Notes: generated from the letters alone by a model not told the origin. Positions 1-64,000 are shown, counted from the stretch's first letter. The stretch: 64,000 nt of DNA from Terriglobia bacterium (GCA_020073085.1 JAIQFV010000008.1:1-64000), one strand, 5' to 3'. Numbers and translations are program-made.

Positions 1-664
1 CCCGAGGCATTCGATCGTCAGATATTCCAATGGGCTGCTTGGAGATTTCCTGAGCGCGACAGTCCCGCATCAATTGTTATCCCTCGTCCGAATTTCTGCA
101 GTTTCAGACTGGTGAAGATCTGAAGGACCGGATTCAGCAGTTCATCTGGCACCCCTCCGGGGGCTCAACCCCCAGAAGGGTAATGGAGTGGTGTTCGGTT
201 CTATTCGCCGCGGCGAATGCCACTCCTACGGAGTTGGATTATGATCGAGGGGGCAGCGACATTCGACAGCTGATCCATCCGCAGATTTCGCGGATGACGC
301 AGAATTAGAACCAGTTCAAAGTTCTAGGTTCAACCCGCCACGGCGGCCAGGAGTTTAAAGTCGAAAGGTTCAAAAGGAGGTAATAGACGCGGGCGGCGGG
401 ATCTTTGACTTTCTTCAGTAATTCGACATGATGGCCCCAGGGGACAGGGGCGATCAATTCTCGCACCGCTTGTGAGAGAATTTAGGCCCTATTGGCTGTT
501 TTTTTGCCCCCGAAATAATCCCCCGTTTGGTACCCTGGATCAGCAGCGAAGGGGTCTGCTTCGCCTATTTCGTCAAGGCCAGCTGGTCGGACCGGTCGGT
601 CAAAAACAGTTCTGATAGTTCAGGCCGGGGGTGGGTATCCATCCCCGCTGCTCAATAGGGGAAA
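1..664. other. non-coding stretch at window start
   Basis: I see no convincing gene here. The stretch has many stops in all frames and patches of low-complexity sequence, including a short TTCGCCTATTTCGTC-like patch near 560-580 that resembles the larger patch at 1530-1606. A gene continuing from left of the window cannot be excluded, but nothing in the first bases supports one. Confidence 0.5.
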
Positions 665-1060
665 CTAGGTGATCTTTAAGCCGAGGCAGGCACAGAAAGC
701 GGCAAGGTCGGTGTGGGACTCTTCGACGATCCTTTGCAAAATATCGAGTTTCAAGGTCTGGTATTGATGCACGGCCACATTCCGAAATCCCACCATGGCA
801 TGCATGGTTTGAGCCAAATCCGGGGTAACCCGCCCTGATCGAGAGAGCAGATCAAATGCGTGAGCGCTGCTCTGGGGAATGCCCAAATGGTCACGGGCCA
901 CAACTCTCATCGCCAAATCAATGGCCGCCTGGCACGCTCGCTCCAGATTCAATATGATGGCATCCTGGCGAGTGAAGTCCTGAAGACGGGTCGGGTCGTT
1001 CGCATATTCCTCCGCGACGCGGCGCAGGCATCGTTCAATGATTCCAGCCTTATTGAGCAT
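665..1060 (-). CDS. hepT: HepT-like ribonuclease toxin (HEPN family)
   Basis: A protein of about 131 residues, all-helical in appearance, with the HEPN RNase signature R-X4-H-X-Y at residues 93-100 (RNVAVHQY). In characterised HepT/MntA type VII systems this motif forms the RNase active site of the toxin, and the nucleotidyltransferase partner silences it by AMPylating the Tyr. The frame stays open upstream to 1222, but that extension lies inside the partner gene. I chose the ATG at 1060, which opens the recognisable HEPN domain 22 nt after the partner's stop; a short GAGG lies just before it. Family assignment is firm. Activity in this strain is inferred. Confidence 0.85.
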   Translation of the reverse strand: MLNKAGIIERCLRRVAEEYANDPTRLQDFTRQDAIILNLERACQAAIDLAMRVVARDHLGIPQSSAHAFDLLSRSGRVTPDLAQTMHAMVGFRNVAVHQYQTLKLDILQRIVEESHTDLAAFCACLGLKIT

Positions 1061-1082
1061 GACCTCATCTGGGGGAGCGGGA

Positions 1083-1496
1083 TTATTCGTCAAGGGAATG
1101 CTCCCCCGTGTAGGCTTCAAGAACAGGCCGGCGATCCTCGCAGAGGCGGGCGTAATAAGATAGCGTCCGCATTTCGAAGTCGGCAATCGCCATTTCATCG
1201 GCCCCCAGGAGGCGCTCTCCACCAGTTACCACTTCATGACAGTGAACCACCGATGAGCCCAAATCCAGGACAGAGATATCAACGGGACAACCCATCAACG
1301 ATTCCAGGTCTCCGCACAGTTGAAGTAAAACCCGTTCCGGAACGCTCTCCCCGGAAGGCATTAGGACCGCGATATCTAAATCGCTCTCCGGATGAACGGC
1401 GCCACTGACTTGGGAGCCATAGGCGTAAATCGCCAACACAGGCGGGATGGCTGCCTGAATTGCGGCAATGAGATCGCGGACGCGGGTCTTGTCCAT
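1083..1496 (-). CDS. mntA: MntA-like nucleotidyltransferase antitoxin
   Basis: A 137-residue minimal nucleotidyltransferase with the GSX10DXD signature: Gly27-Ser28 and Asp39-X-Asp41, followed by a hydrophobic strand. This is the MntA class of antitoxins that AMPylate the HEPN toxin encoded next to it. It is the first gene of the pair and hepT follows after 22 nt, so mntA would be translated first, which suits an antitoxin. The key acidic residues are intact, suggesting a working pair rather than a decayed one. An alternative is a lone NTase of unknown target, but the adjacent HEPN gene argues against that. Confidence 0.85.
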   Translation of the reverse strand: MDKTRVRDLIAAIQAAIPPVLAIYAYGSQVSGAVHPESDLDIAVLMPSGESVPERVLLQLCGDLESLMGCPVDISVLDLGSSVVHCHEVVTGGERLLGADEMAIADFEMRTLSYYARLCEDRRPVLEAYTGEHSLDE

Positions 1497-1529
1497 GGAA
1501 CGATGTTAATGCATTCCGAAAGGTTCGTC

Positions 1530-1606
1530 AAAGATAGTCTATCGGTCTGTTCAGTCAGAAAACCTGTCTGTTTCGTCTATTTGGTCTGCTTCGTCCATTT
1601 CGTCAA
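1530..1606. repeat. TTCGTC-rich low-complexity patch
   Basis: A run of imperfect short units of the form TTCGTCNATTTNGTCTG repeats several times between the mntA start and the palindromic element at 1776. A weaker version is seen near 560-580, on the other side of the toxin-antitoxin pair. It does not look coding. It resembles low-complexity intergenic patches seen in many environmental genomes, and its origin is unknown to me. Confidence 0.55.
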
Positions 1607-1775
1607 GTGCGCCAATCCAGAAAAACCACGATTCAAATGTTGTGGGGTCAGATCCGGACAACTACAAATTCCGAGGAAACGGCGAGGCGCACGGCTGGAA
1701 GCCTCGATTCATCGAACCCTGATTCTCAAGCGGGACCAAACCCAGCACCCCGTTAACGGGACGCTTCAAATAAAT

Positions 1776-1902
1776 CAACCCCGATGAATCGGGGTAGCTG
1801 CTTCGGGGGGATCGTTACCCGCCGGTGAACCGGGGGGCTGTACGAAGGCAAGTCCGCTGAAGCGGACTCGACGACGCTCAGGCAACGGAAAGACGGAATG
1901 AG
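1776..1902. repeat. palindromic intergenic element, copy 1
   Basis: An element of about 125 bp with three short perfect inverted repeats, each closed by the dinucleotide GA so that every arm junction reads TGAA: CCCCGAT-GA-ATCGGGG, a GCCGGT-GA-ACCGG stem, and AGTCCGCT-GA-AGCGGACT. It ends in a conserved tail that includes GGCAACGGAAAGACGGAATG. A nearly identical copy lies at 2551-2675, and its first third is also part of each tandem unit between them. No protein is encoded. Confidence 0.8.
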
Positions 1903-2041
1903 GAACAAAGCATTAGGGTCTAAATTTTCAATTTTGATGTTTGTGCAGGAGAAACATTGAGGATTTAGAATTGACCCTAAAATGATACGCCGAAATCATA
2001 TCCTGCCGCTTAAATGTAGATTGCAAAGATACGACTCCAAT

Positions 2042-2550
2042 GAATGCTTGAAGCAAATTCCAAATTCCAAACCGCCAAATTCCAAATAAAAACCAAATTC
2101 CAAAATCCAAAAAAGCCAGGAAGAGAAAGGCCGGCAACCCCGATGAATCGGGGTAGCGGCTTTGGGGGGATTGTTACCCGCCATGGTTGGAACAAAATCC
2201 AAATTCCAAATCCCAAATTCCAAACAAAAATCAAATTCCAAAATCCAAAAAAGCCAGGAAGTGAAAGGCCGGCAACCCCGATGAATCGCGGTAGCTGCTT
2301 TGGGGGGATCGTTACCCACCATACTTGAAGCAAATTCCAAATTCCAAACCGCCAAGTTCCAAATAAAAACCAAATTCCAAAATCCAAAAAAGCCAGGAAG
2401 AGAAAGGCCGGCAACCCCGATGAATCGGGGTAGCTGCTTCGAGGGGATCGTTACCCACCATACTTGAAGCAAATTCCAAATTCCAAACCGCCAAATTCCA
2501 AATAAAAACCAAATTCCAAAATCCAAAAAAGCTAGGAAGAGAAAGGCCGG
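2042..2550. repeat. tandem array, about four units of 138-139 bp
   Basis: Four head-to-tail units. The shared string CCGGCAACCCC begins at 2131, 2269, 2408 and 2547, giving spacings of 138, 139 and 139 bp. Each unit has an A-rich half made of CAAATTCCAAATTCC-type 7-8-mers and a GC-rich half with the CCCCGATGAATCGGGG hairpin. Open frames run through the array on both strands because the period is nearly a multiple of three, but the encoded Trp/Phe/Asn repeats are an artefact of base composition. The units are nearly identical, so this is not a CRISPR array. Confidence 0.85.
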
Positions 2551-2675
2551 CAACCCCGATGAATCGGGGTAGCTGCTTTGGGGGGATTGTTACCCGCCGG
2601 TGAACCGGCGCTGTACGAAGGCAAGTCCGCTGAAGCGGACTCGAGGACGCTCAGGCAACGGAAAGACGGAATGAG
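2551..2675. repeat. palindromic intergenic element, copy 2
   Basis: A near-identical second copy of the element at 1776-1902, with the same three GA-closed hairpins and the same tail. It carries a two-base deletion and a few substitutions around the middle hairpin. The two copies bracket the tandem array, as if the array expanded inside a duplicated element. It ends about 120 nt before the mrp start. Confidence 0.8.
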
Positions 2676-2793
2676 CAATTGCATTCCCTTGGAAACTACA
2701 TTAAAATGGCATTTATTTCACCACACCTCAATTGCCGGCAGGGAAAAGCAAGATTGCTCTTCAACCTTGTGTATCGACTCAAAGGGAGTTGCC

Positions 2794-3882
2794 ATGGAAG
2801 ACCAGAGTGTCCAAGTCACTGAATCAGCGGTACTCAATGCGTTGAGGGCAATCAACGATCCGGATCTGCACCGCGACATCGTCGCCCTCGGTTTCGTTCA
2901 GGAAGTCAAGATCTGCGGGGGACAGGTGGCGTTCAAGATCGTGCTCACAACCCCGGCGTGCCCGGTTCGTGACAAGATGCGGGACGAGGCGAAGGCCGTG
3001 GTCTCCGCGCTCCCTGGAGTCACTCAGGTCAATGTTCAAATGGATGCCAAAGTAGTGGCCACCATGGGCATCCCCGAAAAACAGTCGATTGCCGGCATCC
3101 GCAACATCCTGGTGGTGGGCAGCGGTAAAGGCGGTGTCGGAAAATCCACGGTTGCTGCCAACCTCGCCATTTCGCTGGCCAATATGGGAGCCCGGGTGGG
3201 CCTGATGGATGGTGATATCTATGGCCCCAACATCCCCCTGATGCTGGGAATCACCGAGCAGCCCATCGTTCAAAACGAGCGCGTCGTCCCGGTCATCAAG
3301 CATGGGTTGAAGGTCATTTCCATGGGGTTTTTCAACCGCGGGGATACGCCGGTCATCTGGCGCGGACCCATGCTCCACAGCGCGATCCAGCAGTTTCTCA
3401 AGCAGGTGAGCTGGGGGGAACTCGATTATCTTATGGTGGATTTGCCGCCGGGAACGGGCGATGTTCAGCTGACGTTGGTGCAATCGGTGCCCCTGACGGG
3501 TGCGGTGGTTGTCTCCACGCCGCAGGATGTGGCGCTGCAGGACGCCCGCAAGGCCATCATGATGTTCAAACAGATGAAGGTGGACATCCTGGGGGTGGTG
3601 GAGAACATGAGTTACTTTCTCTGTCCCCAATGCCACCACCGGAGCGATATTTTTTCACACGGCGGAGCGAGGAAGGCGAGCGAGAAATTTGACGTTCCGT
3701 TCCTGGGTGAAATCCCCCTGGACGTCTCCATTCGTGAGGGCGGTGACACGGGCTTGCCCATCACCGTCACTCAGCCCGACTCTGATCTTTCAAAGGTCTT
3801 TACCCGGGTGGCCGAGCAACTCGCCGCGCAAATCAGCATATCGAACTTTAAACAACCCGGAGTCCCCGCAGGGGTCATGTAA
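2794..3882 (+). CDS. mrp: Mrp/ApbC-type iron-sulfur carrier P-loop ATPase
   Basis: A 362-residue protein with an N-terminal MIP18/DUF59 domain (about 1-90) and a MinD-like ATPase domain. The deviant Walker A, GSGKGGVGKST, is at residues 109-119, and a CPQC pair near residue 275 is the usual site for binding a bridging Fe-S cluster. Mrp proteins carry or insert Fe-S clusters in the cytoplasm as dimers. The frame is open back to 2578, but that part reads through repeat DNA. The ATG at 2794 has an AAGGGAG ribosome site 6 nt upstream and opens the MIP18 domain directly. It stands alone, converging with the minus-strand gene that ends at 3928. Confidence 0.93.
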   Translation: MEDQSVQVTESAVLNALRAINDPDLHRDIVALGFVQEVKICGGQVAFKIVLTTPACPVRDKMRDEAKAVVSALPGVTQVNVQMDAKVVATMGIPEKQSIAGIRNILVVGSGKGGVGKSTVAANLAISLANMGARVGLMDGDIYGPNIPLMLGITEQPIVQNERVVPVIKHGLKVISMGFFNRGDTPVIWRGPMLHSAIQQFLKQVSWGELDYLMVDLPPGTGDVQLTLVQSVPLTGAVVVSTPQDVALQDARKAIMMFKQMKVDILGVVENMSYFLCPQCHHRSDIFSHGGARKASEKFDVPFLGEIPLDVSIREGGDTGLPITVTQPDSDLSKVFTRVAEQLAAQISISNFKQPGVPAGVM

Positions 3883-3927
3883 TAAGCACTCAGCGGCCCG
3901 GGGGTACGCGATCTCAAGAGTGAGAAT

Positions 3928-4980
3928 CTAATAGAGAATCTTCAACCTGAAGAATCCTAAGAAGAATTTGTTTGACTCCACTGGCCGCAGTCGTGGCTCG
4001 GGATCCTGTTCGAGCAGGTCGAGCCGTGTTTCTTTCACTGCCCCGGCTCCCCCCGCACGACCCTCCTCGTAATAAACCACGTTGTCCTGTTGCCCCAAAG
4101 ACTTGATGGAGCTGTCCTTCAAGAAGATCATAACCAGGTAAGGTGAATCCCGGACCCCCGGGGTTGAATAAAAAATCAGATCGCCTCTCTGAGCGCGATC
4201 CCGGTCCTTCCCGGTGAACGTCACATTGAATTCCTTCAGGGAGCCCGCGTCGACCCAATCTGAGAAAAATTCATTCGCAAGGTCAGTAGGAAGGTAGGCC
4301 CCCCCTCGCGTCCGGAAGATCTTCTCGCCCAGCGGTGTCATCGGGAAGCTGTACTTCTCGATGGAGGGTAATGGCAGGAGGGCGCCAAACCGTCTTTGCC
4401 AGGTGTCCGAATGCCTTCGCAGTGCCTCCCGAATGGCAAAGCACACAAAACCTGCCGCATGATGCTCGCCCGCCGGCCAATCCGGGCTCATCTGACGGAC
4501 CTGGAGATCGGCGATCGATGTGAAGGCGCGCCGAAAATTCTCCCGGTCGGTGAAGGAGGTGAGCTGGAAGGAGTCCGGAAACCCGTCCTGGTTTGAATCT
4601 GTGCTGACGGTATGGGTAAACACACGCACCTCGCCGGCCGCTGCGTTGTGCACTTTGAAGCGAATCACCGCTTCTCCTTCGGCGGCCCTGGACTTGATAA
4701 AGTACGAGACTCCCCGCTCACTCAACCGTACTTCGTCCGTTGGAAACAGATTGACAAAGTCAGCGCCTTGGACGATCTGAGTGCTGATCTTCGGATGGGG
4801 GAAAAAGATTCGGCGTACTCTCGGCATCTCGACCTGAATACGAACAGGTGTCCGGGAGATACCATCCGCAGGAAGGTCAATTCGACCCGGTCCAACAATA
4901 ATCTTTGAGGGAAGCAGGAAGGAAATGCCGAGAATCCCGAGCAGGACCAGATAAATACTGACAAATAGTTTTTTTCGCAT
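3928..4980 (-). CDS. DUF1175-like membrane-anchored protein
   Basis: About 350 residues with an N-terminal membrane anchor. Next come an Ig-like segment (DGISRTPVRIQV), an Asp-rich DSNQDGFPD loop, and a C-terminal region resembling DUF1175, the family of E. coli YfaT: a helix reading FAIREALRRH, then RGDLIFY and a C-terminal FLGFFRL. In YfaT-like proteins I recall a DCxGLxRF motif at the helix start; here the stretch reads HAAGFVCF, so the Cys aligned with a possible nucleophile is replaced by Ala. The family assignment comes from memory of the pattern. The ATG at 4980 gives a clean signal anchor; a TTG at 5058 with AAGGG upstream is an alternative start. No YfaS-like macroglobulin gene is nearby. 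Confidence 0.6.
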   Translation of the reverse strand: MRKKLFVSIYLVLLGILGISFLLPSKIIVGPGRIDLPADGISRTPVRIQVEMPRVRRIFFPHPKISTQIVQGADFVNLFPTDEVRLSERGVSYFIKSRAAEGEAVIRFKVHNAAAGEVRVFTHTVSTDSNQDGFPDSFQLTSFTDRENFRRAFTSIADLQVRQMSPDWPAGEHHAAGFVCFAIREALRRHSDTWQRRFGALLPLPSIEKYSFPMTPLGEKIFRTRGGAYLPTDLANEFFSDWVDAGSLKEFNVTFTGKDRDRAQRGDLIFYSTPGVRDSPYLVMIFLKDSSIKSLGQQDNVVYYEEGRAGGAGAVKETRLDLLEQDPEPRLRPVESNKFFLGFFRLKILY

Positions 4981-5075
4981 CGAGCTGGAGCGCGGAGCGG
5001 GGCCATTGGATTCTAACAAGGCTAATCGGGACAGAATTAATTCAACCCTTGGAGACAATTCAGCCCTTCAGGGGA

Positions 5076-5116
5076 AGTCAGAAGTCGGATGTCAGAAGTC
5101 AGAGCTCAGAAGAAGA
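5076..5116. repeat. short TCAGAAGTC repeats
   Basis: About four imperfect units of TCAGAAGTC/TCAGAGCTC type lie between the membrane-protein gene ending at 5176 and the DUF1175-like gene. They resemble the AGCTGATAGCTGA patch at 12405-12600 in style but not in sequence. They are non-coding. Confidence 0.5.
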
Positions 5117-5175
5117 ACACCTCCAATGAATAACCTGTGGGGGGAGAATTGCATCCATCCTCTTCTGTGTTCGTC

Positions 5176-6123
5176 CTACGAATCAACGAAAGACGACTGC
5201 ATCAGGGGGGTCTCTTTCTCCCGGGCTTTCCCCGCCCGGAAGTTGACAAATTCAAACATCACAAAGCACTCCACACAAAAGGGAGGGAATCCAAGGTATC
5301 CCGCCAGAGGCATTTCAAAGATTTTCGCCCCTTGCATGATCGGGAACACATACTTCCAGCGTGCGATCGCCCAAAAGTTCCAGAACTCCCAGAGAAAACC
5401 GCAGAACAAGCCCGCCAGCAACATGGAGTAAATCTCCCGGCGGTGGCCTCTGATCCAATCCCGCCAGAGCGATCGTCGCCCCAACCAGTAATTGATCGGG
5501 TCCAAGGCAAAAATCATTCCCAGCCAAACGGAACCGAAAAGGTAGGACGCGGCCGGCTGGGGAACCATTAAAGGAAAGACCAGCATGACCGATCCGATCA
5601 GGAGACTGCCGACAAGAAGGCGTCGGGAGGGCACGGCTGAAACGACCTCGGGGGAAGGCTCGAAAATCTCGAGGGCATTCAGCAGGTCGGTCGTTTCAAA
5701 CAGCGCCGGCCAGATGGTTGCGAAGGCCCAGCCATATCCGAGATATCGCAGAAACATATCCTGAGGGAGATTCAAATAGGACCAGTTTCTGAGATGGAGA
5801 TTGTAGGCCTCAAACACAAGCCAGAGCGGGATCGACCACAACGCCAACCAGAAAAAACTTCGGGGAGAGTCTTTGAGGCGCGAGCGGGAGGTCAGTCGAT
5901 ACACGGCTGCGTCCGCCACCAGGATATAGCCCGACCACACCAGCGGAGTGAAGTAATGGACGACAAAATACACCTTCATCCGAAGCAGACCCTCCGCCGC
6001 AAGAATCACAAAGAGGCCGAGGAGGCCATACACCGGCCAAGGCCTTTTCTTCTCAATCCGCGCATAACGGAGCGCGAACCACAGAACCATCAGCATGAGC
6101 ATCAAAATCCCAGTCCAAGCCAT
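5176..6123 (-). CDS. multipass membrane protein of unknown function
   Basis: A 315-residue integral membrane protein with roughly eight hydrophobic segments. Aromatic-rich patches include FLWEFWNFWAIARW (about 250-263), and a conserved-looking LAGYLGFPPFCVECFVMF segment follows near 280. The Pro/Gly/Glu pattern recalls membrane lyases and carotenoid-type cyclases, but I do not recognise the family and assign no reaction. It lies 73 nt downstream of the transglutaminase-like gene on the same strand and is probably cotranscribed. The C-terminal tail is short and charged. That it is a real gene is clear from its length and hydrophobic pattern. Confidence 0.7.
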   Translation of the reverse strand: MAWTGILMLMLMVLWFALRYARIEKKRPWPVYGLLGLFVILAAEGLLRMKVYFVVHYFTPLVWSGYILVADAAVYRLTSRSRLKDSPRSFFWLALWSIPLWLVFEAYNLHLRNWSYLNLPQDMFLRYLGYGWAFATIWPALFETTDLLNALEIFEPSPEVVSAVPSRRLLVGSLLIGSVMLVFPLMVPQPAASYLFGSVWLGMIFALDPINYWLGRRSLWRDWIRGHRREIYSMLLAGLFCGFLWEFWNFWAIARWKYVFPIMQGAKIFEMPLAGYLGFPPFCVECFVMFEFVNFRAGKAREKETPLMQSSFVDS

Positions 6124-6196
6124 GAATCATTCCCCCTACTGCCCGAAACATACGGCGGGCTCTATGCATTGTACCAAGTTTTTTGGTTTCTGCCCT

Positions 6197-8371
6197 TCAC
6201 AGGTTGCTTCTTTCGAATTGGAGTCTTGACCTGAAAGCAAGAAATGTCTGGGCATTTAGGCGGGACGGATCGTACCGCAGCGCATTGTAAAGCATGGCGA
6301 GTTCAACTGCCACCGCGCGAATTCGCGCGTCACCGATCGACTGCGAAAACTCCATGGGTGTCTGGTTGGGGTGGCGATGGAATCCGCGGCGAGCGAGTGT
6401 CTTTAACCACTGTGAGAAGATCTCTGTGACCAGATGGGGTTGAGGCGACCGGACGAGCCGGCGGTGGCGTACCAGGCGCCATATCCCCCATGCCCCGAGG
6501 AGAATGAGCAGTCCGCCCCCTCCCCACAGAAACGATCGTCCCCCCCGCTCCCACAGGCGCGGTTGTCCGGAAAATGGTTGAGCCGAGAACAAGGCCGTAC
6601 GCAAATAACTCGAGAAGGCCGTCGTCCAAGCCAACCAGATTTGTTCCATGGCGTTCTTGAAGGACAGGGCCTTGCCCTGGAGACCTTGAAACAGCGTGAC
6701 CTGATGGAAGGCATCGTACCCCACAATCCAATTGATCCAGAACAACTCCAGGGCGTCGAGATAATGATTCAAGGTGATCCAGGCGGTGGATTGTACGGTC
6801 GGTGCCACCGCCGGGGTAGGATCGAACGCCACCCAGCCATATCCTGGAAAGAACACCTCCACCCAACTGTGGGCATCCGCCTGCCGGACAATAAAATCCC
6901 CTCCGATTGCATTGTATTCCCCGGTCTGAAAACCATTGACCACTCGAGAGGGGATTCCCAGGGTCCGCAATAGGATGGCCATCGAGGACGCGAAGTATTC
7001 ACAGTGCCCTCGACGGGTCACGAACAAGAATTGGGCGATCGGATCGTCCTCTCGCACGGCAGGCAAATCCAGTGTGTATCCAAAATTCTCCCTCAAGTAT
7101 CGTTCGACACTCCGGGCGCGATCGTAGTTGTTGGTGTCCCCCCGCGTCATCCTCATGGCCAAATCAGGAATTCGGGGGTCGATCGCCGGGAGAGCCAGAT
7201 AATCTTCTCCAAAGTCCGGGGGATAATCCGTGCCCGCCTGACGGAGTGTTGTGGCCGGAGGGGGACCGATATCGGAGACGGCGTCATAACGGATGCGAGT
7301 GTACGGCTGGCGTATCATCACAAAAGAATCGCCCTTGTTCATCCGCACTTGCGCCTGGATCTGGATGGCCCGGGCCCGGGCTGCCGCAAACAGCACTTCG
7401 GTGGAGATCGGTTCCAGGAAGACCTGATAACGGACAAGGCGGTGAGGCGGTGGGATTTGCTCCGGAAGAACATGGTAGCTGGCGCTGGCGTCCCGCGACA
7501 ATTTTCCCGGATCAATTTCAAGACTTCGGCGCCAGGAGTTTCCGATAAACCAGTTCAAGGCGATGCCTCGCCACTTCACCCCCTCGAATTGGCGCGGGTC
7601 GCCCTCCACCTTTACCCGCATCACAATCGACAGGTTCTTCTTTAGAGAGCCGACCGAACCGAACTGAACCGTGGTCGAGAACCCTGTCAGGGATTGCGTC
7701 GGGGAATTCAACCGGCTGAAAAAACCTGCTCCCACGCGAGGCAGAGCAAAGAAAAACAGGACGGCAGAGGCAACAATCCCGATGCTCAACGTGGCGGAGG
7801 CCGCAGCCAGGGCCCCGTACAAACGACGGGGTCTGATGGGGGCTGCAACCAGGCGGGCAGCCCCGTCGTCGGCCTTCCGGGGGGCCCCGGCGCTCAGTTC
7901 CTGCTGGGAACGTTTGATTTCGAAGCTGGTCAGGGTGGATATGACCAGCGTCAAAAAGGCTAGGAAGGCCACGAAAAACGATGCATTGATGGTCATGGCG
8001 GCCGCGGCCAACAATTCCATGAAGGCAATTCCGATCAAGTAGAAATAATCCTTGTCCTTCTTCTCGGAGAAGAACTTCAGAATCTGAATGAAGATGAGAA
8101 GGTGGATGGCAGCTTCCACGAAAGACCGGGAGAGCCACGCCATATCCAGGAGAAAGACCGCGATGTAGACCTTGGAAAAGAGGGAGACGCGCTCAGCCGG
8201 CAGGTGGAAGGATCGTCGTTTCAGACCGAGATACAAATAGACCGAGTACGCCAGCGAAAAGACCAGGATTGAGGGAAAGTCCACTCGGCCCGTCGACGCC
8301 AGGGTGAAGAAGCCGACCGCGAGCAGGAGGTTCACAGAGGTTTGGAAATAGACATCTGCGCGCGATTTCAT
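6197..8371 (-). CDS. TgpA-like membrane transglutaminase (DUF3488/TGc/DUF4129)
   Basis: A 724-residue protein. It has about six N-terminal membrane segments (DUF3488 type), then an extracytoplasmic region, a transglutaminase-like core, one more membrane helix near residue 600 and a DUF4129-like C-terminus. The catalytic triad is visible: Cys in RRGHCEYF (about 458), His in DAHSW (about 501) and Asp in FDPTP (about 516). Members such as Pseudomonas TgpA are inner-membrane proteins with a periplasmic transglutaminase domain; substrates are not settled. Such genes usually sit with a MoxR ATPase and a DUF58 protein, neither of which is present here. The gene follows udg after 86 nt in the same minus-strand run. 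Confidence 0.88.
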   Translation of the reverse strand: MKSRADVYFQTSVNLLLAVGFFTLASTGRVDFPSILVFSLAYSVYLYLGLKRRSFHLPAERVSLFSKVYIAVFLLDMAWLSRSFVEAAIHLLIFIQILKFFSEKKDKDYFYLIGIAFMELLAAAAMTINASFFVAFLAFLTLVISTLTSFEIKRSQQELSAGAPRKADDGAARLVAAPIRPRRLYGALAAASATLSIGIVASAVLFFFALPRVGAGFFSRLNSPTQSLTGFSTTVQFGSVGSLKKNLSIVMRVKVEGDPRQFEGVKWRGIALNWFIGNSWRRSLEIDPGKLSRDASASYHVLPEQIPPPHRLVRYQVFLEPISTEVLFAAARARAIQIQAQVRMNKGDSFVMIRQPYTRIRYDAVSDIGPPPATTLRQAGTDYPPDFGEDYLALPAIDPRIPDLAMRMTRGDTNNYDRARSVERYLRENFGYTLDLPAVREDDPIAQFLFVTRRGHCEYFASSMAILLRTLGIPSRVVNGFQTGEYNAIGGDFIVRQADAHSWVEVFFPGYGWVAFDPTPAVAPTVQSTAWITLNHYLDALELFWINWIVGYDAFHQVTLFQGLQGKALSFKNAMEQIWLAWTTAFSSYLRTALFSAQPFSGQPRLWERGGRSFLWGGGGLLILLGAWGIWRLVRHRRLVRSPQPHLVTEIFSQWLKTLARRGFHRHPNQTPMEFSQSIGDARIRAVAVELAMLYNALRYDPSRLNAQTFLAFRSRLQFERSNL

Positions 8372-8457
8372 TTTGAATTAAGTCCGAACAGACATCCGGC
8401 TGGACGGTAAAGGTGCAGCAGTGTGGTTCGGGAGAGCGCTCGCCCATCGGGGCGCCT

Positions 8458-9270
8458 CTACAAGGCGTTCACAAATCTCAGATAGTCACGCACCTTCTTC
8501 ATGTCTTCCCACACCTCGCGCTTCTTGTCAGGCCAGCGCAAGCAGTACGCAGGGTGAAAAGTCGCCATCAGCTTGATTCCGTTGTAATCCAACCACTGAC
8601 CTCGTATCTGCGTGATCCCCGTCTTGATTTTGAGCAAGGTCTGCATGGCGGGGGAACCCAGACATACAATTACCTTGGGCCGGACCGATTGGATCTGCCG
8701 GCTCAAGAAAGGCTCGCAGGAGTCGATTTCATCCCGCTCAGGAGCGCGGTTCTCCGGAGGACGACACTTGATGACATTGCAGATGTATACATCCTCGCGC
8801 TTGAGACTGATGGCTTCAATGATCTTCGTCAGCAGTTGACCCGCGCGTCCGACGAAGGGCAGTCCCTGTTCATCTTCATCAGCGCCTGGCGCCTCTCCCA
8901 CAAACATCAGTGCGGCCCGGGGGTGCCCGGTGCCGAACACAATATGCTTCCGGAGCGGCGCCAGCTTGCATCGCTGGCAGTCGCCGAGATCGGAGCGGAT
9001 TTCATCAAGTGTTTCTTGCCGGGTTGAGGGTTCAACCGGCGAGAACAGGGAACCGGTTTGGGGAGGGGGAACCGAGCTGGCAAACATCGCGGAGGATGCC
9101 GGCTGCGGATCAGAGGCGCTCGGCGAGGGAACCGGTGTGGCGCCCCGATCGGGCTCAGCCTCCCGCGGCACATCGCCTCTGGGTCTGTGGATCCGATCCG
9201 CGCTGAGTTCGCTGATCCCGATCTCCCTCAAATAATCGAGGATGTCTTGGATGGACTTCGATGGGTTCAA
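8458..9270 (-). CDS. udg: family 4 uracil-DNA glycosylase, [4Fe-4S] type
   Basis: A 270-residue protein with a poorly conserved, Pro-rich N-terminal ~85 residues, then the UDG fold. Four Cys for the cluster are present (C98, C101, C169, C185). Motif A is GEAPGAD at 125-131 and motif B starts at His239 (HPAYCLR). These enzymes excise uracil from DNA to start base excision repair. The start is a TTG at 9270 without an obvious ribosome site; the N-terminal IQDILDYLREIGI segment supports it. The gene lies 51 nt after coaBC. Together with yicC, gmk, rpoZ and coaBC this order is familiar from Acidobacteriota genomes. Confidence 0.92.
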   Translation of the reverse strand: MNPSKSIQDILDYLREIGISELSADRIHRPRGDVPREAEPDRGATPVPSPSASDPQPASSAMFASSVPPPQTGSLFSPVEPSTRQETLDEIRSDLGDCQRCKLAPLRKHIVFGTGHPRAALMFVGEAPGADEDEQGLPFVGRAGQLLTKIIEAISLKREDVYICNVIKCRPPENRAPERDEIDSCEPFLSRQIQSVRPKVIVCLGSPAMQTLLKIKTGITQIRGQWLDYNGIKLMATFHPAYCLRWPDKKREVWEDMKKVRDYLRFVNAL

Positions 9271-9321
9271 TGGAGTAAGTAAATGCAGCTCCCGGATGTC
9301 TATCGGGACAGCGACCCTGGG

Positions 9322-10524
9322 TCATCGCTTCCGCAACTGAATAACCTCGTCGAGGATCTTGCCGGCCACTTTGGCCTTCGCCATGAGGGGGACATCTCTC
9401 ACTGAACCATCCGGACGCAACAACTGAACATGGTTCGTGTCGACGTCGAAACCGGCGCCCACCTCGTTCAAGTCGTTGGCGACGAGAAGGTCCAGGTTTT
9501 TCGATTTCAATTTCTGCTTTGCCCCCTCCAGGGACATACCTGTCTCGGCCGCGAACCCGACCAGGAATTTTCCGTTCTTCGACCGGCCGAGAGAGGCCAG
9601 AATATCCTCCGTCGGCTCCACTTCAATGGCAGCAGGCAGTTCTTCTTTTTTGATCTTTGAAGCGCCCGGGTGGGCGGGGCGGACATCCGCGACGGCGGCC
9701 GCCTTGATGACAATTGTTGAGTTCTTAAAGTGTTTCCCGACCGCTTCTCCCATTTCGGCAGCGGTTCGCACCGGCACAAATTCCACTCCCGTAGGAGGTT
9801 CAAGGGCGGTGGGACCGCTCACCAGGGTAACCCGGGCTCCTCGCCGCATCGCCTCTTCAGCCAGCGCATAACCCATCTTGCCCGAAGAACGGTTTGTAAT
9901 GTAACGGACGGGATCAATGTCCTCCTGTGTCGGCCCGGCGGTGATGAGGATCGACTCGCCCACCAGGTCGTCGGTCAACCCCAGCGTCTCGCAAACGGCT
10001 TCGAGAATCTTGTCATTGGCGGCGAGTCGTCCCTGTCCCACCATCCCGCAGGCCAGATAACCTTCCTCGGGCTCGACCACGCGCACGCCCCGGGCCCGGA
10101 GCGTGGCCACGTTTTCCTTGACCGCCGGGTGGTCCCACATTTCGCAATTCATCGCGGGCGCGACCACGACAGCGGCCTTCGTGGCCAGATAGAGGGTTGA
10201 AAGGAAGTCGTCGGCCACTCCGTGAGCGAACTTTCCCAGGACGTCGGCCGTCGCCGGCGCCACCAGCAGCAGGTCGACCGATTGGGCCACGGCGATATGT
10301 TCAATGGCTGATTCAACATTGGACGAAGCCGTTCCGGAGCGGTCGAACATCTCCGTAATCACCTTTTGGCCGGAAAGGGCCGCAAAGGTCAGCGGCGCCA
10401 CGAATTCCTGGGCGTGATGGGTCATTACGACTTGCACATCGAGGTGGCGTTGTTGCAGGAGCCGGAGCAATTCCGCCGCCTTGTAGGCGGCAATACACCC
10501 TGTCACTCCCAGCGCGACCTTCAT
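9322..10524 (-). CDS. coaBC: bifunctional phosphopantothenoylcysteine decarboxylase/synthetase
   Basis: A 400-residue fusion of CoaC (about 1-180) and CoaB (about 185-400), catalysing two steps of coenzyme A synthesis. CoaC features are the N-terminal GVTGCIAAYKAAEL flavin motif, the active His in SAIEHIA, PAMNCEMW, and the ACGMVGQGRLA flap with its Cys. CoaB features are ITAGPTQEDIDPVRYITNRSSGKMG and the KAAAVADVRP stretch with a following KIKKE lysine region. Length and motifs match full-length family members. The gene lies 57 nt after rpoZ and is probably cotranscribed from yicC. Confidence 0.96.
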   Translation of the reverse strand: MKVALGVTGCIAAYKAAELLRLLQQRHLDVQVVMTHHAQEFVAPLTFAALSGQKVITEMFDRSGTASSNVESAIEHIAVAQSVDLLLVAPATADVLGKFAHGVADDFLSTLYLATKAAVVVAPAMNCEMWDHPAVKENVATLRARGVRVVEPEEGYLACGMVGQGRLAANDKILEAVCETLGLTDDLVGESILITAGPTQEDIDPVRYITNRSSGKMGYALAEEAMRRGARVTLVSGPTALEPPTGVEFVPVRTAAEMGEAVGKHFKNSTIVIKAAAVADVRPAHPGASKIKKEELPAAIEVEPTEDILASLGRSKNGKFLVGFAAETGMSLEGAKQKLKSKNLDLLVANDLNEVGAGFDVDTNHVQLLRPDGSVRDVPLMAKAKVAGKILDEVIQLRKR

Positions 10525-10581
10525 TTGTCAACTCGCTCTTCGGCTGCCCCCGGGCAGACGCTCGGGTCCGCAGACGGGGGA

Positions 10582-10806
10582 CTATTTTTTCTTCTTTTTC
10601 TCGCTCACCTCTTCCCCCTCGTCGGGAGGAGGAAGAATTTCGAATTTCAAGGCGCGTTGTTCCAGCTCTTCGCGGGCTGTGCGCGTCGGCTTCTTGCCGG
10701 TGGCCGGCATGAGCGGAGGGCTCCCGCTCTGCAATTGACGCGCTCGTTTTGCGGCGAGCAGAACATACCGAAATTTGCTGTCCACTCCGGGTGGAAGCTT
10801 AATCAT
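10582..10806 (-). CDS. rpoZ: RNA polymerase omega subunit
   Basis: A 74-residue omega subunit recognised by size, the central KFRYVLLAAKRARQL helix that packs on beta-prime, and its position directly after gmk. The C-terminus is an acidic patch followed by a run of lysines. Its ATG overlaps the gmk stop as ATGA, so translation is probably coupled. Omega helps assemble and stabilise RNA polymerase and carries part of a ppGpp site in proteobacteria. Confidence 0.9.
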   Translation of the reverse strand: MIKLPPGVDSKFRYVLLAAKRARQLQSGSPPLMPATGKKPTRTAREELEQRALKFEILPPPDEGEEVSEKKKKK

Positions 10807-11492
10807 TCTGGATTGCCTCCAAAGGTATGAAGAATATTCTCGATCTGTTTCTCCAAACGCGACTGACTTGCTCGATGAGCAACAATGATGGAGCGGAGCG
10901 CATCAGTGGCACGGTTGATTTCGTCATTGATGATCACGTAATCGTACTTACTGTACTCCTGGATTTCCTGTCGTGCCCGGCCCAGGCGTTCCCGAATCAC
11001 CTCATCCCCGTCTGAGCTGCGCCCGCGCAACCGCTGTTCCAGGCTCGCGAAGGAGGGAGGAAGCACAAAAATGGAGGGCGCTTCCCTTCCAAAACGTTGC
11101 TTCACCTGCGCCGCACCCTGCACATCGATGTCCAGGATGACATCGTCGCCCGACAACCGGACGGCCTCGATCGCCTGCCAGCTGGTCCCGTAATGGTTGC
11201 CGAAGACAACGGCATGTTCGACGAACTTCTCCTCCTGAATCATCCGCTCGAATTCGTCACGTGTCACGAAGAAATAATCGACGCCATGCTGCTCCCCCGG
11301 GCGGGCGGGCCGGGTGGTATGAGAAATGGAAAAGCGCAGGCGGCCCACTTCCTTCAGAACTCGTCTGACCAGCGTCGATTTTCCCGATCCCGAGGGGGCT
11401 GAGACAATAAACAGGACTCCTGAATTTTGCACATCCACCGCGCGGTCACCCCGATCCGGTTGCCCTTCAACTCGTTCCGGCTTAGACGACAT
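10803..11492 (-). CDS. gmk: guanylate kinase
   Basis: About 229 residues. The P-loop SAPSGSGKST lies near residue 30, the GMP-binding region reads SISHTTRPARPGEQHGVDYFFV, and ILDIDVQGAAQVK and the lid RLRGRSSD follow. It converts GMP plus ATP to GDP plus ADP. The frame is open upstream to 11648, but I chose the ATG at 11492, which overlaps the end of yicC by 11 nt and leaves about 20 residues before the kinase fold. Its stop overlaps the rpoZ start. Confidence 0.95.
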   Translation of the reverse strand: MSSKPERVEGQPDRGDRAVDVQNSGVLFIVSAPSGSGKSTLVRRVLKEVGRLRFSISHTTRPARPGEQHGVDYFFVTRDEFERMIQEEKFVEHAVVFGNHYGTSWQAIEAVRLSGDDVILDIDVQGAAQVKQRFGREAPSIFVLPPSFASLEQRLRGRSSDGDEVIRERLGRARQEIQEYSKYDYVIINDEINRATDALRSIIVAHRASQSRLEKQIENILHTFGGNPE

Positions 11493-12384
11493 TCTGGACT
11501 TGCTCGCGCAACTTCTCAATCTCCGCCTTGATTTCAAGGGCGCGATCACTGGCTTCCCGAGCCCCGCCGAAGGCGCTGGATGTCTTCGATAAGATCGTGT
11601 TTGTCTCGCGGTGCATCTCCTGGAGGAGAAAATCCAGCCGCTTCCCAATCTCCCCTTCGCTATCCAGCAACGCCAGGAACTGTTTGACGTGACTCTTGAG
11701 CCGGGTCACCTCTTCGGTAACGTCGCCTTTCTCAGCCAGGTACGCCACCTCCTGCGCCAACCGGGCGGGATCCACGTTGGCCGACTGCGTGAGCCGCATG
11801 ACTTCTTCTTTCAACTTCTCGAAAATTGCCTGGACGTTCGATTCCAGGGCCTTCTCGATGAAGTCCACGTGTTGTCCGATGACGCCGGTCCTCCCCCGGA
11901 CATCGTTCTCCAATTGCTTTCCTTCCAGGCTTCGCATCGCCTGCATCTCAGAAACGGCCTTTTGCAGGGCCTGTTCAAGAACGGGGTGGAACCTTTCCTT
12001 CAGCTGCTCGTTACTCAGGAGGTCGGCGTTTCCGAAGGTGACCACGTTGGGCAACCTGAGAATCGAATCCAGATTCAGCTCGCTGTTGAGATTGAACTTG
12101 GTCTTGATCTCGTTCGCAGCACGAAGGTACGCTGCGGCCACGGGTGCATTGATTTTTACAGACACCTCGCCCGTGTTGTCCATGATCACGTTGACGATGA
12201 TCGAGCCCCGGACAAGCTTTTCCTTAAGGAGCGCCTTCATCTCATTCTCGAACGGCTGCAATTCCTGCGGCATCCTTAAGGTGGCATCGAAATGGCGATG
12301 ATTGACAGACTTCAAGCTGATGGTGATGACAAAATCAGCACCCTTGACCTGCCCTTGTCCAAACCCGGTCATGCTGAGAATCAT
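11482..12384 (-). CDS. yicC: YicC/YloC family endoribonuclease
   Basis: A 300-residue protein starting with the family hallmark MILSMTGFGQG and ending in a DUF1732 region (HRETNTILSKTSSAF...EIKAEIEKLREQVQN). YicC proteins are endoribonucleases; in E. coli YicC acts on certain small RNAs. It heads the apparent yicC-gmk-rpoZ-coaBC-udg transcription unit. The 216 nt upstream is filled by an AGCTGATAGCTGA repeat patch, so its promoter must lie in or beyond that patch. Confidence 0.93.
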   Translation of the reverse strand: MILSMTGFGQGQVKGADFVITISLKSVNHRHFDATLRMPQELQPFENEMKALLKEKLVRGSIIVNVIMDNTGEVSVKINAPVAAAYLRAANEIKTKFNLNSELNLDSILRLPNVVTFGNADLLSNEQLKERFHPVLEQALQKAVSEMQAMRSLEGKQLENDVRGRTGVIGQHVDFIEKALESNVQAIFEKLKEEVMRLTQSANVDPARLAQEVAYLAEKGDVTEEVTRLKSHVKQFLALLDSEGEIGKRLDFLLQEMHRETNTILSKTSSAFGGAREASDRALEIKAEIEKLREQVQNVV

Positions 12385-12404
12385 TGGTTGGTTCCTGAAT
12401 AAGC

Positions 12405-12600
12405 CATCAGCATTCAGCTATCAGCTGTCAGCAGTCAGCTCTTAGCCATCAACCCTGAAGCTGGGTCTTGTTCAAACTCTATAGTTGATACTGAGGCCAA
12501 ATCGCATTTTTCTCTAAAAATAAGGTCCTAAAGAACTGATAGCTGACTGCTGATAACTGAAAGCTGATAGCTGAAGGCTGACAGCTGATCGCTGTCTCTT
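12405..12600. repeat. AGCTGATAGCTGA-type intergenic repeats
   Basis: Two clusters of imperfect units (TCAGCTATCAGCTGTCAGCA-like at 12414-12446, and CTGATAGCTGACTGCTGATA-like at 12536-12594) flank a less repetitive centre. The two clusters are roughly inverted relative to each other, so they could pair as a long imperfect hairpin. The patch lies between the yicC start and the stop of the ABC exporter. It is non-coding. Confidence 0.7.
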
Positions 12601-14427
12601 CTAACTTGCCTCCACCCACGGAGCGAAATCGGTCTCGGCGAATTGAATCTCATAGAGACGCTGGTAGACCCCGCCATGATCCAACAGGTCCTGATGGGTC
12701 CCAACTTCCTGAACCTGGCCGTCTTGTAACACCACGATTTTATCGGCGCTCCGGACCGTGGACAGCCGATGGGCAATGACAAACACCGTGCGCCCTTTCA
12801 TCAGGTTTCCCAAGGCGCGCTGGACGTAAAGCTCTGATTCCGAGTCAAGCGCTGAAGTCGCCTCGTCCAGGATCAAAATCGGAGGGTTCTTCAAAATCGC
12901 CCTCGCGATCGCAATTCTCTGACGCTCTCCACCGGAAAGCCGCTGTCCCCGCTCCCCGATCACCGTGTCGTATCCCTTTGGCATCTGCTGGATAAAATCG
13001 TGGGCCAAGGCCGTGTGGGCAGCCTGCTCAATGTCTTCCTGGCTGGTCTGAGGACGGCCATAGGCAATGTTGCTGCGTACGCTATCGTTAAACAGGATCG
13101 TCTCCTGTGTGACGATGCCGACATGAGCCCGGAGCGATTCCCGGGTGAATTCACGGATATCACTTCCATCCACCATGATGTGCCCGCCGGTCACCTCAAA
13201 GAACCGGGGGATCAGATTCAGCAATGTGGTCTTACCGGAGCCGCTTGAACCCACGACGGCGACGACTTCTCCTTTTTTCACCGTCAGGGAAACTTCTTTT
13301 AGAATCGGCCCCTCGTGGTCGTAGCTGAAACTCACCCTGTCAAAAATAATTTGGTCCCGGAACTCGACCAGGGGTCGGGCTTTGGCGTCGTCGGCCTTTT
13401 CTTCCGGCAGCTCCAGGAACTCAAAGACGCGGGAGGTCGACCCCATGGCCTGCTGAAACGCATTGTTAATTCCGCTCATCCGCCGGACCGGGTCATACAT
13501 CTTAAACAGCGCGAACATGAACGCAATAAACGTTCCCGGGGTCATCCTTCCAGAGTGAATTTCCGTCTGAGCGTAATACAACAACCCGCCAATGACGACC
13601 GCTCCCAGCACTTCCATTAAAGGGGATGAAAGCGATTGGACGCGCACCCACTTGAGATTCAAATGCAGCAATTTCCGGCTGGCTTCCTTGAACTTCAGGA
13701 ACTCAAACCGCTCCATGACGAAGGCCTTCACAATCCGTATGCCGGTAATCGTCTCGTGGAGAATGTTTGAAATGTCCGCCATGTTGTCCTGGCTGGAGCG
13801 CGTTGTGCGGCGGATCTTCCGTCCGAACTTCACCGAAGGGAGCGCCACCAGGGGGGCCAGGAGCACGGCCACCAGGGCCAACAACCAATTCATAGAGACC
13901 AGAACACAAACCATCCCCACCAAAGTAAAAATCTGGCGCAAGGCGTCTGCCATCACTGTGGAGGCGGCATTCTGAATTTTCTCAATATCGTTGGTCACGC
14001 GAGAGATGAGCCGGCCGGTCGAATTTCCATGAAAGAACGAGGCCGGTTGGTTGAGGATCTTTTTATACAGGTCGTTCCTGAGATTCATCACCACCGACTG
14101 GCCCACAAAACTGATCAGGTAATTCCCGGAATAGTCACACAGGGCTTTGCCCAAAGCTGTTCCCACAATGAAAAGAGCCACGCCCAGCCATAACGAGTAA
14201 TTTCTCAGCGGAATCAGGTAGATGAGATCAACAGTCTTGTGGAGCAGGGGAAGCGGAAGAACAGAAGCGACAGGGGTGGGAGTGAGGATCTTATCAAAGA
14301 CGATTTTCAGCGTGAGCGGGACCAAGGCCTCAAAGGCGCCGACTGCGGCCATCAGCACTACGGCCAGCAAGAAGATTGCCAGATAATTGCGAACGTAATG
14401 GAAGAGTTTTCGGGTGTCGTTTTGCAT
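12601..14427 (-). CDS. MsbA-like ABC exporter (fused TMD-NBD)
   Basis: About 608 residues: six membrane segments (type 1 exporter fold) in the first ~330 residues, then one nucleotide-binding domain with Walker A GSSGSGKTTLLN, signature LSGGERQRIAIAR, Walker B ILILDEATSALD and the H-loop VIAHRLSTV. It works as a homodimer in the inner membrane. Lipid A-core flipping is the likely role by similarity to MsbA, but related half-exporters have other substrates. The frame is open from a GTG at 14454, but a good minus-strand promoter (TTGTCT-17-TATAAT, 14457-14485) would place transcription start at about 14450, so I chose the ATG at 14427. Confidence 0.9.
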   Translation of the reverse strand: MQNDTRKLFHYVRNYLAIFLLAVVLMAAVGAFEALVPLTLKIVFDKILTPTPVASVLPLPLLHKTVDLIYLIPLRNYSLWLGVALFIVGTALGKALCDYSGNYLISFVGQSVVMNLRNDLYKKILNQPASFFHGNSTGRLISRVTNDIEKIQNAASTVMADALRQIFTLVGMVCVLVSMNWLLALVAVLLAPLVALPSVKFGRKIRRTTRSSQDNMADISNILHETITGIRIVKAFVMERFEFLKFKEASRKLLHLNLKWVRVQSLSSPLMEVLGAVVIGGLLYYAQTEIHSGRMTPGTFIAFMFALFKMYDPVRRMSGINNAFQQAMGSTSRVFEFLELPEEKADDAKARPLVEFRDQIIFDRVSFSYDHEGPILKEVSLTVKKGEVVAVVGSSGSGKTTLLNLIPRFFEVTGGHIMVDGSDIREFTRESLRAHVGIVTQETILFNDSVRSNIAYGRPQTSQEDIEQAAHTALAHDFIQQMPKGYDTVIGERGQRLSGGERQRIAIARAILKNPPILILDEATSALDSESELYVQRALGNLMKGRTVFVIAHRLSTVRSADKIVVLQDGQVQEVGTHQDLLDHGGVYQRLYEIQFAETDFAPWVEAS

Positions 14428-14456
14428 GCTTTGAAACAGACGAATAAAAACCACTC

Positions 14457-14485
14457 ATTATACTGGACTTTTGCGAAAAAGACAA
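14457..14485 (-). promoter_or_regulatory. sigma70-type promoter for the ABC exporter
   Basis: On the minus strand TTGTCT (14485-14480) and a perfect TATAAT (14462-14457) are separated by 17 nt. Transcription would begin near 14450, leaving a 5' leader of about 20 nt before the ATG at 14427. Confidence 0.6.
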
Positions 14486-14641
14486 TTTCCAGAGCCACGC
14501 GGATTTCAGCGAACCGTTTGCCCAGAAATTACCGGAGGGCACTCCCTGAGTGTTGCGGCCCTACGGAACCACGGGCTGGTTCAACCAGATGTTCTTCAAC
14601 ACACTGAGGTTGTCTGAGCCTACGTGTTAAACAGAAAGGAA

Positions 14642-15478
14642 CTACAGCTTCGACCCCTTGGTATCAAAGAAATCTCGCAAGGCGTCGCCGAGAAAATTGA
14701 ACGCCAGGACCGCCAGCATCACCGCCACGGCGGGAAAGAGGACCAGATGGGGCGCGTCGAAAAGGTGGATACGGCCATCATTCAACATGGAGCCCCAACT
14801 GGGGGTTGGAGGGGGGACACCCAATCCAAGAAAGCTGAGTGTGGCCTCGGCAAGGATCGTGTTCGCCATGCCCAGGCAAGCCTGCACCACGATCGGCTGA
14901 ATCGTATTGGGAACCATGTGAATGAAGATCACGCGCGCACTGGAGGCGCCCGAAGCCCGGGCGGCTGTGACGAAATCCATTTCCTTCGTCTTAAGAAACT
15001 GTGCGCGCGCGAGACGTGCAAATCCGATCCATCCGATCAGGCAAAGCGCCAGGATCAGTCGCGACAGCCCCGGTCCCAAAAAGGCGATAAAGGCAATTGC
15101 CAGCAGGACCCCGGGAAAGGCCATGAAACTGTTGATCAACACAATATTCAAAACGAGGTCCAGTGAACCGTTGAAATATCCGCCGATGGCCCCGAGATAA
15201 CTCCCAATCAGGAAGGACACCAGCATGACCGCCACGCTGACCGTAATTGAAATGCGGGTCCCATAGATCACCCGGGAAAGGACGTCACGGCCCAATTCGT
15301 CACTGCCCAGCCAATGGGTGGTCGAGGGGCCGTTCAGACGGTTGGCGAGGTCCTGAACTGCCGGGTCGTAGGGCGAAATCCATCCTGCACATATCGCCAC
15401 CACAATCAGCAGTGCGACAAACCCTGCGCTGAATAGAGCGAGCCGGTTGTTTGGGAACATCACGTCAGGAGACATCAT
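14642..15478 (-). CDS. dppC: DppC/OppC-type ABC permease
   Basis: About 278 residues with six membrane helices, the N-terminal LGSDELGRDVLSRVIYGTR signature of DppC-type permeases, and the EAA-loop equivalent AARASGASSARVIFIHMVPN that contacts the ATPase. Such permeases import di- or oligopeptides or nickel. The ATG at 15478 overlaps the dppB stop as ATGA. No solute-binding protein or ATPase gene lies on either side, so the partners must be encoded elsewhere. The substrate cannot be read from the sequence. Confidence 0.88.
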   Translation of the reverse strand: MMSPDVMFPNNRLALFSAGFVALLIVVAICAGWISPYDPAVQDLANRLNGPSTTHWLGSDELGRDVLSRVIYGTRISITVSVAVMLVSFLIGSYLGAIGGYFNGSLDLVLNIVLINSFMAFPGVLLAIAFIAFLGPGLSRLILALCLIGWIGFARLARAQFLKTKEMDFVTAARASGASSARVIFIHMVPNTIQPIVVQACLGMANTILAEATLSFLGLGVPPPTPSWGSMLNDGRIHLFDAPHLVLFPAVAVMLAVLAFNFLGDALRDFFDTKGSKL

Positions 15479-16395
15479 TCGATTCGAATGCGCGGATCGA
15501 CAAGAAGATAAGCCAGGTCGGTCAGGAAGTTCACTCCAATGTAAGTCAGCGCGATCGCCAGGATGCATCCCTGGACCAAAGGATAGTCACGAAACTGGAT
15601 CGCCTGGAGGGTGAGTCGACCGATGCCGGGCCAGGAAAAAATGGATTCGGTGACAAAGGTTCCGGCGAGCAGGTTCCCAAATTGCAGCCCGACCACCGTG
15701 ACAATCGGAATCATGGAGTTCTTCAAGGCATGCTTGTATAGGACGGTGCGCCGCGGCAATCCCTTGGATAAGGCGGTCCGGAGATAATCCTGGCCGAGTT
15801 CCTCGAGCATTGCCGAGCGAACCATTCGCGTCGTCACCGCCGCCAACCCGAGCCCGAGGGTGACCGCCGGAAGGACGAGATGGCTCAATCCTCCGATGCC
15901 GGAAACCGGGAGCCACATCAGCTGGATTGAAAAAAGCAGGATCAGCAGCGGCCCCAGGGCAAAGTTGGGGAGTGAAAGTCCTAGCAGTGAAAAAAAGCTG
16001 ATCCACCGATCTTGCCCGGTATTCGATTTGACGGCGGCGTGGATGCCCGCCGGGATGGAGAACAGCAAAGCGAGCACCAGGCTCGCCAGACTCAGTTCCA
16101 TCGTGGCAGGATAGCGCCTGAGCAGGGTTCTCAGGACCGGTTCCTGGTACCGAAATGAGGTCCCGAGGTTCCCGTGTAACAGATTGCCCACGTAGTGAAT
16201 GTACTGGACGTAAACGGGCTGATCCAACCCCAGCGCGTGCCGGAGTTGTTGGACATCGACGGGCTGGGCGCCTTCCCCCAACATTTGAAGAACGGGGTCA
16301 CCGGGGACAAGGTGGACGAGAAGGAAAATAAAGGTGACGACAACAAAGATGCTGAGTCCCATGAAAGCAAATCGTCGAAGAAATATGAGAAACAT
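15475..16395 (-). CDS. dppB: DppB/OppB-type ABC permease
   Basis: A 306-residue membrane protein with the DppB pattern: N-terminal helix, the GLDQPVYVQYIHYVGNLLHG segment, GTSFRYQEPV, and an EAA loop reading RTALSKGLPRRTVLYKHALKNS. It pairs with the overlapping dppC gene to form the channel of a peptide/nickel-type importer. It is first in the pair, with a possible -10 element (TATAAT on the minus strand, 16557-16562) about 160 nt upstream. Confidence 0.9.
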   Translation of the reverse strand: MFLIFLRRFAFMGLSIFVVVTFIFLLVHLVPGDPVLQMLGEGAQPVDVQQLRHALGLDQPVYVQYIHYVGNLLHGNLGTSFRYQEPVLRTLLRRYPATMELSLASLVLALLFSIPAGIHAAVKSNTGQDRWISFFSLLGLSLPNFALGPLLILLFSIQLMWLPVSGIGGLSHLVLPAVTLGLGLAAVTTRMVRSAMLEELGQDYLRTALSKGLPRRTVLYKHALKNSMIPIVTVVGLQFGNLLAGTFVTESIFSWPGIGRLTLQAIQFRDYPLVQGCILAIALTYIGVNFLTDLAYLLVDPRIRIE

Positions 16396-16663
16396 GAGTC
16401 TCGCGATTCAGTCGAAGATGGGTCCCAGATGGAGCCCTTGAAACGGCACTCAGGATTGCAAATTCAACGGTCCGGGGCAGGCCGTCTTGGGGCCCAAATG
16501 AAAATCAGCATTTCTCCATTCAGGGTGCTCAATCAGACCACCGCTCCTGAACGGGCATTATAACAAAACACCCCCTGGAGGCCGCCTCAACTCTGCGGGT
16601 AAGAGGAACCCCAGGCAACCCCACCGCCTCCATTATGAATCAACATGCTGTTGTGAATAGAAG
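16396..16663. other. divergent intergenic region between dppB and the metal island
   Basis: No gene is seen. On the minus strand TATAAT at 16562-16557 is a possible -10 for dppBC, but no good -35 lies at the usual spacing. The plus-strand side leads into the dyad promoter at 16664. Confidence 0.45.
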
Positions 16664-16693
16664 TTGATATTCAGAATTTCATTCTGATAGAAT
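16664..16693 (+). promoter_or_regulatory. promoter with a dyad between -35 and -10
   Basis: TTGATA (16664-16669) and TAGAAT (16688-16693) are 18 nt apart. The spacer holds a perfect inverted repeat, TCAGAAT-TTC-ATTCTGA (16671-16687), that ends exactly at the -10. An operator centred in an over-long spacer is the layout used by MerR-family metal regulators, although those spacers are usually 19-20 nt. The promoter drives the small CxxC protein at 16760 and probably the czcCBA genes after it. No regulator gene is adjacent. Confidence 0.55.
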
Positions 16694-16759
16694 GACGCGT
16701 CCCGAATGAGATTGCATACCAGAGCGACGACGAAGGCCTTGTACCGCAGAGAGCGGCGC

Positions 16760-17140
16760 ATGATTTCCATCCTTGTGCTTTGCGCCTTCTCGTTCTTTTC
16801 ATTTGCCCTCTCCCTGGAGCACACCTGCCTGACCCAACAGGGACTTGACTTGTCCCAGGTTGCTCCTGCAATTTCCAGCTCATCCGGGGCGGCCGGGACT
16901 GTTGTATCCCCTCACCCCTCATTTTCCAGCCTTCGTGGAACAGCAACAAACCAGGGGGACGGCATTTGTCTGGCCTGCGCATGGTCGCAGTCGCTGATCA
17001 AGCAGGTGGCGATCGTTCACCTGATCAGCCCTTCCCTGGTGAATTCCCTGCTGCTGACACCTTCCGATCGAGTCACTCCATTCCTGGATTTGTGCCTGGC
17101 CATGCAAAAAAGAGGCCCCCCCCGCGTATCTGCATGCTAA
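16760..17140 (+). CDS. small secreted CxxC...RGPP protein (copy A)
   Basis: A 126-residue protein with an N-terminal hydrophobic signal (about 2-18), then His21 and Cys23, a Ser-rich stretch, CLAC at 70-73 and a C-terminal RGPP at 118-121. The first Cys of CxxC lies 48 residues before the Arg, as in the proteins at 23123 and 26544. The general shape recalls DUF2946-type small proteins found near copper and heavy-metal genes, but the match is from memory. It precedes the outer-membrane factor gene by 110 nt and follows a dyad promoter. An upstream ATG at 16706 would add 18 residues ahead of the signal. A role in periplasmic metal binding or sensing is inference. Confidence 0.65.
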   Translation: MISILVLCAFSFFSFALSLEHTCLTQQGLDLSQVAPAISSSSGAAGTVVSPHPSFSSLRGTATNQGDGICLACAWSQSLIKQVAIVHLISPSLVNSLLLTPSDRVTPFLDLCLAMQKRGPPRVSAC

Positions 17141-17199
17141 TTCCCTGATCTTCTTCGATTTGAACTCTAACGATCTTTGACTGCAAGATGTGTAACCCG

Positions 17200-17238
17200 C
17201 TTGCAGGAAAGCTATTGCCAATGCAACAGCTTTGCAAG
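17200..17238 (+). promoter_or_regulatory. inverted repeat overlapping the czcC ribosome site
   Basis: CTTGC..AAAGCT (17200-17213, with a short bulge) pairs with AGCTTTGCAAG (17228-17238) around a 14-nt loop. The right arm runs into the AAGGAG ribosome binding site at 17236-17241, so the folded RNA could partly hide it. The function is inferred; it may be chance. Confidence 0.4.
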
Positions 17239-17250
17239 GAGAACCCGTCC

Positions 17251-18552
17251 ATGATCCCATGGGCAAACCGCCTCAGGGCCTTGGTATTCATTCTTGGTCC
17301 TTTTCTGATCTGCAGTCCCCTCCGGGCGCAAGCGCCGTCGCCTCCCGTTCCATCGAAGCCGATCCGTGTCATCGCCATGGGCGAGGCCATTCAGCTCGCG
17401 TTGGAACACAACCAGGCGATGCGGGCACAACGCCTGAATGTCGACCAGTCGAAAGCGAACGAAATCACCGCGTCGTTGAAGCCGAACCCCGTGTACACTA
17501 CCACAAACGAAGATTTTCCGATCTTCAACCCCAGCCAGCTCACCGGGGACAATCTTCGGAACAATCAAGAATTCCTCCAATCCATTAGTTACACCTTTGA
17601 GCGGGGGGGAAAACGCCAAAAACGAACCGTGGTGGCCCAGGATACGACGGACCTCGTTTCCAAAGGCGTCTCCGATTTCGAACGCCAACTGAAATTTCAA
17701 GTGGCGCAGGCTTTCGTCAACGTCTTGCTCGCAAAATCCAACCTCCAATTCTCGAACGAGGATCTGAAAGACTTCTCCGAGGTCGTGGCCATCAACAAGA
17801 GCCGCCTTGATGCCGGGGATATCTCCGAGGCAGACTACTTGAAGATCGCCCTGCAGAAACTTCAGCTCGAACAGGACGTCTCGGGCGCGGATCTGGCCCT
17901 GGTGCAGAGCAAAGCCGCGTTAAGGCAACTGCTCGGGTACGAAACGGTGGCCGAAGATTTTGATGTGCTGGGTGAACTGGGCCACAAGAAGTACACCCTC
18001 GGACCCGATGAACTCGCGCGGCAGGCCTTGCTTGAGCGTCCCGACTTTCAGGCGGCCCAAAGCGCCGTCAAGCTCGCTGACGACACGGTCTCTCTGGCGT
18101 ACGGCAACCGTGCGCGCGATCTCACGGGCGAATGGGAGTACAAGCGAAACGGGCCGGTCAATGGAGTTGGATTTGGCTTTTCCATCGATCTCCCCGTTCA
18201 TGATCGCAACCAGGGGGAGATCGCGCGCAGCAAGGTGGCCGCTCGGCAGGCTGAGGAATCCCAGTCCGCAACACGCGTCGGCGTGCTCACTGACGTCGTG
18301 AATGCTTACTCCAGTTTCAAGACAAATGATCGCATCGTCTCGTTGTATGAATCGGGCTACCTAGGGCAGGCCACGCAATCGCGCGAGATTAGCAACTACG
18401 CCTACCGCAAGGGAGCCACTAGCCTGCTTGATTTGCTCGACGCGGAGCGCAGCTACCGCGCCATTCAGCTCGCTTATCGTCAGGCCCTCGCGGCGTTCAT
18501 GCTGAGCGCCGAACAAATCAACCTGGTGGTCGGAAAGCAGGTGCTGCAATGA
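17251..18552 (+). CDS. czcC: CzcC/TolC-family outer-membrane factor
   Basis: About 433 residues with a signal peptide (cleavage likely after CSPLRAQA), then the two-fold repeated coiled-coil pattern of outer-membrane efflux proteins: MGEAIQLALEHNQAMRAQRLNVDQSK near the start and KGATSLLDLLDAERSYR near the end. It forms the trimeric outer-membrane channel of a tripartite pump. The ATG at 17251 follows AAGGAG by 9 nt. Its stop overlaps the adaptor gene start as ATGA. Neighbours place it in heavy-metal efflux. Confidence 0.9.
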   Translation: MIPWANRLRALVFILGPFLICSPLRAQAPSPPVPSKPIRVIAMGEAIQLALEHNQAMRAQRLNVDQSKANEITASLKPNPVYTTTNEDFPIFNPSQLTGDNLRNNQEFLQSISYTFERGGKRQKRTVVAQDTTDLVSKGVSDFERQLKFQVAQAFVNVLLAKSNLQFSNEDLKDFSEVVAINKSRLDAGDISEADYLKIALQKLQLEQDVSGADLALVQSKAALRQLLGYETVAEDFDVLGELGHKKYTLGPDELARQALLERPDFQAAQSAVKLADDTVSLAYGNRARDLTGEWEYKRNGPVNGVGFGFSIDLPVHDRNQGEIARSKVAARQAEESQSATRVGVLTDVVNAYSSFKTNDRIVSLYESGYLGQATQSREISNYAYRKGATSLLDLLDAERSYRAIQLAYRQALAAFMLSAEQINLVVGKQVLQ

Positions 18553-19760
18553 CAAAACTTCAACAGAGATTTCTTGCCGGGTTGCCGATCCTCCCCGCCG
18601 GGAGGCAGCGATGCGCGGCGCTTCTGCTCTCGGGCCTCCTCGCGATATTCACCTCAGCCTGCAGCACGTCAAAAGAAGCCACGCGTCCCGCGAGCCACGA
18701 GCCTGAGAATAACGAACCGAGCCTGTTCGTCATTCCTGCGAACCAGCTCCCCCATCTTCAAATCCTCCCGGTTCAGAAGACCACGTGGGCCCTTACCATT
18801 CGCACCACGGGGACCGTCGATTGGGACAATGACCACACCACCCAGGCGATCGCCCAGGTGAGCGGACCCATCACCCGGATTCTGGTGGATACCGGAACTT
18901 ACGTCAAAGCGGGACAGCCTCTCTTGGAGGTTTCAAGCCCGGACGTGACAACCGCCGTGGCAGCTTATCGAGTGGCGCATAACCGATTGAATTTGGCCAC
19001 CTCGACCCTGAATCGGAGTCGGGACCTGTTGGACCATCACGCCATCGCGCAAAAGGATCTCGAAGGGGCCCAGGCCGACTATAACGACGCCGCGACCCAG
19101 ATGCAAACCACTCTCCAGGCATTGAGAATATTTGGGATTACTCAAAAGGAGATCGAGGAAGGCGAAAAACAGGGAGTCTCGATTAGTCCTCAACTTGCCG
19201 TCAGGTCGCCCATCAGCGGAATGGTGATTCAAAAACTCGTGTTTCCAGGACAACTGATCCAAGCGGGGGCCACGACTTGTTTTCTGATCAGCAATGTGTC
19301 GACGGTGTGGGTCCAGGGGCACATTTATGAGAAGGATTTGACCTCCGTACGGGTGGGGGATCTCGTGGAGGAAACCAGCACCGCCCTCCCCGAGGCCTTC
19401 CACGGGGTCATTTCGTACATCGGGGCAATGGTGGACCCTGCGACCCGGACCACCCCCGTCCGAATTGTGACGAGCAATCCCAAAGGGCTTTTGAAGAAGG
19501 ACCTCTTCATGGACGTCGTCATCCACACTCAGACCAAGAAAGACGTGCTTGTCGCGCCTGCCTCCGCGGTCTTGTACAACGCCGACAACCAGCCCTTTGT
19601 ATATGTCCAGGCAGGGGCCGACAAGTTTGCGCAACGACTGGTCACGATCGGGACCCAACAGAAAGACCAAATCGAAATAACGAACGGACTGAAGGAGGGG
19701 GAGAAGATCGTCTCGGCGGGAAGCCTCTTCCTGCAGTTTGCCAACACCTATCAGCAGTGA
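18549..19760 (+). CDS. czcB: CzcB/CusB-type periplasmic adaptor (membrane fusion protein)
   Basis: A 403-residue protein with a lipobox-like signal end (IFTSAC at about 36), a lipoyl/barrel-sandwich half motif (ILVDTGTYVKAGQPLLEVSSPD), a helical hairpin (about 140-200), the second half motif (AVRSPISGMVIQKLVFPGQLI) and beta-barrel and membrane-proximal domains. It bridges the inner-membrane RND pump and the outer-membrane channel, probably as a lipoprotein. No long His- or Met-rich metal-binding tail is seen. It overlaps czcC by 4 nt and precedes czcA by 94 nt. Confidence 0.92.
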   Translation: MTKLQQRFLAGLPILPAGRQRCAALLLSGLLAIFTSACSTSKEATRPASHEPENNEPSLFVIPANQLPHLQILPVQKTTWALTIRTTGTVDWDNDHTTQAIAQVSGPITRILVDTGTYVKAGQPLLEVSSPDVTTAVAAYRVAHNRLNLATSTLNRSRDLLDHHAIAQKDLEGAQADYNDAATQMQTTLQALRIFGITQKEIEEGEKQGVSISPQLAVRSPISGMVIQKLVFPGQLIQAGATTCFLISNVSTVWVQGHIYEKDLTSVRVGDLVEETSTALPEAFHGVISYIGAMVDPATRTTPVRIVTSNPKGLLKKDLFMDVVIHTQTKKDVLVAPASAVLYNADNQPFVYVQAGADKFAQRLVTIGTQQKDQIEITNGLKEGEKIVSAGSLFLQFANTYQQ

Positions 19761-19854
19761 AGAGGTTCTTGTGGAAGATTCGGAGGGGTGAGCCCAATCC
19801 TGTTCCTCCACCTCTCAAGGCGGTCAGGATCTTCGCGCTCCGAAAAACATTCTT

Positions 19855-22800
19855 ATGATCAATCGCATCGTATCCTTCGCGCTTTCCCAGCGATTCCTCA
19901 TCGTCATGGCCATGATCTTCTTGATGATCTGGGGGGTCATTTCGTTTCAAAAGCTGCCCATTGATGCGTATCCCGATCTTTCGCCGCCGCACGTGGAGAT
20001 CATCACGCAGTGGCCCGGCCACGCCGCCGAGGAGGTGGAGCGCCTCATCACCATCCCGATTGAATTGGAAATGAATGGCATCCCCCAATTGCAGGCACTG
20101 CGCTCCATCTCCCTGTACGGACTGTCATCAGTCCAGATGAACTTCCAGTACAACACGGATCCCTACTTTGTACGCGAGCAGTCCTTCGAAAGACTCCCCA
20201 ACGCCTCGGTGCCGGCGGGCATTCAGCCCACCCTCGCTCCCCTGTTCAGCCCGAGTGGATTGATTTATCGCTATGTCCTCCAGAGTCCCGACCGAACGCC
20301 TCAGGAATTGAAGACCTTTGAGGACTGGGTGGTGGAACGGCATTATCGCGCCATCCAGGGTGTGGCCGATGATTCAGGTTTTGGCGGGGCAACGATGCAG
20401 TACCACGTCCTGCTGGATCCGAACAAGCTCCTCTCTTATGGTGTCACGGTCCCCCAGGTTGTGCAGCAGTTGGGCAATAACAACGCCAATGCGGGGGGAG
20501 GATTCTATTCATCCGGAGGCCAGTTTTACTATGTCCGGGGCCTGGGCCTGGTGAAGACCCCTCAGGACATCGGAAACATCGTCGTCGCCACGCACAACGG
20601 GGTCCCCACCTATGTGCGCGACGTGGGCAAAGTCGAGATTGGCCACGCTGTCCGATTGGGCCAGTTCGGTTACATGAAGCAGGATGATGCGGTTGAGGGT
20701 GTGATTCTCATGCGGGTGGGAGAGCAGGCGCAGGTGATTCTTGACAAGGTGGAGCAGGTCACTGAAAACCTAAACAAGAACGTGCTTCCCCCGGATGTGA
20801 AGGTCGTCCCCTTCTACGACCGGCACTATCTCATCGAGGAAACGACCCGCACGGTGGAAAAAAACCTCCTGCTGGGCATGGTCCTGGTCCTGGTCATCCT
20901 GGGCCTGCTTCTCTTCAGCTTCCGCACAGCGTTGATTGTGGCCGTGACCATCCCCTTTTCCCTCCTGTTTTCCTTCATCTGTTTGGACTGGAGGCACATT
21001 CCGGCCAACCTGCTTTCGATCGGGGCGATTGACTTCGGCATCATCGTCGATGGCGCGGTGGTCATGGTGGAGAATATCTTTCGCGAACTCGCGGCGCGCC
21101 GCGGACAGGAGTACCACCTGATCGATGTCATCCGCGCGGCGGCGCGGGATGTGGAACGCCCGATTTTCTATGCCATTGCCGTGATCATTGCAGGCTATTT
21201 GCCCATTTACGCGCTGACCGGGCCCGCCGGCAGGCTGTTTCAGCCGATGGCCGACACCATGTCTTTTGCCCTGGTGGGGTCGTTGATCTGCTCGCTGACC
21301 TTGCTCCCTGTCCTGTGTGCCTTCCTTCTAAAGAAACATATCAAAGAGCCGGACGTGAAGATCTACGAACGCATTCGGAATTCTTACGGGGTGGCGCTGG
21401 GCTGGTGTCTGAGGCATCGCGCGGTCACCACCTTGATCTGCGTGGGAATTTTTGGAGCCTCCCTGCTCCTGATCCCTTTCATCGGCGCGGAATTCATGCC
21501 TCATCTGGACGAAGGGGCCTTATGGGTCCGGGCCACAACACCCTACACGATTTCCTTCGATGAGGCTGCGAAGTTGTCGCCCCAGATCCGGAACATCCTG
21601 ATGAGCTTTCCGCAAGTCACCACGGTCGCCAACGAGCTGGGCCGGCCGGACGACGGCACAGATCCCATCGGGTTCTTCAACAACGAGTTTTACGTCGGTT
21701 TGAAGCCTTACGATGACGCTTCATGGCGGGGTGAAATTCGGACCAAACCGAAATTGATCGACGCCATCCAGGAAAAACTGTCTGCCTTTCCCGGGGTCAT
21801 CTTTAATTACACGCAACCGGCCGAGGACGCCGTGGATGAGGCTGAAACCGGATTGAAGAGTGCCCTGGCGGTCAAGATTTTTGGCACGGATCTGGCCACT
21901 CTCGAAGAGAAATCCAAGGAGGTCAAACGCATCATTTCCCAAGTGCCGGGAATCACTCATATCAGCATTGTCCAGGAACTGGGTCAGCCCAGCCTCCTTA
22001 TCGTGCCCGACCGGGACAAGATCGCGCGTTACGGGCTCAACGTCGGCGACATTAACACGCTGATTGAGACGGCGATTGGGGGAAAAGCGGCCAGCCAAGT
22101 CATCCAGGGAGAACGCCAATTTGACCTGGTTGTCCGGATGCAGGAGCCATTCCGGGAAAACATGGACGCCATTCGGAACCTGCTGATCGCCACCCCCGAC
22201 GGCCAGCATCTTCCTTTGAGCCAGTTTGCTGATATTCAAGTCAGTAACGGCGCTTCTTTCATCTACCGCGAATCGAACTCGCGTTACGTCGGGATTCAGT
22301 TCAGTGTGGAGGGCCGGGACCTTGCGAGCGCCATCGGAGAAGCGCGAAAAAAGGTGGACCAGCAGGTCAAGCTTCCGATCGGTTATTCGTTCGATTGGGG
22401 GGGCGAATATAAGGAGTACCTGGCGGCGCGCTCCCAGATGAAGATCATCGTTCCTCTGACGGTGCTCATCATCCTGCTCATTCTCTTTGCCCTTTACGGC
22501 AACATGAAATTCCCCTTGATCATCATGTTCAGCGTGCTCGTTACCCAGCCGGTCGGCGGCTTGCTGGCCCTCAAGCTGACGGGAACGGATTTCAGCGTTT
22601 CCTCGGGGCTTGGATTTGTCGCCCTGATGGGTGTCGCCGTCCAAACCAGCGTGATTCTTTACTCTTTCATCAACAAGCTTCGCCTCGAAGGGAAGGACCC
22701 CCTCACGGCGACTTATGAGGCCTCCCTCCTGAGGCTCCGCCCCATTCTGATGACCGCGCTGGTTGCCTGCTTCGGTCTTCTTCCTGCCGCCATGTCGACC

Positions 22801-22938
22801 GGGATCGGCAGCGATTCGCAGAAGCCGTTCGCCATCGTCATCGTCGGCGGGATGATTTCGCGCCTGCTTCTGTCCATCTTTCTCGCCCCGGTTCTGTATG
22901 CCCTCGTTGCCCGCAAGGATGATGTACTGAAGGTTTGA
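19855..22938 (+). CDS. czcA: CzcA-type heavy-metal RND efflux pump
   Basis: A 1027-residue inner-membrane RND transporter with 12 predicted helices and two large periplasmic loops. The TM4 signature reads DFGIIVDGAVVMVEN (about 392-406), the divalent-cation (Zn/Co/Cd/Ni) type of HME-RND pumps, not the copper/silver type. N-terminal (RFLIVMAMIFLMIWGVISFQKLPIDAYPDLSPP) and GxEFMPHLDEG motifs are typical. It is driven by proton flow and extrudes metal from the periplasm or cytoplasm through CzcB and CzcC. No ribosome site is obvious before the ATG, so translation may depend on the upstream genes. Length is normal. Confidence 0.94.
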   Translation: MINRIVSFALSQRFLIVMAMIFLMIWGVISFQKLPIDAYPDLSPPHVEIITQWPGHAAEEVERLITIPIELEMNGIPQLQALRSISLYGLSSVQMNFQYNTDPYFVREQSFERLPNASVPAGIQPTLAPLFSPSGLIYRYVLQSPDRTPQELKTFEDWVVERHYRAIQGVADDSGFGGATMQYHVLLDPNKLLSYGVTVPQVVQQLGNNNANAGGGFYSSGGQFYYVRGLGLVKTPQDIGNIVVATHNGVPTYVRDVGKVEIGHAVRLGQFGYMKQDDAVEGVILMRVGEQAQVILDKVEQVTENLNKNVLPPDVKVVPFYDRHYLIEETTRTVEKNLLLGMVLVLVILGLLLFSFRTALIVAVTIPFSLLFSFICLDWRHIPANLLSIGAIDFGIIVDGAVVMVENIFRELAARRGQEYHLIDVIRAAARDVERPIFYAIAVIIAGYLPIYALTGPAGRLFQPMADTMSFALVGSLICSLTLLPVLCAFLLKKHIKEPDVKIYERIRNSYGVALGWCLRHRAVTTLICVGIFGASLLLIPFIGAEFMPHLDEGALWVRATTPYTISFDEAAKLSPQIRNILMSFPQVTTVANELGRPDDGTDPIGFFNNEFYVGLKPYDDASWRGEIRTKPKLIDAIQEKLSAFPGVIFNYTQPAEDAVDEAETGLKSALAVKIFGTDLATLEEKSKEVKRIISQVPGITHISIVQELGQPSLLIVPDRDKIARYGLNVGDINTLIETAIGGKAASQVIQGERQFDLVVRMQEPFRENMDAIRNLLIATPDGQHLPLSQFADIQVSNGASFIYRESNSRYVGIQFSVEGRDLASAIGEARKKVDQQVKLPIGYSFDWGGEYKEYLAARSQMKIIVPLTVLIILLILFALYGNMKFPLIIMFSVLVTQPVGGLLALKLTGTDFSVSSGLGFVALMGVAVQTSVILYSFINKLRLEGKDPLTATYEASLLRLRPILMTALVACFGLLPAAMSTGIGSDSQKPFAIVIVGGMISRLLLSIFLAPVLYALVARKDDVLKV

Positions 22939-22981
22939 GGGGGGAGCGAATCAGCATTTGCTGCCAGCAGATCCGGGTGGA

Positions 22982-22999
22982 GTATTAAGATCTTACTAC
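22982..22999 (+). promoter_or_regulatory. imperfect 18-bp palindrome upstream of the copy B gene
   Basis: GTATTAAGATCTTACTAC is palindromic except for one base pair and has a perfect TAAGATCTTA core. It lies 43 nt after the czcA stop and 124 nt before the ATG of the small CxxC protein at 23123. It could be an operator or a weak transcription stop for czcA; no T-run follows, which favours an operator. Confidence 0.4.
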
Positions 23000-23122
23000 C
23001 CACAGACCTGATCAGTAGGCAGATGTCCTGATTTGAAATCCAGGATCAGGGACGTTGTCATTGACGCTGTTTTGTTTCGTGTGGTGGCATCCACACGTTA
23101 CTTCCGGCCTGTTTGGGAAACT

Positions 23123-23467
23123 ATGAAATCAAAGCACAGAGGCAGGCTGCTGATCGGAGCACTCATTGCGCAGATTGTGGTGGTGCAGTTTGCGCTCGAT
23201 GCTCACTATTACCTGCACCTTCCGAGTTTGTTCCGATCCCAACACACGGCGTTTAACAGCACAACGTCAGCAACCTCCCCTACGCCTCACTCGGATTGCG
23301 GGTTATGCAGGACTGGACAGACGTATCACAGCCTTGCGGCGGTCCAAACCTATCTGATAGTCCGCATTCCTGAGGTGTTGGCAGCGCGGGAGCTCGAGGC
23401 GGAAGGATCCTCCGCCCTCTGTGTTTTTTCCCATACCACCCGTGGGCCCCCTCCCTTGAATCTCTAA
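23123..23467 (+). CDS. small secreted CxxC...RGPP protein (copy B)
   Basis: A 114-residue protein with a basic N-terminus, a hydrophobic segment (about 9-25) and His28/His32 just after it. A Ser/Thr-rich stretch follows, then CGLC at 59-62 and RGPP at 107-110. The spacing from the first Cys to Arg is 48 residues, the same as in the proteins at 16760 and 26544, though the sequence between is little conserved. It lies between czcA and a TonB receptor, 112 nt before the latter. A GGGAA ribosome site precedes the ATG at 23123. I propose an envelope metal-related accessory protein; this is inferred from context only. Confidence 0.65.
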   Translation: MKSKHRGRLLIGALIAQIVVVQFALDAHYYLHLPSLFRSQHTAFNSTTSATSPTPHSDCGLCRTGQTYHSLAAVQTYLIVRIPEVLAARELEAEGSSALCVFSHTTRGPPPLNL

Positions 23468-23507
23468 TCAATTCCAATTTGACTCTTTTCAACGCAGCCT
23501 CAAATGA

Positions 23508-23524
23508 AAAGCGCCAGGCGCTTT
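23508..23524 (+). promoter_or_regulatory. 17-bp inverted repeat before the TonB receptor
   Basis: AAAGCGCC-A-GGCGCTTT is a perfect inverted repeat in the gap between the copy B gene and the TonB receptor, 55 nt before its ATG. The one-base loop is too tight for a good RNA hairpin without opening inner pairs, so a DNA operator is as likely as an attenuator. Confidence 0.4.
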
Positions 23525-23579
23525 CACCCGCGGGCTGTATTCACATATCATTTTTTGATGATTGGATTGGAGATTTCAT

Positions 23580-26171
23580 ATGCAGAAGCACATTCTCTTT
23601 TTCACGCTTTCCATTGGGCTCATTTTCGGGACCCTTAGTTCTTGGGCACAGTCTTCAGGGACCCTCGAGGGTGTAGTCAAAGATCCTTCAGGGGGTGTCG
23701 TACCAAACGCCACAGTCGAAATTCACAATCCGCTAAGCCATTTTGAGCGAAGCGCAACCACCGACAGAGAAGGGAAATTTCGTTTCACGACCATACCATT
23801 CAATCCGTATCACCTGCTAGTGACGGCCCCTGGTTTCGCGTCGTACACGCAGGATATCGATGTGCGCTCGCTGGTGACGATAAATCTCGAAGTGAACTTG
23901 AAGTTGGCAACGGCAGAAACCACAATGACTGTCCAAAGCGAGGCGGGAGACTTGGTCGAAAACGACCCGACGGCCCACACGGATGTGGATCGCAACCTGT
24001 TTTCGAAGATGCCGTTGGAAAGCGCCTCGTCCTCAATCAGCTCTCTGATCACATTTGCGACTCCGGGCGTGGCCGCCGATTCCAATGGCTTCATGCACGG
24101 TCTGGGGGAGCATCAAGAAAACGCCTTCTCGGTAGACGGACAGCCCATCACTGACCAGCAAAGCAAGTCCTTCTCCAACCAGATCCCAGTGGGGTCGGTG
24201 CAATCTCTTGAAGCCGTAAACGGGATTCCTCCGGCCGAGTATGGCGACAAGACCACCTTGATCGTCAACGTGACGACACGCTCGGGTCTTAACCTGCGGC
24301 CGACAGGCGACGTGAATGCTTCGTATGGCTCGTTCGGGACGAGCAATGTTGGCTTCAACTTCGCCGTCGGCAGCCAACGATGGGGAAACTTTATAACCGT
24401 AAACGGGCTCCAGTCCGGCCGCTTTCTCGATCCCCCCGAGTTGCAAGTGATCCACGCCAAAGGAAATTCCGAGAACATTTTCGACCGCGTGGATTTTCAG
24501 CCCAGCACGCAAGACACCTTCCACGTGAACCTGAATTATGCCCGCTCCTGGTTCCAGCAGCCCAATCAGTTCGATCAGGTGACCGCGGGGCAGGACCAGC
24601 GAGCACTCATCAACACGTTCAATTTCGCGCCCGCATGGACGCACGTATTTAATGCGAATACGGCCCTGACGGTGGGCGCTTTTGTGCGCCAGGATCGCTA
24701 TCACTATTATCCGAGCGCGGATGTCTTCTCGGACCTGCCCGCGACGCTCGCTCAAAGCAGGCATCTCACCAACCTCGGAGTGCGTTCCGATCTCAGTTAC
24801 GTGAAGGGTGCGCACAACATTAAGGTGGGTGTGCAATTTCAACACTGGTTACTGAACGAGAAGTTCAGTTTGGGCCTCACAGATCCGAGGTTCAACGCAC
24901 CCTGCCTGCTTCCCTCAGGCGGGGCGGACTCGAATCCAACCCCGGTCGATCCCACCCGATGTTCGACGGTTAACCCGGGGGACACTACAAATGACGGTTT
25001 CTTGCCGGGGCTCCTGCCATTCGACTTGTCTCGCGCCGGCAGCCTGCTAAACTTCAACGACCACACGGACATCAAAGAAACTTCCCTGTATGTTCAGGAC
25101 GCAATTACCGTCAGGAACTGGACCTTCAACCTGGGCCTCCGCGGCGACTTTTACCGCGGACTGAGCAGCGCCTCGGCGCCGGAGCCACGCCTTGCCCTCG
25201 CTTACAACATCAAAAAAACCAACACACTGCTGCGCCTGGGCTATGGGCGGGCCATTGTCACTCCGTACAACGAGAACCTGCTGCTTTCCGGTTCGACGGG
25301 AATTGGTGGATTGGGTGGCCCCGGGGGTGGCGCAATACCCCCCAAGCCGGGTTATCGCAATCTGCTTAGCGCGGGGATCGAGCAGGCGTTCGGAAAACAC
25401 CTCGTCGTGGCAGCGGATTATTATTGGAAATACACCACTCCCGACTATGACTTTGGCGTCTTATTCAGCACACCCCTGACCTTCCCCGTTCAGTGGGCAA
25501 AATCGAAGATTGATGGAGTCGCCGTGCGCGTGAGCATGCCGAACTTCCACGGATTTTCATTGGTGACCGTCCTCGGAACCTCGCGTGACCGGTTCTTTCC
25601 ACCGGGAGTCGGGGGTCTGATTTTCAACGAACCACCCCCGCCAGGCGTTTTTCGTATTGACCACGACCAGGCGTTCCAGCAGAGCACACACGTCCAGTAC
25701 CAATGGAAGGGTACCGGCCCTTGGATCGGGTTCAATTGGCGATACGACAGCGGCCTGGTGGCCGGCGCCGTTCCCTTTGCCACGGATACGACCACTCCGG
25801 TCGACCTCACCGCCCTGACACCAGACCAGCAGATTCAGGCGGGACTTTTCTGCGGAAATGTGTTCCCGACGCTGGCCGCGCCGTTGACAAGCTGCGCGCC
25901 GTCCGCATACGGATCGACCCAAATCAACATCCCAGCCCCAGGCACCCAGGATGACGACCGCAATCCAGCTCGCATCAAAGGGCGGAACCTGTTTGACGTG
26001 GCACTAGGCGTTGACAACCTCTTTCACGGTGACCGGCACAAATGGAGTTTGCGCTTTACGGTGATCAACCTGATGAATAAGACCGCACTGTACAACTACT
26101 TGTCTACCTTCAGCGGCACACACTTCGTCACGCCGCGCACCGAAGCGCTCGAACTGGGCTTTCACTTTTAG
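23580..26171 (+). CDS. TonB-dependent outer-membrane receptor with carboxypeptidase-regulatory domain
   Basis: About 863 residues: signal peptide ending ...LSSWAQ, a carboxypeptidase-regulatory-like beta-sandwich (GTLEGVVKDPSGGVVPNATVEI... near 25-105), a plug domain (about 120-220) and a large beta-barrel ending in an aromatic residue (LELGFHF). The architecture is that of the Oar/SusC-like receptors common in Acidobacteriota. It takes up a ligand across the outer membrane using TonB energy. Position within the metal island suggests a metal or metallophore ligand, but the barrel does not reveal one. The ATG at 23580 follows TGGAGA by 6 nt. A terminator follows at 26219. Confidence 0.88.
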   Translation: MQKHILFFTLSIGLIFGTLSSWAQSSGTLEGVVKDPSGGVVPNATVEIHNPLSHFERSATTDREGKFRFTTIPFNPYHLLVTAPGFASYTQDIDVRSLVTINLEVNLKLATAETTMTVQSEAGDLVENDPTAHTDVDRNLFSKMPLESASSSISSLITFATPGVAADSNGFMHGLGEHQENAFSVDGQPITDQQSKSFSNQIPVGSVQSLEAVNGIPPAEYGDKTTLIVNVTTRSGLNLRPTGDVNASYGSFGTSNVGFNFAVGSQRWGNFITVNGLQSGRFLDPPELQVIHAKGNSENIFDRVDFQPSTQDTFHVNLNYARSWFQQPNQFDQVTAGQDQRALINTFNFAPAWTHVFNANTALTVGAFVRQDRYHYYPSADVFSDLPATLAQSRHLTNLGVRSDLSYVKGAHNIKVGVQFQHWLLNEKFSLGLTDPRFNAPCLLPSGGADSNPTPVDPTRCSTVNPGDTTNDGFLPGLLPFDLSRAGSLLNFNDHTDIKETSLYVQDAITVRNWTFNLGLRGDFYRGLSSASAPEPRLALAYNIKKTNTLLRLGYGRAIVTPYNENLLLSGSTGIGGLGGPGGGAIPPKPGYRNLLSAGIEQAFGKHLVVAADYYWKYTTPDYDFGVLFSTPLTFPVQWAKSKIDGVAVRVSMPNFHGFSLVTVLGTSRDRFFPPGVGGLIFNEPPPPGVFRIDHDQAFQQSTHVQYQWKGTGPWIGFNWRYDSGLVAGAVPFATDTTTPVDLTALTPDQQIQAGLFCGNVFPTLAAPLTSCAPSAYGSTQINIPAPGTQDDDRNPARIKGRNLFDVALGVDNLFHGDRHKWSLRFTVINLMNKTALYNYLSTFSGTHFVTPRTEALELGFHF

Positions 26172-26218
26172 ACCGCGGTAGTGGAGAGAGGTACCTGACG
26201 CGGAATCATGGGAAAAAT

Positions 26219-26253
26219 GGGGACTGCCGCTACCAGGCGTGGTCCCCCTTTTT
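26219..26253 (+). terminator. rho-independent terminator after the TonB receptor
   Basis: GGGGAC (26219-26224) pairs with GTCCCC (26242-26247), with a further CGC/GCG pairing inside, followed by CTTTTT. It lies 48 nt past the receptor stop and separates this unit from the copy C/porin/ABC unit. Confidence 0.6.
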
Positions 26254-26543
26254 GACCGTTTATTTCTCATACGACGAAGGCTCTGTGGCCCACAGACAAG
26301 ATGGCCACTTTCTTAGGACACCCTACAATCGAACAGCCCCGTATCAATCGCGTGCCTGTGGTGTATCCCTCCTTCACGGCATAATTCGAGTGTTTGAGGA
26401 GCACGGAGGTCACTCGGCGGCCCTCCCATGAAGGTGAAACATGAGGCGGTGAGAGCCCGGCTATTGAATCGCTGTCAACCGGCCCGTATTCTTGAATCTC
26501 GGTACTTTGTGACAACGTCAAACAGCTTTGATAAAATGGACGA

Positions 26544-26897
26544 ATGGCGAGTAAACGCTTGAAGCACCGATCTCCTAAGCGGGTTACTTCCTGTTTTCTG
26601 TTGTTGATGCAGCTCAATCTGCTTTGTGTCATTACGCTGCATCGCCATGAAATGGAGGGATGGGTTCCTCCAACGACCGCTGTTCATGAACTCGGCCGAC
26701 GATCGCATTCCCCTGTTCCGAGCACTCTTCTCTGCATGACTTGTCGGGCCGCCCGGCATCTCGCTGCCGGTCCCCCGGCCTACTTTTCCGCTCCCGAGCC
26801 TGCCCCGGCAATCTCCTTGTCGCTTGCGTCTTCACCCGGTGGCTTCCATTCCCACGCCCCGGCTGTCACGCGTGGACGCGCACCTCCGTTCTGCTAG
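26544..26897 (+). CDS. small secreted CxxC...RAPP protein (copy C)
   Basis: A 117-residue protein with a basic N-terminus, a hydrophobic segment (about 17-32), His33/His35, CMTC at 64-67, a Pro/Ala-rich stretch, and RAPP at 112-115 near the C-terminus. The first Cys lies 48 residues before Arg112, matching copies A and B exactly. A GATAAAAT element directly upstream, with TTGTGA before it, may be the promoter. It lies 90 nt before the porin-like gene, with a perfect palindrome in the gap. Secreted, thiol-containing and metal-associated by context. No enzymatic function is suggested. Confidence 0.65.
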   Translation: MASKRLKHRSPKRVTSCFLLLMQLNLLCVITLHRHEMEGWVPPTTAVHELGRRSHSPVPSTLLCMTCRAARHLAAGPPAYFSAPEPAPAISLSLASSPGGFHSHAPAVTRGRAPPFC

Positions 26898-26908
26898 TCG
26901 GTCCTTTT

Positions 26909-26928
26909 TCACTACTTTAAAGTAGTGA
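26909..26928 (+). promoter_or_regulatory. perfect 20-bp palindrome, candidate operator
   Basis: TCACTACTTTAAAGTAGTGA is a perfect palindrome between the copy C stop and the porin start. The ACTAC...GTAGT arms resemble BlaI/MecI/CopY-type operator boxes, though the centre is two bases longer than the classic BlaI box. No T-run follows, so an intrinsic terminator is unlikely. No repressor gene is nearby. Confidence 0.6.
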
Positions 26929-26987
26929 CACGGCGCACCCGTGGGAATTCCACCTCACAATTCTATAAGTACTACTTGGAGGGTGTC

Positions 26988-28277
26988 ATGCGACTACTGA
27001 AGGTTTTCGCCTGCTTGGCCTTGCTCACCTCGACAATGCTCTGGGCGCAATCCAAAGACGACATCCAAGAACGGCTGAAGGCCAACGAAGAGCGAATCAA
27101 GGCCTTGGAGTCAGAGATCAAAGACCTCAAGGCCATCCTGGCCGCGGTGGCCCGAAACGTCCCGACGGCGCCCGTGCTGCAAGGAGTTGAGCCGCAGGCG
27201 CCCCCGCCGGCTCAGTTACCACCGACTCCCCAGACTATTCCGACCACGCCTACCCTGTCCGGAGAATCTGCTGGCCAGATTCCCGTCTATGGAGGTTCCA
27301 GCGCCGCTGCAAAGGCACTGAACCCCGACATCAGTGTGATTGGGGATTTCCTCGGTTCCATCGGCAGGAATCCCTTGAACCCCGTTCCCACACTGGAGAT
27401 GCACGAATCCGAGGTGGGGTTTCAGGCCATCGTCGATCCCTACGCGCGTGCCGATTTCTTCCTTTCCTTCGGCGAGGAAGGTGTGAACCTCGAAGAAGGA
27501 TTCTTAACCTTCACCTCACTGCCAGCAGGACTGGTCGTCAGAGCCGGTAAGATGCGTGCGGCTTTCGGCAAGGTGAATACCTTGCACAACCACGTCTTGC
27601 CCTGGACTGATCGGCCTCTAGTCACCGGGAGCCTTGTGGGAGGTGAAGATGGAATCAACGACGCGGGCCTTTCTGTGACCCGGATCCTTCCCGCACCCAG
27701 GGATATTCTTCTGGAAGGAACATTGCAGGTCTTCCGCGGGGATTCCGCTGATGTCTTCAAATCCAGCCGAAATCGGGATGTCAGTCTGGTGGGACACCTT
27801 CGAGGGTACCGCGACCTGACCGAATCCACAAACTTGGATCTGGGATTGTCTTATGCCCGGGGTCACAATGAGTTGGGTAGTGGATTTCTCACCCAACTTT
27901 ACGGAATGGACGCCACTGTGCACTGGAAGCCATTGCGACGGGCCATCTATCATTCCTTCGTGGGACGCACTGAACTCATTTGGAGCCAGCGGCAACAGAC
28001 AGGAAACGTCCAGCGAGCCTTTGGCCTTTACACTTCCGGCGACTATCAACTTGCAAGGCGATGGTTTATCGGCGGACGTTATGATCGCTCCGCCCGGTCA
28101 AACAATGCGAATCTGATTGACAGCGGGTTTTCAACCATCCTGACCTACTGGCCCAGTGAGTTCAGTCAAATCCGCGGACAATATCGGTTTGCCCATTATG
28201 CCGAAGGCCGCGACGGGAATGAGTTACGTTTTCAACTTCAATTTTCTCTTGGGGCGCATGGCGCCCACCCATTCTAG
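26988..28277 (+). CDS. porin-like outer-membrane beta-barrel with coiled-coil N-terminus
   Basis: About 429 residues: signal peptide (MRLLKVF...MLWAQ), a coiled coil (about 20-50, KANEERIKALESEIKDLKAIL), a Pro-rich linker (about 65-100) and a C-terminal beta-barrel ending near LGAHGAHPF. The coiled coil suggests trimerisation and periplasmic or peptidoglycan contact, as in OprP/O-type porins. There is no TonB plug. It is translated from GGAGG plus ATG at 26988 and is followed after 8 nt by a metal-binding ABC protein, so it likely passes metal ions across the outer membrane. The substrate is inferred from the operon. Confidence 0.75.
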   Translation: MRLLKVFACLALLTSTMLWAQSKDDIQERLKANEERIKALESEIKDLKAILAAVARNVPTAPVLQGVEPQAPPPAQLPPTPQTIPTTPTLSGESAGQIPVYGGSSAAAKALNPDISVIGDFLGSIGRNPLNPVPTLEMHESEVGFQAIVDPYARADFFLSFGEEGVNLEEGFLTFTSLPAGLVVRAGKMRAAFGKVNTLHNHVLPWTDRPLVTGSLVGGEDGINDAGLSVTRILPAPRDILLEGTLQVFRGDSADVFKSSRNRDVSLVGHLRGYRDLTESTNLDLGLSYARGHNELGSGFLTQLYGMDATVHWKPLRRAIYHSFVGRTELIWSQRQQTGNVQRAFGLYTSGDYQLARRWFIGGRYDRSARSNNANLIDSGFSTILTYWPSEFSQIRGQYRFAHYAEGRDGNELRFQLQFSLGAHGAHPF

Positions 28278-28285
28278 GAGACCCC

Positions 28286-29236
28286 ATGATCCAACGAATC
28301 AATCAGTTCCTCCCCGTATTCTTGATGCTTATGGTAGCGGCAGCGCTATCAATGCTCCTTTCCTCACCGGCGAAAGCCGCGGCAAAACTGAAGGTCGTCA
28401 CAGCGACGACAGACATGGCGGTGCTTGCGGAAGAGGTGGGGGGCGACCACATTGAAGTGGAATCGATTGCCCGCGGATATCAGGATCCGCACTACGTGGA
28501 GGCCAAGCCCAGCTTCCTGTTGAAACTGCGCAAGGCCGACTTGCTCATCGTGGTGGGACTTCAACTGGAAATCGGCTGGCTGCCGCCGCTCATCACGCAG
28601 TCGGGCAACCCCCGCATTCAAGTCGGAGCCCCTGGCTACCTGGATGCTTCCCAGTTCGCGGAAATCCTGGAGATTCCCACGGGCACGGTCACGCGGGCCA
28701 TGGGCGATGTGCATCCCCTGGGGAATCCGCACTACTGGCTCGAACCGGAAAACGGCCGCCGCATCGCCCGCGGAATTCAACAGAGGCTGGCGGAAATAAG
28801 ACCTGAAGACAAGGTTTTTTTCGAGCAACGCTTCCAGTCCTTCAGCCAGCGCCTCACCGTGGCGGAGAAGAACTGGGACGATCAAATGAGGCCATTTCGC
28901 GGGCGCAAAGTGATCACCTATCACCGCTCCTGGCCCAACTTCACGAAGCGGTTCGGCCTGAACGTGGTCAACTTTGTGGAGCCGCGGCCGGGTATCCCGC
29001 CCAGCCCCGGCCACACGCTGGACCTGATTGGAATGATGCGCCGCGAGAGCGTGAAGGTGATTATGGTGGAACCGTACTTCGATCTAAAGACGCCCAACAG
29101 TATCGCGAGCCAGACCGGAGCCCAGGTGGTCGTCCTGTTGCCATCGGTGGGAGGTGAGAAGGAGGTGACCGATTACTTCAAACTTTTCGATTACGATGTG
29201 GCATTGCTTACGAAAGCGTTTAAGGCGGCCCAATAG
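28286..29236 (+). CDS. Zn/Mn-type ABC substrate-binding protein (cluster A-I)
   Basis: A 316-residue periplasmic protein with an N-terminal signal. The ZnuA/PsaA fold motifs show likely metal ligands His69 (GYQDPHY), His149 (GNPHYWLEP), His213 (TYHRSWPNF) and an acidic residue near 262-266 (EPYFD). It lacks the His-rich loop of many ZnuA proteins, so zinc versus manganese cannot be decided. It is tightly placed between the porin gene (8 nt) and the permease gene (20 nt), with a GGAG ribosome site. Confidence 0.9.
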   Translation: MIQRINQFLPVFLMLMVAAALSMLLSSPAKAAAKLKVVTATTDMAVLAEEVGGDHIEVESIARGYQDPHYVEAKPSFLLKLRKADLLIVVGLQLEIGWLPPLITQSGNPRIQVGAPGYLDASQFAEILEIPTGTVTRAMGDVHPLGNPHYWLEPENGRRIARGIQQRLAEIRPEDKVFFEQRFQSFSQRLTVAEKNWDDQMRPFRGRKVITYHRSWPNFTKRFGLNVVNFVEPRPGIPPSPGHTLDLIGMMRRESVKVIMVEPYFDLKTPNSIASQTGAQVVVLLPSVGGEKEVTDYFKLFDYDVALLTKAFKAAQ

Positions 29237-29256
29237 GACTCTATCGAGGAGGTCCA

Positions 29257-30138
29257 ATGGAGATTCTTCCATTTTTGTTAATGCCGTTTCTGGCGAGTTT
29301 GATTTTGACAGGCATCCATGCTTATCTGGGCGTGCACGTCGTCGAGCGCGGGGTCATCTTCGTTGACCTCGCCTTGGCCCAGATTGCAGCGCTTGGGGCC
29401 ATAGTGGCCATCCTCATGGGAATGGACCCTCATGGAACGGGGGCGTACTGGCTCAGCCTGGCTTTCACGTTTCTGGGGGCAATTGTCTTTTCGCTTCTTC
29501 GGGTTCGACATGCGCGCATCCCCCAGGAAGCCATCATCGGGATTGCTTATGCTGTCGCCTCTGCTGCGGCTATCCTGGCCATGAGCAAGGCCACCGGAGA
29601 GACTGAGCACCTTAAGGACATGCTCGTCGGGAATATTCTGGCGGTTTCGGGTCGGGAGGTCGGCAAGACCGCGCTGCTCTATGGAGCGATCGGTTTATTC
29701 CACTTTGTCTTCCGGAAGAAGTTCCTGCTGATTTCGATTAATCTTGCAGCTGCAGAAGCTCAAGGCATTTCAACTCGCTTCTGGGATTTTCTGTTCTACG
29801 CCTCCTTCGGATTCGTTGTCACTTCCTCTGTGGCCATTGCAGGGGTATTGCTGGTTTTCTGTTATCTGATCGTGCCCTCTGTCGGAGCCATGTTGTTCGC
29901 AGACCGGATCGGCCGCCGGTTGGCCATTGGGTGGACAATGGGGACGCTGGTTTCTGCACTTGGAGTGTATTTCTCGGTCGAACTCGATCTGCCGACGGGG
30001 GCCACAATCGTCTGCACCTTCGGAGGAGTTCTCGCATTCATGTTCTTGCTGCATTTTCTGTTCCACCGCCAACGCGCGGCGGGAGAGATCCAGCAGGTCA
30101 TCTCGCAGGTTAAGACCACGACACCATCCGATCGTTAA
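29257..30138 (+). CDS. ZnuB-type metal ABC permease
   Basis: A 293-residue membrane protein of the ABC-3 family with about eight helices. It contains ALAQIAALGAIVAI near the N-terminus and the typical AEAQGIST...GVLLVFCYLIVPSVGA segment toward the C-terminus. It is the channel for the binding protein encoded just upstream. A strong GAGGAGG site precedes its ATG. The expected ATPase (ZnuC) is missing: the gene is followed by 271 nt of non-coding DNA and an unrelated dehydrogenase, so the ATPase must be supplied from elsewhere. Confidence 0.9.
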   Translation: MEILPFLLMPFLASLILTGIHAYLGVHVVERGVIFVDLALAQIAALGAIVAILMGMDPHGTGAYWLSLAFTFLGAIVFSLLRVRHARIPQEAIIGIAYAVASAAAILAMSKATGETEHLKDMLVGNILAVSGREVGKTALLYGAIGLFHFVFRKKFLLISINLAAAEAQGISTRFWDFLFYASFGFVVTSSVAIAGVLLVFCYLIVPSVGAMLFADRIGRRLAIGWTMGTLVSALGVYFSVELDLPTGATIVCTFGGVLAFMFLLHFLFHRQRAAGEIQQVISQVKTTTPSDR

Positions 30139-30349
30139 AGAGGAGATTTCAACCGAGACCTGACTTTGTCGAATTGGCGAGAGTCTCGATTTTCTGATTG
30201 CTCCTGTCGCCCCAGCTCCACTTCACCTCGGCACAACGGAGGAACGAGGGGAGCCGATCATCTCATAGTCATTTCACCGCAATTCGGGCTGTCTTAATGT
30301 TTCATTCGAATCGGCGCTCTCTCCCGCCCGTGCAGTGGCCAATATCCAA

Positions 30350-30358
30350 TGGTATAAT
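30350..30358 (+). promoter_or_regulatory. extended -10 promoter for the aldehyde dehydrogenase
   Basis: TGGTATAAT is a perfect extended -10 element (TGnTATAAT). The -35 region is weak, as is usual for extended -10 promoters. Transcription would start near 30365, about 45 nt before the ATG at 30410. Confidence 0.6.
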
Positions 30359-30409
30359 GCAGATCCAATCGAATTCACACAGAATTCCTCAGTCGTAAAG
30401 GAGCCTCTT

Positions 30410-31885
30410 ATGAGCGCAGCTTCGGTCCCAGCAATTCAAGCCCAGCGACTCTTCATCGCCGGTGAGTGGCGCGATGGCGCGGCAGGAAAGACCTTCGAGA
30501 CGACCAATCCGGCCACCGAAGAAGTCATCACGACCATCGCCTCGGCTGAAGTAGAGGACGTCGACGCGGCGGTGGCGGCGGCTCGGCGGGCCTTCGACGA
30601 GCGAGGAAATGCCTGGAAGAAGATGAGCGCCGCGGATCGAGGCAAGTTGCTTTGGAAGATGGCCGACCTGATTGAGAAAAACATTGACGAGTTTGCGCGG
30701 CTCGAGACGCTGGATAACGGCAAACCCATCTTTGAGTCGCGCTATGTGGATATGCCGATGGTGGTTGAGGTGTTTCAATATTACGCCGGGTCGGCGACGA
30801 AGATTCTCGGTGAGACGATTCCCGCAAAGGGCAACTATTTCAATTACACCTTGCGGGAACCCGTAGGAGTAGTGGCGGCGATCACTCCCTGGAATTTTCC
30901 GCTTCTTCTGGCGAGCTGGAAGATTGCGCCGGCCCTGGCCGCGGGCAACACGGTCATTCATAAGCCCGCTTCGCTGACACCCCTCACAGCACTCAAGCTG
31001 GCGGCCGTGGCGCAGGAAGCCGGCGTTCCTCCCGGCGTGTTCAACGTGATCACCGGCAAGGGCGCGACCGTGGGGGATGCCCTGGTCGAGCACAAGGGGG
31101 TGGACAAGATCGCTTTTACAGGCTCCACTGAAGTCGGCCGCGAGGTCATGCGAAAAGCGGCCGGTACAGTGAAAAAAGTCTCGCTGGAACTTGGCGGAAA
31201 ATCGCCCAATATCGTCTTCGCTGACGCAGATCTGGATGCCGCCGCCCGGGGTGCTTACCTGGGAATATTTTATGGGAAAGGTGAAGTGTGTGCCGCCGGC
31301 TCCCGCCTCTTCGTCGAGGAGTCGGTCCATGATCAGTTGATGGAGAAGCTCATCGCCCGGACCAGGAAGTTGCAGCCGGCCGATCCCCTCGACCCCAAAA
31401 CTCGGTTGGGGGCCCTGGTCAGCGAGGGTCAGCTCCGCTCGGTCATGCGTTATATCGAATTGGGAAAAAATGAAGGGGGACGCCTGGTGACCGGCGGCGA
31501 ACGGGCACAGGTCAACGGCAAAGGGAGTTTTCTCCAGCCCACAATCTTTGACGGGGTTCATCCGGAGATGACCATCGCGCGAGAGGAGATTTTTGGCCCG
31601 GTACTCGCCACGCTCTCCTTTAAAGATGTCGACGATGGCTTGAGTCAGGCGAATGCGACCATGTACGGGCTGGCCGCCGCCGTATGGACGCGCGATATCA
31701 AGAAAGCCCATCGCGTGGCCCGGGAACTAAAGGCCGGAACTGTCTGGATCAATACTTATAATGTGTATGATCCGTCCATGCCTTTTGGAGGCTATAAACA
31801 GTCCGGATTTGGGCGCGAACTCGGTATGGGGGCACTCGATCTGTACACCCAGACGAAGAGCGTGTGGGTTGACTTAAATGAATGA
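30410..31885 (+). CDS. NAD(P)-dependent aldehyde dehydrogenase
   Basis: A 491-residue protein of the aldehyde dehydrogenase superfamily. Visible are the cofactor/substrate motif TPWNFPLLLASWKIAPALAAGN, the general-base Glu in SLELGGKSPN, the nucleophile in GEVCAAGSR and a C-terminal PFGGYKQSGFGRELG. It oxidises an aldehyde to the acid; betaine-aldehyde or general aliphatic aldehyde dehydrogenases are closest in appearance. AAGGAG lies 9 nt before the ATG. It appears to be transcribed alone. Confidence 0.93.
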   Translation: MSAASVPAIQAQRLFIAGEWRDGAAGKTFETTNPATEEVITTIASAEVEDVDAAVAAARRAFDERGNAWKKMSAADRGKLLWKMADLIEKNIDEFARLETLDNGKPIFESRYVDMPMVVEVFQYYAGSATKILGETIPAKGNYFNYTLREPVGVVAAITPWNFPLLLASWKIAPALAAGNTVIHKPASLTPLTALKLAAVAQEAGVPPGVFNVITGKGATVGDALVEHKGVDKIAFTGSTEVGREVMRKAAGTVKKVSLELGGKSPNIVFADADLDAAARGAYLGIFYGKGEVCAAGSRLFVEESVHDQLMEKLIARTRKLQPADPLDPKTRLGALVSEGQLRSVMRYIELGKNEGGRLVTGGERAQVNGKGSFLQPTIFDGVHPEMTIAREEIFGPVLATLSFKDVDDGLSQANATMYGLAAAVWTRDIKKAHRVARELKAGTVWINTYNVYDPSMPFGGYKQSGFGRELGMGALDLYTQTKSVWVDLNE

Positions 31886-32127
31886 TGTGTTTTATCATAT
31901 GTGGTTTTTGCAGGATGCCTTGCGCTCGCTGCCATTGCGACCTGCCTGAATGTAAGCTCTGACCTGACGGGCCCGACCAGTTGATGGAAGTCACCTGAAG
32001 TTTGACCCCAACGCTCTCGTTGCCTGAATTCGCCCTCTGCCCCATCCCGACCTAAAGGCAAAGCGAAGCTTAGATGACCCGGGATCCATGCTTCAGGGTC
32101 AGAAGCAATCCATATTGAGGAGATTCA

Positions 32128-32715
32128 ATGAAGATTAGAACTATTGCTGGAATGTTTTTTGGAATGGCAGGACTTCTGGGCGCCTCCCTTCTTTTCGCGC
32201 AGGCTTCCAACGCCTCACGCGTCGGAGTGATCAACATGCAGACTGCGATTCTCGAGTCCATCGAGGGTAAGAAGGCTGCTGATACCTTGAAAACCAAATA
32301 CGACGCCAAGACAGCTGAGCTCGAAAAGAAAAAGAAGGAAATCGAGGACTTGACGGCCGAGTTGAAGAAGCAGGAGAAGAACTTGAGCGAGGAGGCCCAG
32401 ACGCAGAAATCGAAGCTCATCGACACGAAGCAGAAAGAGTTGACCCGCGCCGGCGAGGATGCGAGCAACGAGTTCAAGCAGCTCCAGGACGAGGCCATTA
32501 ACACCATCGGCACCAAAATCATGAGGGTGATCCAGTCCTATGCCTCCGAACAGAATTACTCGCTTGTAATTGATAGTTCCTCCGCCCAGGGGGGCGTGCT
32601 CTACTTCAGCCCTACCACTGACATTACAACCGAGATCATCCGCCGATTTGATGCTCAGTCCGCATCAGCCGCTGCTCCCAAGCCAGCCGCCGCACCGGCA
32701 ACACCGAAGAAGTAG
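32128..32715 (+). CDS. Skp/OmpH-family periplasmic chaperone
   Basis: A 195-residue protein with a signal peptide (ending ...LLFAQ), the N-terminal strand RVGVINMQTAILES, a long Lys/Glu-rich coiled coil (about 50-120) forming the tentacles, the C-terminal strand YSLVIDSSS..GGVLYFS and an Ala/Pro tail. Skp holds unfolded outer-membrane proteins in the periplasm. A GAGGAG site precedes the ATG. It lies 116 nt upstream of the DsbA-like gene, making an envelope-folding pair. Confidence 0.88.
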   Translation: MKIRTIAGMFFGMAGLLGASLLFAQASNASRVGVINMQTAILESIEGKKAADTLKTKYDAKTAELEKKKKEIEDLTAELKKQEKNLSEEAQTQKSKLIDTKQKELTRAGEDASNEFKQLQDEAINTIGTKIMRVIQSYASEQNYSLVIDSSSAQGGVLYFSPTTDITTEIIRRFDAQSASAAAPKPAAAPATPKK

Positions 32716-32831
32716 GGCGCCCCGGATCCTGCAAGAGCCATACGGGACGAGGACGAATGATAACAACCCCTGACTCCCTTGATGAATCGAAGAGATCAGT
32801 GGGCCATTGAAAGGAATCAGGTCATAACTTT

Positions 32832-33812
32832 ATGAACAATGGAATTCGAAAAGAGATCTCTCATTTTGCGCTGTTTTTGACTTTTGCGATGATCCTTGTC
32901 CTCTCAGTTCCGCTTTTGATGGCGGCCGGACAAGCCACGACCCCGGGGAAGCCCCCTGCCGAAACGCCGAAGAAGCCGGAAGCCAAGGATCCGTCCACTC
33001 CCCCCGCCGCTCCCGCGGCCTTGGATAAAGCGAATCAGCGACTTATTGACACGATCCAAAATGCGTTCTCAAGCAAGATACCACCCAATACGGATATCTC
33101 GGTTGTGGCACGATCAGCCTCCAAGGTAAGCGGGTTGGATTCCGTGACGCTTGAGTTCAAGAATGGCCCAAACTCGAACCGCCTCGAGATTCTGGCAACC
33201 CCCGACAACAAGTTTGCAATAGTCGGACAAATCCTTGACCTCTCAAAGGACCCCTTCGCTGAAAATATGGAAAAGATTAACACGGCAAACGCACCGGTGA
33301 GCGGCAATAAGAATGCCAAGGTGACGATCGTGGAGTATTCTGATTTTCAGTGTCCGTTCTGCAGCCAGGCCTATCGCACGGTCGAAAACGATGTCATGAA
33401 ACAGTTCGGGGACAAGGTCAAGCTGGTTTACAAGAACCTTCCTCTTCCCTTTCATCCGTGGGCCGAGAATGCGGCGATCGCGGGTCTCTGCGCCAGCAGG
33501 CAGAACAATGACGCCTTCTGGGTGCTATACCGCAGTTTCTTCGAAAACCAGTCCGCCATTACGCCGGAGAACGTGAAAGCGAAGTCCCTTGAGTTCGTGG
33601 CCAAGACTCCAATCGATGCCAAGAAATTTGAAGAATGCTACGATAACAAACTGACGCTGCCTCAAGTCAAAGCGGACATGACCGAGGCGCAGTCGCTCGG
33701 TATCACCGGGACTCCCGGTTTTATCATTAACGGACATCAGCTTCCTGGGGCACAGCCTTTCAGCTCCTTCCAAAAAGTGATTGAGGAAGAGCTCAAAAAG
33801 AGCCCCAACTAG
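32832..33812 (+). CDS. DsbA-like thioredoxin-fold protein with N-terminal domain
   Basis: A 326-residue secreted or membrane-anchored protein. It has a hydrophobic N-terminus, a Pro/Lys linker, an N-terminal domain of about 90 residues (ending ...ILDLSKDPFAENMEKIN), then a DsbA-type thioredoxin fold with CPFC in EYSDFQCPFCSQAY and the cis-Pro region GITGTPGFIING. It is likely a periplasmic thiol oxidoreductase. A paralogue with the same layout is encoded at 45658-46650 (there CPMC). A strong terminator follows at 33846. Confidence 0.88.
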   Translation: MNNGIRKEISHFALFLTFAMILVLSVPLLMAAGQATTPGKPPAETPKKPEAKDPSTPPAAPAALDKANQRLIDTIQNAFSSKIPPNTDISVVARSASKVSGLDSVTLEFKNGPNSNRLEILATPDNKFAIVGQILDLSKDPFAENMEKINTANAPVSGNKNAKVTIVEYSDFQCPFCSQAYRTVENDVMKQFGDKVKLVYKNLPLPFHPWAENAAIAGLCASRQNNDAFWVLYRSFFENQSAITPENVKAKSLEFVAKTPIDAKKFEECYDNKLTLPQVKADMTEAQSLGITGTPGFIINGHQLPGAQPFSSFQKVIEEELKKSPN

Positions 33813-34134
33813 AACCTCGATCCATTCGCATCGTGGCCATACTGAAGCGGAACCCGGAAAACGGGGTTCCGCTTTTTTTGTCCCCCCCCAGGCTCATTCC
33901 CACATAAACTTCTATTCCGAAGTTAAACCCCTTCTCGAACCGCGCAGCACCTGAATTTTCAAATTTGAGATTGGGCGTCGATGCCAACCGGGTCTGCGGT
34001 GGGATCCTGTTGAGGAGGTCCAGGTGAACCTTAAAGCCATGAGCCCAAGCCTGATATCGTGCGTCCAGTAAAATGGAGGCGCGGTCTAAAAGTCCCTCCT
34101 TTATGGGAGCAGTTCGCCTGTAACCCGCCAGCCG
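33793..34134 (-). pseudogene. remnant of an outer-membrane beta-barrel gene
   Basis: On the minus strand an open frame without a start codon runs from just after an in-frame TGA (34137-34135) to 33793. Its middle reads like the last strands of a beta-barrel: LLDRASILLDARYQAWAHGF, KVHLDLLNRIPPQTR, and ARFEKGFNFGIEVYVGMSLG. The tail after that runs through a G8 tract and the terminator of the convergent gene and is unlikely to be native. I read this as the decayed 3' end of a beta-barrel gene whose upstream part is lost, next to the unusual gene at 34256. Confidence 0.5.
33846..33879 (+). terminator. rho-independent terminator after the DsbA-like gene
   Basis: A perfect 10-bp stem, AGCGGAACCC with GGGTTCCGCT (33846-33855 and 33864-33873), has an 8-nt loop and is followed by a run of T to 33879. 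It is the clearest intrinsic terminator in the window. Confidence 0.85.
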
Positions 34135-34202
34135 TCAGTCGCGGAGTGGTGCTTTGAGTGAGATTTCACCTTTGGAACCGTGGTGAAGAATCAGTCGTAA
34201 TC

Positions 34203-34231
34203 TTGACAAAGTCTCCTCCTGCCCTTACCAT
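34203..34231 (+). promoter_or_regulatory. sigma70-type promoter for the transposase-domain fusion gene
   Basis: A perfect TTGACA (34203-34208) and TACCAT (34226-34231) are 17 nt apart. Transcription would start near 34238, about 18 nt before the GTG start, just upstream of the GAGG ribosome site at 34246. Confidence 0.5.
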
Positions 34232-34255
34232 CGGGTCATAGCGAATGAGGCGACC

Positions 34256-36100
34256 GTGAATTTGAGACCCCACCCCTCCCAACCCGAACGACAGGCAGAA
34301 CATGCAGTGAGGGTTTGTGTTCCACCGGGGTTTTTCGAACGTCTTACTTCGACGTGTGATTTTCGCGCCATCACACAACCCTTTTTCAGCCTCTATGACC
34401 TGCGGCCTCAATCCTCGGAGAGTGATCCGATCCTTTACTTCAAGATTCTTCTCCTCGAGTACATTCTCGAGGTCAGCAGCGACGCTTTTCGATCGGAGTT
34501 CACTTCACATTCTGGCTTGCGTGTCTTTCTGAACATCGATGACCGCACCATCCTGCCCGCACCCGGTGAAATTGTGTACTTCAGAAGGGCGTTAGGTTGG
34601 ATGGCCTTTAAGAGCCTTCTGGAGAGAGTGATCCGGGAAGCAATTAAGAACGGGCTGTCGGAACGGGATTGCGCCATTTTGGAGAAGCGGTATAACAGAC
34701 CCTTGGTGGAACTGGTAAAAGAACCCCCCCCCGAGGAATACGGCACAGCCATTATTTCGCCCTCGAACATCCCTGCGCCAAATGGTGTGGGATTGAATCC
34801 CTCGGATGAGGCTGAAGTTCCAATACCTCCTTTTTCGGAATTGAGCCTCTCCGAACTTTTTGAGCGAATCATCGTGCCCGACCCTCCTCCACCCATCCAG
34901 ATGGTGAAAAATCCGGCGCATGCGGAGAGCACCCTACATGCAGCGGCACAGATGCTGTGGGGAGGCCAACCCGGAAACCGGGAACCGGCCAGCGATGCGG
35001 GAATTCCCCCGGCCAACTCCGGGGTTTCCACTAAGCAGGGAATGTCATCCTCAAGTCCGATCCAACAGGGTGATCAGGAGATTGATCCCCTTGGGATCGA
35101 ATCTTTCCTGGACGGAACTCATCCGGTCTCCCCTGGAAAGGCAGCCCGATCATTGGGGACGTCAGGACGTCAAGAGAGCTATTCCCCTCCTCTCCGAACA
35201 AGTTTGGATGGGACTTCGTCGGCCCCACGTCGTGAACTCCCAAGATACGGAGCCTCCAGTTCTCGCCTCCAAGCTTTTTATGACCAAGCGCGGGCAAAAA
35301 AGGAGAGCCCCCGCGAAGGCCAAGGTTTATCGGACATGCAGTTACCGAGCCGCGCCGAAGGAAACGCAAAAGGGTCAGCAAGCAGGTTACAGCGGATTGA
35401 ACCAATTATTGAAGAGCGGATGGAAGATCGAAGTGGGGATGCGCTGACCACTAGTGAAGCAGTTTCTCCCGTATCGCCCGTGCACCCAATGAAATCCTCT
35501 CAATCCCCTCCCGCTCCGAAAGAAGTCATCCGCTCGGAAAAACACCTTTCGCCTGCCCAAAAGGGGAAAGTTCCATTCTCGACCGTTACTCCATCTTCAA
35601 GACTCAGTTCGCTGCTTTCCGCGGAATTTCTTTCAAGGAGTCTGTACATTGCCGTCCCGATTTTGGTGTTGCTGGCTGTCTATTTGTTGATTGGGATCTT
35701 AAAAAATGTCCAGCCGGGACCTGCAACCGTCGAATCCGCTCAACCTGCATCCGTACTCTCACCGCACCCGATATCGACGCAAGCGTCCGGAGGCTCAGGT
35801 CCCCTTTCCTCCGCACAACCTGAGCAATCATCCAATTCTCTCCGAGGAAACGCAAAGGCCTCTCCCGAGGCACCGCGACCAGGAGGAGTCGCAGTGGGGT
35901 CGACCATCAAGGTACCTGAAGGGCATCGGTCGGCTCAAGCCGGGGATGGGGTGTCAGAGGAACCGAAGAAGTTGACATTGATCCGTCATTTGAGGGTGGA
36001 ACATGGGCTGGACTTCAGCCCCAGCCTTTACAGATACCGGGAATTGAAGGATATCGACGATCGATTGGAGGAAACGCTTAAGAAGGCCGCAAACCGCTGA
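34256..36100 (+). CDS. DUF772 (transposase N-terminal) domain fused to a disordered linker and a membrane anchor
   Basis: A 614-residue protein. Residues about 18-135 match the N-terminal domain of IS1182/IS5-type transposases (DUF772): VPPGFFERL near the start, DPILYFKILLLEYILEVSSD, then FRSEFTSHSGLRVFL, and GEIVYFRRALGWMAF where transposases have their STxxRFRRRLG motif. The DDE catalytic domain is absent. It is replaced by about 310 residues rich in Pro, Ser and Gln, one transmembrane helix (about 463-482), another low-complexity stretch and a charged C-terminal helix (570-614). Start is GTG with GAGG upstream and a promoter at 34203. The single intact 614-codon frame argues for a domesticated protein, not a dead element. 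Function is unknown; a membrane-tethered nucleic-acid-binding protein is speculation. Confidence 0.7.
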   Translation: MNLRPHPSQPERQAEHAVRVCVPPGFFERLTSTCDFRAITQPFFSLYDLRPQSSESDPILYFKILLLEYILEVSSDAFRSEFTSHSGLRVFLNIDDRTILPAPGEIVYFRRALGWMAFKSLLERVIREAIKNGLSERDCAILEKRYNRPLVELVKEPPPEEYGTAIISPSNIPAPNGVGLNPSDEAEVPIPPFSELSLSELFERIIVPDPPPPIQMVKNPAHAESTLHAAAQMLWGGQPGNREPASDAGIPPANSGVSTKQGMSSSSPIQQGDQEIDPLGIESFLDGTHPVSPGKAARSLGTSGRQESYSPPLRTSLDGTSSAPRRELPRYGASSSRLQAFYDQARAKKESPREGQGLSDMQLPSRAEGNAKGSASRLQRIEPIIEERMEDRSGDALTTSEAVSPVSPVHPMKSSQSPPAPKEVIRSEKHLSPAQKGKVPFSTVTPSSRLSSLLSAEFLSRSLYIAVPILVLLAVYLLIGILKNVQPGPATVESAQPASVLSPHPISTQASGGSGPLSSAQPEQSSNSLRGNAKASPEAPRPGGVAVGSTIKVPEGHRSAQAGDGVSEEPKKLTLIRHLRVEHGLDFSPSLYRYRELKDIDDRLEETLKKAANR

Positions 36101-36359
36101 GGTGGTCTTTCCATTATCTCGTTCGGAATGATTGATCCCCTTTCCCCCCGAACCCAACGTCGGGTTCAACCTGAAATTCAAAATCAAAGCAAAAAGGCAC
36201 ATCAGGACCTAAGCGACAGGGAGCTTCCTGAAGCCTTCTTTAAGGAATCGACCTCACACATTTACCAAGGCGTGTTGACCTTCATGAACGGACCTGAATT
36301 CACGATGTCATCGGGGGCTGCATCTGAGCGCGCCGGCCCAAATCCTCACCGATCCCACT

Positions 36360-38426
36360 TCATGCGCCTTCTGTGGGATCTCCTTGAGTTAATGCACCCT
36401 CCACTATCTCGACCACATCGAGCATCCGCACAGTTTCCTCAGCGTTCTTTGCTTTCAGGCCGTCACTGAGCATAATCATGCAAAACGGGCACGAGACTGC
36501 GACGGCGTCCGGGCGGGTTTCCAGGGCTTGATCCACCCGCAGATGGCTCACCCGCTTGTCCTGGGGCTCCTCCATCCACATCCATCCTCCCCCGCCGCCG
36601 CAACACATTCCCGTGTGTTTGTGCCGTTCCATTTCCTGCAGCTTTGTTCCCGGGACTTGAGCAAGGATCTCCCGGGGTGTGTCGTAGATCTCATTGTAGC
36701 GACCGTAATAGCAGGAATCATGATAGGTCACGCGCAGGGGTTGCGTAACCGTTTCCCGGAGTTGCAGCTTCCCCTTTTTGATGAGTTCAGAGATCAATTC
36801 GGCCGCATGGACCACCTCATAGTGTCCGCCAAATTGAGGATATTCGTTCTTAAAGGTATTAAAGCAATGCGGACAGTTGACGATGATCTTCTTCACGCCA
36901 TACTTATTGAAGATCCCGATAGCGTGTTCCACCATATTCTGAAACAGGTATTCGTTTCCCAGCCGTCTTGCAGTCTCGCCATTGCAGGGTTCCTCGGCGC
37001 CCAGGATGGCAAACCGGACTCCGGCCTTCTTCAAAATCCTGGTGAACGCGATGGTGACCTTCTTGTTTCGATCATCAAACGCCCCGGCACATCCCACAAA
37101 GTAGAGGTATTCTGCCTCGGGATGCTGTGCAATAAGGGGGACATCCAAACCCTCCGCCCAGTCCGCCCGTTTATGCGAGCCTAGACCCCAGGGATTGCTG
37201 TGGGTCTCCATCCCGTTAAAGGTCCGGATGATCTCCGGCGGGAATCGGGCTTCATCCTGGACGAGGTGGCGGCGCATGTCCACGATCTTGTCCACGTACT
37301 CGATGAGCACCGGGCAGGCTTCCTCGCAAGCGCGGCAGGTCGTGCAGGCCCAGAGCACCTCGTCGTGGATTAACTTCTCGCCGACGATGTTCTCCCCGAC
37401 AGCTGCCTCCGTCGCCGCCCGTTTCTTTCCAATCATCTCGTGCTGATTCTCGTAAAGGTAATCTCGCAGGTCGAGAAGGAGCTGCCGAGGGGCCAACGCC
37501 TTCCCACTCATCGTGGCGGGGCAGTGCGATGTGCAGCGGCCGCACTCCGTACAGCTGAACATGTCGAGGTCCTGCTTCCAGGTAAACTGGTCAATCCGAG
37601 AGGTGCCGAATGCTTCAGAGTTCTCCAGGTCCATCTTGCTCAACGCCCCGGCGGGCTCGAGCTTGCGGAAAAACACATTCGGGATCGAAGTAACGATATG
37701 GAAATGCTTGGAGCGAGGCAGAAGATTCAGAAAAACGAGGACGACGAGGTTGTGCGCCCACCACGCCCCTTCGCTGATCACCCTCGCCCAATGCAAACCC
37801 AAAGGCGCCAAAACGTACGTGCTGACCATCGCGCTGACCGGTTCCCATCGCCGTTCGGCCTCCACCCAGCGGTCGCCCGCGAGATACAAGAGGCGGCCGC
37901 CGTCATATAACAGGCCCCCCGCCATGATGACGAAGATGAAAAGCAGAATCAGCGGGCCTTCCCAGTGTGATTGGCCCGCCAGACGTGATTCCGCAGGCTG
38001 GAACCCCTGAAGACGGCGCGGATGGGAAATCTCCCATCGGTAAAGTCCCACCAGCACAGCGACGATCACCACCAGCTCCATAATGTCCCGAATGAAAAGG
38101 AATGGGCCGCCCATCCCCGAAGGCGAAAATCCGGGGATAAAAAAATGTGGAGAAAAGGCCCGCCCGAACATGGTGAGAATTTGCACACCGAGAATGACAA
38201 ATCCCCAGAAGATGAAGAAATGCATCCAGCCCGCGGGCTGCTCCCCCACCAGAAATTTCTTCTGGCCGAACGCGTAGAGCAACACCGCCTTGATCCGCCG
38301 GCCGGGTTGGTCCAAGCGGTCGGATGGACGAGCAGCCATCAGCAGCCGAATGCGGTAGTATACGGTGCGCAAGAAGTATCCCACCGCAATCACTACTACC
38401 ACGGCAAAGATTAGAGCGGTCATCAC
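36360..38426 (-). CDS. membrane Fe-S oxidoreductase, EtfAB:menaquinone oxidoreductase/HdrD type
   Basis: A 688-residue protein. The N-terminal half has about six membrane helices (NarI-like). A ferredoxin-type pair of [4Fe-4S] motifs follows (CTECGRCTSHCPA and CTTCRACEEACPV). The C-terminal half has two CCG-type cysteine domains (EEPCNGE..., NCPHCFNTF, SCYYGRYN, MCCGGGGGWMW). Proteins of this design carry electrons from electron-transfer flavoprotein or other donors to menaquinone, often in fatty-acid oxidation. No etfAB or acyl-CoA dehydrogenase gene lies alongside. The start at 38426 has AGGA upstream. Confidence 0.85.
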   Translation of the reverse strand: MMTALIFAVVVVIAVGYFLRTVYYRIRLLMAARPSDRLDQPGRRIKAVLLYAFGQKKFLVGEQPAGWMHFFIFWGFVILGVQILTMFGRAFSPHFFIPGFSPSGMGGPFLFIRDIMELVVIVAVLVGLYRWEISHPRRLQGFQPAESRLAGQSHWEGPLILLFIFVIMAGGLLYDGGRLLYLAGDRWVEAERRWEPVSAMVSTYVLAPLGLHWARVISEGAWWAHNLVVLVFLNLLPRSKHFHIVTSIPNVFFRKLEPAGALSKMDLENSEAFGTSRIDQFTWKQDLDMFSCTECGRCTSHCPATMSGKALAPRQLLLDLRDYLYENQHEMIGKKRAATEAAVGENIVGEKLIHDEVLWACTTCRACEEACPVLIEYVDKIVDMRRHLVQDEARFPPEIIRTFNGMETHSNPWGLGSHKRADWAEGLDVPLIAQHPEAEYLYFVGCAGAFDDRNKKVTIAFTRILKKAGVRFAILGAEEPCNGETARRLGNEYLFQNMVEHAIGIFNKYGVKKIIVNCPHCFNTFKNEYPQFGGHYEVVHAAELISELIKKGKLQLRETVTQPLRVTYHDSCYYGRYNEIYDTPREILAQVPGTKLQEMERHKHTGMCCGGGGGWMWMEEPQDKRVSHLRVDQALETRPDAVAVSCPFCMIMLSDGLKAKNAEETVRMLDVVEIVEGALTQGDPTEGA

Positions 38427-38611
38427 GCGGGTCCTTTCCCCCCTTTTCTTGAGTCAGATTGTCGTCGAAAGATGGGCCCGTGCCCTCAAGCGCAGAGGTT
38501 TGTAGCAAAGGACGATGGGGCTGGCAGAGCGTCCCTGAGATTTGCGAATCCTGTTCCTCGCCGCGTCGGCCTTTTTCAAGGGATCAGGAAAGCCTCTGCC
38601 CTTGAACGAGC

Positions 38612-39430
38612 TCAGTCCATCCCCTCACCCGGCATCTTCACGTCCACCTTCTGCCTCCCGTGCCCGCGGTCAGTGCACCAATAGTCGTACATCCGATCCG
38701 GCACGTGTTTCAAAAACCAGTAAACCACGCGCATGGGCGCAGGAAAGATGTAGCGCTTCTTCCGCATTTCGATGGCCTGAGCAATGCGACGTGCCGCGGG
38801 TTCGGCATCCATCAACCAGGGCATGGATCGAACCTGGGCCGTCATTGGCGTCCTGATGAAACCCGGATGAACAGAAATAACGTCAATGCCGCCGCCGGCC
38901 AACTCTCCTCGAATGGCTTCAAGATACATGGCCAGGGCGGCCTTCGAAGTGCAGTAAGCGGCGCTGCGGGGAAAGCCGCGGGCCGCTGCCACCGAACTCA
39001 TGCCCACCAGCTGTCCGGCCTGCTGGTGCTTTAAGAAGTAATTCTTTGCGATTTCCAATGTGTGGATTGCACCCAAGACATTCACCGACAGGGTTTCTCG
39101 GGCAAGCTCCCATTGGTGGGAACTGAAAGCACTCTTTCTCTCTCCAATGCCACTATTGGCAATGACGATGTCCAAGCCGCCGAGTCCAAGAGTCAGTGCT
39201 TCCATTGCCGCTTCAAGCTCGTCTTCTTTTCGAACGTCCGCCGGCTGGCAGCAGAAGATCTGACGGGGAAAGCGGGTCCGAAGTTCTTGGCAAAGCCTTT
39301 GAAGCTCCGGCTCCCGTCGGGCCAGGGTTCCCACGTGCGCACCGCGTTGGGCGAACTCCCGGACCAGCGCAGCTCCGATTCCGGAGGTCCCTCCCGTGAT
39401 GATGATCCGTTTACCCGCGGATCGGTGCAT
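38612..39430 (-). CDS. short-chain dehydrogenase/reductase
   Basis: A 272-residue classical SDR: TGGTSGIG cofactor loop near the N-terminus, IANSG (NAG equivalent), SSVAA with the catalytic Ser, YCTSK with Tyr and Lys, and HPGFIRTPM after it. The C-terminal extension (PAPMRVVYWFLKHVPDRMYDYW) resembles membrane-associated SDRs acting on lipid substrates. An NAD(P)-dependent oxidoreductase; the substrate is unknown. It is 185 nt from the Fe-S oxidoreductase gene start and may be a separate unit. Confidence 0.9.
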   Translation of the reverse strand: MHRSAGKRIIITGGTSGIGAALVREFAQRGAHVGTLARREPELQRLCQELRTRFPRQIFCCQPADVRKEDELEAAMEALTLGLGGLDIVIANSGIGERKSAFSSHQWELARETLSVNVLGAIHTLEIAKNYFLKHQQAGQLVGMSSVAAARGFPRSAAYCTSKAALAMYLEAIRGELAGGGIDVISVHPGFIRTPMTAQVRSMPWLMDAEPAARRIAQAIEMRKKRYIFPAPMRVVYWFLKHVPDRMYDYWCTDRGHGRQKVDVKMPGEGMD

Positions 39431-39638
39431 GAATCCCTTTCCAATGGGCGCTTTATTCCCCCCTCACTCCCGGGGGCCGTCAAACCCTGAATCACCGAGG
39501 ATAGTGGTGAATGATAACAGATGGGCTGGAGCCCGTCGGCAAGAAAAAGGGAGAAAAAAGGAGGCGGCCGGCGAGCACGACAGCCCGTCCCGGCCGTGGA
39601 AAATAAGCAGCCCCGAAGACACAGCCTCTCAAACCCCG

Positions 39639-40505
39639 TCATTTGCGAATGAGTGTGAACACAGGGCAAGGGGCGTGCCGCACCACCCGGAGTGTCGTCG
39701 TGCCCACAATGGTGGAATCAAAAAATTTCCGGTGTTGGGCGCCAAGAACAATCAGATCGATCTTTTCTTCCTCGGCAAAGGACACAATCCTCTCAGCTCC
39801 TTCTCCCTTAATCACAAATTCTTGAATTTCACATTTCTTGCGGATTTCAGGAGGAACCCAGGCCTGCAGACGAGTCATTTCATCAGCCTCGTTGCAGGGC
39901 TCTTCAAAAGGCTCGATGGCCCGCAGGACCGACACCGTCGCCCCGAAGCACTCGGCAATACGTCCTGCCGATACCAGGGCCATCCTGGATACCACTGAAA
40001 AATTGATGGGTACAAGGATATTTCGAATGGCCGCCGGAGTTTTAGTCTTCTCCTTCTTCAGGCGAACGGTGAGCACCGGACAGCCCGATTCCCGTAAGAC
40101 GCGTTCCGCCACCGATCCCAACAACATGCGGGTCTCACCTCCCTGCCCATGAGTCCCCATAACGATCAAGTCAACCGTACGCAGTCCCGCCGTCTCTACA
40201 ATGGCGTTGACCGGCGGGGATTCGACGACGATCAACTCGATTCCTGTTGGGGCTTCCCCGAGTTGCTTTTCAACAAAGGAAGCCAGGTACTGCTCGGTCG
40301 AGCGCTTGGATTCGTTCCAAGCCTCTGCAAGCTGGTCAATCTGTGGACCCGTCAGTTGCGGGGGAGGCAAAAAGGGATTTGCAAACAAAATCAAGAGATC
40401 GCCTCCTGAACACTTCCTGAAATCCACAGCGTACTTCAAGGCCAGGGCAGATAGATCACTGAAATCCACCGGGCAGAGAATTGTCCTCAGTCCGAACGGC
40501 GACAT
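39639..40505 (-). CDS. tandem universal stress protein (two Usp domains)
   Basis: A 288-residue protein with two Usp folds (about 5-150 and 160-288). The first carries an ATP-binding pattern G-X2-G-X9-G-S/T (GTHGQGGETRMLLGS). The second is degenerate at the same place (GAQHRKFFDSTIVGTT), so probably only the first binds nucleotide well. Cytoplasmic stress-response protein. GGAAGGAAA lies before the ATG. Confidence 0.88.
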   Translation of the reverse strand: MSPFGLRTILCPVDFSDLSALALKYAVDFRKCSGGDLLILFANPFLPPPQLTGPQIDQLAEAWNESKRSTEQYLASFVEKQLGEAPTGIELIVVESPPVNAIVETAGLRTVDLIVMGTHGQGGETRMLLGSVAERVLRESGCPVLTVRLKKEKTKTPAAIRNILVPINFSVVSRMALVSAGRIAECFGATVSVLRAIEPFEEPCNEADEMTRLQAWVPPEIRKKCEIQEFVIKGEGAERIVSFAEEEKIDLIVLGAQHRKFFDSTIVGTTTLRVVRHAPCPVFTLIRK

Positions 40506-41041
40506 GGCTAGTTTCCTTCCCGATTAGCTTGCTGATGTAAAGAACTGAACTGGGGCGAACGCCAGTTCAGGGGCGCCAGGTCTTGATTTGTCCGCCCGGT
40601 CAGCCCAGAGGTGTGGGTTTCTGTTCATTTCCCGAGAGATCCCGCCTCGGCGGAACCGCTGTTTCGGTACGTCCGACCCGGAACCAACGGGTCGTCCACG
40701 AGTGGCGCCAAATGAATGCGAAAAGAAACAAAAAATTACTTGTTTACCGCCTTTCATCCGTTATTCTGCTCCGACGGAGAAGAATAATCAAGGAAGTAAA
40801 CCTGCGGAGGCCCAGTCACATCAAACAAACAGATTTGAAAGGGAAAAGACACGCGGTGTGGCTGAGTCTAGGCCATAAGCTGGCATGTGAAGGTACCGGG
40901 TCGACTTCGCCATGGCTTCGAAAAGGTGTGATTGAATACATCCTCGGATGAGGAGATGTCGTGTATAATGGCGGGTTGGAAAGGCGGCTAAGTATCCTCC
41001 TATTCAAAGGTTCTGATTATCCTGTGACAAAGGGCAAATTG
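40506..41041. other. divergent intergenic region with a hairpin
   Basis: No gene is supported in this 536-nt region between the stress-protein gene and the second TonB receptor. It holds an inverted repeat, CTGAACTGG (40545-40553) with CCAGTTCAG (40562-40570), in the 5' leader of the stress-protein gene, and a TATAAT element for the receptor. Short open frames on either strand lack ribosome sites. Confidence 0.5.
40964..40969 (+). promoter_or_regulatory. -10 element for the second TonB receptor
   Basis: A perfect TATAAT preceded directly by TG. No good -35 lies 16-18 nt upstream (a TTGAAT is too far, at 40932). The leader to the ATG at 41042 would be about 65 nt. Confidence 0.45.
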
Positions 41042-43576
41042 ATGAAATTAGATTCCACCCTTCGAAGTATTGCCGTCGTCTTGTGCATCCTGCTCTCTTC
41101 GCTTTCCCTCGTGGCCCAATCCCCGGTTGTGCCTAAGTATGGATCCATATCCGGCACCTTGATCGACGCGAACTCCAAACCGGTGATTGACGCCAAGGTG
41201 GAAGTCTCGCAAGACCAGTTTGCAAGCGTCTTCAAGTCGCTCAACTCCAACGAAAAAGGGAGATTCACCTTCGAGATGCTTCCCGCTGGGTTATATCAAG
41301 TCCGTTTTTCCAAAGAGGGCTTTGAGGTGTTGACCCAGGATCATGTGGAAATAAAACCGGACGTTGTGACCGAACTTGACGTGTTGATGGTCCCGAAAAT
41401 CACGATGACCCAGGAGATCACGGTCACCGAACAGCCCACCAGTGAAGTGGCGGTGGGATCGAGCCCCACGGCCGGCAAGATTACTGAAAAGACCATTGAA
41501 ACGATACCCCTGAAGGTCAAGAAGATTGAGGAGACCTTGCCGATCATCCCGGGAGTCATTCGAACCGCGGATGGCAAGATCAGTATCAAGGGCGGACAGG
41601 AATCACAGAGCACGGTTTTGGTGAACCAGGCGGTCTCCAGCGATCCAGTGACCGGGAACTTTGTCATTAATATCCCTATCGATGCCGTGGAGTCGGTTCA
41701 GGTATTTAAGAGTCCTTACCTCTCGGAATATGGCCGGTTTACCGGCGGAGTGACCACGGTTGAAACCAAACCTGCGGGGCCAAAATGGGATTTTTCTTTT
41801 AGTGATTTTCTGCCCAGCCCACGGATCAAGGGAGGGAAGATCGTTGGAATAGCCGACGATACCCCACGGCTTTCGTTTGGGGGGCCTTTGTTGAAGGACC
41901 GGATCAGTTGGGCCCAGAGTTTTGAATATGACATCATCAAGTCCCCGGTCCGCGGCCTGACCTTTCCTCAGAATGAAATGAAAACGGAAGCATTCAATTC
42001 CTATTCCCGGTTCGACTTCACTCTTTCCAACCGGGATATCCTGACCGTGAGTCTGAATGTCTTCCCGGAAACCAAGAACTTCCTGAACCTGAATCATTTC
42101 AATCCCCAGGTGGTCACGCCGAATTTCCGCCAACGCGGTTATTCTTTTAATGCCACAGACAATTTCAGCACCAAGTCGGGCGGGCTGTTGACCGGACTGG
42201 TCCAGTTCACCAACTTCGACGCCTACATCTGGGGCCAGGGTGTGCAGCCGATGGCGTTGCAACCTCAGACATACAGCGGGAATTACTTTAACATCCAGAA
42301 TCGGTACAGTGACCGGCTGGAAACGCTCCTGGTCTATACCCTCCCCCCTAAACATGCCTGGGGGACCCATCAAATGAAGTACGGCGGGGGGGTGACCTAC
42401 TCACGGTACACCGGTTTTTCCCGCTCCCTGCCCGTCGAAGTCCTTCGCCTCGATGGAACACTCGCGGAGAGTGATCAATTTGTTGGAACCGGGAATCTGA
42501 GCCAGTCCAATACGGAGTTTGCGGCCTTCTTCCAGGACCAGTGGCTGATTCATTCGCGCTTCCAGCTTGACCTGGGACTTCGATACAACAACCAGACCAT
42601 CGCCGATGCGGTCAACCTTGCGCCGCGCGCGGGTTTTGCCTTTTCCCCCTTTAAGAATGGAAAGACGGTCCTGCGCGGGGGCTTCGGGCTCTTCTACGAC
42701 AAGGTCCCGCTCAATGCAACCAATTTCCAGCAGCAGCAGAATCGAGTGGTGACTTTCTTCGGACCCGATGGCCTGACCCCGCTAGGGCCACCGCTGTTTT
42801 TCCAAAACGTCATAATTGACGTGGGGCCACGCGGACGAGTGACGGAACAGCGGGAAAATCCCGATTTCAGTTTCACCCCATACAACATCAGCTGGAATAT
42901 TGAATTCGATCACAACCCCCTTCCATGGGCGAGGGTTCGGTTGAATTTCCTGAAGAGCTATTCGAAGCGACTGTTTATGGTGGAGCCCAGCTTTTCTTCT
43001 CCCATCGATCCTGCCACCGTTCTCAGCAACCGGGGACAGGGCCGGTACTATGAGTTCGATACTGTTTTGGAATTCAAATTCCGCAAGAATGACATGCTCA
43101 CCACCTCGTTTGTACAGAGCAAAGCCCAAGGGGACTTAAACAATTTCAACGCCTTCTACGGAAATACTCCCATTCCACTCCTTCGCCCAAACCAGTATTC
43201 CAATCTTCCGTTTGATACTCCGCAGAGGTTCATTTCCTGGGGAATCTTCCACATTCCGTGGGATATGACCCTCTCCCCAATCTTTGAGGCACGACGCGGA
43301 TTCCCCTATTCCGTGGTCGATGAAATTCAGAACTTTATCGGCATCCGAAACGCCGATAACACCCGCTTCCCGGCATTCTTTGCCCTGGACCTCGCCGTCT
43401 CAAAGGAGTTCAGGGTGTGGAGGAAATACCGGGCAAAGATCACCGGTAAGGTCTTTAATTTGACCGACCATTTCAATCCCCGGGATGTGCAAAACAATCT
43501 TGCCTCGCCCCAGTTTGGGCAATTCTTCAGTGACCTCCGCCGTTTCTATGGCGCAGACTTTGAGATTGTATGGTGA
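41042..43576 (+). CDS. Oar-like TonB-dependent receptor
   Basis: About 844 residues: signal peptide ending ...SLVAQ, a carboxypeptidase-regulatory beta-sandwich (GSISGTLIDANSKPVIDAKVEV... near 33-120), a plug (about 140-260, ending GRFTGGVTTVETK) and an outer-membrane beta-barrel ending in DFEIVW, with a C-terminal aromatic residue as the BAM signal. The ligand is unknown and no substrate genes are nearby. AAGGG lies 8 nt before the ATG. The layout is similar to the receptor at 23580, but the sequences have diverged strongly. Confidence 0.88.
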   Translation: MKLDSTLRSIAVVLCILLSSLSLVAQSPVVPKYGSISGTLIDANSKPVIDAKVEVSQDQFASVFKSLNSNEKGRFTFEMLPAGLYQVRFSKEGFEVLTQDHVEIKPDVVTELDVLMVPKITMTQEITVTEQPTSEVAVGSSPTAGKITEKTIETIPLKVKKIEETLPIIPGVIRTADGKISIKGGQESQSTVLVNQAVSSDPVTGNFVINIPIDAVESVQVFKSPYLSEYGRFTGGVTTVETKPAGPKWDFSFSDFLPSPRIKGGKIVGIADDTPRLSFGGPLLKDRISWAQSFEYDIIKSPVRGLTFPQNEMKTEAFNSYSRFDFTLSNRDILTVSLNVFPETKNFLNLNHFNPQVVTPNFRQRGYSFNATDNFSTKSGGLLTGLVQFTNFDAYIWGQGVQPMALQPQTYSGNYFNIQNRYSDRLETLLVYTLPPKHAWGTHQMKYGGGVTYSRYTGFSRSLPVEVLRLDGTLAESDQFVGTGNLSQSNTEFAAFFQDQWLIHSRFQLDLGLRYNNQTIADAVNLAPRAGFAFSPFKNGKTVLRGGFGLFYDKVPLNATNFQQQQNRVVTFFGPDGLTPLGPPLFFQNVIIDVGPRGRVTEQRENPDFSFTPYNISWNIEFDHNPLPWARVRLNFLKSYSKRLFMVEPSFSSPIDPATVLSNRGQGRYYEFDTVLEFKFRKNDMLTTSFVQSKAQGDLNNFNAFYGNTPIPLLRPNQYSNLPFDTPQRFISWGIFHIPWDMTLSPIFEARRGFPYSVVDEIQNFIGIRNADNTRFPAFFALDLAVSKEFRVWRKYRAKITGKVFNLTDHFNPRDVQNNLASPQFGQFFSDLRRFYGADFEIVW

Positions 43577-43953
43577 GAGAAGCGGGCAGCCGCTTCGAAC
43601 CCGCAGGTTTTGAGTCCTTTCCTTCCCGCTAACCTTTGCCAACTCCCCGCCTCGGCGGTAAATCCCTCTTTCTCAATCCAAGCTTCATCCGGTTGGTGAG
43701 GAGGCCATGACGCGTGACGGGGCGCCGAGGGCGTTCGAGTTGGGTATGGCAGGCCAGACGCGCGGCAAGCTCGTGCTGCGTGGTGCCGAGTCTGCTGTCG
43801 CGTGGAAATTAGGGAAGGGGCTTCTGAAGAGGATGTCTAACCCATCTGGTCTCGAGACCACCGTGTCTGTCAACGATGAAGCCAGGAAAGTTGTCAACCT
43901 GGGCCCTCCACCGGTGAGGAGGGCCTCCCTGGTTTCAATAGTCCTTTCGACGC
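43577..43953. other. intergenic region with an 8-bp hairpin
   Basis: No supported gene. GGCCCTCC (43902-43909) pairs with GGAGGGCC (43918-43925) about 30 nt beyond the 3' end of the small gene at 43954. It could stop transcription of that gene, but there is no T-run on either strand. Short overlapping open frames exist on both strands and neither looks coding. Confidence 0.45.
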
Positions 43954-44139
43954 CTACGTGCGTTGGGCGTAGTCGTCCTGATCGCACACCCAGTACATCC
44001 CGCCGGGGCGTTCGGATGACTTGATAAACTGGGTCGCCACCATGTTTTGCCCGCACTGAGGGCACGGTTTATTATAACGAGTGATTTCCCGGTTGGCCAT
44101 GCTGGCGCGGGCCGTTTTTGAAATCTTTTTTTCTGCCAT
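43954..44139 (-). CDS. 61-residue Cys-rich zinc-ribbon-like protein
   Basis: A small basic protein with CPQC at 26-29 and a further Cys52 in MYWVC. The spacing resembles half of a zinc ribbon; a fourth ligand is not obvious. The N-terminus is Lys/Arg-rich. A strong AAGGAG ribosome site lies 9 nt before the ATG at 44139, which is the main evidence that it is translated. It is the last of three small minus-strand genes. Confidence 0.7.
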   Translation of the reverse strand: MAEKKISKTARASMANREITRYNKPCPQCGQNMVATQFIKSSERPGGMYWVCDQDDYAQRT

Positions 44140-44275
44140 AATTCTCTGCTCCTTTTTTGCTATCCGACTGGAGTGCTTCGGGTTTTTAAATCGTGTTTGA
44201 ATTAAGGGTTATGACAAGCGGCTTTGACAAACTCCTGCCGCTGCCCATTGGAAAGTGCGTCAGATTCCTTCGGTA

Positions 44276-44566
44276 CTAAACCTCATCTCCACACAAACTG
44301 GCAAGCTTGGTGGTCAATCTCGGATCGAATTGCCTGACGAAAGAGGCAACCTCTCTGCCGGCATCCCGAACTTGATCATCGCCACCCCGGTGCAAGGCAT
44401 GAATCGCCTTTCTGCGCAGGCGTGACAGCTTTCTCTTTGAGTTTCGATCTGAAATAATGACCGTGCAATGTGACAGGGCCAGGCGAATAACGTGTTCCAG
44501 GGAGGACGGGGAAGTTTGAAAACTCGCGGGAACATTCAGACCTTTTGGCCTTACGACACCAAACAT
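44276..44566 (-). CDS. 96-residue basic protein of unknown function
   Basis: The ATG at 44566 has a near-perfect AAGGAGG ribosome site 7 nt upstream. The product begins MFGVVRPKGLNVPASF, has a hydrophobic helix (HVIRLALSHCTVII) and an Arg/Lys-rich middle (SKRKLSRLRRKAIHALHR). I do not recognise it. The frame continues upstream to 44923, but that part overlaps the better-supported small gene at 44634-44759 in another frame, so I take the short form. Confidence 0.55.
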   Translation of the reverse strand: MFGVVRPKGLNVPASFQTSPSSLEHVIRLALSHCTVIISDRNSKRKLSRLRRKAIHALHRGGDDQVRDAGREVASFVRQFDPRLTTKLASLCGDEV

Positions 44567-44633
44567 AACTTTGCCTCCTTGATTGAGCTTCTTACCACGT
44601 CCGACCTCCGAAACCGATGTCCCAGGCTTCTGG

Positions 44634-44759
44634 TCAGGACCGTGGGGACGGAACCTTAAAGGTGATCCACGACTTCCGGCAATCGCAGTAGTAGAGCAGG
44701 TACTGGAAACCCGATTTCGAATCCGTAACCACCCGGCATTTATCTCCACATCTGCACAT
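44634..44759 (-). CDS. 41-residue Cys-rich protein, zinc-finger-like
   Basis: A very short gene with a GGAGGT ribosome site 6 nt before its ATG. The product has five Cys (2, 4, 8, 25, 27) in a CxC...C...CxC layout, with TDSKSGFQYLLYY between them and KSWITFK after. This resembles the Ogr/Delta-type zinc finger pattern of phage activators (Cys pairs around a Ser-Arg/Lys and a Tyr-rich strand). It reads upstream of the 96-residue gene. Phage origin is a guess. Confidence 0.6.
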   Translation of the reverse strand: MCRCGDKCRVVTDSKSGFQYLLYYCDCRKSWITFKVPSPRS

Positions 44760-45192
44760 GACTGACCTCCGCCTCTCGCCCTTTCAAGGTGGGCAACCTT
44801 GCTACCAACGGATTCTGCTTGCCTAATTGAAACTTGTGAACGGGCTTTGTATTTGGTGGCTACCCTGTCAAGAACTTGCCCAACATCAATCTCACCTCCC
44901 TTACTATGCAACACATGTGCCAATGCGGATTATTTTTGTAACTGTAATTACTACAGCTCCTTAACGGCGTTGAGGGAAGAAAGCACTTGGAGGGGATGAT
45001 ACGGTTTGAAACACCTGAAGGACGGCTGTGTTCGGATTGCAATCAGGCTGAATATTGCGGCGTGGGGCAGGCATCGTATCCGTCTTCGCGGGCGATGCAT
45101 GGAGACCTGGTTCAAGGGCTCGCGTGGATCCTTGTCCTGTCTAAAATGTCTGTAATGAGTAAGTTCGTCCTCACTTTTTGGATCGTCTTGTG

Positions 45193-45213
45193 AGGCAGAC
45201 GTCCCGTCTGCCT
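45193..45213. repeat. perfect 9-bp inverted repeat
   Basis: AGGCAGACG-TCC-CGTCTGCCT. It is not followed by a T-run on either strand, so it looks like a dispersed palindromic unit more than a terminator. Confidence 0.6.
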
Positions 45214-45526
45214 GAATAGTGATGTGAGACCATGCCCCTTCGCAGGCGATCGGTTTTGCGCTAGCCATCCACACCCGGTGACGAGGGAATGGTGGATCGA
45301 ACTCGGGGGGAAAACTCGGCGAAATAATATCATGCCGCTGAAAAAGAGACTGGAAATCTACTATTGGGATTTCGCTAAACTGAGGATCTCAGCAAAGTGC
45401 TTGTCCTTGTCTTCCCTTTCTTTGAAACGGATGATCGTGGGCCCTGCTCAGTATCCGCTCGGATGGATCATTGTGGTCGTGCTCGATCGCTTAGGCCTGT
45501 GGGAAATTCACACCTGGAAAAATAAA

Positions 45527-45580
45527 AGGGACAGCCACCTGTTTCCGGATCTGCTCACGAGGAAACCGGTTGCTGTCCCT
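45527..45580. repeat. 54-nt imperfect hairpin, REP/RAYT-like
   Basis: AGGGACAGC (45527-45535) pairs with GCTGTCCCT (45572-45580), and inside it ACC/GGT and TTTCC/GGAAA also pair. The GGGACAGCCACCTGTTTCC start recalls palindromes mobilised by REP-associated tyrosine transposases (RAYT). No transposase gene is in the window. Confidence 0.5.
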
Positions 45581-45657
45581 CTCCTCTATCCTGCCCCTGT
45601 TTTCTATCACACACCCCGATAGATCAGGGTATGCGCCGCCCAGTCCATCATCAAAAT

Positions 45658-46650
45658 CTAATTGCCCCTCTGTTTCAGCGCGTTCTCGATCACCTTTTGA
45701 AAAACGCTAAACGACACCGCGCCCGGCACCGGCCTTCCGTTGACAATGAACAGCGGAGTTCCCTGGATATTGAGGGCGCCCGCCTCCTCCATGTCCGCCT
45801 GCACACGAGACAGACTGGACTTGTTGTCGAAGCATTTCTCGAACTCAGTCAGATCAATTTTTGTTTTGGTGAGGGCTCCCAACGCCGTGGCCTTCACATT
45901 CTCCGGTTTGATGGATGACTGGTTTTCGAAGAAGGTACGGTAGAGGATCCAGAAGGCGTCATTTCCCTGCTGAAAAGCGCACATCCCTGCAATGGCCGCG
46001 GTCTGAGCCCAAGGATGACTGGGCAGAGGATAATTCTTGTAGACCAGTTTCACCTTATCCCCATACTGTTTGAGCACCTGGTCCTCGAGGGTGTGGTAGG
46101 CCTGGCCGCACATGGGGCATTCAAAATCGGAGTATTCGACGATGGTCACCCCGGCACTCCTGCTGCCCTTCACCGGCGAGGTCCCCAGGTTAATCTCCTT
46201 CATCTTTTGTGCAAACGGATCCACGGAGAGGTCGAATATCTGAGGCATCAGGGCGAACTTATTGTCGGGCGTTACCAGGACCTCCAGCCGGTGGGGAGTA
46301 TTCACTCCATCGTTGGCTTCGACCGTGACCGTGTCCAGACCCATCAGCTTCGAAGAACTCCTGCCCACCACAGTCAATTCGATCTCCGGGGAAACATTGA
46401 AGGTTGACCGCAGATGATCCGCAATGCGCTGGTTGACCAGGTCGGTCCCCTGCCCCGAAGCCGGGCCTGAGGTCGCGAGCTTTGGAGCTACCTTAGCGGC
46501 CGCACCTTTTGACCCCGCCGAGGTGGAAGGCTTGACCGGCGGCTTGGTTTGAGCCTGCGGTGCACCCAACGCCATGCTCGTCAAAAGAAGCAATGCAGCG
46601 ATCACACAAATGCCAAAGACAAGAGCCCATTTTCTGAAATAATCTCTCAT
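45658..46650 (-). CDS. DsbA-like thioredoxin-fold protein, second paralogue
   Basis: About 330 residues with the same order as the protein at 32832: signal segment, Ala/Pro linker, N-terminal domain ending ...IFDLSVDPFAQKMKEIN, then a DsbA-type fold with CPMC in EYSDFECPMCGQAY and cis-Pro region NIQGTPLFIVNG. The two proteins look about half identical over the last 230 residues. The ATG at 46650 is preceded by GGGAAGGGAG at a long spacing; a GTG at 46680 is an alternative. It lies downstream of the octaheme cytochrome on the same strand and could serve its cysteine reduction or haem ligation (inference). Confidence 0.88.
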   Translation of the reverse strand: MRDYFRKWALVFGICVIAALLLLTSMALGAPQAQTKPPVKPSTSAGSKGAAAKVAPKLATSGPASGQGTDLVNQRIADHLRSTFNVSPEIELTVVGRSSSKLMGLDTVTVEANDGVNTPHRLEVLVTPDNKFALMPQIFDLSVDPFAQKMKEINLGTSPVKGSRSAGVTIVEYSDFECPMCGQAYHTLEDQVLKQYGDKVKLVYKNYPLPSHPWAQTAAIAGMCAFQQGNDAFWILYRTFFENQSSIKPENVKATALGALTKTKIDLTEFEKCFDNKSSLSRVQADMEEAGALNIQGTPLFIVNGRPVPGAVSFSVFQKVIENALKQRGN

Positions 46651-46809
46651 GGTTAAGACATGCTCCCTTCCCTTGTACACCGGAAGAGTTCCTCCAATTC
46701 ATCATGGGATCTAGAAGAAGCGGGTTGGCAATGACCTTCCGCCCCACTCCTCCATTCAGTATCTCACATTTCCGAATTTGCGTTCGTCAATGGCGGGAAA
46801 AACTCTTCC

Positions 46810-48066
46810 CTACTTCTTAGCCTCTTTTGCCCGCCAACGGATGTCCTCAGCCATTTCCTTGATCTCCGTCAAATCTCGTTGCATCTCGCTCCAGCCATAC
46901 CAGAGGGCATAATCCGGGCTGGCGTGGAAGGTTCCCTGAAAGGTTCTCATGCGATGTTCCATGAACATGACGAAAAGTTTCTGCTCAACCACGGTGGGGG
47001 CGTCGTGGAACGCCAGCAGATCAGGAAAAGCAAACGAATAGCTCCTGGGCTTTTGAAGCAGGCCCTCTTTATAGAGCCCCGCCACCACTCGAATCGCTTC
47101 GGCCATGACATGATCCGCTTCCTTGATCATCTGATCTCCCTTGGCGAGTTCTCCTTTCGCAAAATTGACGGAGTGGCACTGGTGGCAGGTGGTGGTCATC
47201 TTGTCGCGTTCCTTTTGCCAGTCCTCTTCGGTGAGACGAGCGACTCCAGCCCCTTTCACGACCTCCAAGCGCCCGGTAGGTTTGCCCTCCGGATCCAGCA
47301 CGCCCAGCGCTTCCAGGAGGGTTGCCCGGTCTGCGGCCCACTTCTTATCTTCCGGCATCGGCAGCCGGACGGCGAGAAACCCCCAGGCCGTGCGGACCCC
47401 GTGGTCGCCATTTTGCATATGGCAGGTCTGGCAGGTCGGGGCCGCAGCGGTCGGAGGCAACGCTCCCTCCTGTTTGAGCAAAGAACGGACACCATGCTTG
47501 GAGCCCGAGTACATCTCCCATTGGGGATGGTCAAAACCCATATGGCATGTCTGACAGGCCTGTGGCTGTCGGGCCTCTTTGACTGAGAATGTATGTCGAG
47601 TGTGACAGGCATCGCACGAGGCCACGCCGAACCCATTGCCCGCTGCCTTCAGTTCTCTGATTTCCGCATCGGTTTTCACGCCGATTTCATGACACCCCCC
47701 ACATCCCTTCTTACCCTCTATCAATGCCATCGGTTGATAGTGAAACGTCGGCATCGCCTTCATCGCAGCCCATGCGACCGCATGCTTTCCTTTAGCGAAC
47801 TGGAGAACCCGATCCTGGTGGCACTTTCCACAGGTTCCGAGGGTGGGTATTTCAGCCTTTGCGTAATCGTCGGCTGTCCGGTGCTCGCTGCCGTGGCAGA
47901 GGGAACATGTCACAGCGTTCTGGCTATGCTTGCTCAATTGCCAGTCCGAAACGATGTTCGGGGTTACCTTCTTGTGGCATTCCACACAGTCTTGTCCCCA
48001 AGACAAGGCCCCAGGAAGGCAGAGAATTCCCAAAAAAAGAGTGGTTCGGAGCATCAGTGAACGCAT
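46810..48066 (-). CDS. octaheme cytochrome c of the hydroxylamine oxidoreductase (HAO) family
   Basis: A 418-residue secreted protein with a signal peptide (ending ...GALSWGQ) and exactly eight CxxCH motifs: CVECH, CSLCH, CGKCH, CGGCH, CDACH, two CQTCH and CHQCH. The stretch CQTCHMGFDHPQWEMYSGSKHGV and the C-terminal FHASPDYALWYGW segment are characteristic of HAO-like proteins. HAO-family enzymes oxidise hydroxylamine or hydrazine, or reduce nitrite/hydroxylamine, in the periplasm; direction depends on a Tyr crosslink to the catalytic haem, which I cannot place without an alignment. The start at 48066 has a strong AAGGAGG site 4 nt upstream. No haem-export or quinol-linked partner gene is adjacent. 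Confidence 0.85.
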   Translation of the reverse strand: MRSLMLRTTLFLGILCLPGALSWGQDCVECHKKVTPNIVSDWQLSKHSQNAVTCSLCHGSEHRTADDYAKAEIPTLGTCGKCHQDRVLQFAKGKHAVAWAAMKAMPTFHYQPMALIEGKKGCGGCHEIGVKTDAEIRELKAAGNGFGVASCDACHTRHTFSVKEARQPQACQTCHMGFDHPQWEMYSGSKHGVRSLLKQEGALPPTAAAPTCQTCHMQNGDHGVRTAWGFLAVRLPMPEDKKWAADRATLLEALGVLDPEGKPTGRLEVVKGAGVARLTEEDWQKERDKMTTTCHQCHSVNFAKGELAKGDQMIKEADHVMAEAIRVVAGLYKEGLLQKPRSYSFAFPDLLAFHDAPTVVEQKLFVMFMEHRMRTFQGTFHASPDYALWYGWSEMQRDLTEIKEMAEDIRWRAKEAKK

Positions 48067-48487
48067 AAGGCCTCCTTCGTCGTATGAACAAAATGTCTTT
48101 AAATCCGGGCATTCCTGAGGACTGTCGAGGACCAGGAGAAGGTCTTGAAACGACAATGGTCAACTATTCGTGCTCGATGGCCGTTTCTTCGATTTCGACC
48201 TGCATAAAATGGAAGATTCTATGGTCCCAACTCATTTGGACAGATAGACCCTGGGCGCAACTTGGGTCCTTCAACATGGCTTTCCGCGCATGCAGCCCTC
48301 TAGAGATCATTGAACTGCAAAAGATTCTAGCTCACTCGCTCCACCCATGCCAAGGCGAAGTTCATCAATGGCACAGAACAATAAAAATTCATTTTGCGCA
48401 GGGACTATCCTTAGGGTAACTTTTCGGAGAGAATGGAGTCGGTGGATACCCGATCTTCTCTCTCGACGACCCAGGACTGGAGCCGGC
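48067..48487. other. divergent intergenic region between the cytochrome and holB
   Basis: A 421-nt stretch between two divergent genes. I see no supported gene and no clear promoter pair. In many bacteria thymidylate kinase lies just before holB, but no trace of it is visible here. Confidence 0.45.
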
Positions 48488-49516
48488 ATGAATTCTTTTG
48501 AAGATTTCCGGGGCAATGAAACGATCGTGCGAACCCTCCGCCAGGCCTTGGAGAGCAAACGGTTTCCGGACTCCCTGCTTTTTGCGGGCAGTGAAGGGGT
48601 CGGCAAACGTACCCTTGCGCTGATGTTGGCCAAGGCTCTCAACTGCCTGGAAGTAGAAGGGGCCTTCTGCAACCACTGCGCCAGCTGTACAAAGATTGAT
48701 GCGGGCACGCACCCGGACGTGGCGGTGGTCGCGGTGTTGGAAGAAAAGCACTTTCTGCAGATCGATCAACTTCGCCAGGCACGAAAGGACGTCTTTTATC
48801 AGCCATTCGAGGGTCGTTACCGGGTGATCATTATCGATGAAGCCGACCGAATGAGGGATGATGGAGCCAACTCGATTCTGAAGATGCTTGAAGAGCCTCC
48901 CCCCTCCACAAAGATCATCCTGCTCACCGCCAGGTATCATTCCCTGTTGCCGACGGTCAGGTCGCGATGCCAGATTTTCTCTTTTGCCCCCGTTCCATTG
49001 TCCATGGTGCGCCAGTTTCTTGCAGATCGTTCAGACCTCACGACAGAGGACCGCGACCTGTGCGCTCGCCTCGCCCAGGGCAGTCTCGGCAGGGCCCTCA
49101 GTCTCGATCTGGAGTCATTCCGCTCCCTGCGATCGGAGGTCATGGAACTCCTCCAAGCCTCCCTCATGACCCATTCCGCCGAGGGCATCATAGAGGCCGC
49201 CGACGTTCTGGGGAAAAAGAAGGAGCATTTCGAAGAACGACTGGATATCCTTTATCTTCTGTTCCAGGATTTGTTCTACTTGATTCATCAGGCTCCGGAG
49301 GAGCAAATAACCAATATTGACCTCCTCTCGTCCCTCCAAAAGCTTTCGAAATTGGTTCCCCCGCCCTCGATTCCGGACATCTTCTTCAAACTGGATGCGA
49401 TCAGTTCCGGGCTGAGGATCAACGTCAACCGCCTGATTGCCCTTGAGGATCTTGCCTTTCTGCTCACCCGTATCCCCTCGGCCAGTTCAATTCGCTCCCC
49501 CGAGCGGGAGGCTTGA
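48488..49516 (+). CDS. holB: DNA polymerase III delta-prime subunit
   Basis: A 342-residue AAA+ clamp-loader subunit with a P-loop-like GSEGVGKRT (34-42), a zinc-binding cysteine cluster (C...CNHCASC), the Walker B-like IIIDEADRM, a polymerase-typical MLEEPPPSTKIILLT and the SRC motif (RSRCQ). Delta-prime holds the clamp loader together with DnaX and delta. The frame is open to 48347, but the ATG at 48488, after GGAG, opens the conserved FEDFRGNE start. The C-terminal helical collar domain is intact. Confidence 0.9.
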   Translation: MNSFEDFRGNETIVRTLRQALESKRFPDSLLFAGSEGVGKRTLALMLAKALNCLEVEGAFCNHCASCTKIDAGTHPDVAVVAVLEEKHFLQIDQLRQARKDVFYQPFEGRYRVIIIDEADRMRDDGANSILKMLEEPPPSTKIILLTARYHSLLPTVRSRCQIFSFAPVPLSMVRQFLADRSDLTTEDRDLCARLAQGSLGRALSLDLESFRSLRSEVMELLQASLMTHSAEGIIEAADVLGKKKEHFEERLDILYLLFQDLFYLIHQAPEEQITNIDLLSSLQKLSKLVPPPSIPDIFFKLDAISSGLRINVNRLIALEDLAFLLTRIPSASSIRSPEREA

Positions 49517-49845
49517 ATCCATCCCAAAGCACCCTGTGTGACAACAATTTTTGTTGCTGCTCCCAAGCCCCTGTGATAGAATTTTGCCAATTTCACATTC
49601 GTGATTCGAGCACAGTGGAAGCGTGTTGGGAGTAAATGAGGAGTCCGAAGCGACCCTATCTGCCTCGAAAATTGAAATCCGTCAACTAACGCATATTTGG
49701 TGAGCTTCCGCGAAAGTGGAATGAATTAATACCGTTTCTCGTTCTAAGCTTTACTTACATCATCAAGCGTCTTCATATTTATCTCGACCGAATGATTAAC
49801 CTGCGAAGCGTCAAGTGCATCCAAACGGATGAAGGAGTGTGAGAG
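49517..49845. other. long leader region upstream of the Hfq-like gene
   Basis: A promoter lies at 49554-49582, so the Hfq-like mRNA would have a leader of about 255 nt. The leader contains a possible 17-codon frame at 49636 (ATG after GGGAG), which is too short to assign. No known riboswitch pattern was recognised. Confidence 0.4.
49554..49582 (+). promoter_or_regulatory. sigma70-type promoter upstream of the Hfq-like gene
   Basis: TTGCTG (49554-49559) and TAGAAT (49577-49582) are 17 nt apart. The nearest downstream gene is the Hfq-like one, about 255 nt further on. Confidence 0.5.
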
Positions 49846-50187
49846 GTGAATCGAAAACTAATTCGTCCCTCATTGGCAGACATCAAGGACCGTTCCAGCG
49901 AGCGGGAGATCCGGCAACCGAATCAAGGCCGGGATACCCAGCCGCGAAGGAAGCCAGTCCCCCCCGAGCAGACGAACGCCGAGAATTTTTATTACGTCAA
50001 GCAAATGCAGAATAAGACTCCCATGGTGTTGGTTCTCACCGAGGGCGAAGTCCTGCGGGGCACCATTGAGTGGTACGACAAGCGCTGTCTCAAGCTGAAT
50101 CGTCCCACGGAGCCCAATATGCTGCTGATGAAACATGCCATCCGCTACATGTACAAGGAAAACGAAGACAAGGCGGGCGATGACTAA
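49846..50187 (+). CDS. hfq: Hfq-like Sm RNA-binding protein with N-terminal extension
   Basis: A 113-residue protein. Residues about 46-105 form an Sm fold: an N-terminal helix (AENFYYVKQMQ), Sm1 strands (PMVLVLTEGEVLRGTIEWYDKRCLKL) and Sm2 with MKHAIRYMY, matching the YKHA motif of Hfq. The first 45 residues are a basic, Pro- and Gln-rich tail not found in classical Hfq, which instead has a C-terminal tail. It probably forms a hexameric ring that binds small RNAs. The GTG start at 49846 has GAAGGAG 8 nt upstream. It overlaps pdxA by 8 nt. Confidence 0.8.
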   Translation: MNRKLIRPSLADIKDRSSEREIRQPNQGRDTQPRRKPVPPEQTNAENFYYVKQMQNKTPMVLVLTEGEVLRGTIEWYDKRCLKLNRPTEPNMLLMKHAIRYMYKENEDKAGDD

Positions 50188-51196
50188 GCCCGTGGTCGCT
50201 TTGACACTCGGCGACCCTGCGGGCATTGGACCAGAGATCGCACTAAAGGCCCTGCGTAAGAGAAATCTTTCCCAACACGTCAACCTGGTACTGGTTGGAG
50301 ATCTTTTTGTTCTCGAAGACGCCGCGCGCAGTTTTTCCACGGCCCCGAACCTCCCTCAATTTTCCACCATCGAAGAGGTTGCTGATCGAGGAACCTATCC
50401 CTGCCTGTTGGATCTGAAGCATCGCCGGTTTAATATTTTACCCGGCCGCATTGACGCCCGGTGCGGGCGGATGTCGATTGACTACGTGAAAACGGCCGCC
50501 GACCTGGCCGCTGCTGGAAAAATTGACGGGATCGTGACCGGGCCTATCCACAAGCAGGCTTGGGCGGCGGCGGGCTCGAAGTTTTCCGGCCACACCGAGA
50601 TGCTGGCGTCAGCAACCGGGAGCCGGGATTTCGCGATGGCCTTCTTTGCCAAGAGCTTTCTCACGGTGCTATTGAGCACCCACCTCCCCTTGAAGGGTGC
50701 CCTCGCTTTGCTCTCCGTCACCTTGCTCGAACGAAAAGTAGACCTCACAGTGAAAGCCTTAAAAGACTTGGGATTCCGTCAGGCGCGCCTCGCTGTGGCC
50801 GGTGTAAACCCTCATGCCGGTGAGGGTGGACTGCTGGGAGATGAAGAGATCAAAATCTTTGCACCCGCGATCAAGAAATGCCGGAGAAAGGGGCTGGACG
50901 TCTCCGGGCCCTATTCCGCCGACACCGTTTATCTGCGGGCCGCACAGGGGGAGTTTGACGCTGTCCTGTCCCCCTATCACGACCAAGCGATGCTGGCCGT
51001 GAAGACCCTTTCTTTCGGACATGCCACGAACATCACTCTCGGGCTTCCCTTCGTGCGCACGTCGGTAGACCATGGAACCGCTTTTGACATCGCAGGGAAG
51101 GGGATCGCAAACGAGAGCGCCCTAGTCGATGCGATCGAAAAGTGTCGGGACCTGATTCGCGCCCGCCAGGGCCACCGCCCCAAACGCTCTCCGTGA
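50180..51196 (+). CDS. pdxA: 4-hydroxythreonine-4-phosphate dehydrogenase
   Basis: A 338-residue PdxA. GDPAGIGPE at the N-terminus, metal-binding His in SGHTEMLA and YHDQAMLAVK, and VDHGTAFDIAGKG at the C-terminus are all present. It oxidises 4-phosphohydroxythreonine in the DXP-dependent route to pyridoxal 5'-phosphate. The ATG at 50180 overlaps the end of the Hfq-like gene, so the two are likely translationally coupled. Confidence 0.94.
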   Translation: MTKPVVALTLGDPAGIGPEIALKALRKRNLSQHVNLVLVGDLFVLEDAARSFSTAPNLPQFSTIEEVADRGTYPCLLDLKHRRFNILPGRIDARCGRMSIDYVKTAADLAAAGKIDGIVTGPIHKQAWAAAGSKFSGHTEMLASATGSRDFAMAFFAKSFLTVLLSTHLPLKGALALLSVTLLERKVDLTVKALKDLGFRQARLAVAGVNPHAGEGGLLGDEEIKIFAPAIKKCRRKGLDVSGPYSADTVYLRAAQGEFDAVLSPYHDQAMLAVKTLSFGHATNITLGLPFVRTSVDHGTAFDIAGKGIANESALVDAIEKCRDLIRARQGHRPKRSP

Positions 51197-52902
51197 GCCT
51201 CATGACGAAAATGCTGCGTCTCCCCAGACAAAGAAAACTGATCTTTGCGCTCGTCGGAACCCTGGTTCTTGTCGTCGCCGCCATTCTCTTCCTGCAACCC
51301 AAACCATTCAATGCATACGTGCCCGCCGACTGCATTGGTTATTTTGAGATCCCGAACCTGGAAGACGTCGTTCATTTCATTCGCGCTCCCGGCTTCATGG
51401 CTGAAACCACCGACGGGGTTCAAACTCCCTCGACCCGGCCGTGGCTGGAAGCCCTGTTGAACCGGTTTGAGGTGACCCCGCGCCAGCTGAATTCGACTCA
51501 AGTCGGGTTGATTTTCACCTCAGCCTCCGCCGAAGCCGGTCAGACGATCAAATTAAACGCTGTCCTGATGGTGCGGATCCATTCATTTTGGGTGAAGAAC
51601 CTCAAGCTCACGCCACGGACAATCGCAGAGAGACTTTCCCTCCCGGACTTTTTTATTACAACCGAGACGTTAGGAGGAAAGGATGTGGCAGTGCTCTCCC
51701 GATCCCAGCCGGGGCAAAAAATCCTCGTTTCCGTGTACCGCGATGCCGTGCTCCTGAGTAATGAACGGGAAGCCCTTGCTGAGGTCCTGTCAGCTATGGA
51801 GGGGCTGTCTCCATCCGTCACCGACACCACCGCCTGGAAGGCATCCTCGCCGAGATTTCCGGATCGCCCCATTCTTCGAGGTTTCTTTGCGGGCCCGAGC
51901 GTGCTCAATCTCCTGCGCGACTTCCTTGTCCGCAATTATCCCCCCTTTGAAGACCCCGCAAGAACTTCAAAGTTTTTGGATGCCTTGGGTTTAAACCGGA
52001 TCCAAGCGATACATTACAGTGCGCAGGCGGACTCCCTGGGGGTCCGTGATCTATGGCATTTCCAAGTGGCGGATCCAACTCCCGCCACCCCCTCCCTGAT
52101 TTCGATCTTTGTCCACCAGAGTGGAAAGGGGATGGAACTGATTCCGCTGAGTTCACTTCCGTCAAATACGGTGTTGGTCCGGTACGCCTCGACCGTGCAG
52201 GCGCAGGAAATGTGGTCCACCTTTGCCAAGGCGCTCGGCATCTTGACGGATCAGGAGGCCCCGCAGAATCGGGATCTAATGATCGCAATGTTCGAGGGGG
52301 CGCTCGGCCTCCACATCCAACGCGATTTGCTGGCTAACCTGTCGGGGACGGTCGCATTCCTGGAGACTGAAGGGACATCCGTCGAGAGAGGCAGGGGATG
52401 GCTGCTCGCCTTCAAGGCTCGCGACCCCTTGAAACTTCAGAATGCCTTTTCCAGAGTCATCGCTGAGGACCGTCAGCCAAAATCTCAGCAAGTGGGATCG
52501 GCCACAGTGTTCTATTCAGATCTCGAATCCAAATCCCGCCCACCCCTCGGCCCCGTCCTGACGGGTGCCCCTGCATACGCCACTCGCGGCGACATTCTTT
52601 ACTTTGGCCCGGACAAAGATGCTTTAGTTGCCGCCGTTGAATCCCTTCAACAGAAATCGGAGGCTCCGGGGGCTTCTCTTCCGCACTCTCTCGACCCTCA
52701 TGCGCCATATCTTTCGCTTACCCTGCCGCTCGCCGCAAAGAATTCCCAGGGCGCCGGGTCGCACTCCGCGCCGTCCCTCCGGCATCGAACGAACTCTGCT
52801 TCAGAAATCAAAGAGGAAGAGGGTGGTTTTCGATTCCTTCAGGTTTCATCATGCGGAATTCTTTGTGCCTTACTTGATCAAGGAACTCGGGCAGTTCATT
52901 GA
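51193..52902 (+). CDS. DUF3352-like membrane-anchored protein, possibly frameshifted at the 3' end
   Basis: About 569 residues with a basic N-terminus, one membrane helix (LIFALVGTLVLVVAAILFL) and a large extracytoplasmic part. It opens with a YVPADCIGYFEIPNLEDVVHF segment that recalls DUF3352-type proteins. Starts at GTG 51193 (overlapping the pdxA stop) or ATG 51202 are both possible. The last ~34 codons are odd: G or C stands at the third position in about 8 of 33, while the +1 frame over the same DNA (to a stop at 52921) has 28 of 45 and reads like protein. A frameshift near 52785 is likely, either a real mutation or a sequencing error. Confidence 0.65.
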   Translation: MSLMTKMLRLPRQRKLIFALVGTLVLVVAAILFLQPKPFNAYVPADCIGYFEIPNLEDVVHFIRAPGFMAETTDGVQTPSTRPWLEALLNRFEVTPRQLNSTQVGLIFTSASAEAGQTIKLNAVLMVRIHSFWVKNLKLTPRTIAERLSLPDFFITTETLGGKDVAVLSRSQPGQKILVSVYRDAVLLSNEREALAEVLSAMEGLSPSVTDTTAWKASSPRFPDRPILRGFFAGPSVLNLLRDFLVRNYPPFEDPARTSKFLDALGLNRIQAIHYSAQADSLGVRDLWHFQVADPTPATPSLISIFVHQSGKGMELIPLSSLPSNTVLVRYASTVQAQEMWSTFAKALGILTDQEAPQNRDLMIAMFEGALGLHIQRDLLANLSGTVAFLETEGTSVERGRGWLLAFKARDPLKLQNAFSRVIAEDRQPKSQQVGSATVFYSDLESKSRPPLGPVLTGAPAYATRGDILYFGPDKDALVAAVESLQQKSEAPGASLPHSLDPHAPYLSLTLPLAAKNSQGAGSHSAPSLRHRTNSASEIKEEEGGFRFLQVSSCGILCALLDQGTRAVH

Positions 52903-55499
52903 TGGGGAGCCGGCCCGGTGAGGGTGATTTGAACATGGTCGACGGGTCCCCGGATACTGATGGGGATGGGTGTAGCAGGATGACCTTTCCTGGGGGCTGA
53001 TTTTTCGGCTGTCCCGGCCAGATCCAGTTCCAACGTCCTGGAGCACGTTCCGGAAAAAGTCCCCTTGAAATCGCCTCGCATCAGGTGGGCGTGACCAATC
53101 TTAATGGTCTCCGGGGTGTAGTCCAGATCGAGATCGAGCGTGAATGGCGTGTCGCGAGGCACGGCCGAGGATGAGATATTCAGGCGCGAGCGCAACTCCG
53201 CTGCGGCAAGAGGAATTTTTAAACCCACGTTTCTGAGATCGCGGACACTGGCGCGCACATGGCCCGAGAGGGCGTCTCTCCACGACTGGCCCTTTTGCTT
53301 TTCCCCGGTAAAGGCATATTCGCCCGAGACATTCCCCTCCACCACGGAATCCATCGGAGTGAGCAAGGCCGTCAGGGTATCGAGATTCATGTTTTCCGCA
53401 TTCCCTTCAACCCGCATACGGGGGCGTCCCTCCGGCCAGTCCAGATGCAGGTGGCCTTGGCTGCTCCCGCCATAGGCTTCCAGCGAGAACCGATCCAACA
53501 ACAGCGAATGGCGCAGAACTTCGAAATCTGAACGGAGATTATTCACGCGGAGGCGATTGAACTGAAGCGTCATCGCGCTCAGCGTCCCCGTCCAATGGAA
53601 ATCGGAACGGCGAGATGAGGGCGGAGCGTTCCCGGAAGGCGTTCCCTCGAAACGAATCCCCGCCTGAATACCCAGCTGCAGTAATTCACCGACATCCAAA
53701 ACGCTCGCACTCAACCTCGCCTCGCCCTGGCGGTAATCCAGTCCGTGGAACTGGAGATTGCCTGACGCCATCGAGGCGCCCCAAGTCAACCGCGTGACGG
53801 TAAGCAGGGAGGCATCGTTCTTCCCTTCATACTTGACCGCATCCATGTGAAGGTCATTCGCGCCTTCCGGGTGAAGCGTGATGTCGTGACCGGAGAAACT
53901 GCCGGTAAGGGATGCCCGGTCTGCCGGCTTCTTCCCTATCCCCCAGTGCAGTGCAAAATCCGCCACCCCTTCAGCCCTTGGAGCCAAGGGCCAGAAACCC
54001 AGGCTGCGTCCGATCTTCTCCAAGCCCTCGATCTCGACTTCGGACCCTGTCATCTCCAGGGTCCACTGCGGAGGTGCAAAGAGATTTGCAAGGGAGCCTC
54101 TGAACTGGACGGGAGGTTGCCGGCGGTTGCCCACCTCGATGGAATCCCAGGCCAGAACCCTATCGGCCAACGAGATCTTTACCGGACCGAACGTCACCGG
54201 ACTCGCTAGAAACCGGCTTTCCATCCGCCCTTCCGGACTGGATATCCTTCCCGACATCACAGGGGAACCCCAGGGTCCGGTCAATCGATATTCCACCTTT
54301 GCTTCACCTCTCAAATGGGTCTCCGGAGGAATCCGGCTGGTGAAGCCGCGGGCTACGTTCAACGCGTCGTCCAGCATGAATTTCTCCGAAACCACCATGA
54401 AGTCCATGGCGGGCCGGGAAAGACGATCAAGTCCGCCCGTGACCGTGAACTGGCTCGTCCCGACCACTAACAGGGCCCCCGAAATCGTGAAAGAACCGCC
54501 GATGCGCAGATCCGCGTGGGGGAACTGGAGGGTTGCCGAATGAAATTGTTCCCGGGGAAGTGCGGCCCACGAGTGCAGGTCCAGGAGGTCGACCGCACCG
54601 CTCAGATGGAGGGGTCCGTTCAGTGGACCGTTGAAGCTGGCGCGCCCATCGAACAGGCCATGGAGGTAGGTTGTTCTCCCGGTCAGCAAAGAGAAGACGT
54701 CAGAGTACGGAAACTTCTCGAGCCTCGCCTGCCCTTGAATGCCCGCAGACCAGAATGAAGAAGTTGGGAACGGACCCAGAGAGCCGTTCAACCGGAGCGA
54801 TCCTGAATTTTCCATTGCTACATCTGTCCTCGTCGGCTTCATTTTTACGTCAAAGTCGATCCCGTTGCTGAACCACGCTGGCTCTATTTTTCCAGTGACC
54901 TCGGTCAGGATGAATACCTTCTTCTCGTAAGGACCGCTGAGATCCTTGAAGTTAATCCGGTCCCCGTCAAGATAAATCCTCAAGGGCAGGGGGCGGATGG
55001 TTCCTGGCGGTGAAGGCCGGCCTTGGGCCCGTGGGCCCGGGATCGTCGCCTCTGCGGGGGGGGGCACTGAACCCGCGAACCACGTTTCAAAATTCCATCG
55101 ACCTTCAGCATTGCGGACAAGATTGAGGCTCGCCTGTCGGAGCGTGATTCGAGAGAGTTCGAATCGTCCCAGCAAAAGCGAACGCCAACTCACGACAAAA
55201 TGAACACGATCCGCGTACAAAAAGGGCTCGCTCCCAAATCCGGGAGCTTCCTCGACATAGACATTTTCCAAGTTGAACCCAAGCCCTGAAATAACGGTGA
55301 AGTTCAGGTTGATCCCTTTCACCGAACGACCCATGGCGTGGGTCAAGGCGGTCTCGATTCGGCGGGAAAATCGGTTGATCAGGAAATCATGAATGGGGGT
55401 GATATCGACGATGAAAGAGAGGATGACCACGACGAGGAGAAGGATAACGGCCACCCGCAGGGTCTTCTTGAACACCTTCTTGAAGGAGGATCGATTCAT
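52896..55499 (-). CDS. AsmA-family protein
   Basis: An 867-residue protein with an N-terminal membrane anchor (VAVILLLVVVILSFIV) followed by long repetitive beta structure. It shows the AsmA pattern of an N-terminal chorein-like start (INRFSRRIETALTHAMGRSVKG...NLENVYVEEAPGFGSEPFLYADRVHF) and a C-terminal AsmA_2-like region (LPLAAAELRSRLNISSSAVPRDTPF). AsmA-like proteins such as TamB and YhdP bridge the periplasm and move phospholipids to the outer membrane. It is the last of three minus-strand genes with rnc and a TPR protein, and it converges with the preceding gene. Confidence 0.85.
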   Translation of the reverse strand: MNRSSFKKVFKKTLRVAVILLLVVVILSFIVDITPIHDFLINRFSRRIETALTHAMGRSVKGINLNFTVISGLGFNLENVYVEEAPGFGSEPFLYADRVHFVVSWRSLLLGRFELSRITLRQASLNLVRNAEGRWNFETWFAGSVPPPAEATIPGPRAQGRPSPPGTIRPLPLRIYLDGDRINFKDLSGPYEKKVFILTEVTGKIEPAWFSNGIDFDVKMKPTRTDVAMENSGSLRLNGSLGPFPTSSFWSAGIQGQARLEKFPYSDVFSLLTGRTTYLHGLFDGRASFNGPLNGPLHLSGAVDLLDLHSWAALPREQFHSATLQFPHADLRIGGSFTISGALLVVGTSQFTVTGGLDRLSRPAMDFMVVSEKFMLDDALNVARGFTSRIPPETHLRGEAKVEYRLTGPWGSPVMSGRISSPEGRMESRFLASPVTFGPVKISLADRVLAWDSIEVGNRRQPPVQFRGSLANLFAPPQWTLEMTGSEVEIEGLEKIGRSLGFWPLAPRAEGVADFALHWGIGKKPADRASLTGSFSGHDITLHPEGANDLHMDAVKYEGKNDASLLTVTRLTWGASMASGNLQFHGLDYRQGEARLSASVLDVGELLQLGIQAGIRFEGTPSGNAPPSSRRSDFHWTGTLSAMTLQFNRLRVNNLRSDFEVLRHSLLLDRFSLEAYGGSSQGHLHLDWPEGRPRMRVEGNAENMNLDTLTALLTPMDSVVEGNVSGEYAFTGEKQKGQSWRDALSGHVRASVRDLRNVGLKIPLAAAELRSRLNISSSAVPRDTPFTLDLDLDYTPETIKIGHAHLMRGDFKGTFSGTCSRTLELDLAGTAEKSAPRKGHPATPIPISIRGPVDHVQITLTGPAPHQ

Positions 55500-55551
55500 G
55501 AAAAGGAAGAGGCTATGGATGTTTCAGGAGAGAGGTTGAGGGACCCCGGAT

Positions 55552-56241
55552 TCATTCGGAAGCGCCTGAGAAGTGTCGCAGGGCAAGTCGCGCCGCTTCC
55601 TGTTCCGCCGTTTTCTTGCTCATGCCCTCCGCCGCCCCTCGGAAATCATCGCCCACGCGGACCTCGACGGTGAAAACCTTGCAATGATCCGGCCCGGTCT
55701 CCCGGATCACCATATACTCGGCGGGCATGCGCTTAAGCGCCTGAAGCTTTTCCTGGAGCGCCGATTTGGGATCGGTCATGTCCAACATCTCAAGGTCAAT
55801 TTCACGGACGCAGGAGAAGATGAACTCGTCCACAAACCGCTCAGCCGATTGAAAACCGCCATCCAGATAAATGGCCGCAATCAGGGCTTCCAAGCCATCC
55901 ACGAGCAACGCGTGCTTGACGCGACCTCCGGTTTTCTCTTCACCCCGGCCGAGCCGCAGATATTTGCCGAGCTCCAAACGCTCCGCCACCAGGTAGAGGT
56001 TCTTCGCGCTGACCAGGAAGGACTTCAACTTCGAAAGCTTCCCCTCATTGAGCTCGGGGTAATGCTTCACGAGGCGATCGCTGATGATCAGCCCTAACAC
56101 CGAGTCTCCAAGGAATTCCAGTTGTTCGTTGTCGGCTGAGAGCCCCTGTTCATTCGCGCAGGAACTGTGCGTCATCGCGCGTTCCAGCAAGTCAGGCCGA
56201 TGGAACTTGTACACGATTTTTGATTCAAGCTCTTCAAACAT
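55552..56241 (-). CDS. rnc: ribonuclease III
   Basis: A 229-residue RNase III with the signature NEQLEFLGDSVLG (active Glu/Asp), a second acidic helix (DGLEALIAAIYLDGG) and a C-terminal double-stranded-RNA-binding domain (DPKSALQEKLQALKR... to SKKTAEQEAARLAL). It processes rRNA precursors and double-stranded RNA. The frame opens further upstream from TTG 56301, but the ATG at 56241 matches the usual MxxLExxIxYxF start; no clear ribosome site precedes it. Confidence 0.95.
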   Translation of the reverse strand: MFEELESKIVYKFHRPDLLERAMTHSSCANEQGLSADNEQLEFLGDSVLGLIISDRLVKHYPELNEGKLSKLKSFLVSAKNLYLVAERLELGKYLRLGRGEEKTGGRVKHALLVDGLEALIAAIYLDGGFQSAERFVDEFIFSCVREIDLEMLDMTDPKSALQEKLQALKRMPAEYMVIRETGPDHCKVFTVEVRVGDDFRGAAEGMSKKTAEQEAARLALRHFSGASE

Positions 56242-56371
56242 ACGATAGTGCACCACAATAAGAAAAGGGCTAGCGCCATCCGACTCGACTCGCCCCAGCA
56301 ATTCATCGCGACAGGGGGCGTGCCAGCGCCTGCTCCCCCCCCGGAAAGCGGCAAAAGCCTCCTTGGCCGGC

Positions 56372-57214
56372 CTACTTTAAACCGGAGGCCGCCTCACTAA
56401 TCATTTTGTCCAAGCCGTCCAGGGAGCCATTGTTCTTGGCCTTGTACAGCTGTTCCAGATAGGACTTGGCTTGCGAAGGGCCATTCATCGCGACACTCGT
56501 GGCCAAGGCCTTCAGGGCCTCGTCATTCTTCTTGGCAAAGGAATAGGAGAGCCCGAGACGATAATAGGCGATCGGATCCTTGGGATAAACCTCCAGCGAC
56601 TTCTTGTATTCGGAAATCGCCTCATCGTAGCTCTTCTTGTGCAGAGCCACGAACCCCAAAGCTGAATAGGCTCCGCCCTGAAGTTGCGCCTTCTGCATCT
56701 TCCACTGATCCTCGGTCATCGGGGCGGGCTTTTGCATGGAGTTTGCGACCTCCAACAGCTTCTTGGCATAGTCCGTGGTGTGGTCGAGCTTCTGCTGGCG
56801 GTCGAGGTCATCGTCTTTGATGCGCTCCGGAATCACCGTTGAGAGCATGAATAAGGCAAAGGCGTTCGAGGAATCCGCCGCCAGGATCTTCTCACCGCAC
56901 TCGACGGTTTTCTCGTAGTTGTTGAGTTGTTGATAGCCCACTACCACCTGCGGAAGAACGTACGGGACGTTGAGTTCAGAGTCTGGAAAATCCTTGATGA
57001 ATTGCTCTCCCATCGCTGTCTTCTTGGTGAAATCGGTTTCCGAACTGAACTTTGAATAGGCATCATATTCCTGCTGTGTCTTGGCTTGGGGCTGCTTGGG
57101 CACCGGCTTGGGGGCCGGTGTCTGGGGCTGCGTTTGCGCCTGTGCTGCCGCGAAAGTGGAGATCCCCCCAAGGAGGATGGTGGCGACCAAGACCGCGACA
57201 AATCGCTTTTTCAT
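56372..57214 (-). CDS. secreted TPR protein
   Basis: About 280 residues with a signal peptide (MKKRFVAVLVATILLGGIS...AAAQ), a Gln/Pro-rich stretch, then helical repeats with clear TPR units near 190-260 (SALGFVALHKKSYDEAISEYKKSLEVYPKDPIAYYRLGLSYSFAKKNDEALKAL). A periplasmic scaffold or interaction protein; partners unknown. It lies 130 nt upstream of rnc. AAGGAG is at a long spacing from the ATG at 57214; a GTG at 57235 is an alternative start. Confidence 0.85.
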   Translation of the reverse strand: MKKRFVAVLVATILLGGISTFAAAQAQTQPQTPAPKPVPKQPQAKTQQEYDAYSKFSSETDFTKKTAMGEQFIKDFPDSELNVPYVLPQVVVGYQQLNNYEKTVECGEKILAADSSNAFALFMLSTVIPERIKDDDLDRQQKLDHTTDYAKKLLEVANSMQKPAPMTEDQWKMQKAQLQGGAYSALGFVALHKKSYDEAISEYKKSLEVYPKDPIAYYRLGLSYSFAKKNDEALKALATSVAMNGPSQAKSYLEQLYKAKNNGSLDGLDKMISEAASGLK

Positions 57215-57599
57215 AGAGTGGCTTTTCTCCTTCACGAATTGATTCTCCGGGAGGCGATGAAGGCAAGTTCTCGACAGAAAGACCTGGGAGCAGATGGCCG
57301 CAGTATTCCGATCAAACGCCTACTCTCCATGGCACCGAGAGAGTCCCGCAATGCTAACCAAAAGAGGGGGCACTGTCAAGGTGAGGGCCGACGGTGAGGG
57401 CCGACGGCTGGCGTCCAGTGGGCAACCCGCTTTACCGGTTCATTCTGAGTCGTCTCGGGGGCATTTCTAACACGTCCTGGATTGGCTGCCGGTAACCGCC
57501 TCCCTCCGCTTGGCCTCCGCCTGCGTTGACTTTCCCGAGGGCGAGGGGTAATATTTTTGGCGTCAGAAAAGGTCAACCCGATTGGGAGCAGGAGATTCA
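57215..57599. other. divergent intergenic region
   Basis: No gene is seen. A 13-mer, GTGAGGGCCGACG, occurs twice in tandem at about 57382-57410. The promoter at 57526-57554 serves the plus-strand gene at 57600. Confidence 0.45.
57526..57554 (+). promoter_or_regulatory. sigma70-type promoter for the gene at 57600
   Basis: TTGACT (57526-57531) and TAATAT (57549-57554) are 17 nt apart, about 45 nt before the GTG start. Confidence 0.55.
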
Positions 57600-57929
57600 G
57601 TGGAACTGAGCGACGAATTAAAGGACCGATTGAAAGCCCTGGGACTTACCATCAGCTCAGTATTGTCGGATTCCAGCCAGATCGCAGAGGCCGTGGCGGC
57701 CATCAAGGAATCCGGCTATGACTTATTCCTCGTTCTTGAAGCAACGATCGGGTTGAGCCGAAACCGGGAGGATGCGTCGAGTCTCCCCCGCTCAGAAATG
57801 GTCACGCCCACTGAGTCCGGCGAGTTCAAACTGAATATCACCGCTTCGGACAAGCAGTTTCTCCAGGCCTTGCGAATCAAGGTGGATGAAATCAGCTCCC
57901 CTGAAATTTCCGGGCCCGCCGGGGAATGA
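57600..57929 (+). CDS. 109-residue conserved-looking cytoplasmic protein, unknown function
   Basis: A small acidic, helical protein starting VELSDELKDRLKALGLTISSVLSD, without signal or membrane segments. The GTG at 57600 has GGAG 6 nt upstream and a good promoter, which is why I prefer it to the in-frame upstream start at 57582. I do not recognise the family. It is followed after 40 nt by a small secreted protein. Confidence 0.65.
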   Translation: MELSDELKDRLKALGLTISSVLSDSSQIAEAVAAIKESGYDLFLVLEATIGLSRNREDASSLPRSEMVTPTESGEFKLNITASDKQFLQALRIKVDEISSPEISGPAGE

Positions 57930-57969
57930 GTCCAAATTGAGTTCTTCCGTGTCCATCCGTGTCTCAGCC

Positions 57970-58290
57970 ATGAACAAAAAAATCCTTGCCCCCCTTATCC
58001 TGAGCCTGTTCCTCCTTCTACCGATGTTCACTTCTCCTGTGGCGGCTCAGGGTCCGAACACAGCCCCCAGTGCGGGATCTCGAAACCGTTATCAAGTCAT
58101 GAGGGGGACCGTGGAAGTGTTTTCACAGCGTGCGATCACGGTAAGGGACGCCAAACAGATGTATGTCGTGCGCACCTTCTCTTACGATCCCAAGCTTCTT
58201 CCCAAGATGCAAAATCGAAAGTACCGAAAGGGCGATCGCGTCAAAGTGAAGTATATCCGCGGAACCGATATCGCTGTTCAGGTGAAGTAG
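57970..58290 (+). CDS. small secreted protein of unknown function
   Basis: A 106-residue protein with a signal peptide (MNKKILAPLILSLFLLLPMF...VAAQ) and a small basic domain reading like a beta-barrel (MRGTVEVFSQRAITVRDAKQ, then RKGDRVKVKYIRGTDIAVQVK). The VKV..I.G..I pattern recalls small OB-like domains. Probably periplasmic. There is no clear ribosome site; the frame is open to 57886 but the signal peptide fixes the likely start. Confidence 0.65.
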   Translation: MNKKILAPLILSLFLLLPMFTSPVAAQGPNTAPSAGSRNRYQVMRGTVEVFSQRAITVRDAKQMYVVRTFSYDPKLLPKMQNRKYRKGDRVKVKYIRGTDIAVQVK

Positions 58291-58529
58291 TTGCCTTCCC
58301 TCTACAGAGCCGATTCGGATCAGGCCTCGATATTCTATCTCCCCTCGAACACATCCGGCCTCTCGTCGCATAAGGACAAGTAGCCCCCAGCCCTCTCCAT
58401 TCGCCACCAGTCCGGACGGAGACGGTTCATGGCCCGCGGGTGGAGGTGACTTGTTTGTATCCCCCCGGGCTTCTTCGATGTAGAATGATCATGGCTGCTC
58501 CACATTTATTTGGCACATCCGCCTTGACC

Positions 58530-59948
58530 ATGCCGAAGGAAAAATTCATTCGTAAAGGTCCAGCGTACTGGATCATCAACCCCTCCCTGACCCGGAACAA
58601 GAAGATCCCGGTCATCGCCAATGAGAATATCCTGGAGACGATTACGGACCGCGTCATCCAACAGGCCTCCAACACCGCCAATGCCGAGGGTGTTGAGAGC
58701 GTGGTGCTAAACCCCGACGCCCATGAGGGCTACGGGGCGCCGATCGGCTGCGTGGTCGTCACCTCTGACACCCTCATGCCGGGTCCGGTCGGGTTTGACA
58801 TCAGTTGTTCGATGAGCTTTCTCCAGACCGACCTGCAGCCCGCCGACGTTCTCGACCGGCGTGTCCGCCGGACCCTGATCCAGGAAATTGAGAAGCGAAT
58901 CGCCCTGGGAGCGGGCTCCAAGCCGGCGCCGCTGCAACAACGGGTGACGCCACAGGAATTCCACGAGATCATCGGACGCGGCCCGGAGGCGCGGGAGATT
59001 CTCACGAGTCATGACGTGGATCTCAGTTGGACGGGAAATTTGGAACGAAAGTGGCTCGAGGCCGACCCGGACGTGATCAGCAAGCGCGCTTTTGAGAGAG
59101 GATTTGATCAGCTCGGATCCCTGGGCGGAGGCAATCATTTCATTGAAATGGAGACCAGTGAGATCGTGGATTCAAAGCTGGCCAGCCATTTCGGCGTCGG
59201 GGAGGGAGTCGTGATTGTCACCCACTGCGGCTCGCGCGGGTTCGGCCACCAGATTGCCTCCGAGTTCTTTAAGCAGCTCGAACACGATTTCAAAGCAGCC
59301 GACCAACCCTTCCCCGGAAATGACCGGGAATTGGTATTCTGCTACCGTGACACGCCCAGAGGGGAACGTTACTGGAAGTCGGTGGGCTGCGGGGCGAACT
59401 TTGCCATCGTGAACCATCTCTTCATCAACACCGCGCTCCGCGATTCACTCCGGACCATCTTTCCCGGCGTGAATTGTTATCTGGTCTACCTGATATCGCA
59501 TAACCTCGTCCAGCCGGAAGTGATCGAGGGAAAAACAAAGTTCGTTCACCGAAAGGGTGCGACACGGGCCCTTCCTTCGGGCCATCCCTTGCTGCAGGGG
59601 ACCAAGTTTGAAGCCACGGGGCATCCCGCGCTCGTGCCCGGGTCCGCCCTGGCTGGATCGAGCCTGATGGTTGCTGATGTCAATTCCCACCTCACCCACC
59701 ACTCCGTCAACCATGGGGCGGGACGCGCCATGGGTCGGAACCAGGCGCGCCGCACCCTCGATCAAAAATCGGTCGACGAAGAGATGGAACGTCATGACGT
59801 CCTCTTTAATTATCGCCACTATCCGATCGACGAGTCTGCCGCCGCCTACAAGAATTACGAGGACGTCATTCAATCCATGCTCGAGGCGAGGATCGCCCGC
59901 CTCGTCTCGAGGCACAAGCCGCTGATGGTGTTGAAGGGAAATGACTAG
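58530..59948 (+). CDS. rtcB: RtcB-family RNA ligase
   Basis: About 472 residues. RtcB joins 2',3'-cyclic phosphate or 3'-phosphate RNA ends to 5'-OH ends using GTP and Mn2+. Visible are DAHEGYGAPIG, GFDISCSM (metal-binding Asp and Cys), GGGNHFIE, THCGSRGFGHQ, SHNLV and NHGAGRAMGR, whose His is the guanylylated residue. All key ligands are kept, so it should be active. I chose the ATG at 58530 (MPKEKFIRKG); an upstream ATG at 58491 is possible, and neither has a clear ribosome site. No RtcA or archease gene is adjacent. Confidence 0.92.
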   Translation: MPKEKFIRKGPAYWIINPSLTRNKKIPVIANENILETITDRVIQQASNTANAEGVESVVLNPDAHEGYGAPIGCVVVTSDTLMPGPVGFDISCSMSFLQTDLQPADVLDRRVRRTLIQEIEKRIALGAGSKPAPLQQRVTPQEFHEIIGRGPEAREILTSHDVDLSWTGNLERKWLEADPDVISKRAFERGFDQLGSLGGGNHFIEMETSEIVDSKLASHFGVGEGVVIVTHCGSRGFGHQIASEFFKQLEHDFKAADQPFPGNDRELVFCYRDTPRGERYWKSVGCGANFAIVNHLFINTALRDSLRTIFPGVNCYLVYLISHNLVQPEVIEGKTKFVHRKGATRALPSGHPLLQGTKFEATGHPALVPGSALAGSSLMVADVNSHLTHHSVNHGAGRAMGRNQARRTLDQKSVDEEMERHDVLFNYRHYPIDESAAAYKNYEDVIQSMLEARIARLVSRHKPLMVLKGND

Positions 59949-60123
59949 TCGAGTCCTTTCCCACCTTCATGACCCGGGAGGCATCATGGTCTCGGCACTG
60001 AAGGGCCCCGGCACCCCTCCCGAAGAATCTGCACATGACCTCCAACCTTCTTTGATGTCCTGCATCTAAGGTGTCCAGAGAGACTGCACAGGTAAATCAG
60101 GGTTGCAGGAGAGGATGACCGTC

Positions 60124-60498
60124 ATGAAGAAAGGCAGGCAGGCAGGAATTCTCTTAATCAGTATCGTATTGTTGTTGGGGTTAGCCGGTGCATCCCGTGC
60201 CCAATGGTACAGCGAAAAGGAGATTAAGAAACTACGCAAAAGCTCGCGCGCGGTTGTCACCCTGGCGCAGGCTTCCGTGCGACTGGATGTCCATCCGAAA
60301 GACGCCCTTGTTTATGTGGATGGCAATCTGGCTGGGACGGTACAAGATTTCAATGGCCGTAACGAACGACTTTTTCTCTTTCCCGGACGGCACACCATCG
60401 AGCTGCGCGATCCCAATTATGAGACCTTCTCGACCGATGTGAAGGTCCTCCCCGAACAAGACTTCCGGCTGAAGGTCCGCATGCACAAACGGGGATAG
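60124..60498 (+). CDS. secreted PEGA-domain protein
   Basis: A 124-residue protein with a signal peptide (ending ...AGASRAQ) and one PEGA-type domain (SVRLDVHPKDALVYVDGNLAGTVQDF...FLFPGRHTIELRDPNYETF). PEGA domains are small surface or periplasmic beta modules of unclear role. AGGAGAGG precedes the ATG at 60124 by about 9 nt; an in-frame ATG at 60115 is also possible. Confidence 0.8.
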   Translation: MKKGRQAGILLISIVLLLGLAGASRAQWYSEKEIKKLRKSSRAVVTLAQASVRLDVHPKDALVYVDGNLAGTVQDFNGRNERLFLFPGRHTIELRDPNYETFSTDVKVLPEQDFRLKVRMHKRG

Positions 60499-60673
60499 AG
60501 GTCCCACCTCCCCGGACAAAGCGTATATCCGTTGGGGGGGAGTGAAGCCGGTCGCGTGGCTTCGCCAGCCCCGGTTCGCGCCGAGGCTAGCCAACTTCCC
60601 AGACCGCCCGTCTTGGCATCTCAACTGGTATCCAGCGAAGTGGTTGCCCACAGACAGACGGGAAGGAGCGGCG

Positions 60674-61243
60674 CTAGGCGGTCGTCCCTCGACTTACACC
60701 CGCCGGGGCGGTCAATTTTGCCACGATGGCTTCGCCGAATGCCCTTGCGGCATCGGGGTTCTCGCCCGTCACCAGATTTCCATCCACCGTCACCGGCTCT
60801 CCCGTATAAACGACGCCTCCTTTTTCAAACTCTTTCATGGAGTCTGCCGTTTGGTATACCGTGGCCCGGCGACCCGTGAGGACACCGGCCCGCGCCAGAA
60901 CGGCCCCAGAAAGACAAATCGCCGCCGTCGTCTTCCCGGAGGCTTGGGCTTCAACAAGCAGGGCATGCAACAGCCGATCTCCCCAAAGATACTCCGGAGA
61001 CCCCATTCCACCCACCACCACGATGGCATCGAATTCTGCCATTTTTACCTCCGAAATCAGCAACTCCGGCTTTACCTTCGCGCCCAACATTCCCGTACAT
61101 TCCATTTTGGAGCGGCTAGCCACCTTTACCGTGGCGCCAGCCGCCTCGAGGATCTGCCGGGGGACAAGCAGTTCCTCATCCCGAAATTGATCGGGGGCAA
61201 TCACCATGACCACCCTCTTGTTGGTGAGCTTCGATATGACCAT
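60674..61243 (-). CDS. DJ-1/PfpI-family protein
   Basis: A 189-residue flavodoxin-like protein. The nucleophile Cys sits in AAICLSGAVLARAG after the strand, the conserved Glu lies in QFRDEEL, and VVVGGMGSPEYLW is the nearby oxyanion region. The usual Cys-His/Gly elbow reads CLSG. Members are deglycases, chaperones or peptidases; the role here is open. A strong GGAGG site precedes the ATG at 61243. Confidence 0.85.
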   Translation of the reverse strand: MVISKLTNKRVVMVIAPDQFRDEELLVPRQILEAAGATVKVASRSKMECTGMLGAKVKPELLISEVKMAEFDAIVVVGGMGSPEYLWGDRLLHALLVEAQASGKTTAAICLSGAVLARAGVLTGRRATVYQTADSMKEFEKGGVVYTGEPVTVDGNLVTGENPDAARAFGEAIVAKLTAPAGVSRGTTA

Positions 61244-61373
61244 GATGCCTCCTTCCTCTGCGTATCTGTAACCGGGGGTTTTCATTGAACGCCGGGAGCA
61301 TTAAAATTATAATCCCGACCGAACCCAGAGCCTCAACGGAAAGTTTGAACGGAGCCTCGTCCTGATTTCCTTC

Positions 61374-62615
61374 GTGCTGACAACCTTCTATGTGCTGGCG
61401 ATCCTTGTGGTGATCCAGGGTGTCGTCTCAGCGTCGGAGGGTGTGCGCTACCATCGATACATTCTATCCACCCCGCGCCGGGAGAGGGTTGAAGGGCCAC
61501 CGCCGAGGGTCACCGTGATCGTGCCTTGCAAAGGCGATGAGCACGAACTGGTGGAAAATCTGGACGCCGTCCTCCGCCAGGATTCTCCAGCGTTCGAAAC
61601 CATCTTTGTCACGGCCTCCGCGGATGATCCGGCCCAAGCGGTCTTTGAAGAACTGCGGATCAAGTTTCCCTGGCAAACCATCAAGAGTGTGGTCGCTGGC
61701 ACGAGTGACCAGCGCGGTGAGAAGGTAAATAATCTGTTGGAAGCGCTCGACCGATCCGATCCTTCCTCAGAGGTTTTTGTCTTTGCTGATTCCGATGCCC
61801 AGCCTCCCCCCTTTTGGTTAGGTGAACTGGTCGCTCCACTGCATGACCCGGAATCAGCGGCGGGCGCCTCCACCGGATATCGGTGGTACCTCCCGGAACG
61901 TCAAAACCCACCCAGCGTGCTGCGGAGTGCCTGGAATGCCGGGATTGTGACCCTGCTGGGACCCCATGACAATAATTTCTGCTGGGGCGGTTCCATGGCC
62001 ATCCGAAGAGAAACATTTGAGCGCGCCAGAGTCAGGGATTACTGGCAGCATTCTATCAGCGACGATTATTCATTGACGCAAGCCCTTCGGGATGCCCGAC
62101 TGTCAATCCACTTTGTGCCTCAATGCCTGCTCCCATCGCGAGGACGCACCACGTGGCGGGAGGTCACGGAATGGAGCACACGCCAACTCATCCTGACACG
62201 GATTTATTGGAATAAACTCTGGAAGCTGGCGGCCATCTCACAAACGGTCTTTTCTCTTGTCTTTCTTACGGCTACGGCGCTACTGCCGCGCGAATGGCGG
62301 TTATTTTCTTCGACGAAGAATTCCGCACCAGCCTTCTTCAGTTGGATCGCCCAGCTCCCCGTGACCAGTCTTTTGTTTACGATCTTCGTCCTTGGGTTTA
62401 TTCGGGGGCTCTTTCGGTGGCTTTCTGTGAGAGTCATTCTTTCAGACCACCGGGAGAACCTCAATCACTTCGCCTGGGCCTACATCTTCCTGCCGCCGGT
62501 GATCTCCCTCTTTAGCGCATACATCCTCTGGCGCTCGGCCATGACTCGCCTGGTGGCGTGGCGGGGCAAGGTCTACGAGCTGGTCTCGTCGCGGGAGGTC
62601 AAGGTCCTGCAATGA
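61374..62615 (+). CDS. membrane glycosyltransferase family 2, ceramide-glucosyltransferase-like
   Basis: A 413-residue protein with an N-terminal membrane helix, a GT-A domain (VTVIVPCKGDEHELVENL; FADSDAQPPPFWL as the DXD-type site; SISDDYSLTQAL as the later acidic motif; WSTRQLILTRIYW), and about three C-terminal helices. The layout resembles GT21 ceramide glucosyltransferases and HpnI-type hopanoid enzymes. It probably transfers a sugar to a lipid acceptor at the inner membrane. The start is GTG at 61374. No hopanoid genes are in the window. Confidence 0.8.
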   Translation: MLTTFYVLAILVVIQGVVSASEGVRYHRYILSTPRRERVEGPPPRVTVIVPCKGDEHELVENLDAVLRQDSPAFETIFVTASADDPAQAVFEELRIKFPWQTIKSVVAGTSDQRGEKVNNLLEALDRSDPSSEVFVFADSDAQPPPFWLGELVAPLHDPESAAGASTGYRWYLPERQNPPSVLRSAWNAGIVTLLGPHDNNFCWGGSMAIRRETFERARVRDYWQHSISDDYSLTQALRDARLSIHFVPQCLLPSRGRTTWREVTEWSTRQLILTRIYWNKLWKLAAISQTVFSLVFLTATALLPREWRLFSSTKNSAPAFFSWIAQLPVTSLLFTIFVLGFIRGLFRWLSVRVILSDHRENLNHFAWAYIFLPPVISLFSAYILWRSAMTRLVAWRGKVYELVSSREVKVLQ

Positions 62616-62755
62616 ACCTGGGGCACTGGGGGGCAGGACAAAGGGGAAGGATGCGGGGAGGCTAGAGATCTCGCGCAGGCCATCTCCAAGTTTCCCGGCG
62701 CCTTCTTTCCCGCGCTCTCTTTTGACAAACCCGACTCAAGGCTGGATAGCGGAGG

Positions 62756-63385
62756 TCAAAGCTTCCGGCACACTGCCACGCCGTCGCGAATCGGGAGAAT
62801 CGTGGAGAAGAGCCTGTTTGAAGAGTAGATCAGATGATTGAACTCCTGGATCTTTCGTGTCGTAAGATCAGGCCGCGAACGGGCGACACGGCCATCCCAG
62901 AGGACATTATCGGTGATAAATAGACCTCCCTTGCGGACTCGTGGAACCGCCAATCCGAAGACGTCCGGATACCAGTGCTTATCGACATCGTTGAAGATGA
63001 TATCGAAATTGCCCTTTACCTGTTGAATGAGATCCAGGGCATTGCCTACCATCACGTGAATTCTCTTTGAAACTCCGGCGCGCTTGAAATACCCTTCGGC
63101 TTCCCTCGCGTTCTTTGGGTTTCCATCCGTGTAGAACACTTCGCCCTGCTCTCCCACCGCCCTCGCCAGCCACAGGGTCGAGTAGCCAATCGCGGAGCCC
63201 ATTTCAAAAACCCGCTTCGCGCCGATCCCGGTGGCCAGGAGATAGATGACCCGGGCTACCGCTGGACCAATGATCGGGATGGAACGCTTTGTTGCTTCCG
63301 TTTCCATCCTCCTCAACACGGCGTCCCGGCGCGGGAGCAAATCGTAAACGTACCGCTCCACTTCGCGATTTGTAATCTCGTTCAT
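62756..63385 (-). CDS. SAM-dependent O-methyltransferase
   Basis: A 209-residue class I methyltransferase of the catechol/caffeoyl-CoA type: RVFEMGSAIGYSTLWLARAV is the SAM-binding motif I, VFYTDGNPKNAREAEGYFKRAG motif II, DIIFNDVDKHWYPDVF and GGLFITDNVLWDGRV hold the metal-binding acidic residues. The substrate is unknown. The ATG at 63385 has AGGAG 7 nt upstream; the frame continues to 63436. Confidence 0.9.
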   Translation of the reverse strand: MNEITNREVERYVYDLLPRRDAVLRRMETEATKRSIPIIGPAVARVIYLLATGIGAKRVFEMGSAIGYSTLWLARAVGEQGEVFYTDGNPKNAREAEGYFKRAGVSKRIHVMVGNALDLIQQVKGNFDIIFNDVDKHWYPDVFGLAVPRVRKGGLFITDNVLWDGRVARSRPDLTTRKIQEFNHLIYSSNRLFSTILPIRDGVAVCRKL

Positions 63386-63528
63386 GTCAGCTCCTGAACT
63401 CAGCGCGATTTCTAAATCTGCGGTTGTGATCCCCAAGGCGGGACCCGGAACGGTATCAAGACCCTTCTGCCCTCCCCCTCGGTGATTTCACCGACAGGTT
63501 CCTGTCGTTCGCGGGGTTCCACTTCCCG

Positions 63529-64000
63529 TTAATTGATCTTCCGTTTCAGTTGGTCCAGTGCCCCGCGAGCCAGGGTGTAACCCGGAGCGATCTCAAGCGA
63601 ACGCTCCAGGCAGGTGCGGGCCCGGGTGTACATTTCTTTGGCAAGATAGATTCGCCCGAGGTTGTAGTGAGGATAATGATAGGCATCATACCGCTTTGCT
63701 TCGATGGCCTTTTCAAGCCAAGGGACCGCCTCGTCGGGACGGCCCAACTCAATCAGGTAAACACCGATATCGTTGTAGGGATTTCCAAAATCCGGATCGA
63801 CCTGAATGGCGCACCTGCATTCTTCGATCGCTTCATCGATCCGGCCCTGAAAGCTGTAGGTCCACCCCAGAAAAGTATGTGCTTCCGCTGTGGGGAAGAC
63901 CTCGATGGATTCCCGGTAGAGATCAACGGCCTCGTCCAAATCGCCGCTCATCTGTTTTTCATACGCCTGTCGAAATAATTCGACGGCGCGCTCGATCACA
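63529..64000 (-). CDS. TPR-repeat protein, possibly cut by the window edge
   Basis: At least 156 residues built of four to five TPR units (SGDLDEAVDLYRESIEVFPTAEAHTFLGWTYSFQGRIDEAIEECRCAIQVDPDF and so on). The first readable in-frame start codon is a GTG at 63999, so the gene may begin there or beyond the window. No signal peptide is seen in the visible part. Proteins of this type act as interaction scaffolds. Confidence 0.8.
   Translation of the reverse strand, partial: VIERAVELFRQAYEKQMSGDLDEAVDLYRESIEVFPTAEAHTFLGWTYSFQGRIDEAIEECRCAIQVDPDFGNPYNDIGVYLIELGRPDEAVPWLEKAIEAKRYDAYHYPHYNLGRIYLAKEMYTRARTCLERSLEIAPGYTLARGALDQLKRKIN

Follow-up and report, generated by a model that had tools for sequence, protein, structure and literature searches.

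Probable CruR/CutF-type regulatory uORFs upstream of metal-transport operons in a Terriglobia bacterium

The window, i.e., the whole stretch of 64,000 nucleotides (64 kb) analyzed here, contains three small exported reading frames (u1, u2, and u3), each preceding a different transport operon or receptor gene. By analogy with published systems, we interpret them as regulatory uORFs of the CruR/CutF type, that is, as stalling metal sensors that control the next operon, and estimate the probability of this interpretation at about 0.88. The three reading frames fit this type in gene order, export segment, motif spacing, long leader, and C>G region. The motifs, their spacing and conservation, the position in the operon, and a codon-level C>G signature were all observed here. 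With this interpretation, the puzzling "periplasmic proteins" of a preliminary description become a testable regulatory system.

Three small reading frames and the operons behind them

The first uORF, u1, occupies 16706..17140 (plus strand, as for all features of the window below) and heads a czcCBA-like operon; it is supported by the spacing motif, a conserved start, and a dN/dS of 0.29. Its CxxC (CLAC, 16967..16978) is a presumed metal ligand, the putative arrest codons of its RGPP motif (AGA GGC CCC CCC) lie at 17111..17122, and an intergenic leader of 110 nt (17141..17250) separates it from the gene of an outer-membrane factor. The second, u2 (23123..23467), heads a TonB receptor gene and is supported by the spacing motif and by 89% identity in the sister species of the same genus (G001). 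Its CxxC (CGLC) is at 23297..23308, its putative RGPP arrest codons (CGT GGG CCC CCT) are at 23441..23452, and its leader of 112 nt is at 23468..23579. The third, u3 (26544..26897), heads a porin-znuA-znuB operon; it has a CxxC (CMTC) at 26733..26744, putative arrest codons for RAPP (CGC GCA CCT CCG) at 26877..26888, and a 90-nt leader before the porin gene at 26898..26987.

All three begin with a hydrophobic N-terminal segment (export signal). The CxxC starts at residues 70, 59, and 64 and the R[GA]PP at residues 118, 107, and 112 of u1, u2, and u3, respectively, which confirms the preliminary description in placing the first Cys 48 residues before the Arg in each of them. It was also right that the intervening sequence is barely conserved, with 3/44 identities for every pair. 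R[GAS]PP occurs 24 times when all six frames of the 64-kb window are read, and a CxxC in the preceding 60 residues is found for u1–u3 only, always at a distance of 48. Between the second Pro and the stop there are 5 (u1), 4 (u2), and 2 (u3) residues, and an R[AG]PP placed 2–5 residues before the stop of a small exported ORF matches the layout of the RAPP/RGPP arrest peptides. The His residues that had been placed directly after the signal are present in u2 and u3, and u1 has H-x-C (EHTC) instead. The gap of 90–112 nt to an envelope gene corresponds to 110, 112, and 90 nt, counted from downstream starts at 17251, 23580, and 26988.

The proposed starts of u2 (23123) and u3 (26544) were retained, and that of u1 was revised. 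The true start of u1 is probably the ATG at 16706, and the ATG at 16760 an internal one, because the latter reads TTA in the sister species, where the 16706 ATG and the −10 sequence TAGAAT are kept. This −10 sequence belongs to a promoter-like element directly 5′ of u1 (TTGATA-18-TAGAAT, 16664..16693), and a similar element (GTGACA-17-TAAAAT, 26509..26537), whose −10 ends 6 nt 5′ of the ATG, precedes u3; both are kept in the sister species. The −10 boxes thus end 6–12 nt before the two start codons (16688–16710 and 26532–26546 of the window), with conservation in the sister species. Since the ATGs of u1 (16706) and u3 (26544) lie approximately 6 nt or less past the expected transcription start, both uORFs may be leaderless or near-leaderless.

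The downstream genes agree with the earlier assignment to an outer-membrane factor, a TonB receptor, and a porin. u1 is followed by a CzcC/IhpA-like outer-membrane factor of the IhpA/CusC type (17251..18552), a CzcB/CusB-type membrane fusion protein (18549..19760), and a CusA/CzcA-type heavy-metal RND pump (19855..22938; TIGR00914, above cutoff). The target of u2 is a CarboxypepD_reg TonB/Oar-type outer-membrane receptor (23580..26171). The target of u3 is an unclassified coiled-coil/beta outer-membrane porin (26988..28277), which gave no Pfam match above cutoff, followed by a ZnuA/AztC-like substrate-binding protein (28286..29236) and a ZnuB/AztB-like ABC permease (29257..30138). No ATPase (ZnuC) gene adjoins these ZnuA- and ZnuB-like genes (28286–30335), and the next large ORF beyond them looks by eye like an aldehyde dehydrogenase. 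The znuAB and czcCBA-like neighbors suggest zinc or another divalent ion as the sensed metal. Efflux and import call for opposite responses, which weighs against one device serving both; the leaders or the sensors of u1–u3 would therefore have to differ in the sign of their response or in the metal. Since the 48-residue device recurs within one genome, ahead of an efflux pump, a receptor, and an importer, comparing its copies bears on metal choice and on the ON/OFF sense of the response.

Copies in the genome and across the class

A search of the whole 5.79-Mb genome of this soil acidobacterium with the CxxC-48-R[GA]PP DNA pattern gave seven matches, and the reversed control gave none. Six of the seven are small exported ORFs (u1–u6) that stop 2–5 residues past the PP, each with 44 residues between CxxC and R[GA]PP. 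All six are retained in the sister species, and two are retained in a different genus of the same family (G002). Relatives were found neither in a scan of viral contigs with u2 nor by tblastn against plasmids, and PADLOC gave no match.

The pattern is widespread across the class. Our class sample of fetched loci contained 54 such uORFs (44 without close relatives), which stop 1–12 residues past the PP, with a median gap of 90 nt to the downstream gene. A spacing of 48 was seen in 51 of the 54, a count that is biased in that most of the loci were collected using spacing 48. A separate search at spacing 49 gave a single family-like case (G050:C13), one at spacing 47 gave a family-like case (G032:C4) and perhaps another (G053:C29), and two cases with spacing 46 were met by chance in the flanks of fetched loci. 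The number of residues between the motifs is nearly always 44 in the class, with 42, 43, and 45 being rare. The spacing is therefore 48 as a rule, from which some lineages depart slightly. In two genomes (L034 and L037), a pair of uORFs lies on opposite strands; the uORF preceding a TonB receptor has spacing 48, and the other, which precedes a different envelope gene, has spacing 46. Two genomes of one genus (L028 and L029) carry similar tandem RGPP uORFs approximately 1.1 kb apart.

The genes downstream of the class uORFs encode TonB/Oar receptors, CzcC-like factors, RND adaptors, and the same type of porin as the u3 target, the last also at L022/L131, L023/L133, L096, and L099. The porin-ZnuA-ZnuB and OMF-adaptor-RND gene orders are kept in other families of the class. 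This recurrence of the same pairings bears out the earlier proposal of a dedicated family with one member for each metal-transport route. Nascent-peptide metal sensing thus looks routine in the phylum Acidobacteriota, where it has so far been unstudied. Another RAPP uORF of the genome itself, u5 (L059, G000:C6, at 9123 on the minus strand), precedes an outer-membrane protein with CxxCH (8953-7520) and a protein whose cupredoxin domain scores above the Pfam cutoff. These surroundings point to copper or respiration rather than transport. Cytochrome b/c genes lie beyond the cupredoxin-domain gene.

The dN/dS of the uORFs is 0.27–0.43 compared with 0.09–0.17 in their target genes, i.e., the constraint is 2–4 times weaker, and these substitution patterns indicate that the uORFs are translated and under purifying selection. 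An alignment of 18 divergent class members leaves just six invariant residues (H, C, C, R, P, and P); the CxxC and RxPP motifs are thus preserved in distant relatives, as the preliminary description had expected, and the 18 members, which share no position beyond these six, show no sign of a conserved folded mature domain. A possible relation to DUF2946 (PF11162) is also upheld. At E ≤ 1, 9 of the 18 class members tested match this Pfam family (best value, 7.7e-7), and one class relative exceeds the gathering cutoff of 23.7 bits with 29.3 bits. u2 scores 15.4 bits, which is below the cutoff, and u1 and u3 gave no match to DUF2946. By score, u1–u3 lie outside the Pfam family, and we regard them as a divergent branch within the Acidobacteriota.

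For u4 and u6, no convincing protein gene was found on the same strand within 1.2 kb downstream. Instead, a conserved element of approximately 93 nt is located 145–230 nt past their stops; its unpaired parts are rich in C and U, and it ends in a strong terminator hairpin. Conserved within it are the stretches CUCUCCUA..CCUCUC and CCCACC, and its hairpin has 13 pairs and leads into a U-rich tract. The element is 93% and 86% identical between the species studied here and its sister species, compared with 46–65% for both flanks. It was located at L058:8519-8611 (minus strand) and L061:3194-3285 (plus strand), each behind a CxxC-48-RAPP uORF, and further loci are L066, L067, and L069. A covariance model gave five high-scoring matches, limited to the three genomes of the family and each behind such a uORF; the uORF homologue in the other genus is likewise followed by the element and no gene. 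A scan of the genomes of 84,980 species with the core identified two of the carriers as the Terriglobia MAGs SRVP_39 and STD1_3, and its other matches were in unrelated phyla. A third core match in the genome (G000:C3) was rejected as a chance occurrence within a coding sequence, and the weak matches beyond the family resemble terminators that have no relation to the element. The element loci gave no Rfam match. A target search by perfect complementarity to Shine-Dalgarno (SD) sequences gave one match per genome, neither of which was at a gene.

The likeliest reading of this element is a small RNA, with the arrest peptide determining its production. In such an arrangement, the amount of a trans-acting RNA would be governed by the stalled nascent peptide, and a single metal signal would thereby reach many mRNAs. 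We propose only tentatively, and with some doubt, that metal-sensing arrest peptides control small RNAs besides transport operons in this family of Acidobacteriota. In the literature searched, we found no described arrest peptide with a small-RNA output, and the arrangement, if true, would be a new kind of output.

Possible mode of action and alternative interpretations

For u1–u3, stalling, metal binding, the involvement of Rho, and peptide turnover are expected by analogy with the published relatives. Each peptide would be exported while being translated, and the ribosome would stall at R[GA]PP with the two prolines in the P and A sites. At this stage, the CxxC located 48 residues back would be just out of the exit tunnel and translocon and able to bind metal, which would change the persistence of the stall. 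A chain of 44–45 residues roughly spans the exit tunnel and the translocon entrance, and this would be the reason why the linker is fixed in length and free in sequence. The state of the stalled ribosome would in turn decide the expression of the downstream transport operon. Most likely, it would block or permit the loading of Rho at the arrest codons and at the start of the leader, where the RNA is rich in C and poor in G, as in CruR, and in some pairs a paired ribosome-binding site may also be freed, as in CutF. The finished peptide is probably a by-product.

The excess of C over G peaks on the arrest codons and the stop, with a mean of +19.6% compared with 2.5 ± 7.9 in the downstream genes, and exceeds +10 in 93% of the uORFs. 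In the final 26 codons, the C-minus-G value is 18.0, compared with 13.0 under synonymous recoding (p = 2e-9), and no such increase over recoding was found in the preceding 26 codons. The richness in C also extends over the leader's first 20 nt (p = 5e-7). This signature fits a Rho-dependent attenuation of the CruR type, with the region being a candidate rut site only, as C>G is no proof of rut. Among the 54 uORFs, CCT encodes the first Pro of R[AG]PP in 54%, compared with 10% of the Pro codons in the downstream genes, and this preference includes the copies without a downstream gene. It may reflect the same avoidance of G or a codon requirement of its own. A role of CCT as an anti-SD sequence was rejected: the recoding test was weak, the swap test was negative, and Rho-linked G-avoidance explains CCT equally. 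No convincing intrinsic terminator was found in the leaders of u1–u3, and the window gave no match to Rfam.

The same device might have a mainly translational output of the CutF/SecM type, in which the stalled ribosome opens a structure hiding the ribosome-binding site and Rho is not used; we consider this possible, although rather unlikely. Its best case is u2, whose final codons and stop (23458..23469) are predicted to pair with the SD region of the receptor gene (23560–23577). In folding calculations, occlusion by a stalled ribosome raises the SD accessibility from 0.05 to 0.29, and from 0.11 to 0.35 in the sister species, where the pairing is conserved; the pairing is also stronger than in the recoded control (p = 0.04). 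The RAPP codons of u3 (CACCUCC) are predicted to pair with GGAGGGUG of the porin SD. Over 39 pairs, pairing is slightly above that of recoded codons (Wilcoxon p = 0.035, Fisher p = 0.006), but it is no better with the uORF's own SD than with the SDs of other genes (p = 0.28). Moreover, stalling hardly alters the predicted SD accessibility for u1 and u3, and the C>G signature is much stronger than the SD-pairing signal. We therefore prefer CruR-like attenuation for the family, with a CutF-like contribution being plausible for u2 from the folding models.

The preliminary description had regarded the three as periplasmic accessory proteins, i.e., mature metallochaperones that pass metal to the product of the adjacent outer-membrane protein gene. 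The signal sequence, the CxxC, the His residues, and the adjoining transporter genes would suit such a role, but it is probably wrong and we consider it improbable, as these features are those of published metal-responsive arrest-peptide uORFs. Only six residues are conserved across the class, with R, P, and P at the extreme C-terminus, and the linker identity is as low as 3/44 despite its fixed length. The choice of the C-terminal codons is itself selected, beyond the protein sequence, and for two of the six copies (u4 and u6) neither a transporter nor another protein gene was found on the same strand within 1.2 kb. Proteomics does not detect the CruR peptide, complementation in trans with its gene fails (PMC9426467), and CutF is degraded upon export (PMC9973294).

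It is still less probable that the peptides are export monitors of the SecM/ApdP type, sensing Sec function and not metal: signal sequences and RAPP/RGPP are shared with ApdA and ApdP (PMC10951233, PMC10987492), but the CxxC and the His are invariant at a fixed distance in the present uORFs, and the identified targets are all metal or envelope-transport genes, none of them sec or yidC.

Comparison with known arrest-peptide systems

The preliminary description knew of no described function for such proteins, but CruR and CutF have already been published. CruR of Bordetella pertussis (BP2923, DUF2946) is a metal-responsive regulatory uORF in which RAPP stalls the ribosome and CxxC senses copper; the metal relieves the stall, whereupon Rho ends transcription before the receptor gene (PMC9426467). 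The CxxC and RAPP of CruR are separated by 45 residues, a spacing conserved to 1–2 residues, and five extra linker residues strongly impair regulation; a C>G bubble in cruR was linked to Rho by Roy et al. (PMC9426467). RAPP and RGPP arrest ribosomes experimentally in several contexts, and toeprinting of the CruR arrest placed the Pro codons in the P and A sites (PMC12992588).

The window uORFs resemble CruR in being small exported ORFs at the first position of an operon, with a TonB receptor gene behind both u2 and CruR. They also share the CxxC and the near-C-terminal RAPP-type motif (45 residues in between for CruR and 44 for u1–u3), a C>G region at the C-terminal end, and a long leader (162 nt for CruR and 90–112 nt for u1–u3). 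Among the differences, copper is proven for CruR. The present genome has six copies, of which three follow one another and precede, in turn, an efflux system, a receptor, and a porin-znuAB operon. Furthermore, u1–u3 are below the Pfam cutoff, two of the three have RGPP, and the starts of u1 and u3 look leaderless.

CutF of Rhodobacter capsulatus is, like u1–u3 in our interpretation, an exported DUF2946-type metal sensor with a C-terminal Pro motif and cis control of a downstream envelope gene (PMC9973294). However, CutF has a CxxxC and a Pro-rich end unlike RAPP, and metal strengthens its stall; CruR and CutF are reported to respond in opposite directions (PMC9426467, PMC9973294). CutF uses an SD hairpin, which is weakly supported here except for u2. 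CzcI of Cupriavidus metallidurans is a small CutF-like protein located before czcCBA, as cited in PMC9973294, and in this position it resembles u1. CzcI is without the C-terminal proline motif that u1 has as RGPP. The ApdA and ApdP peptides and the uORFs listed in PMC12992588 share with u1–u3 the C-terminal RAPP/RGPP, the small exported protein, and a functionally linked gene downstream. The latter list includes TonB- and Cu-linked uORFs, of which the TonB-linked ones are said to span Gram-negative bacteria (PMC12992588).

The literature searched held no family-level description of the Terriglobia set, the 48-residue rule, the porin-znuAB pairing, or the copies linked to a candidate small RNA. 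In comparison with the known systems, the ORFs of the window add members to an already known mechanism, and the copies linked to a candidate small RNA may represent a new variant of it.
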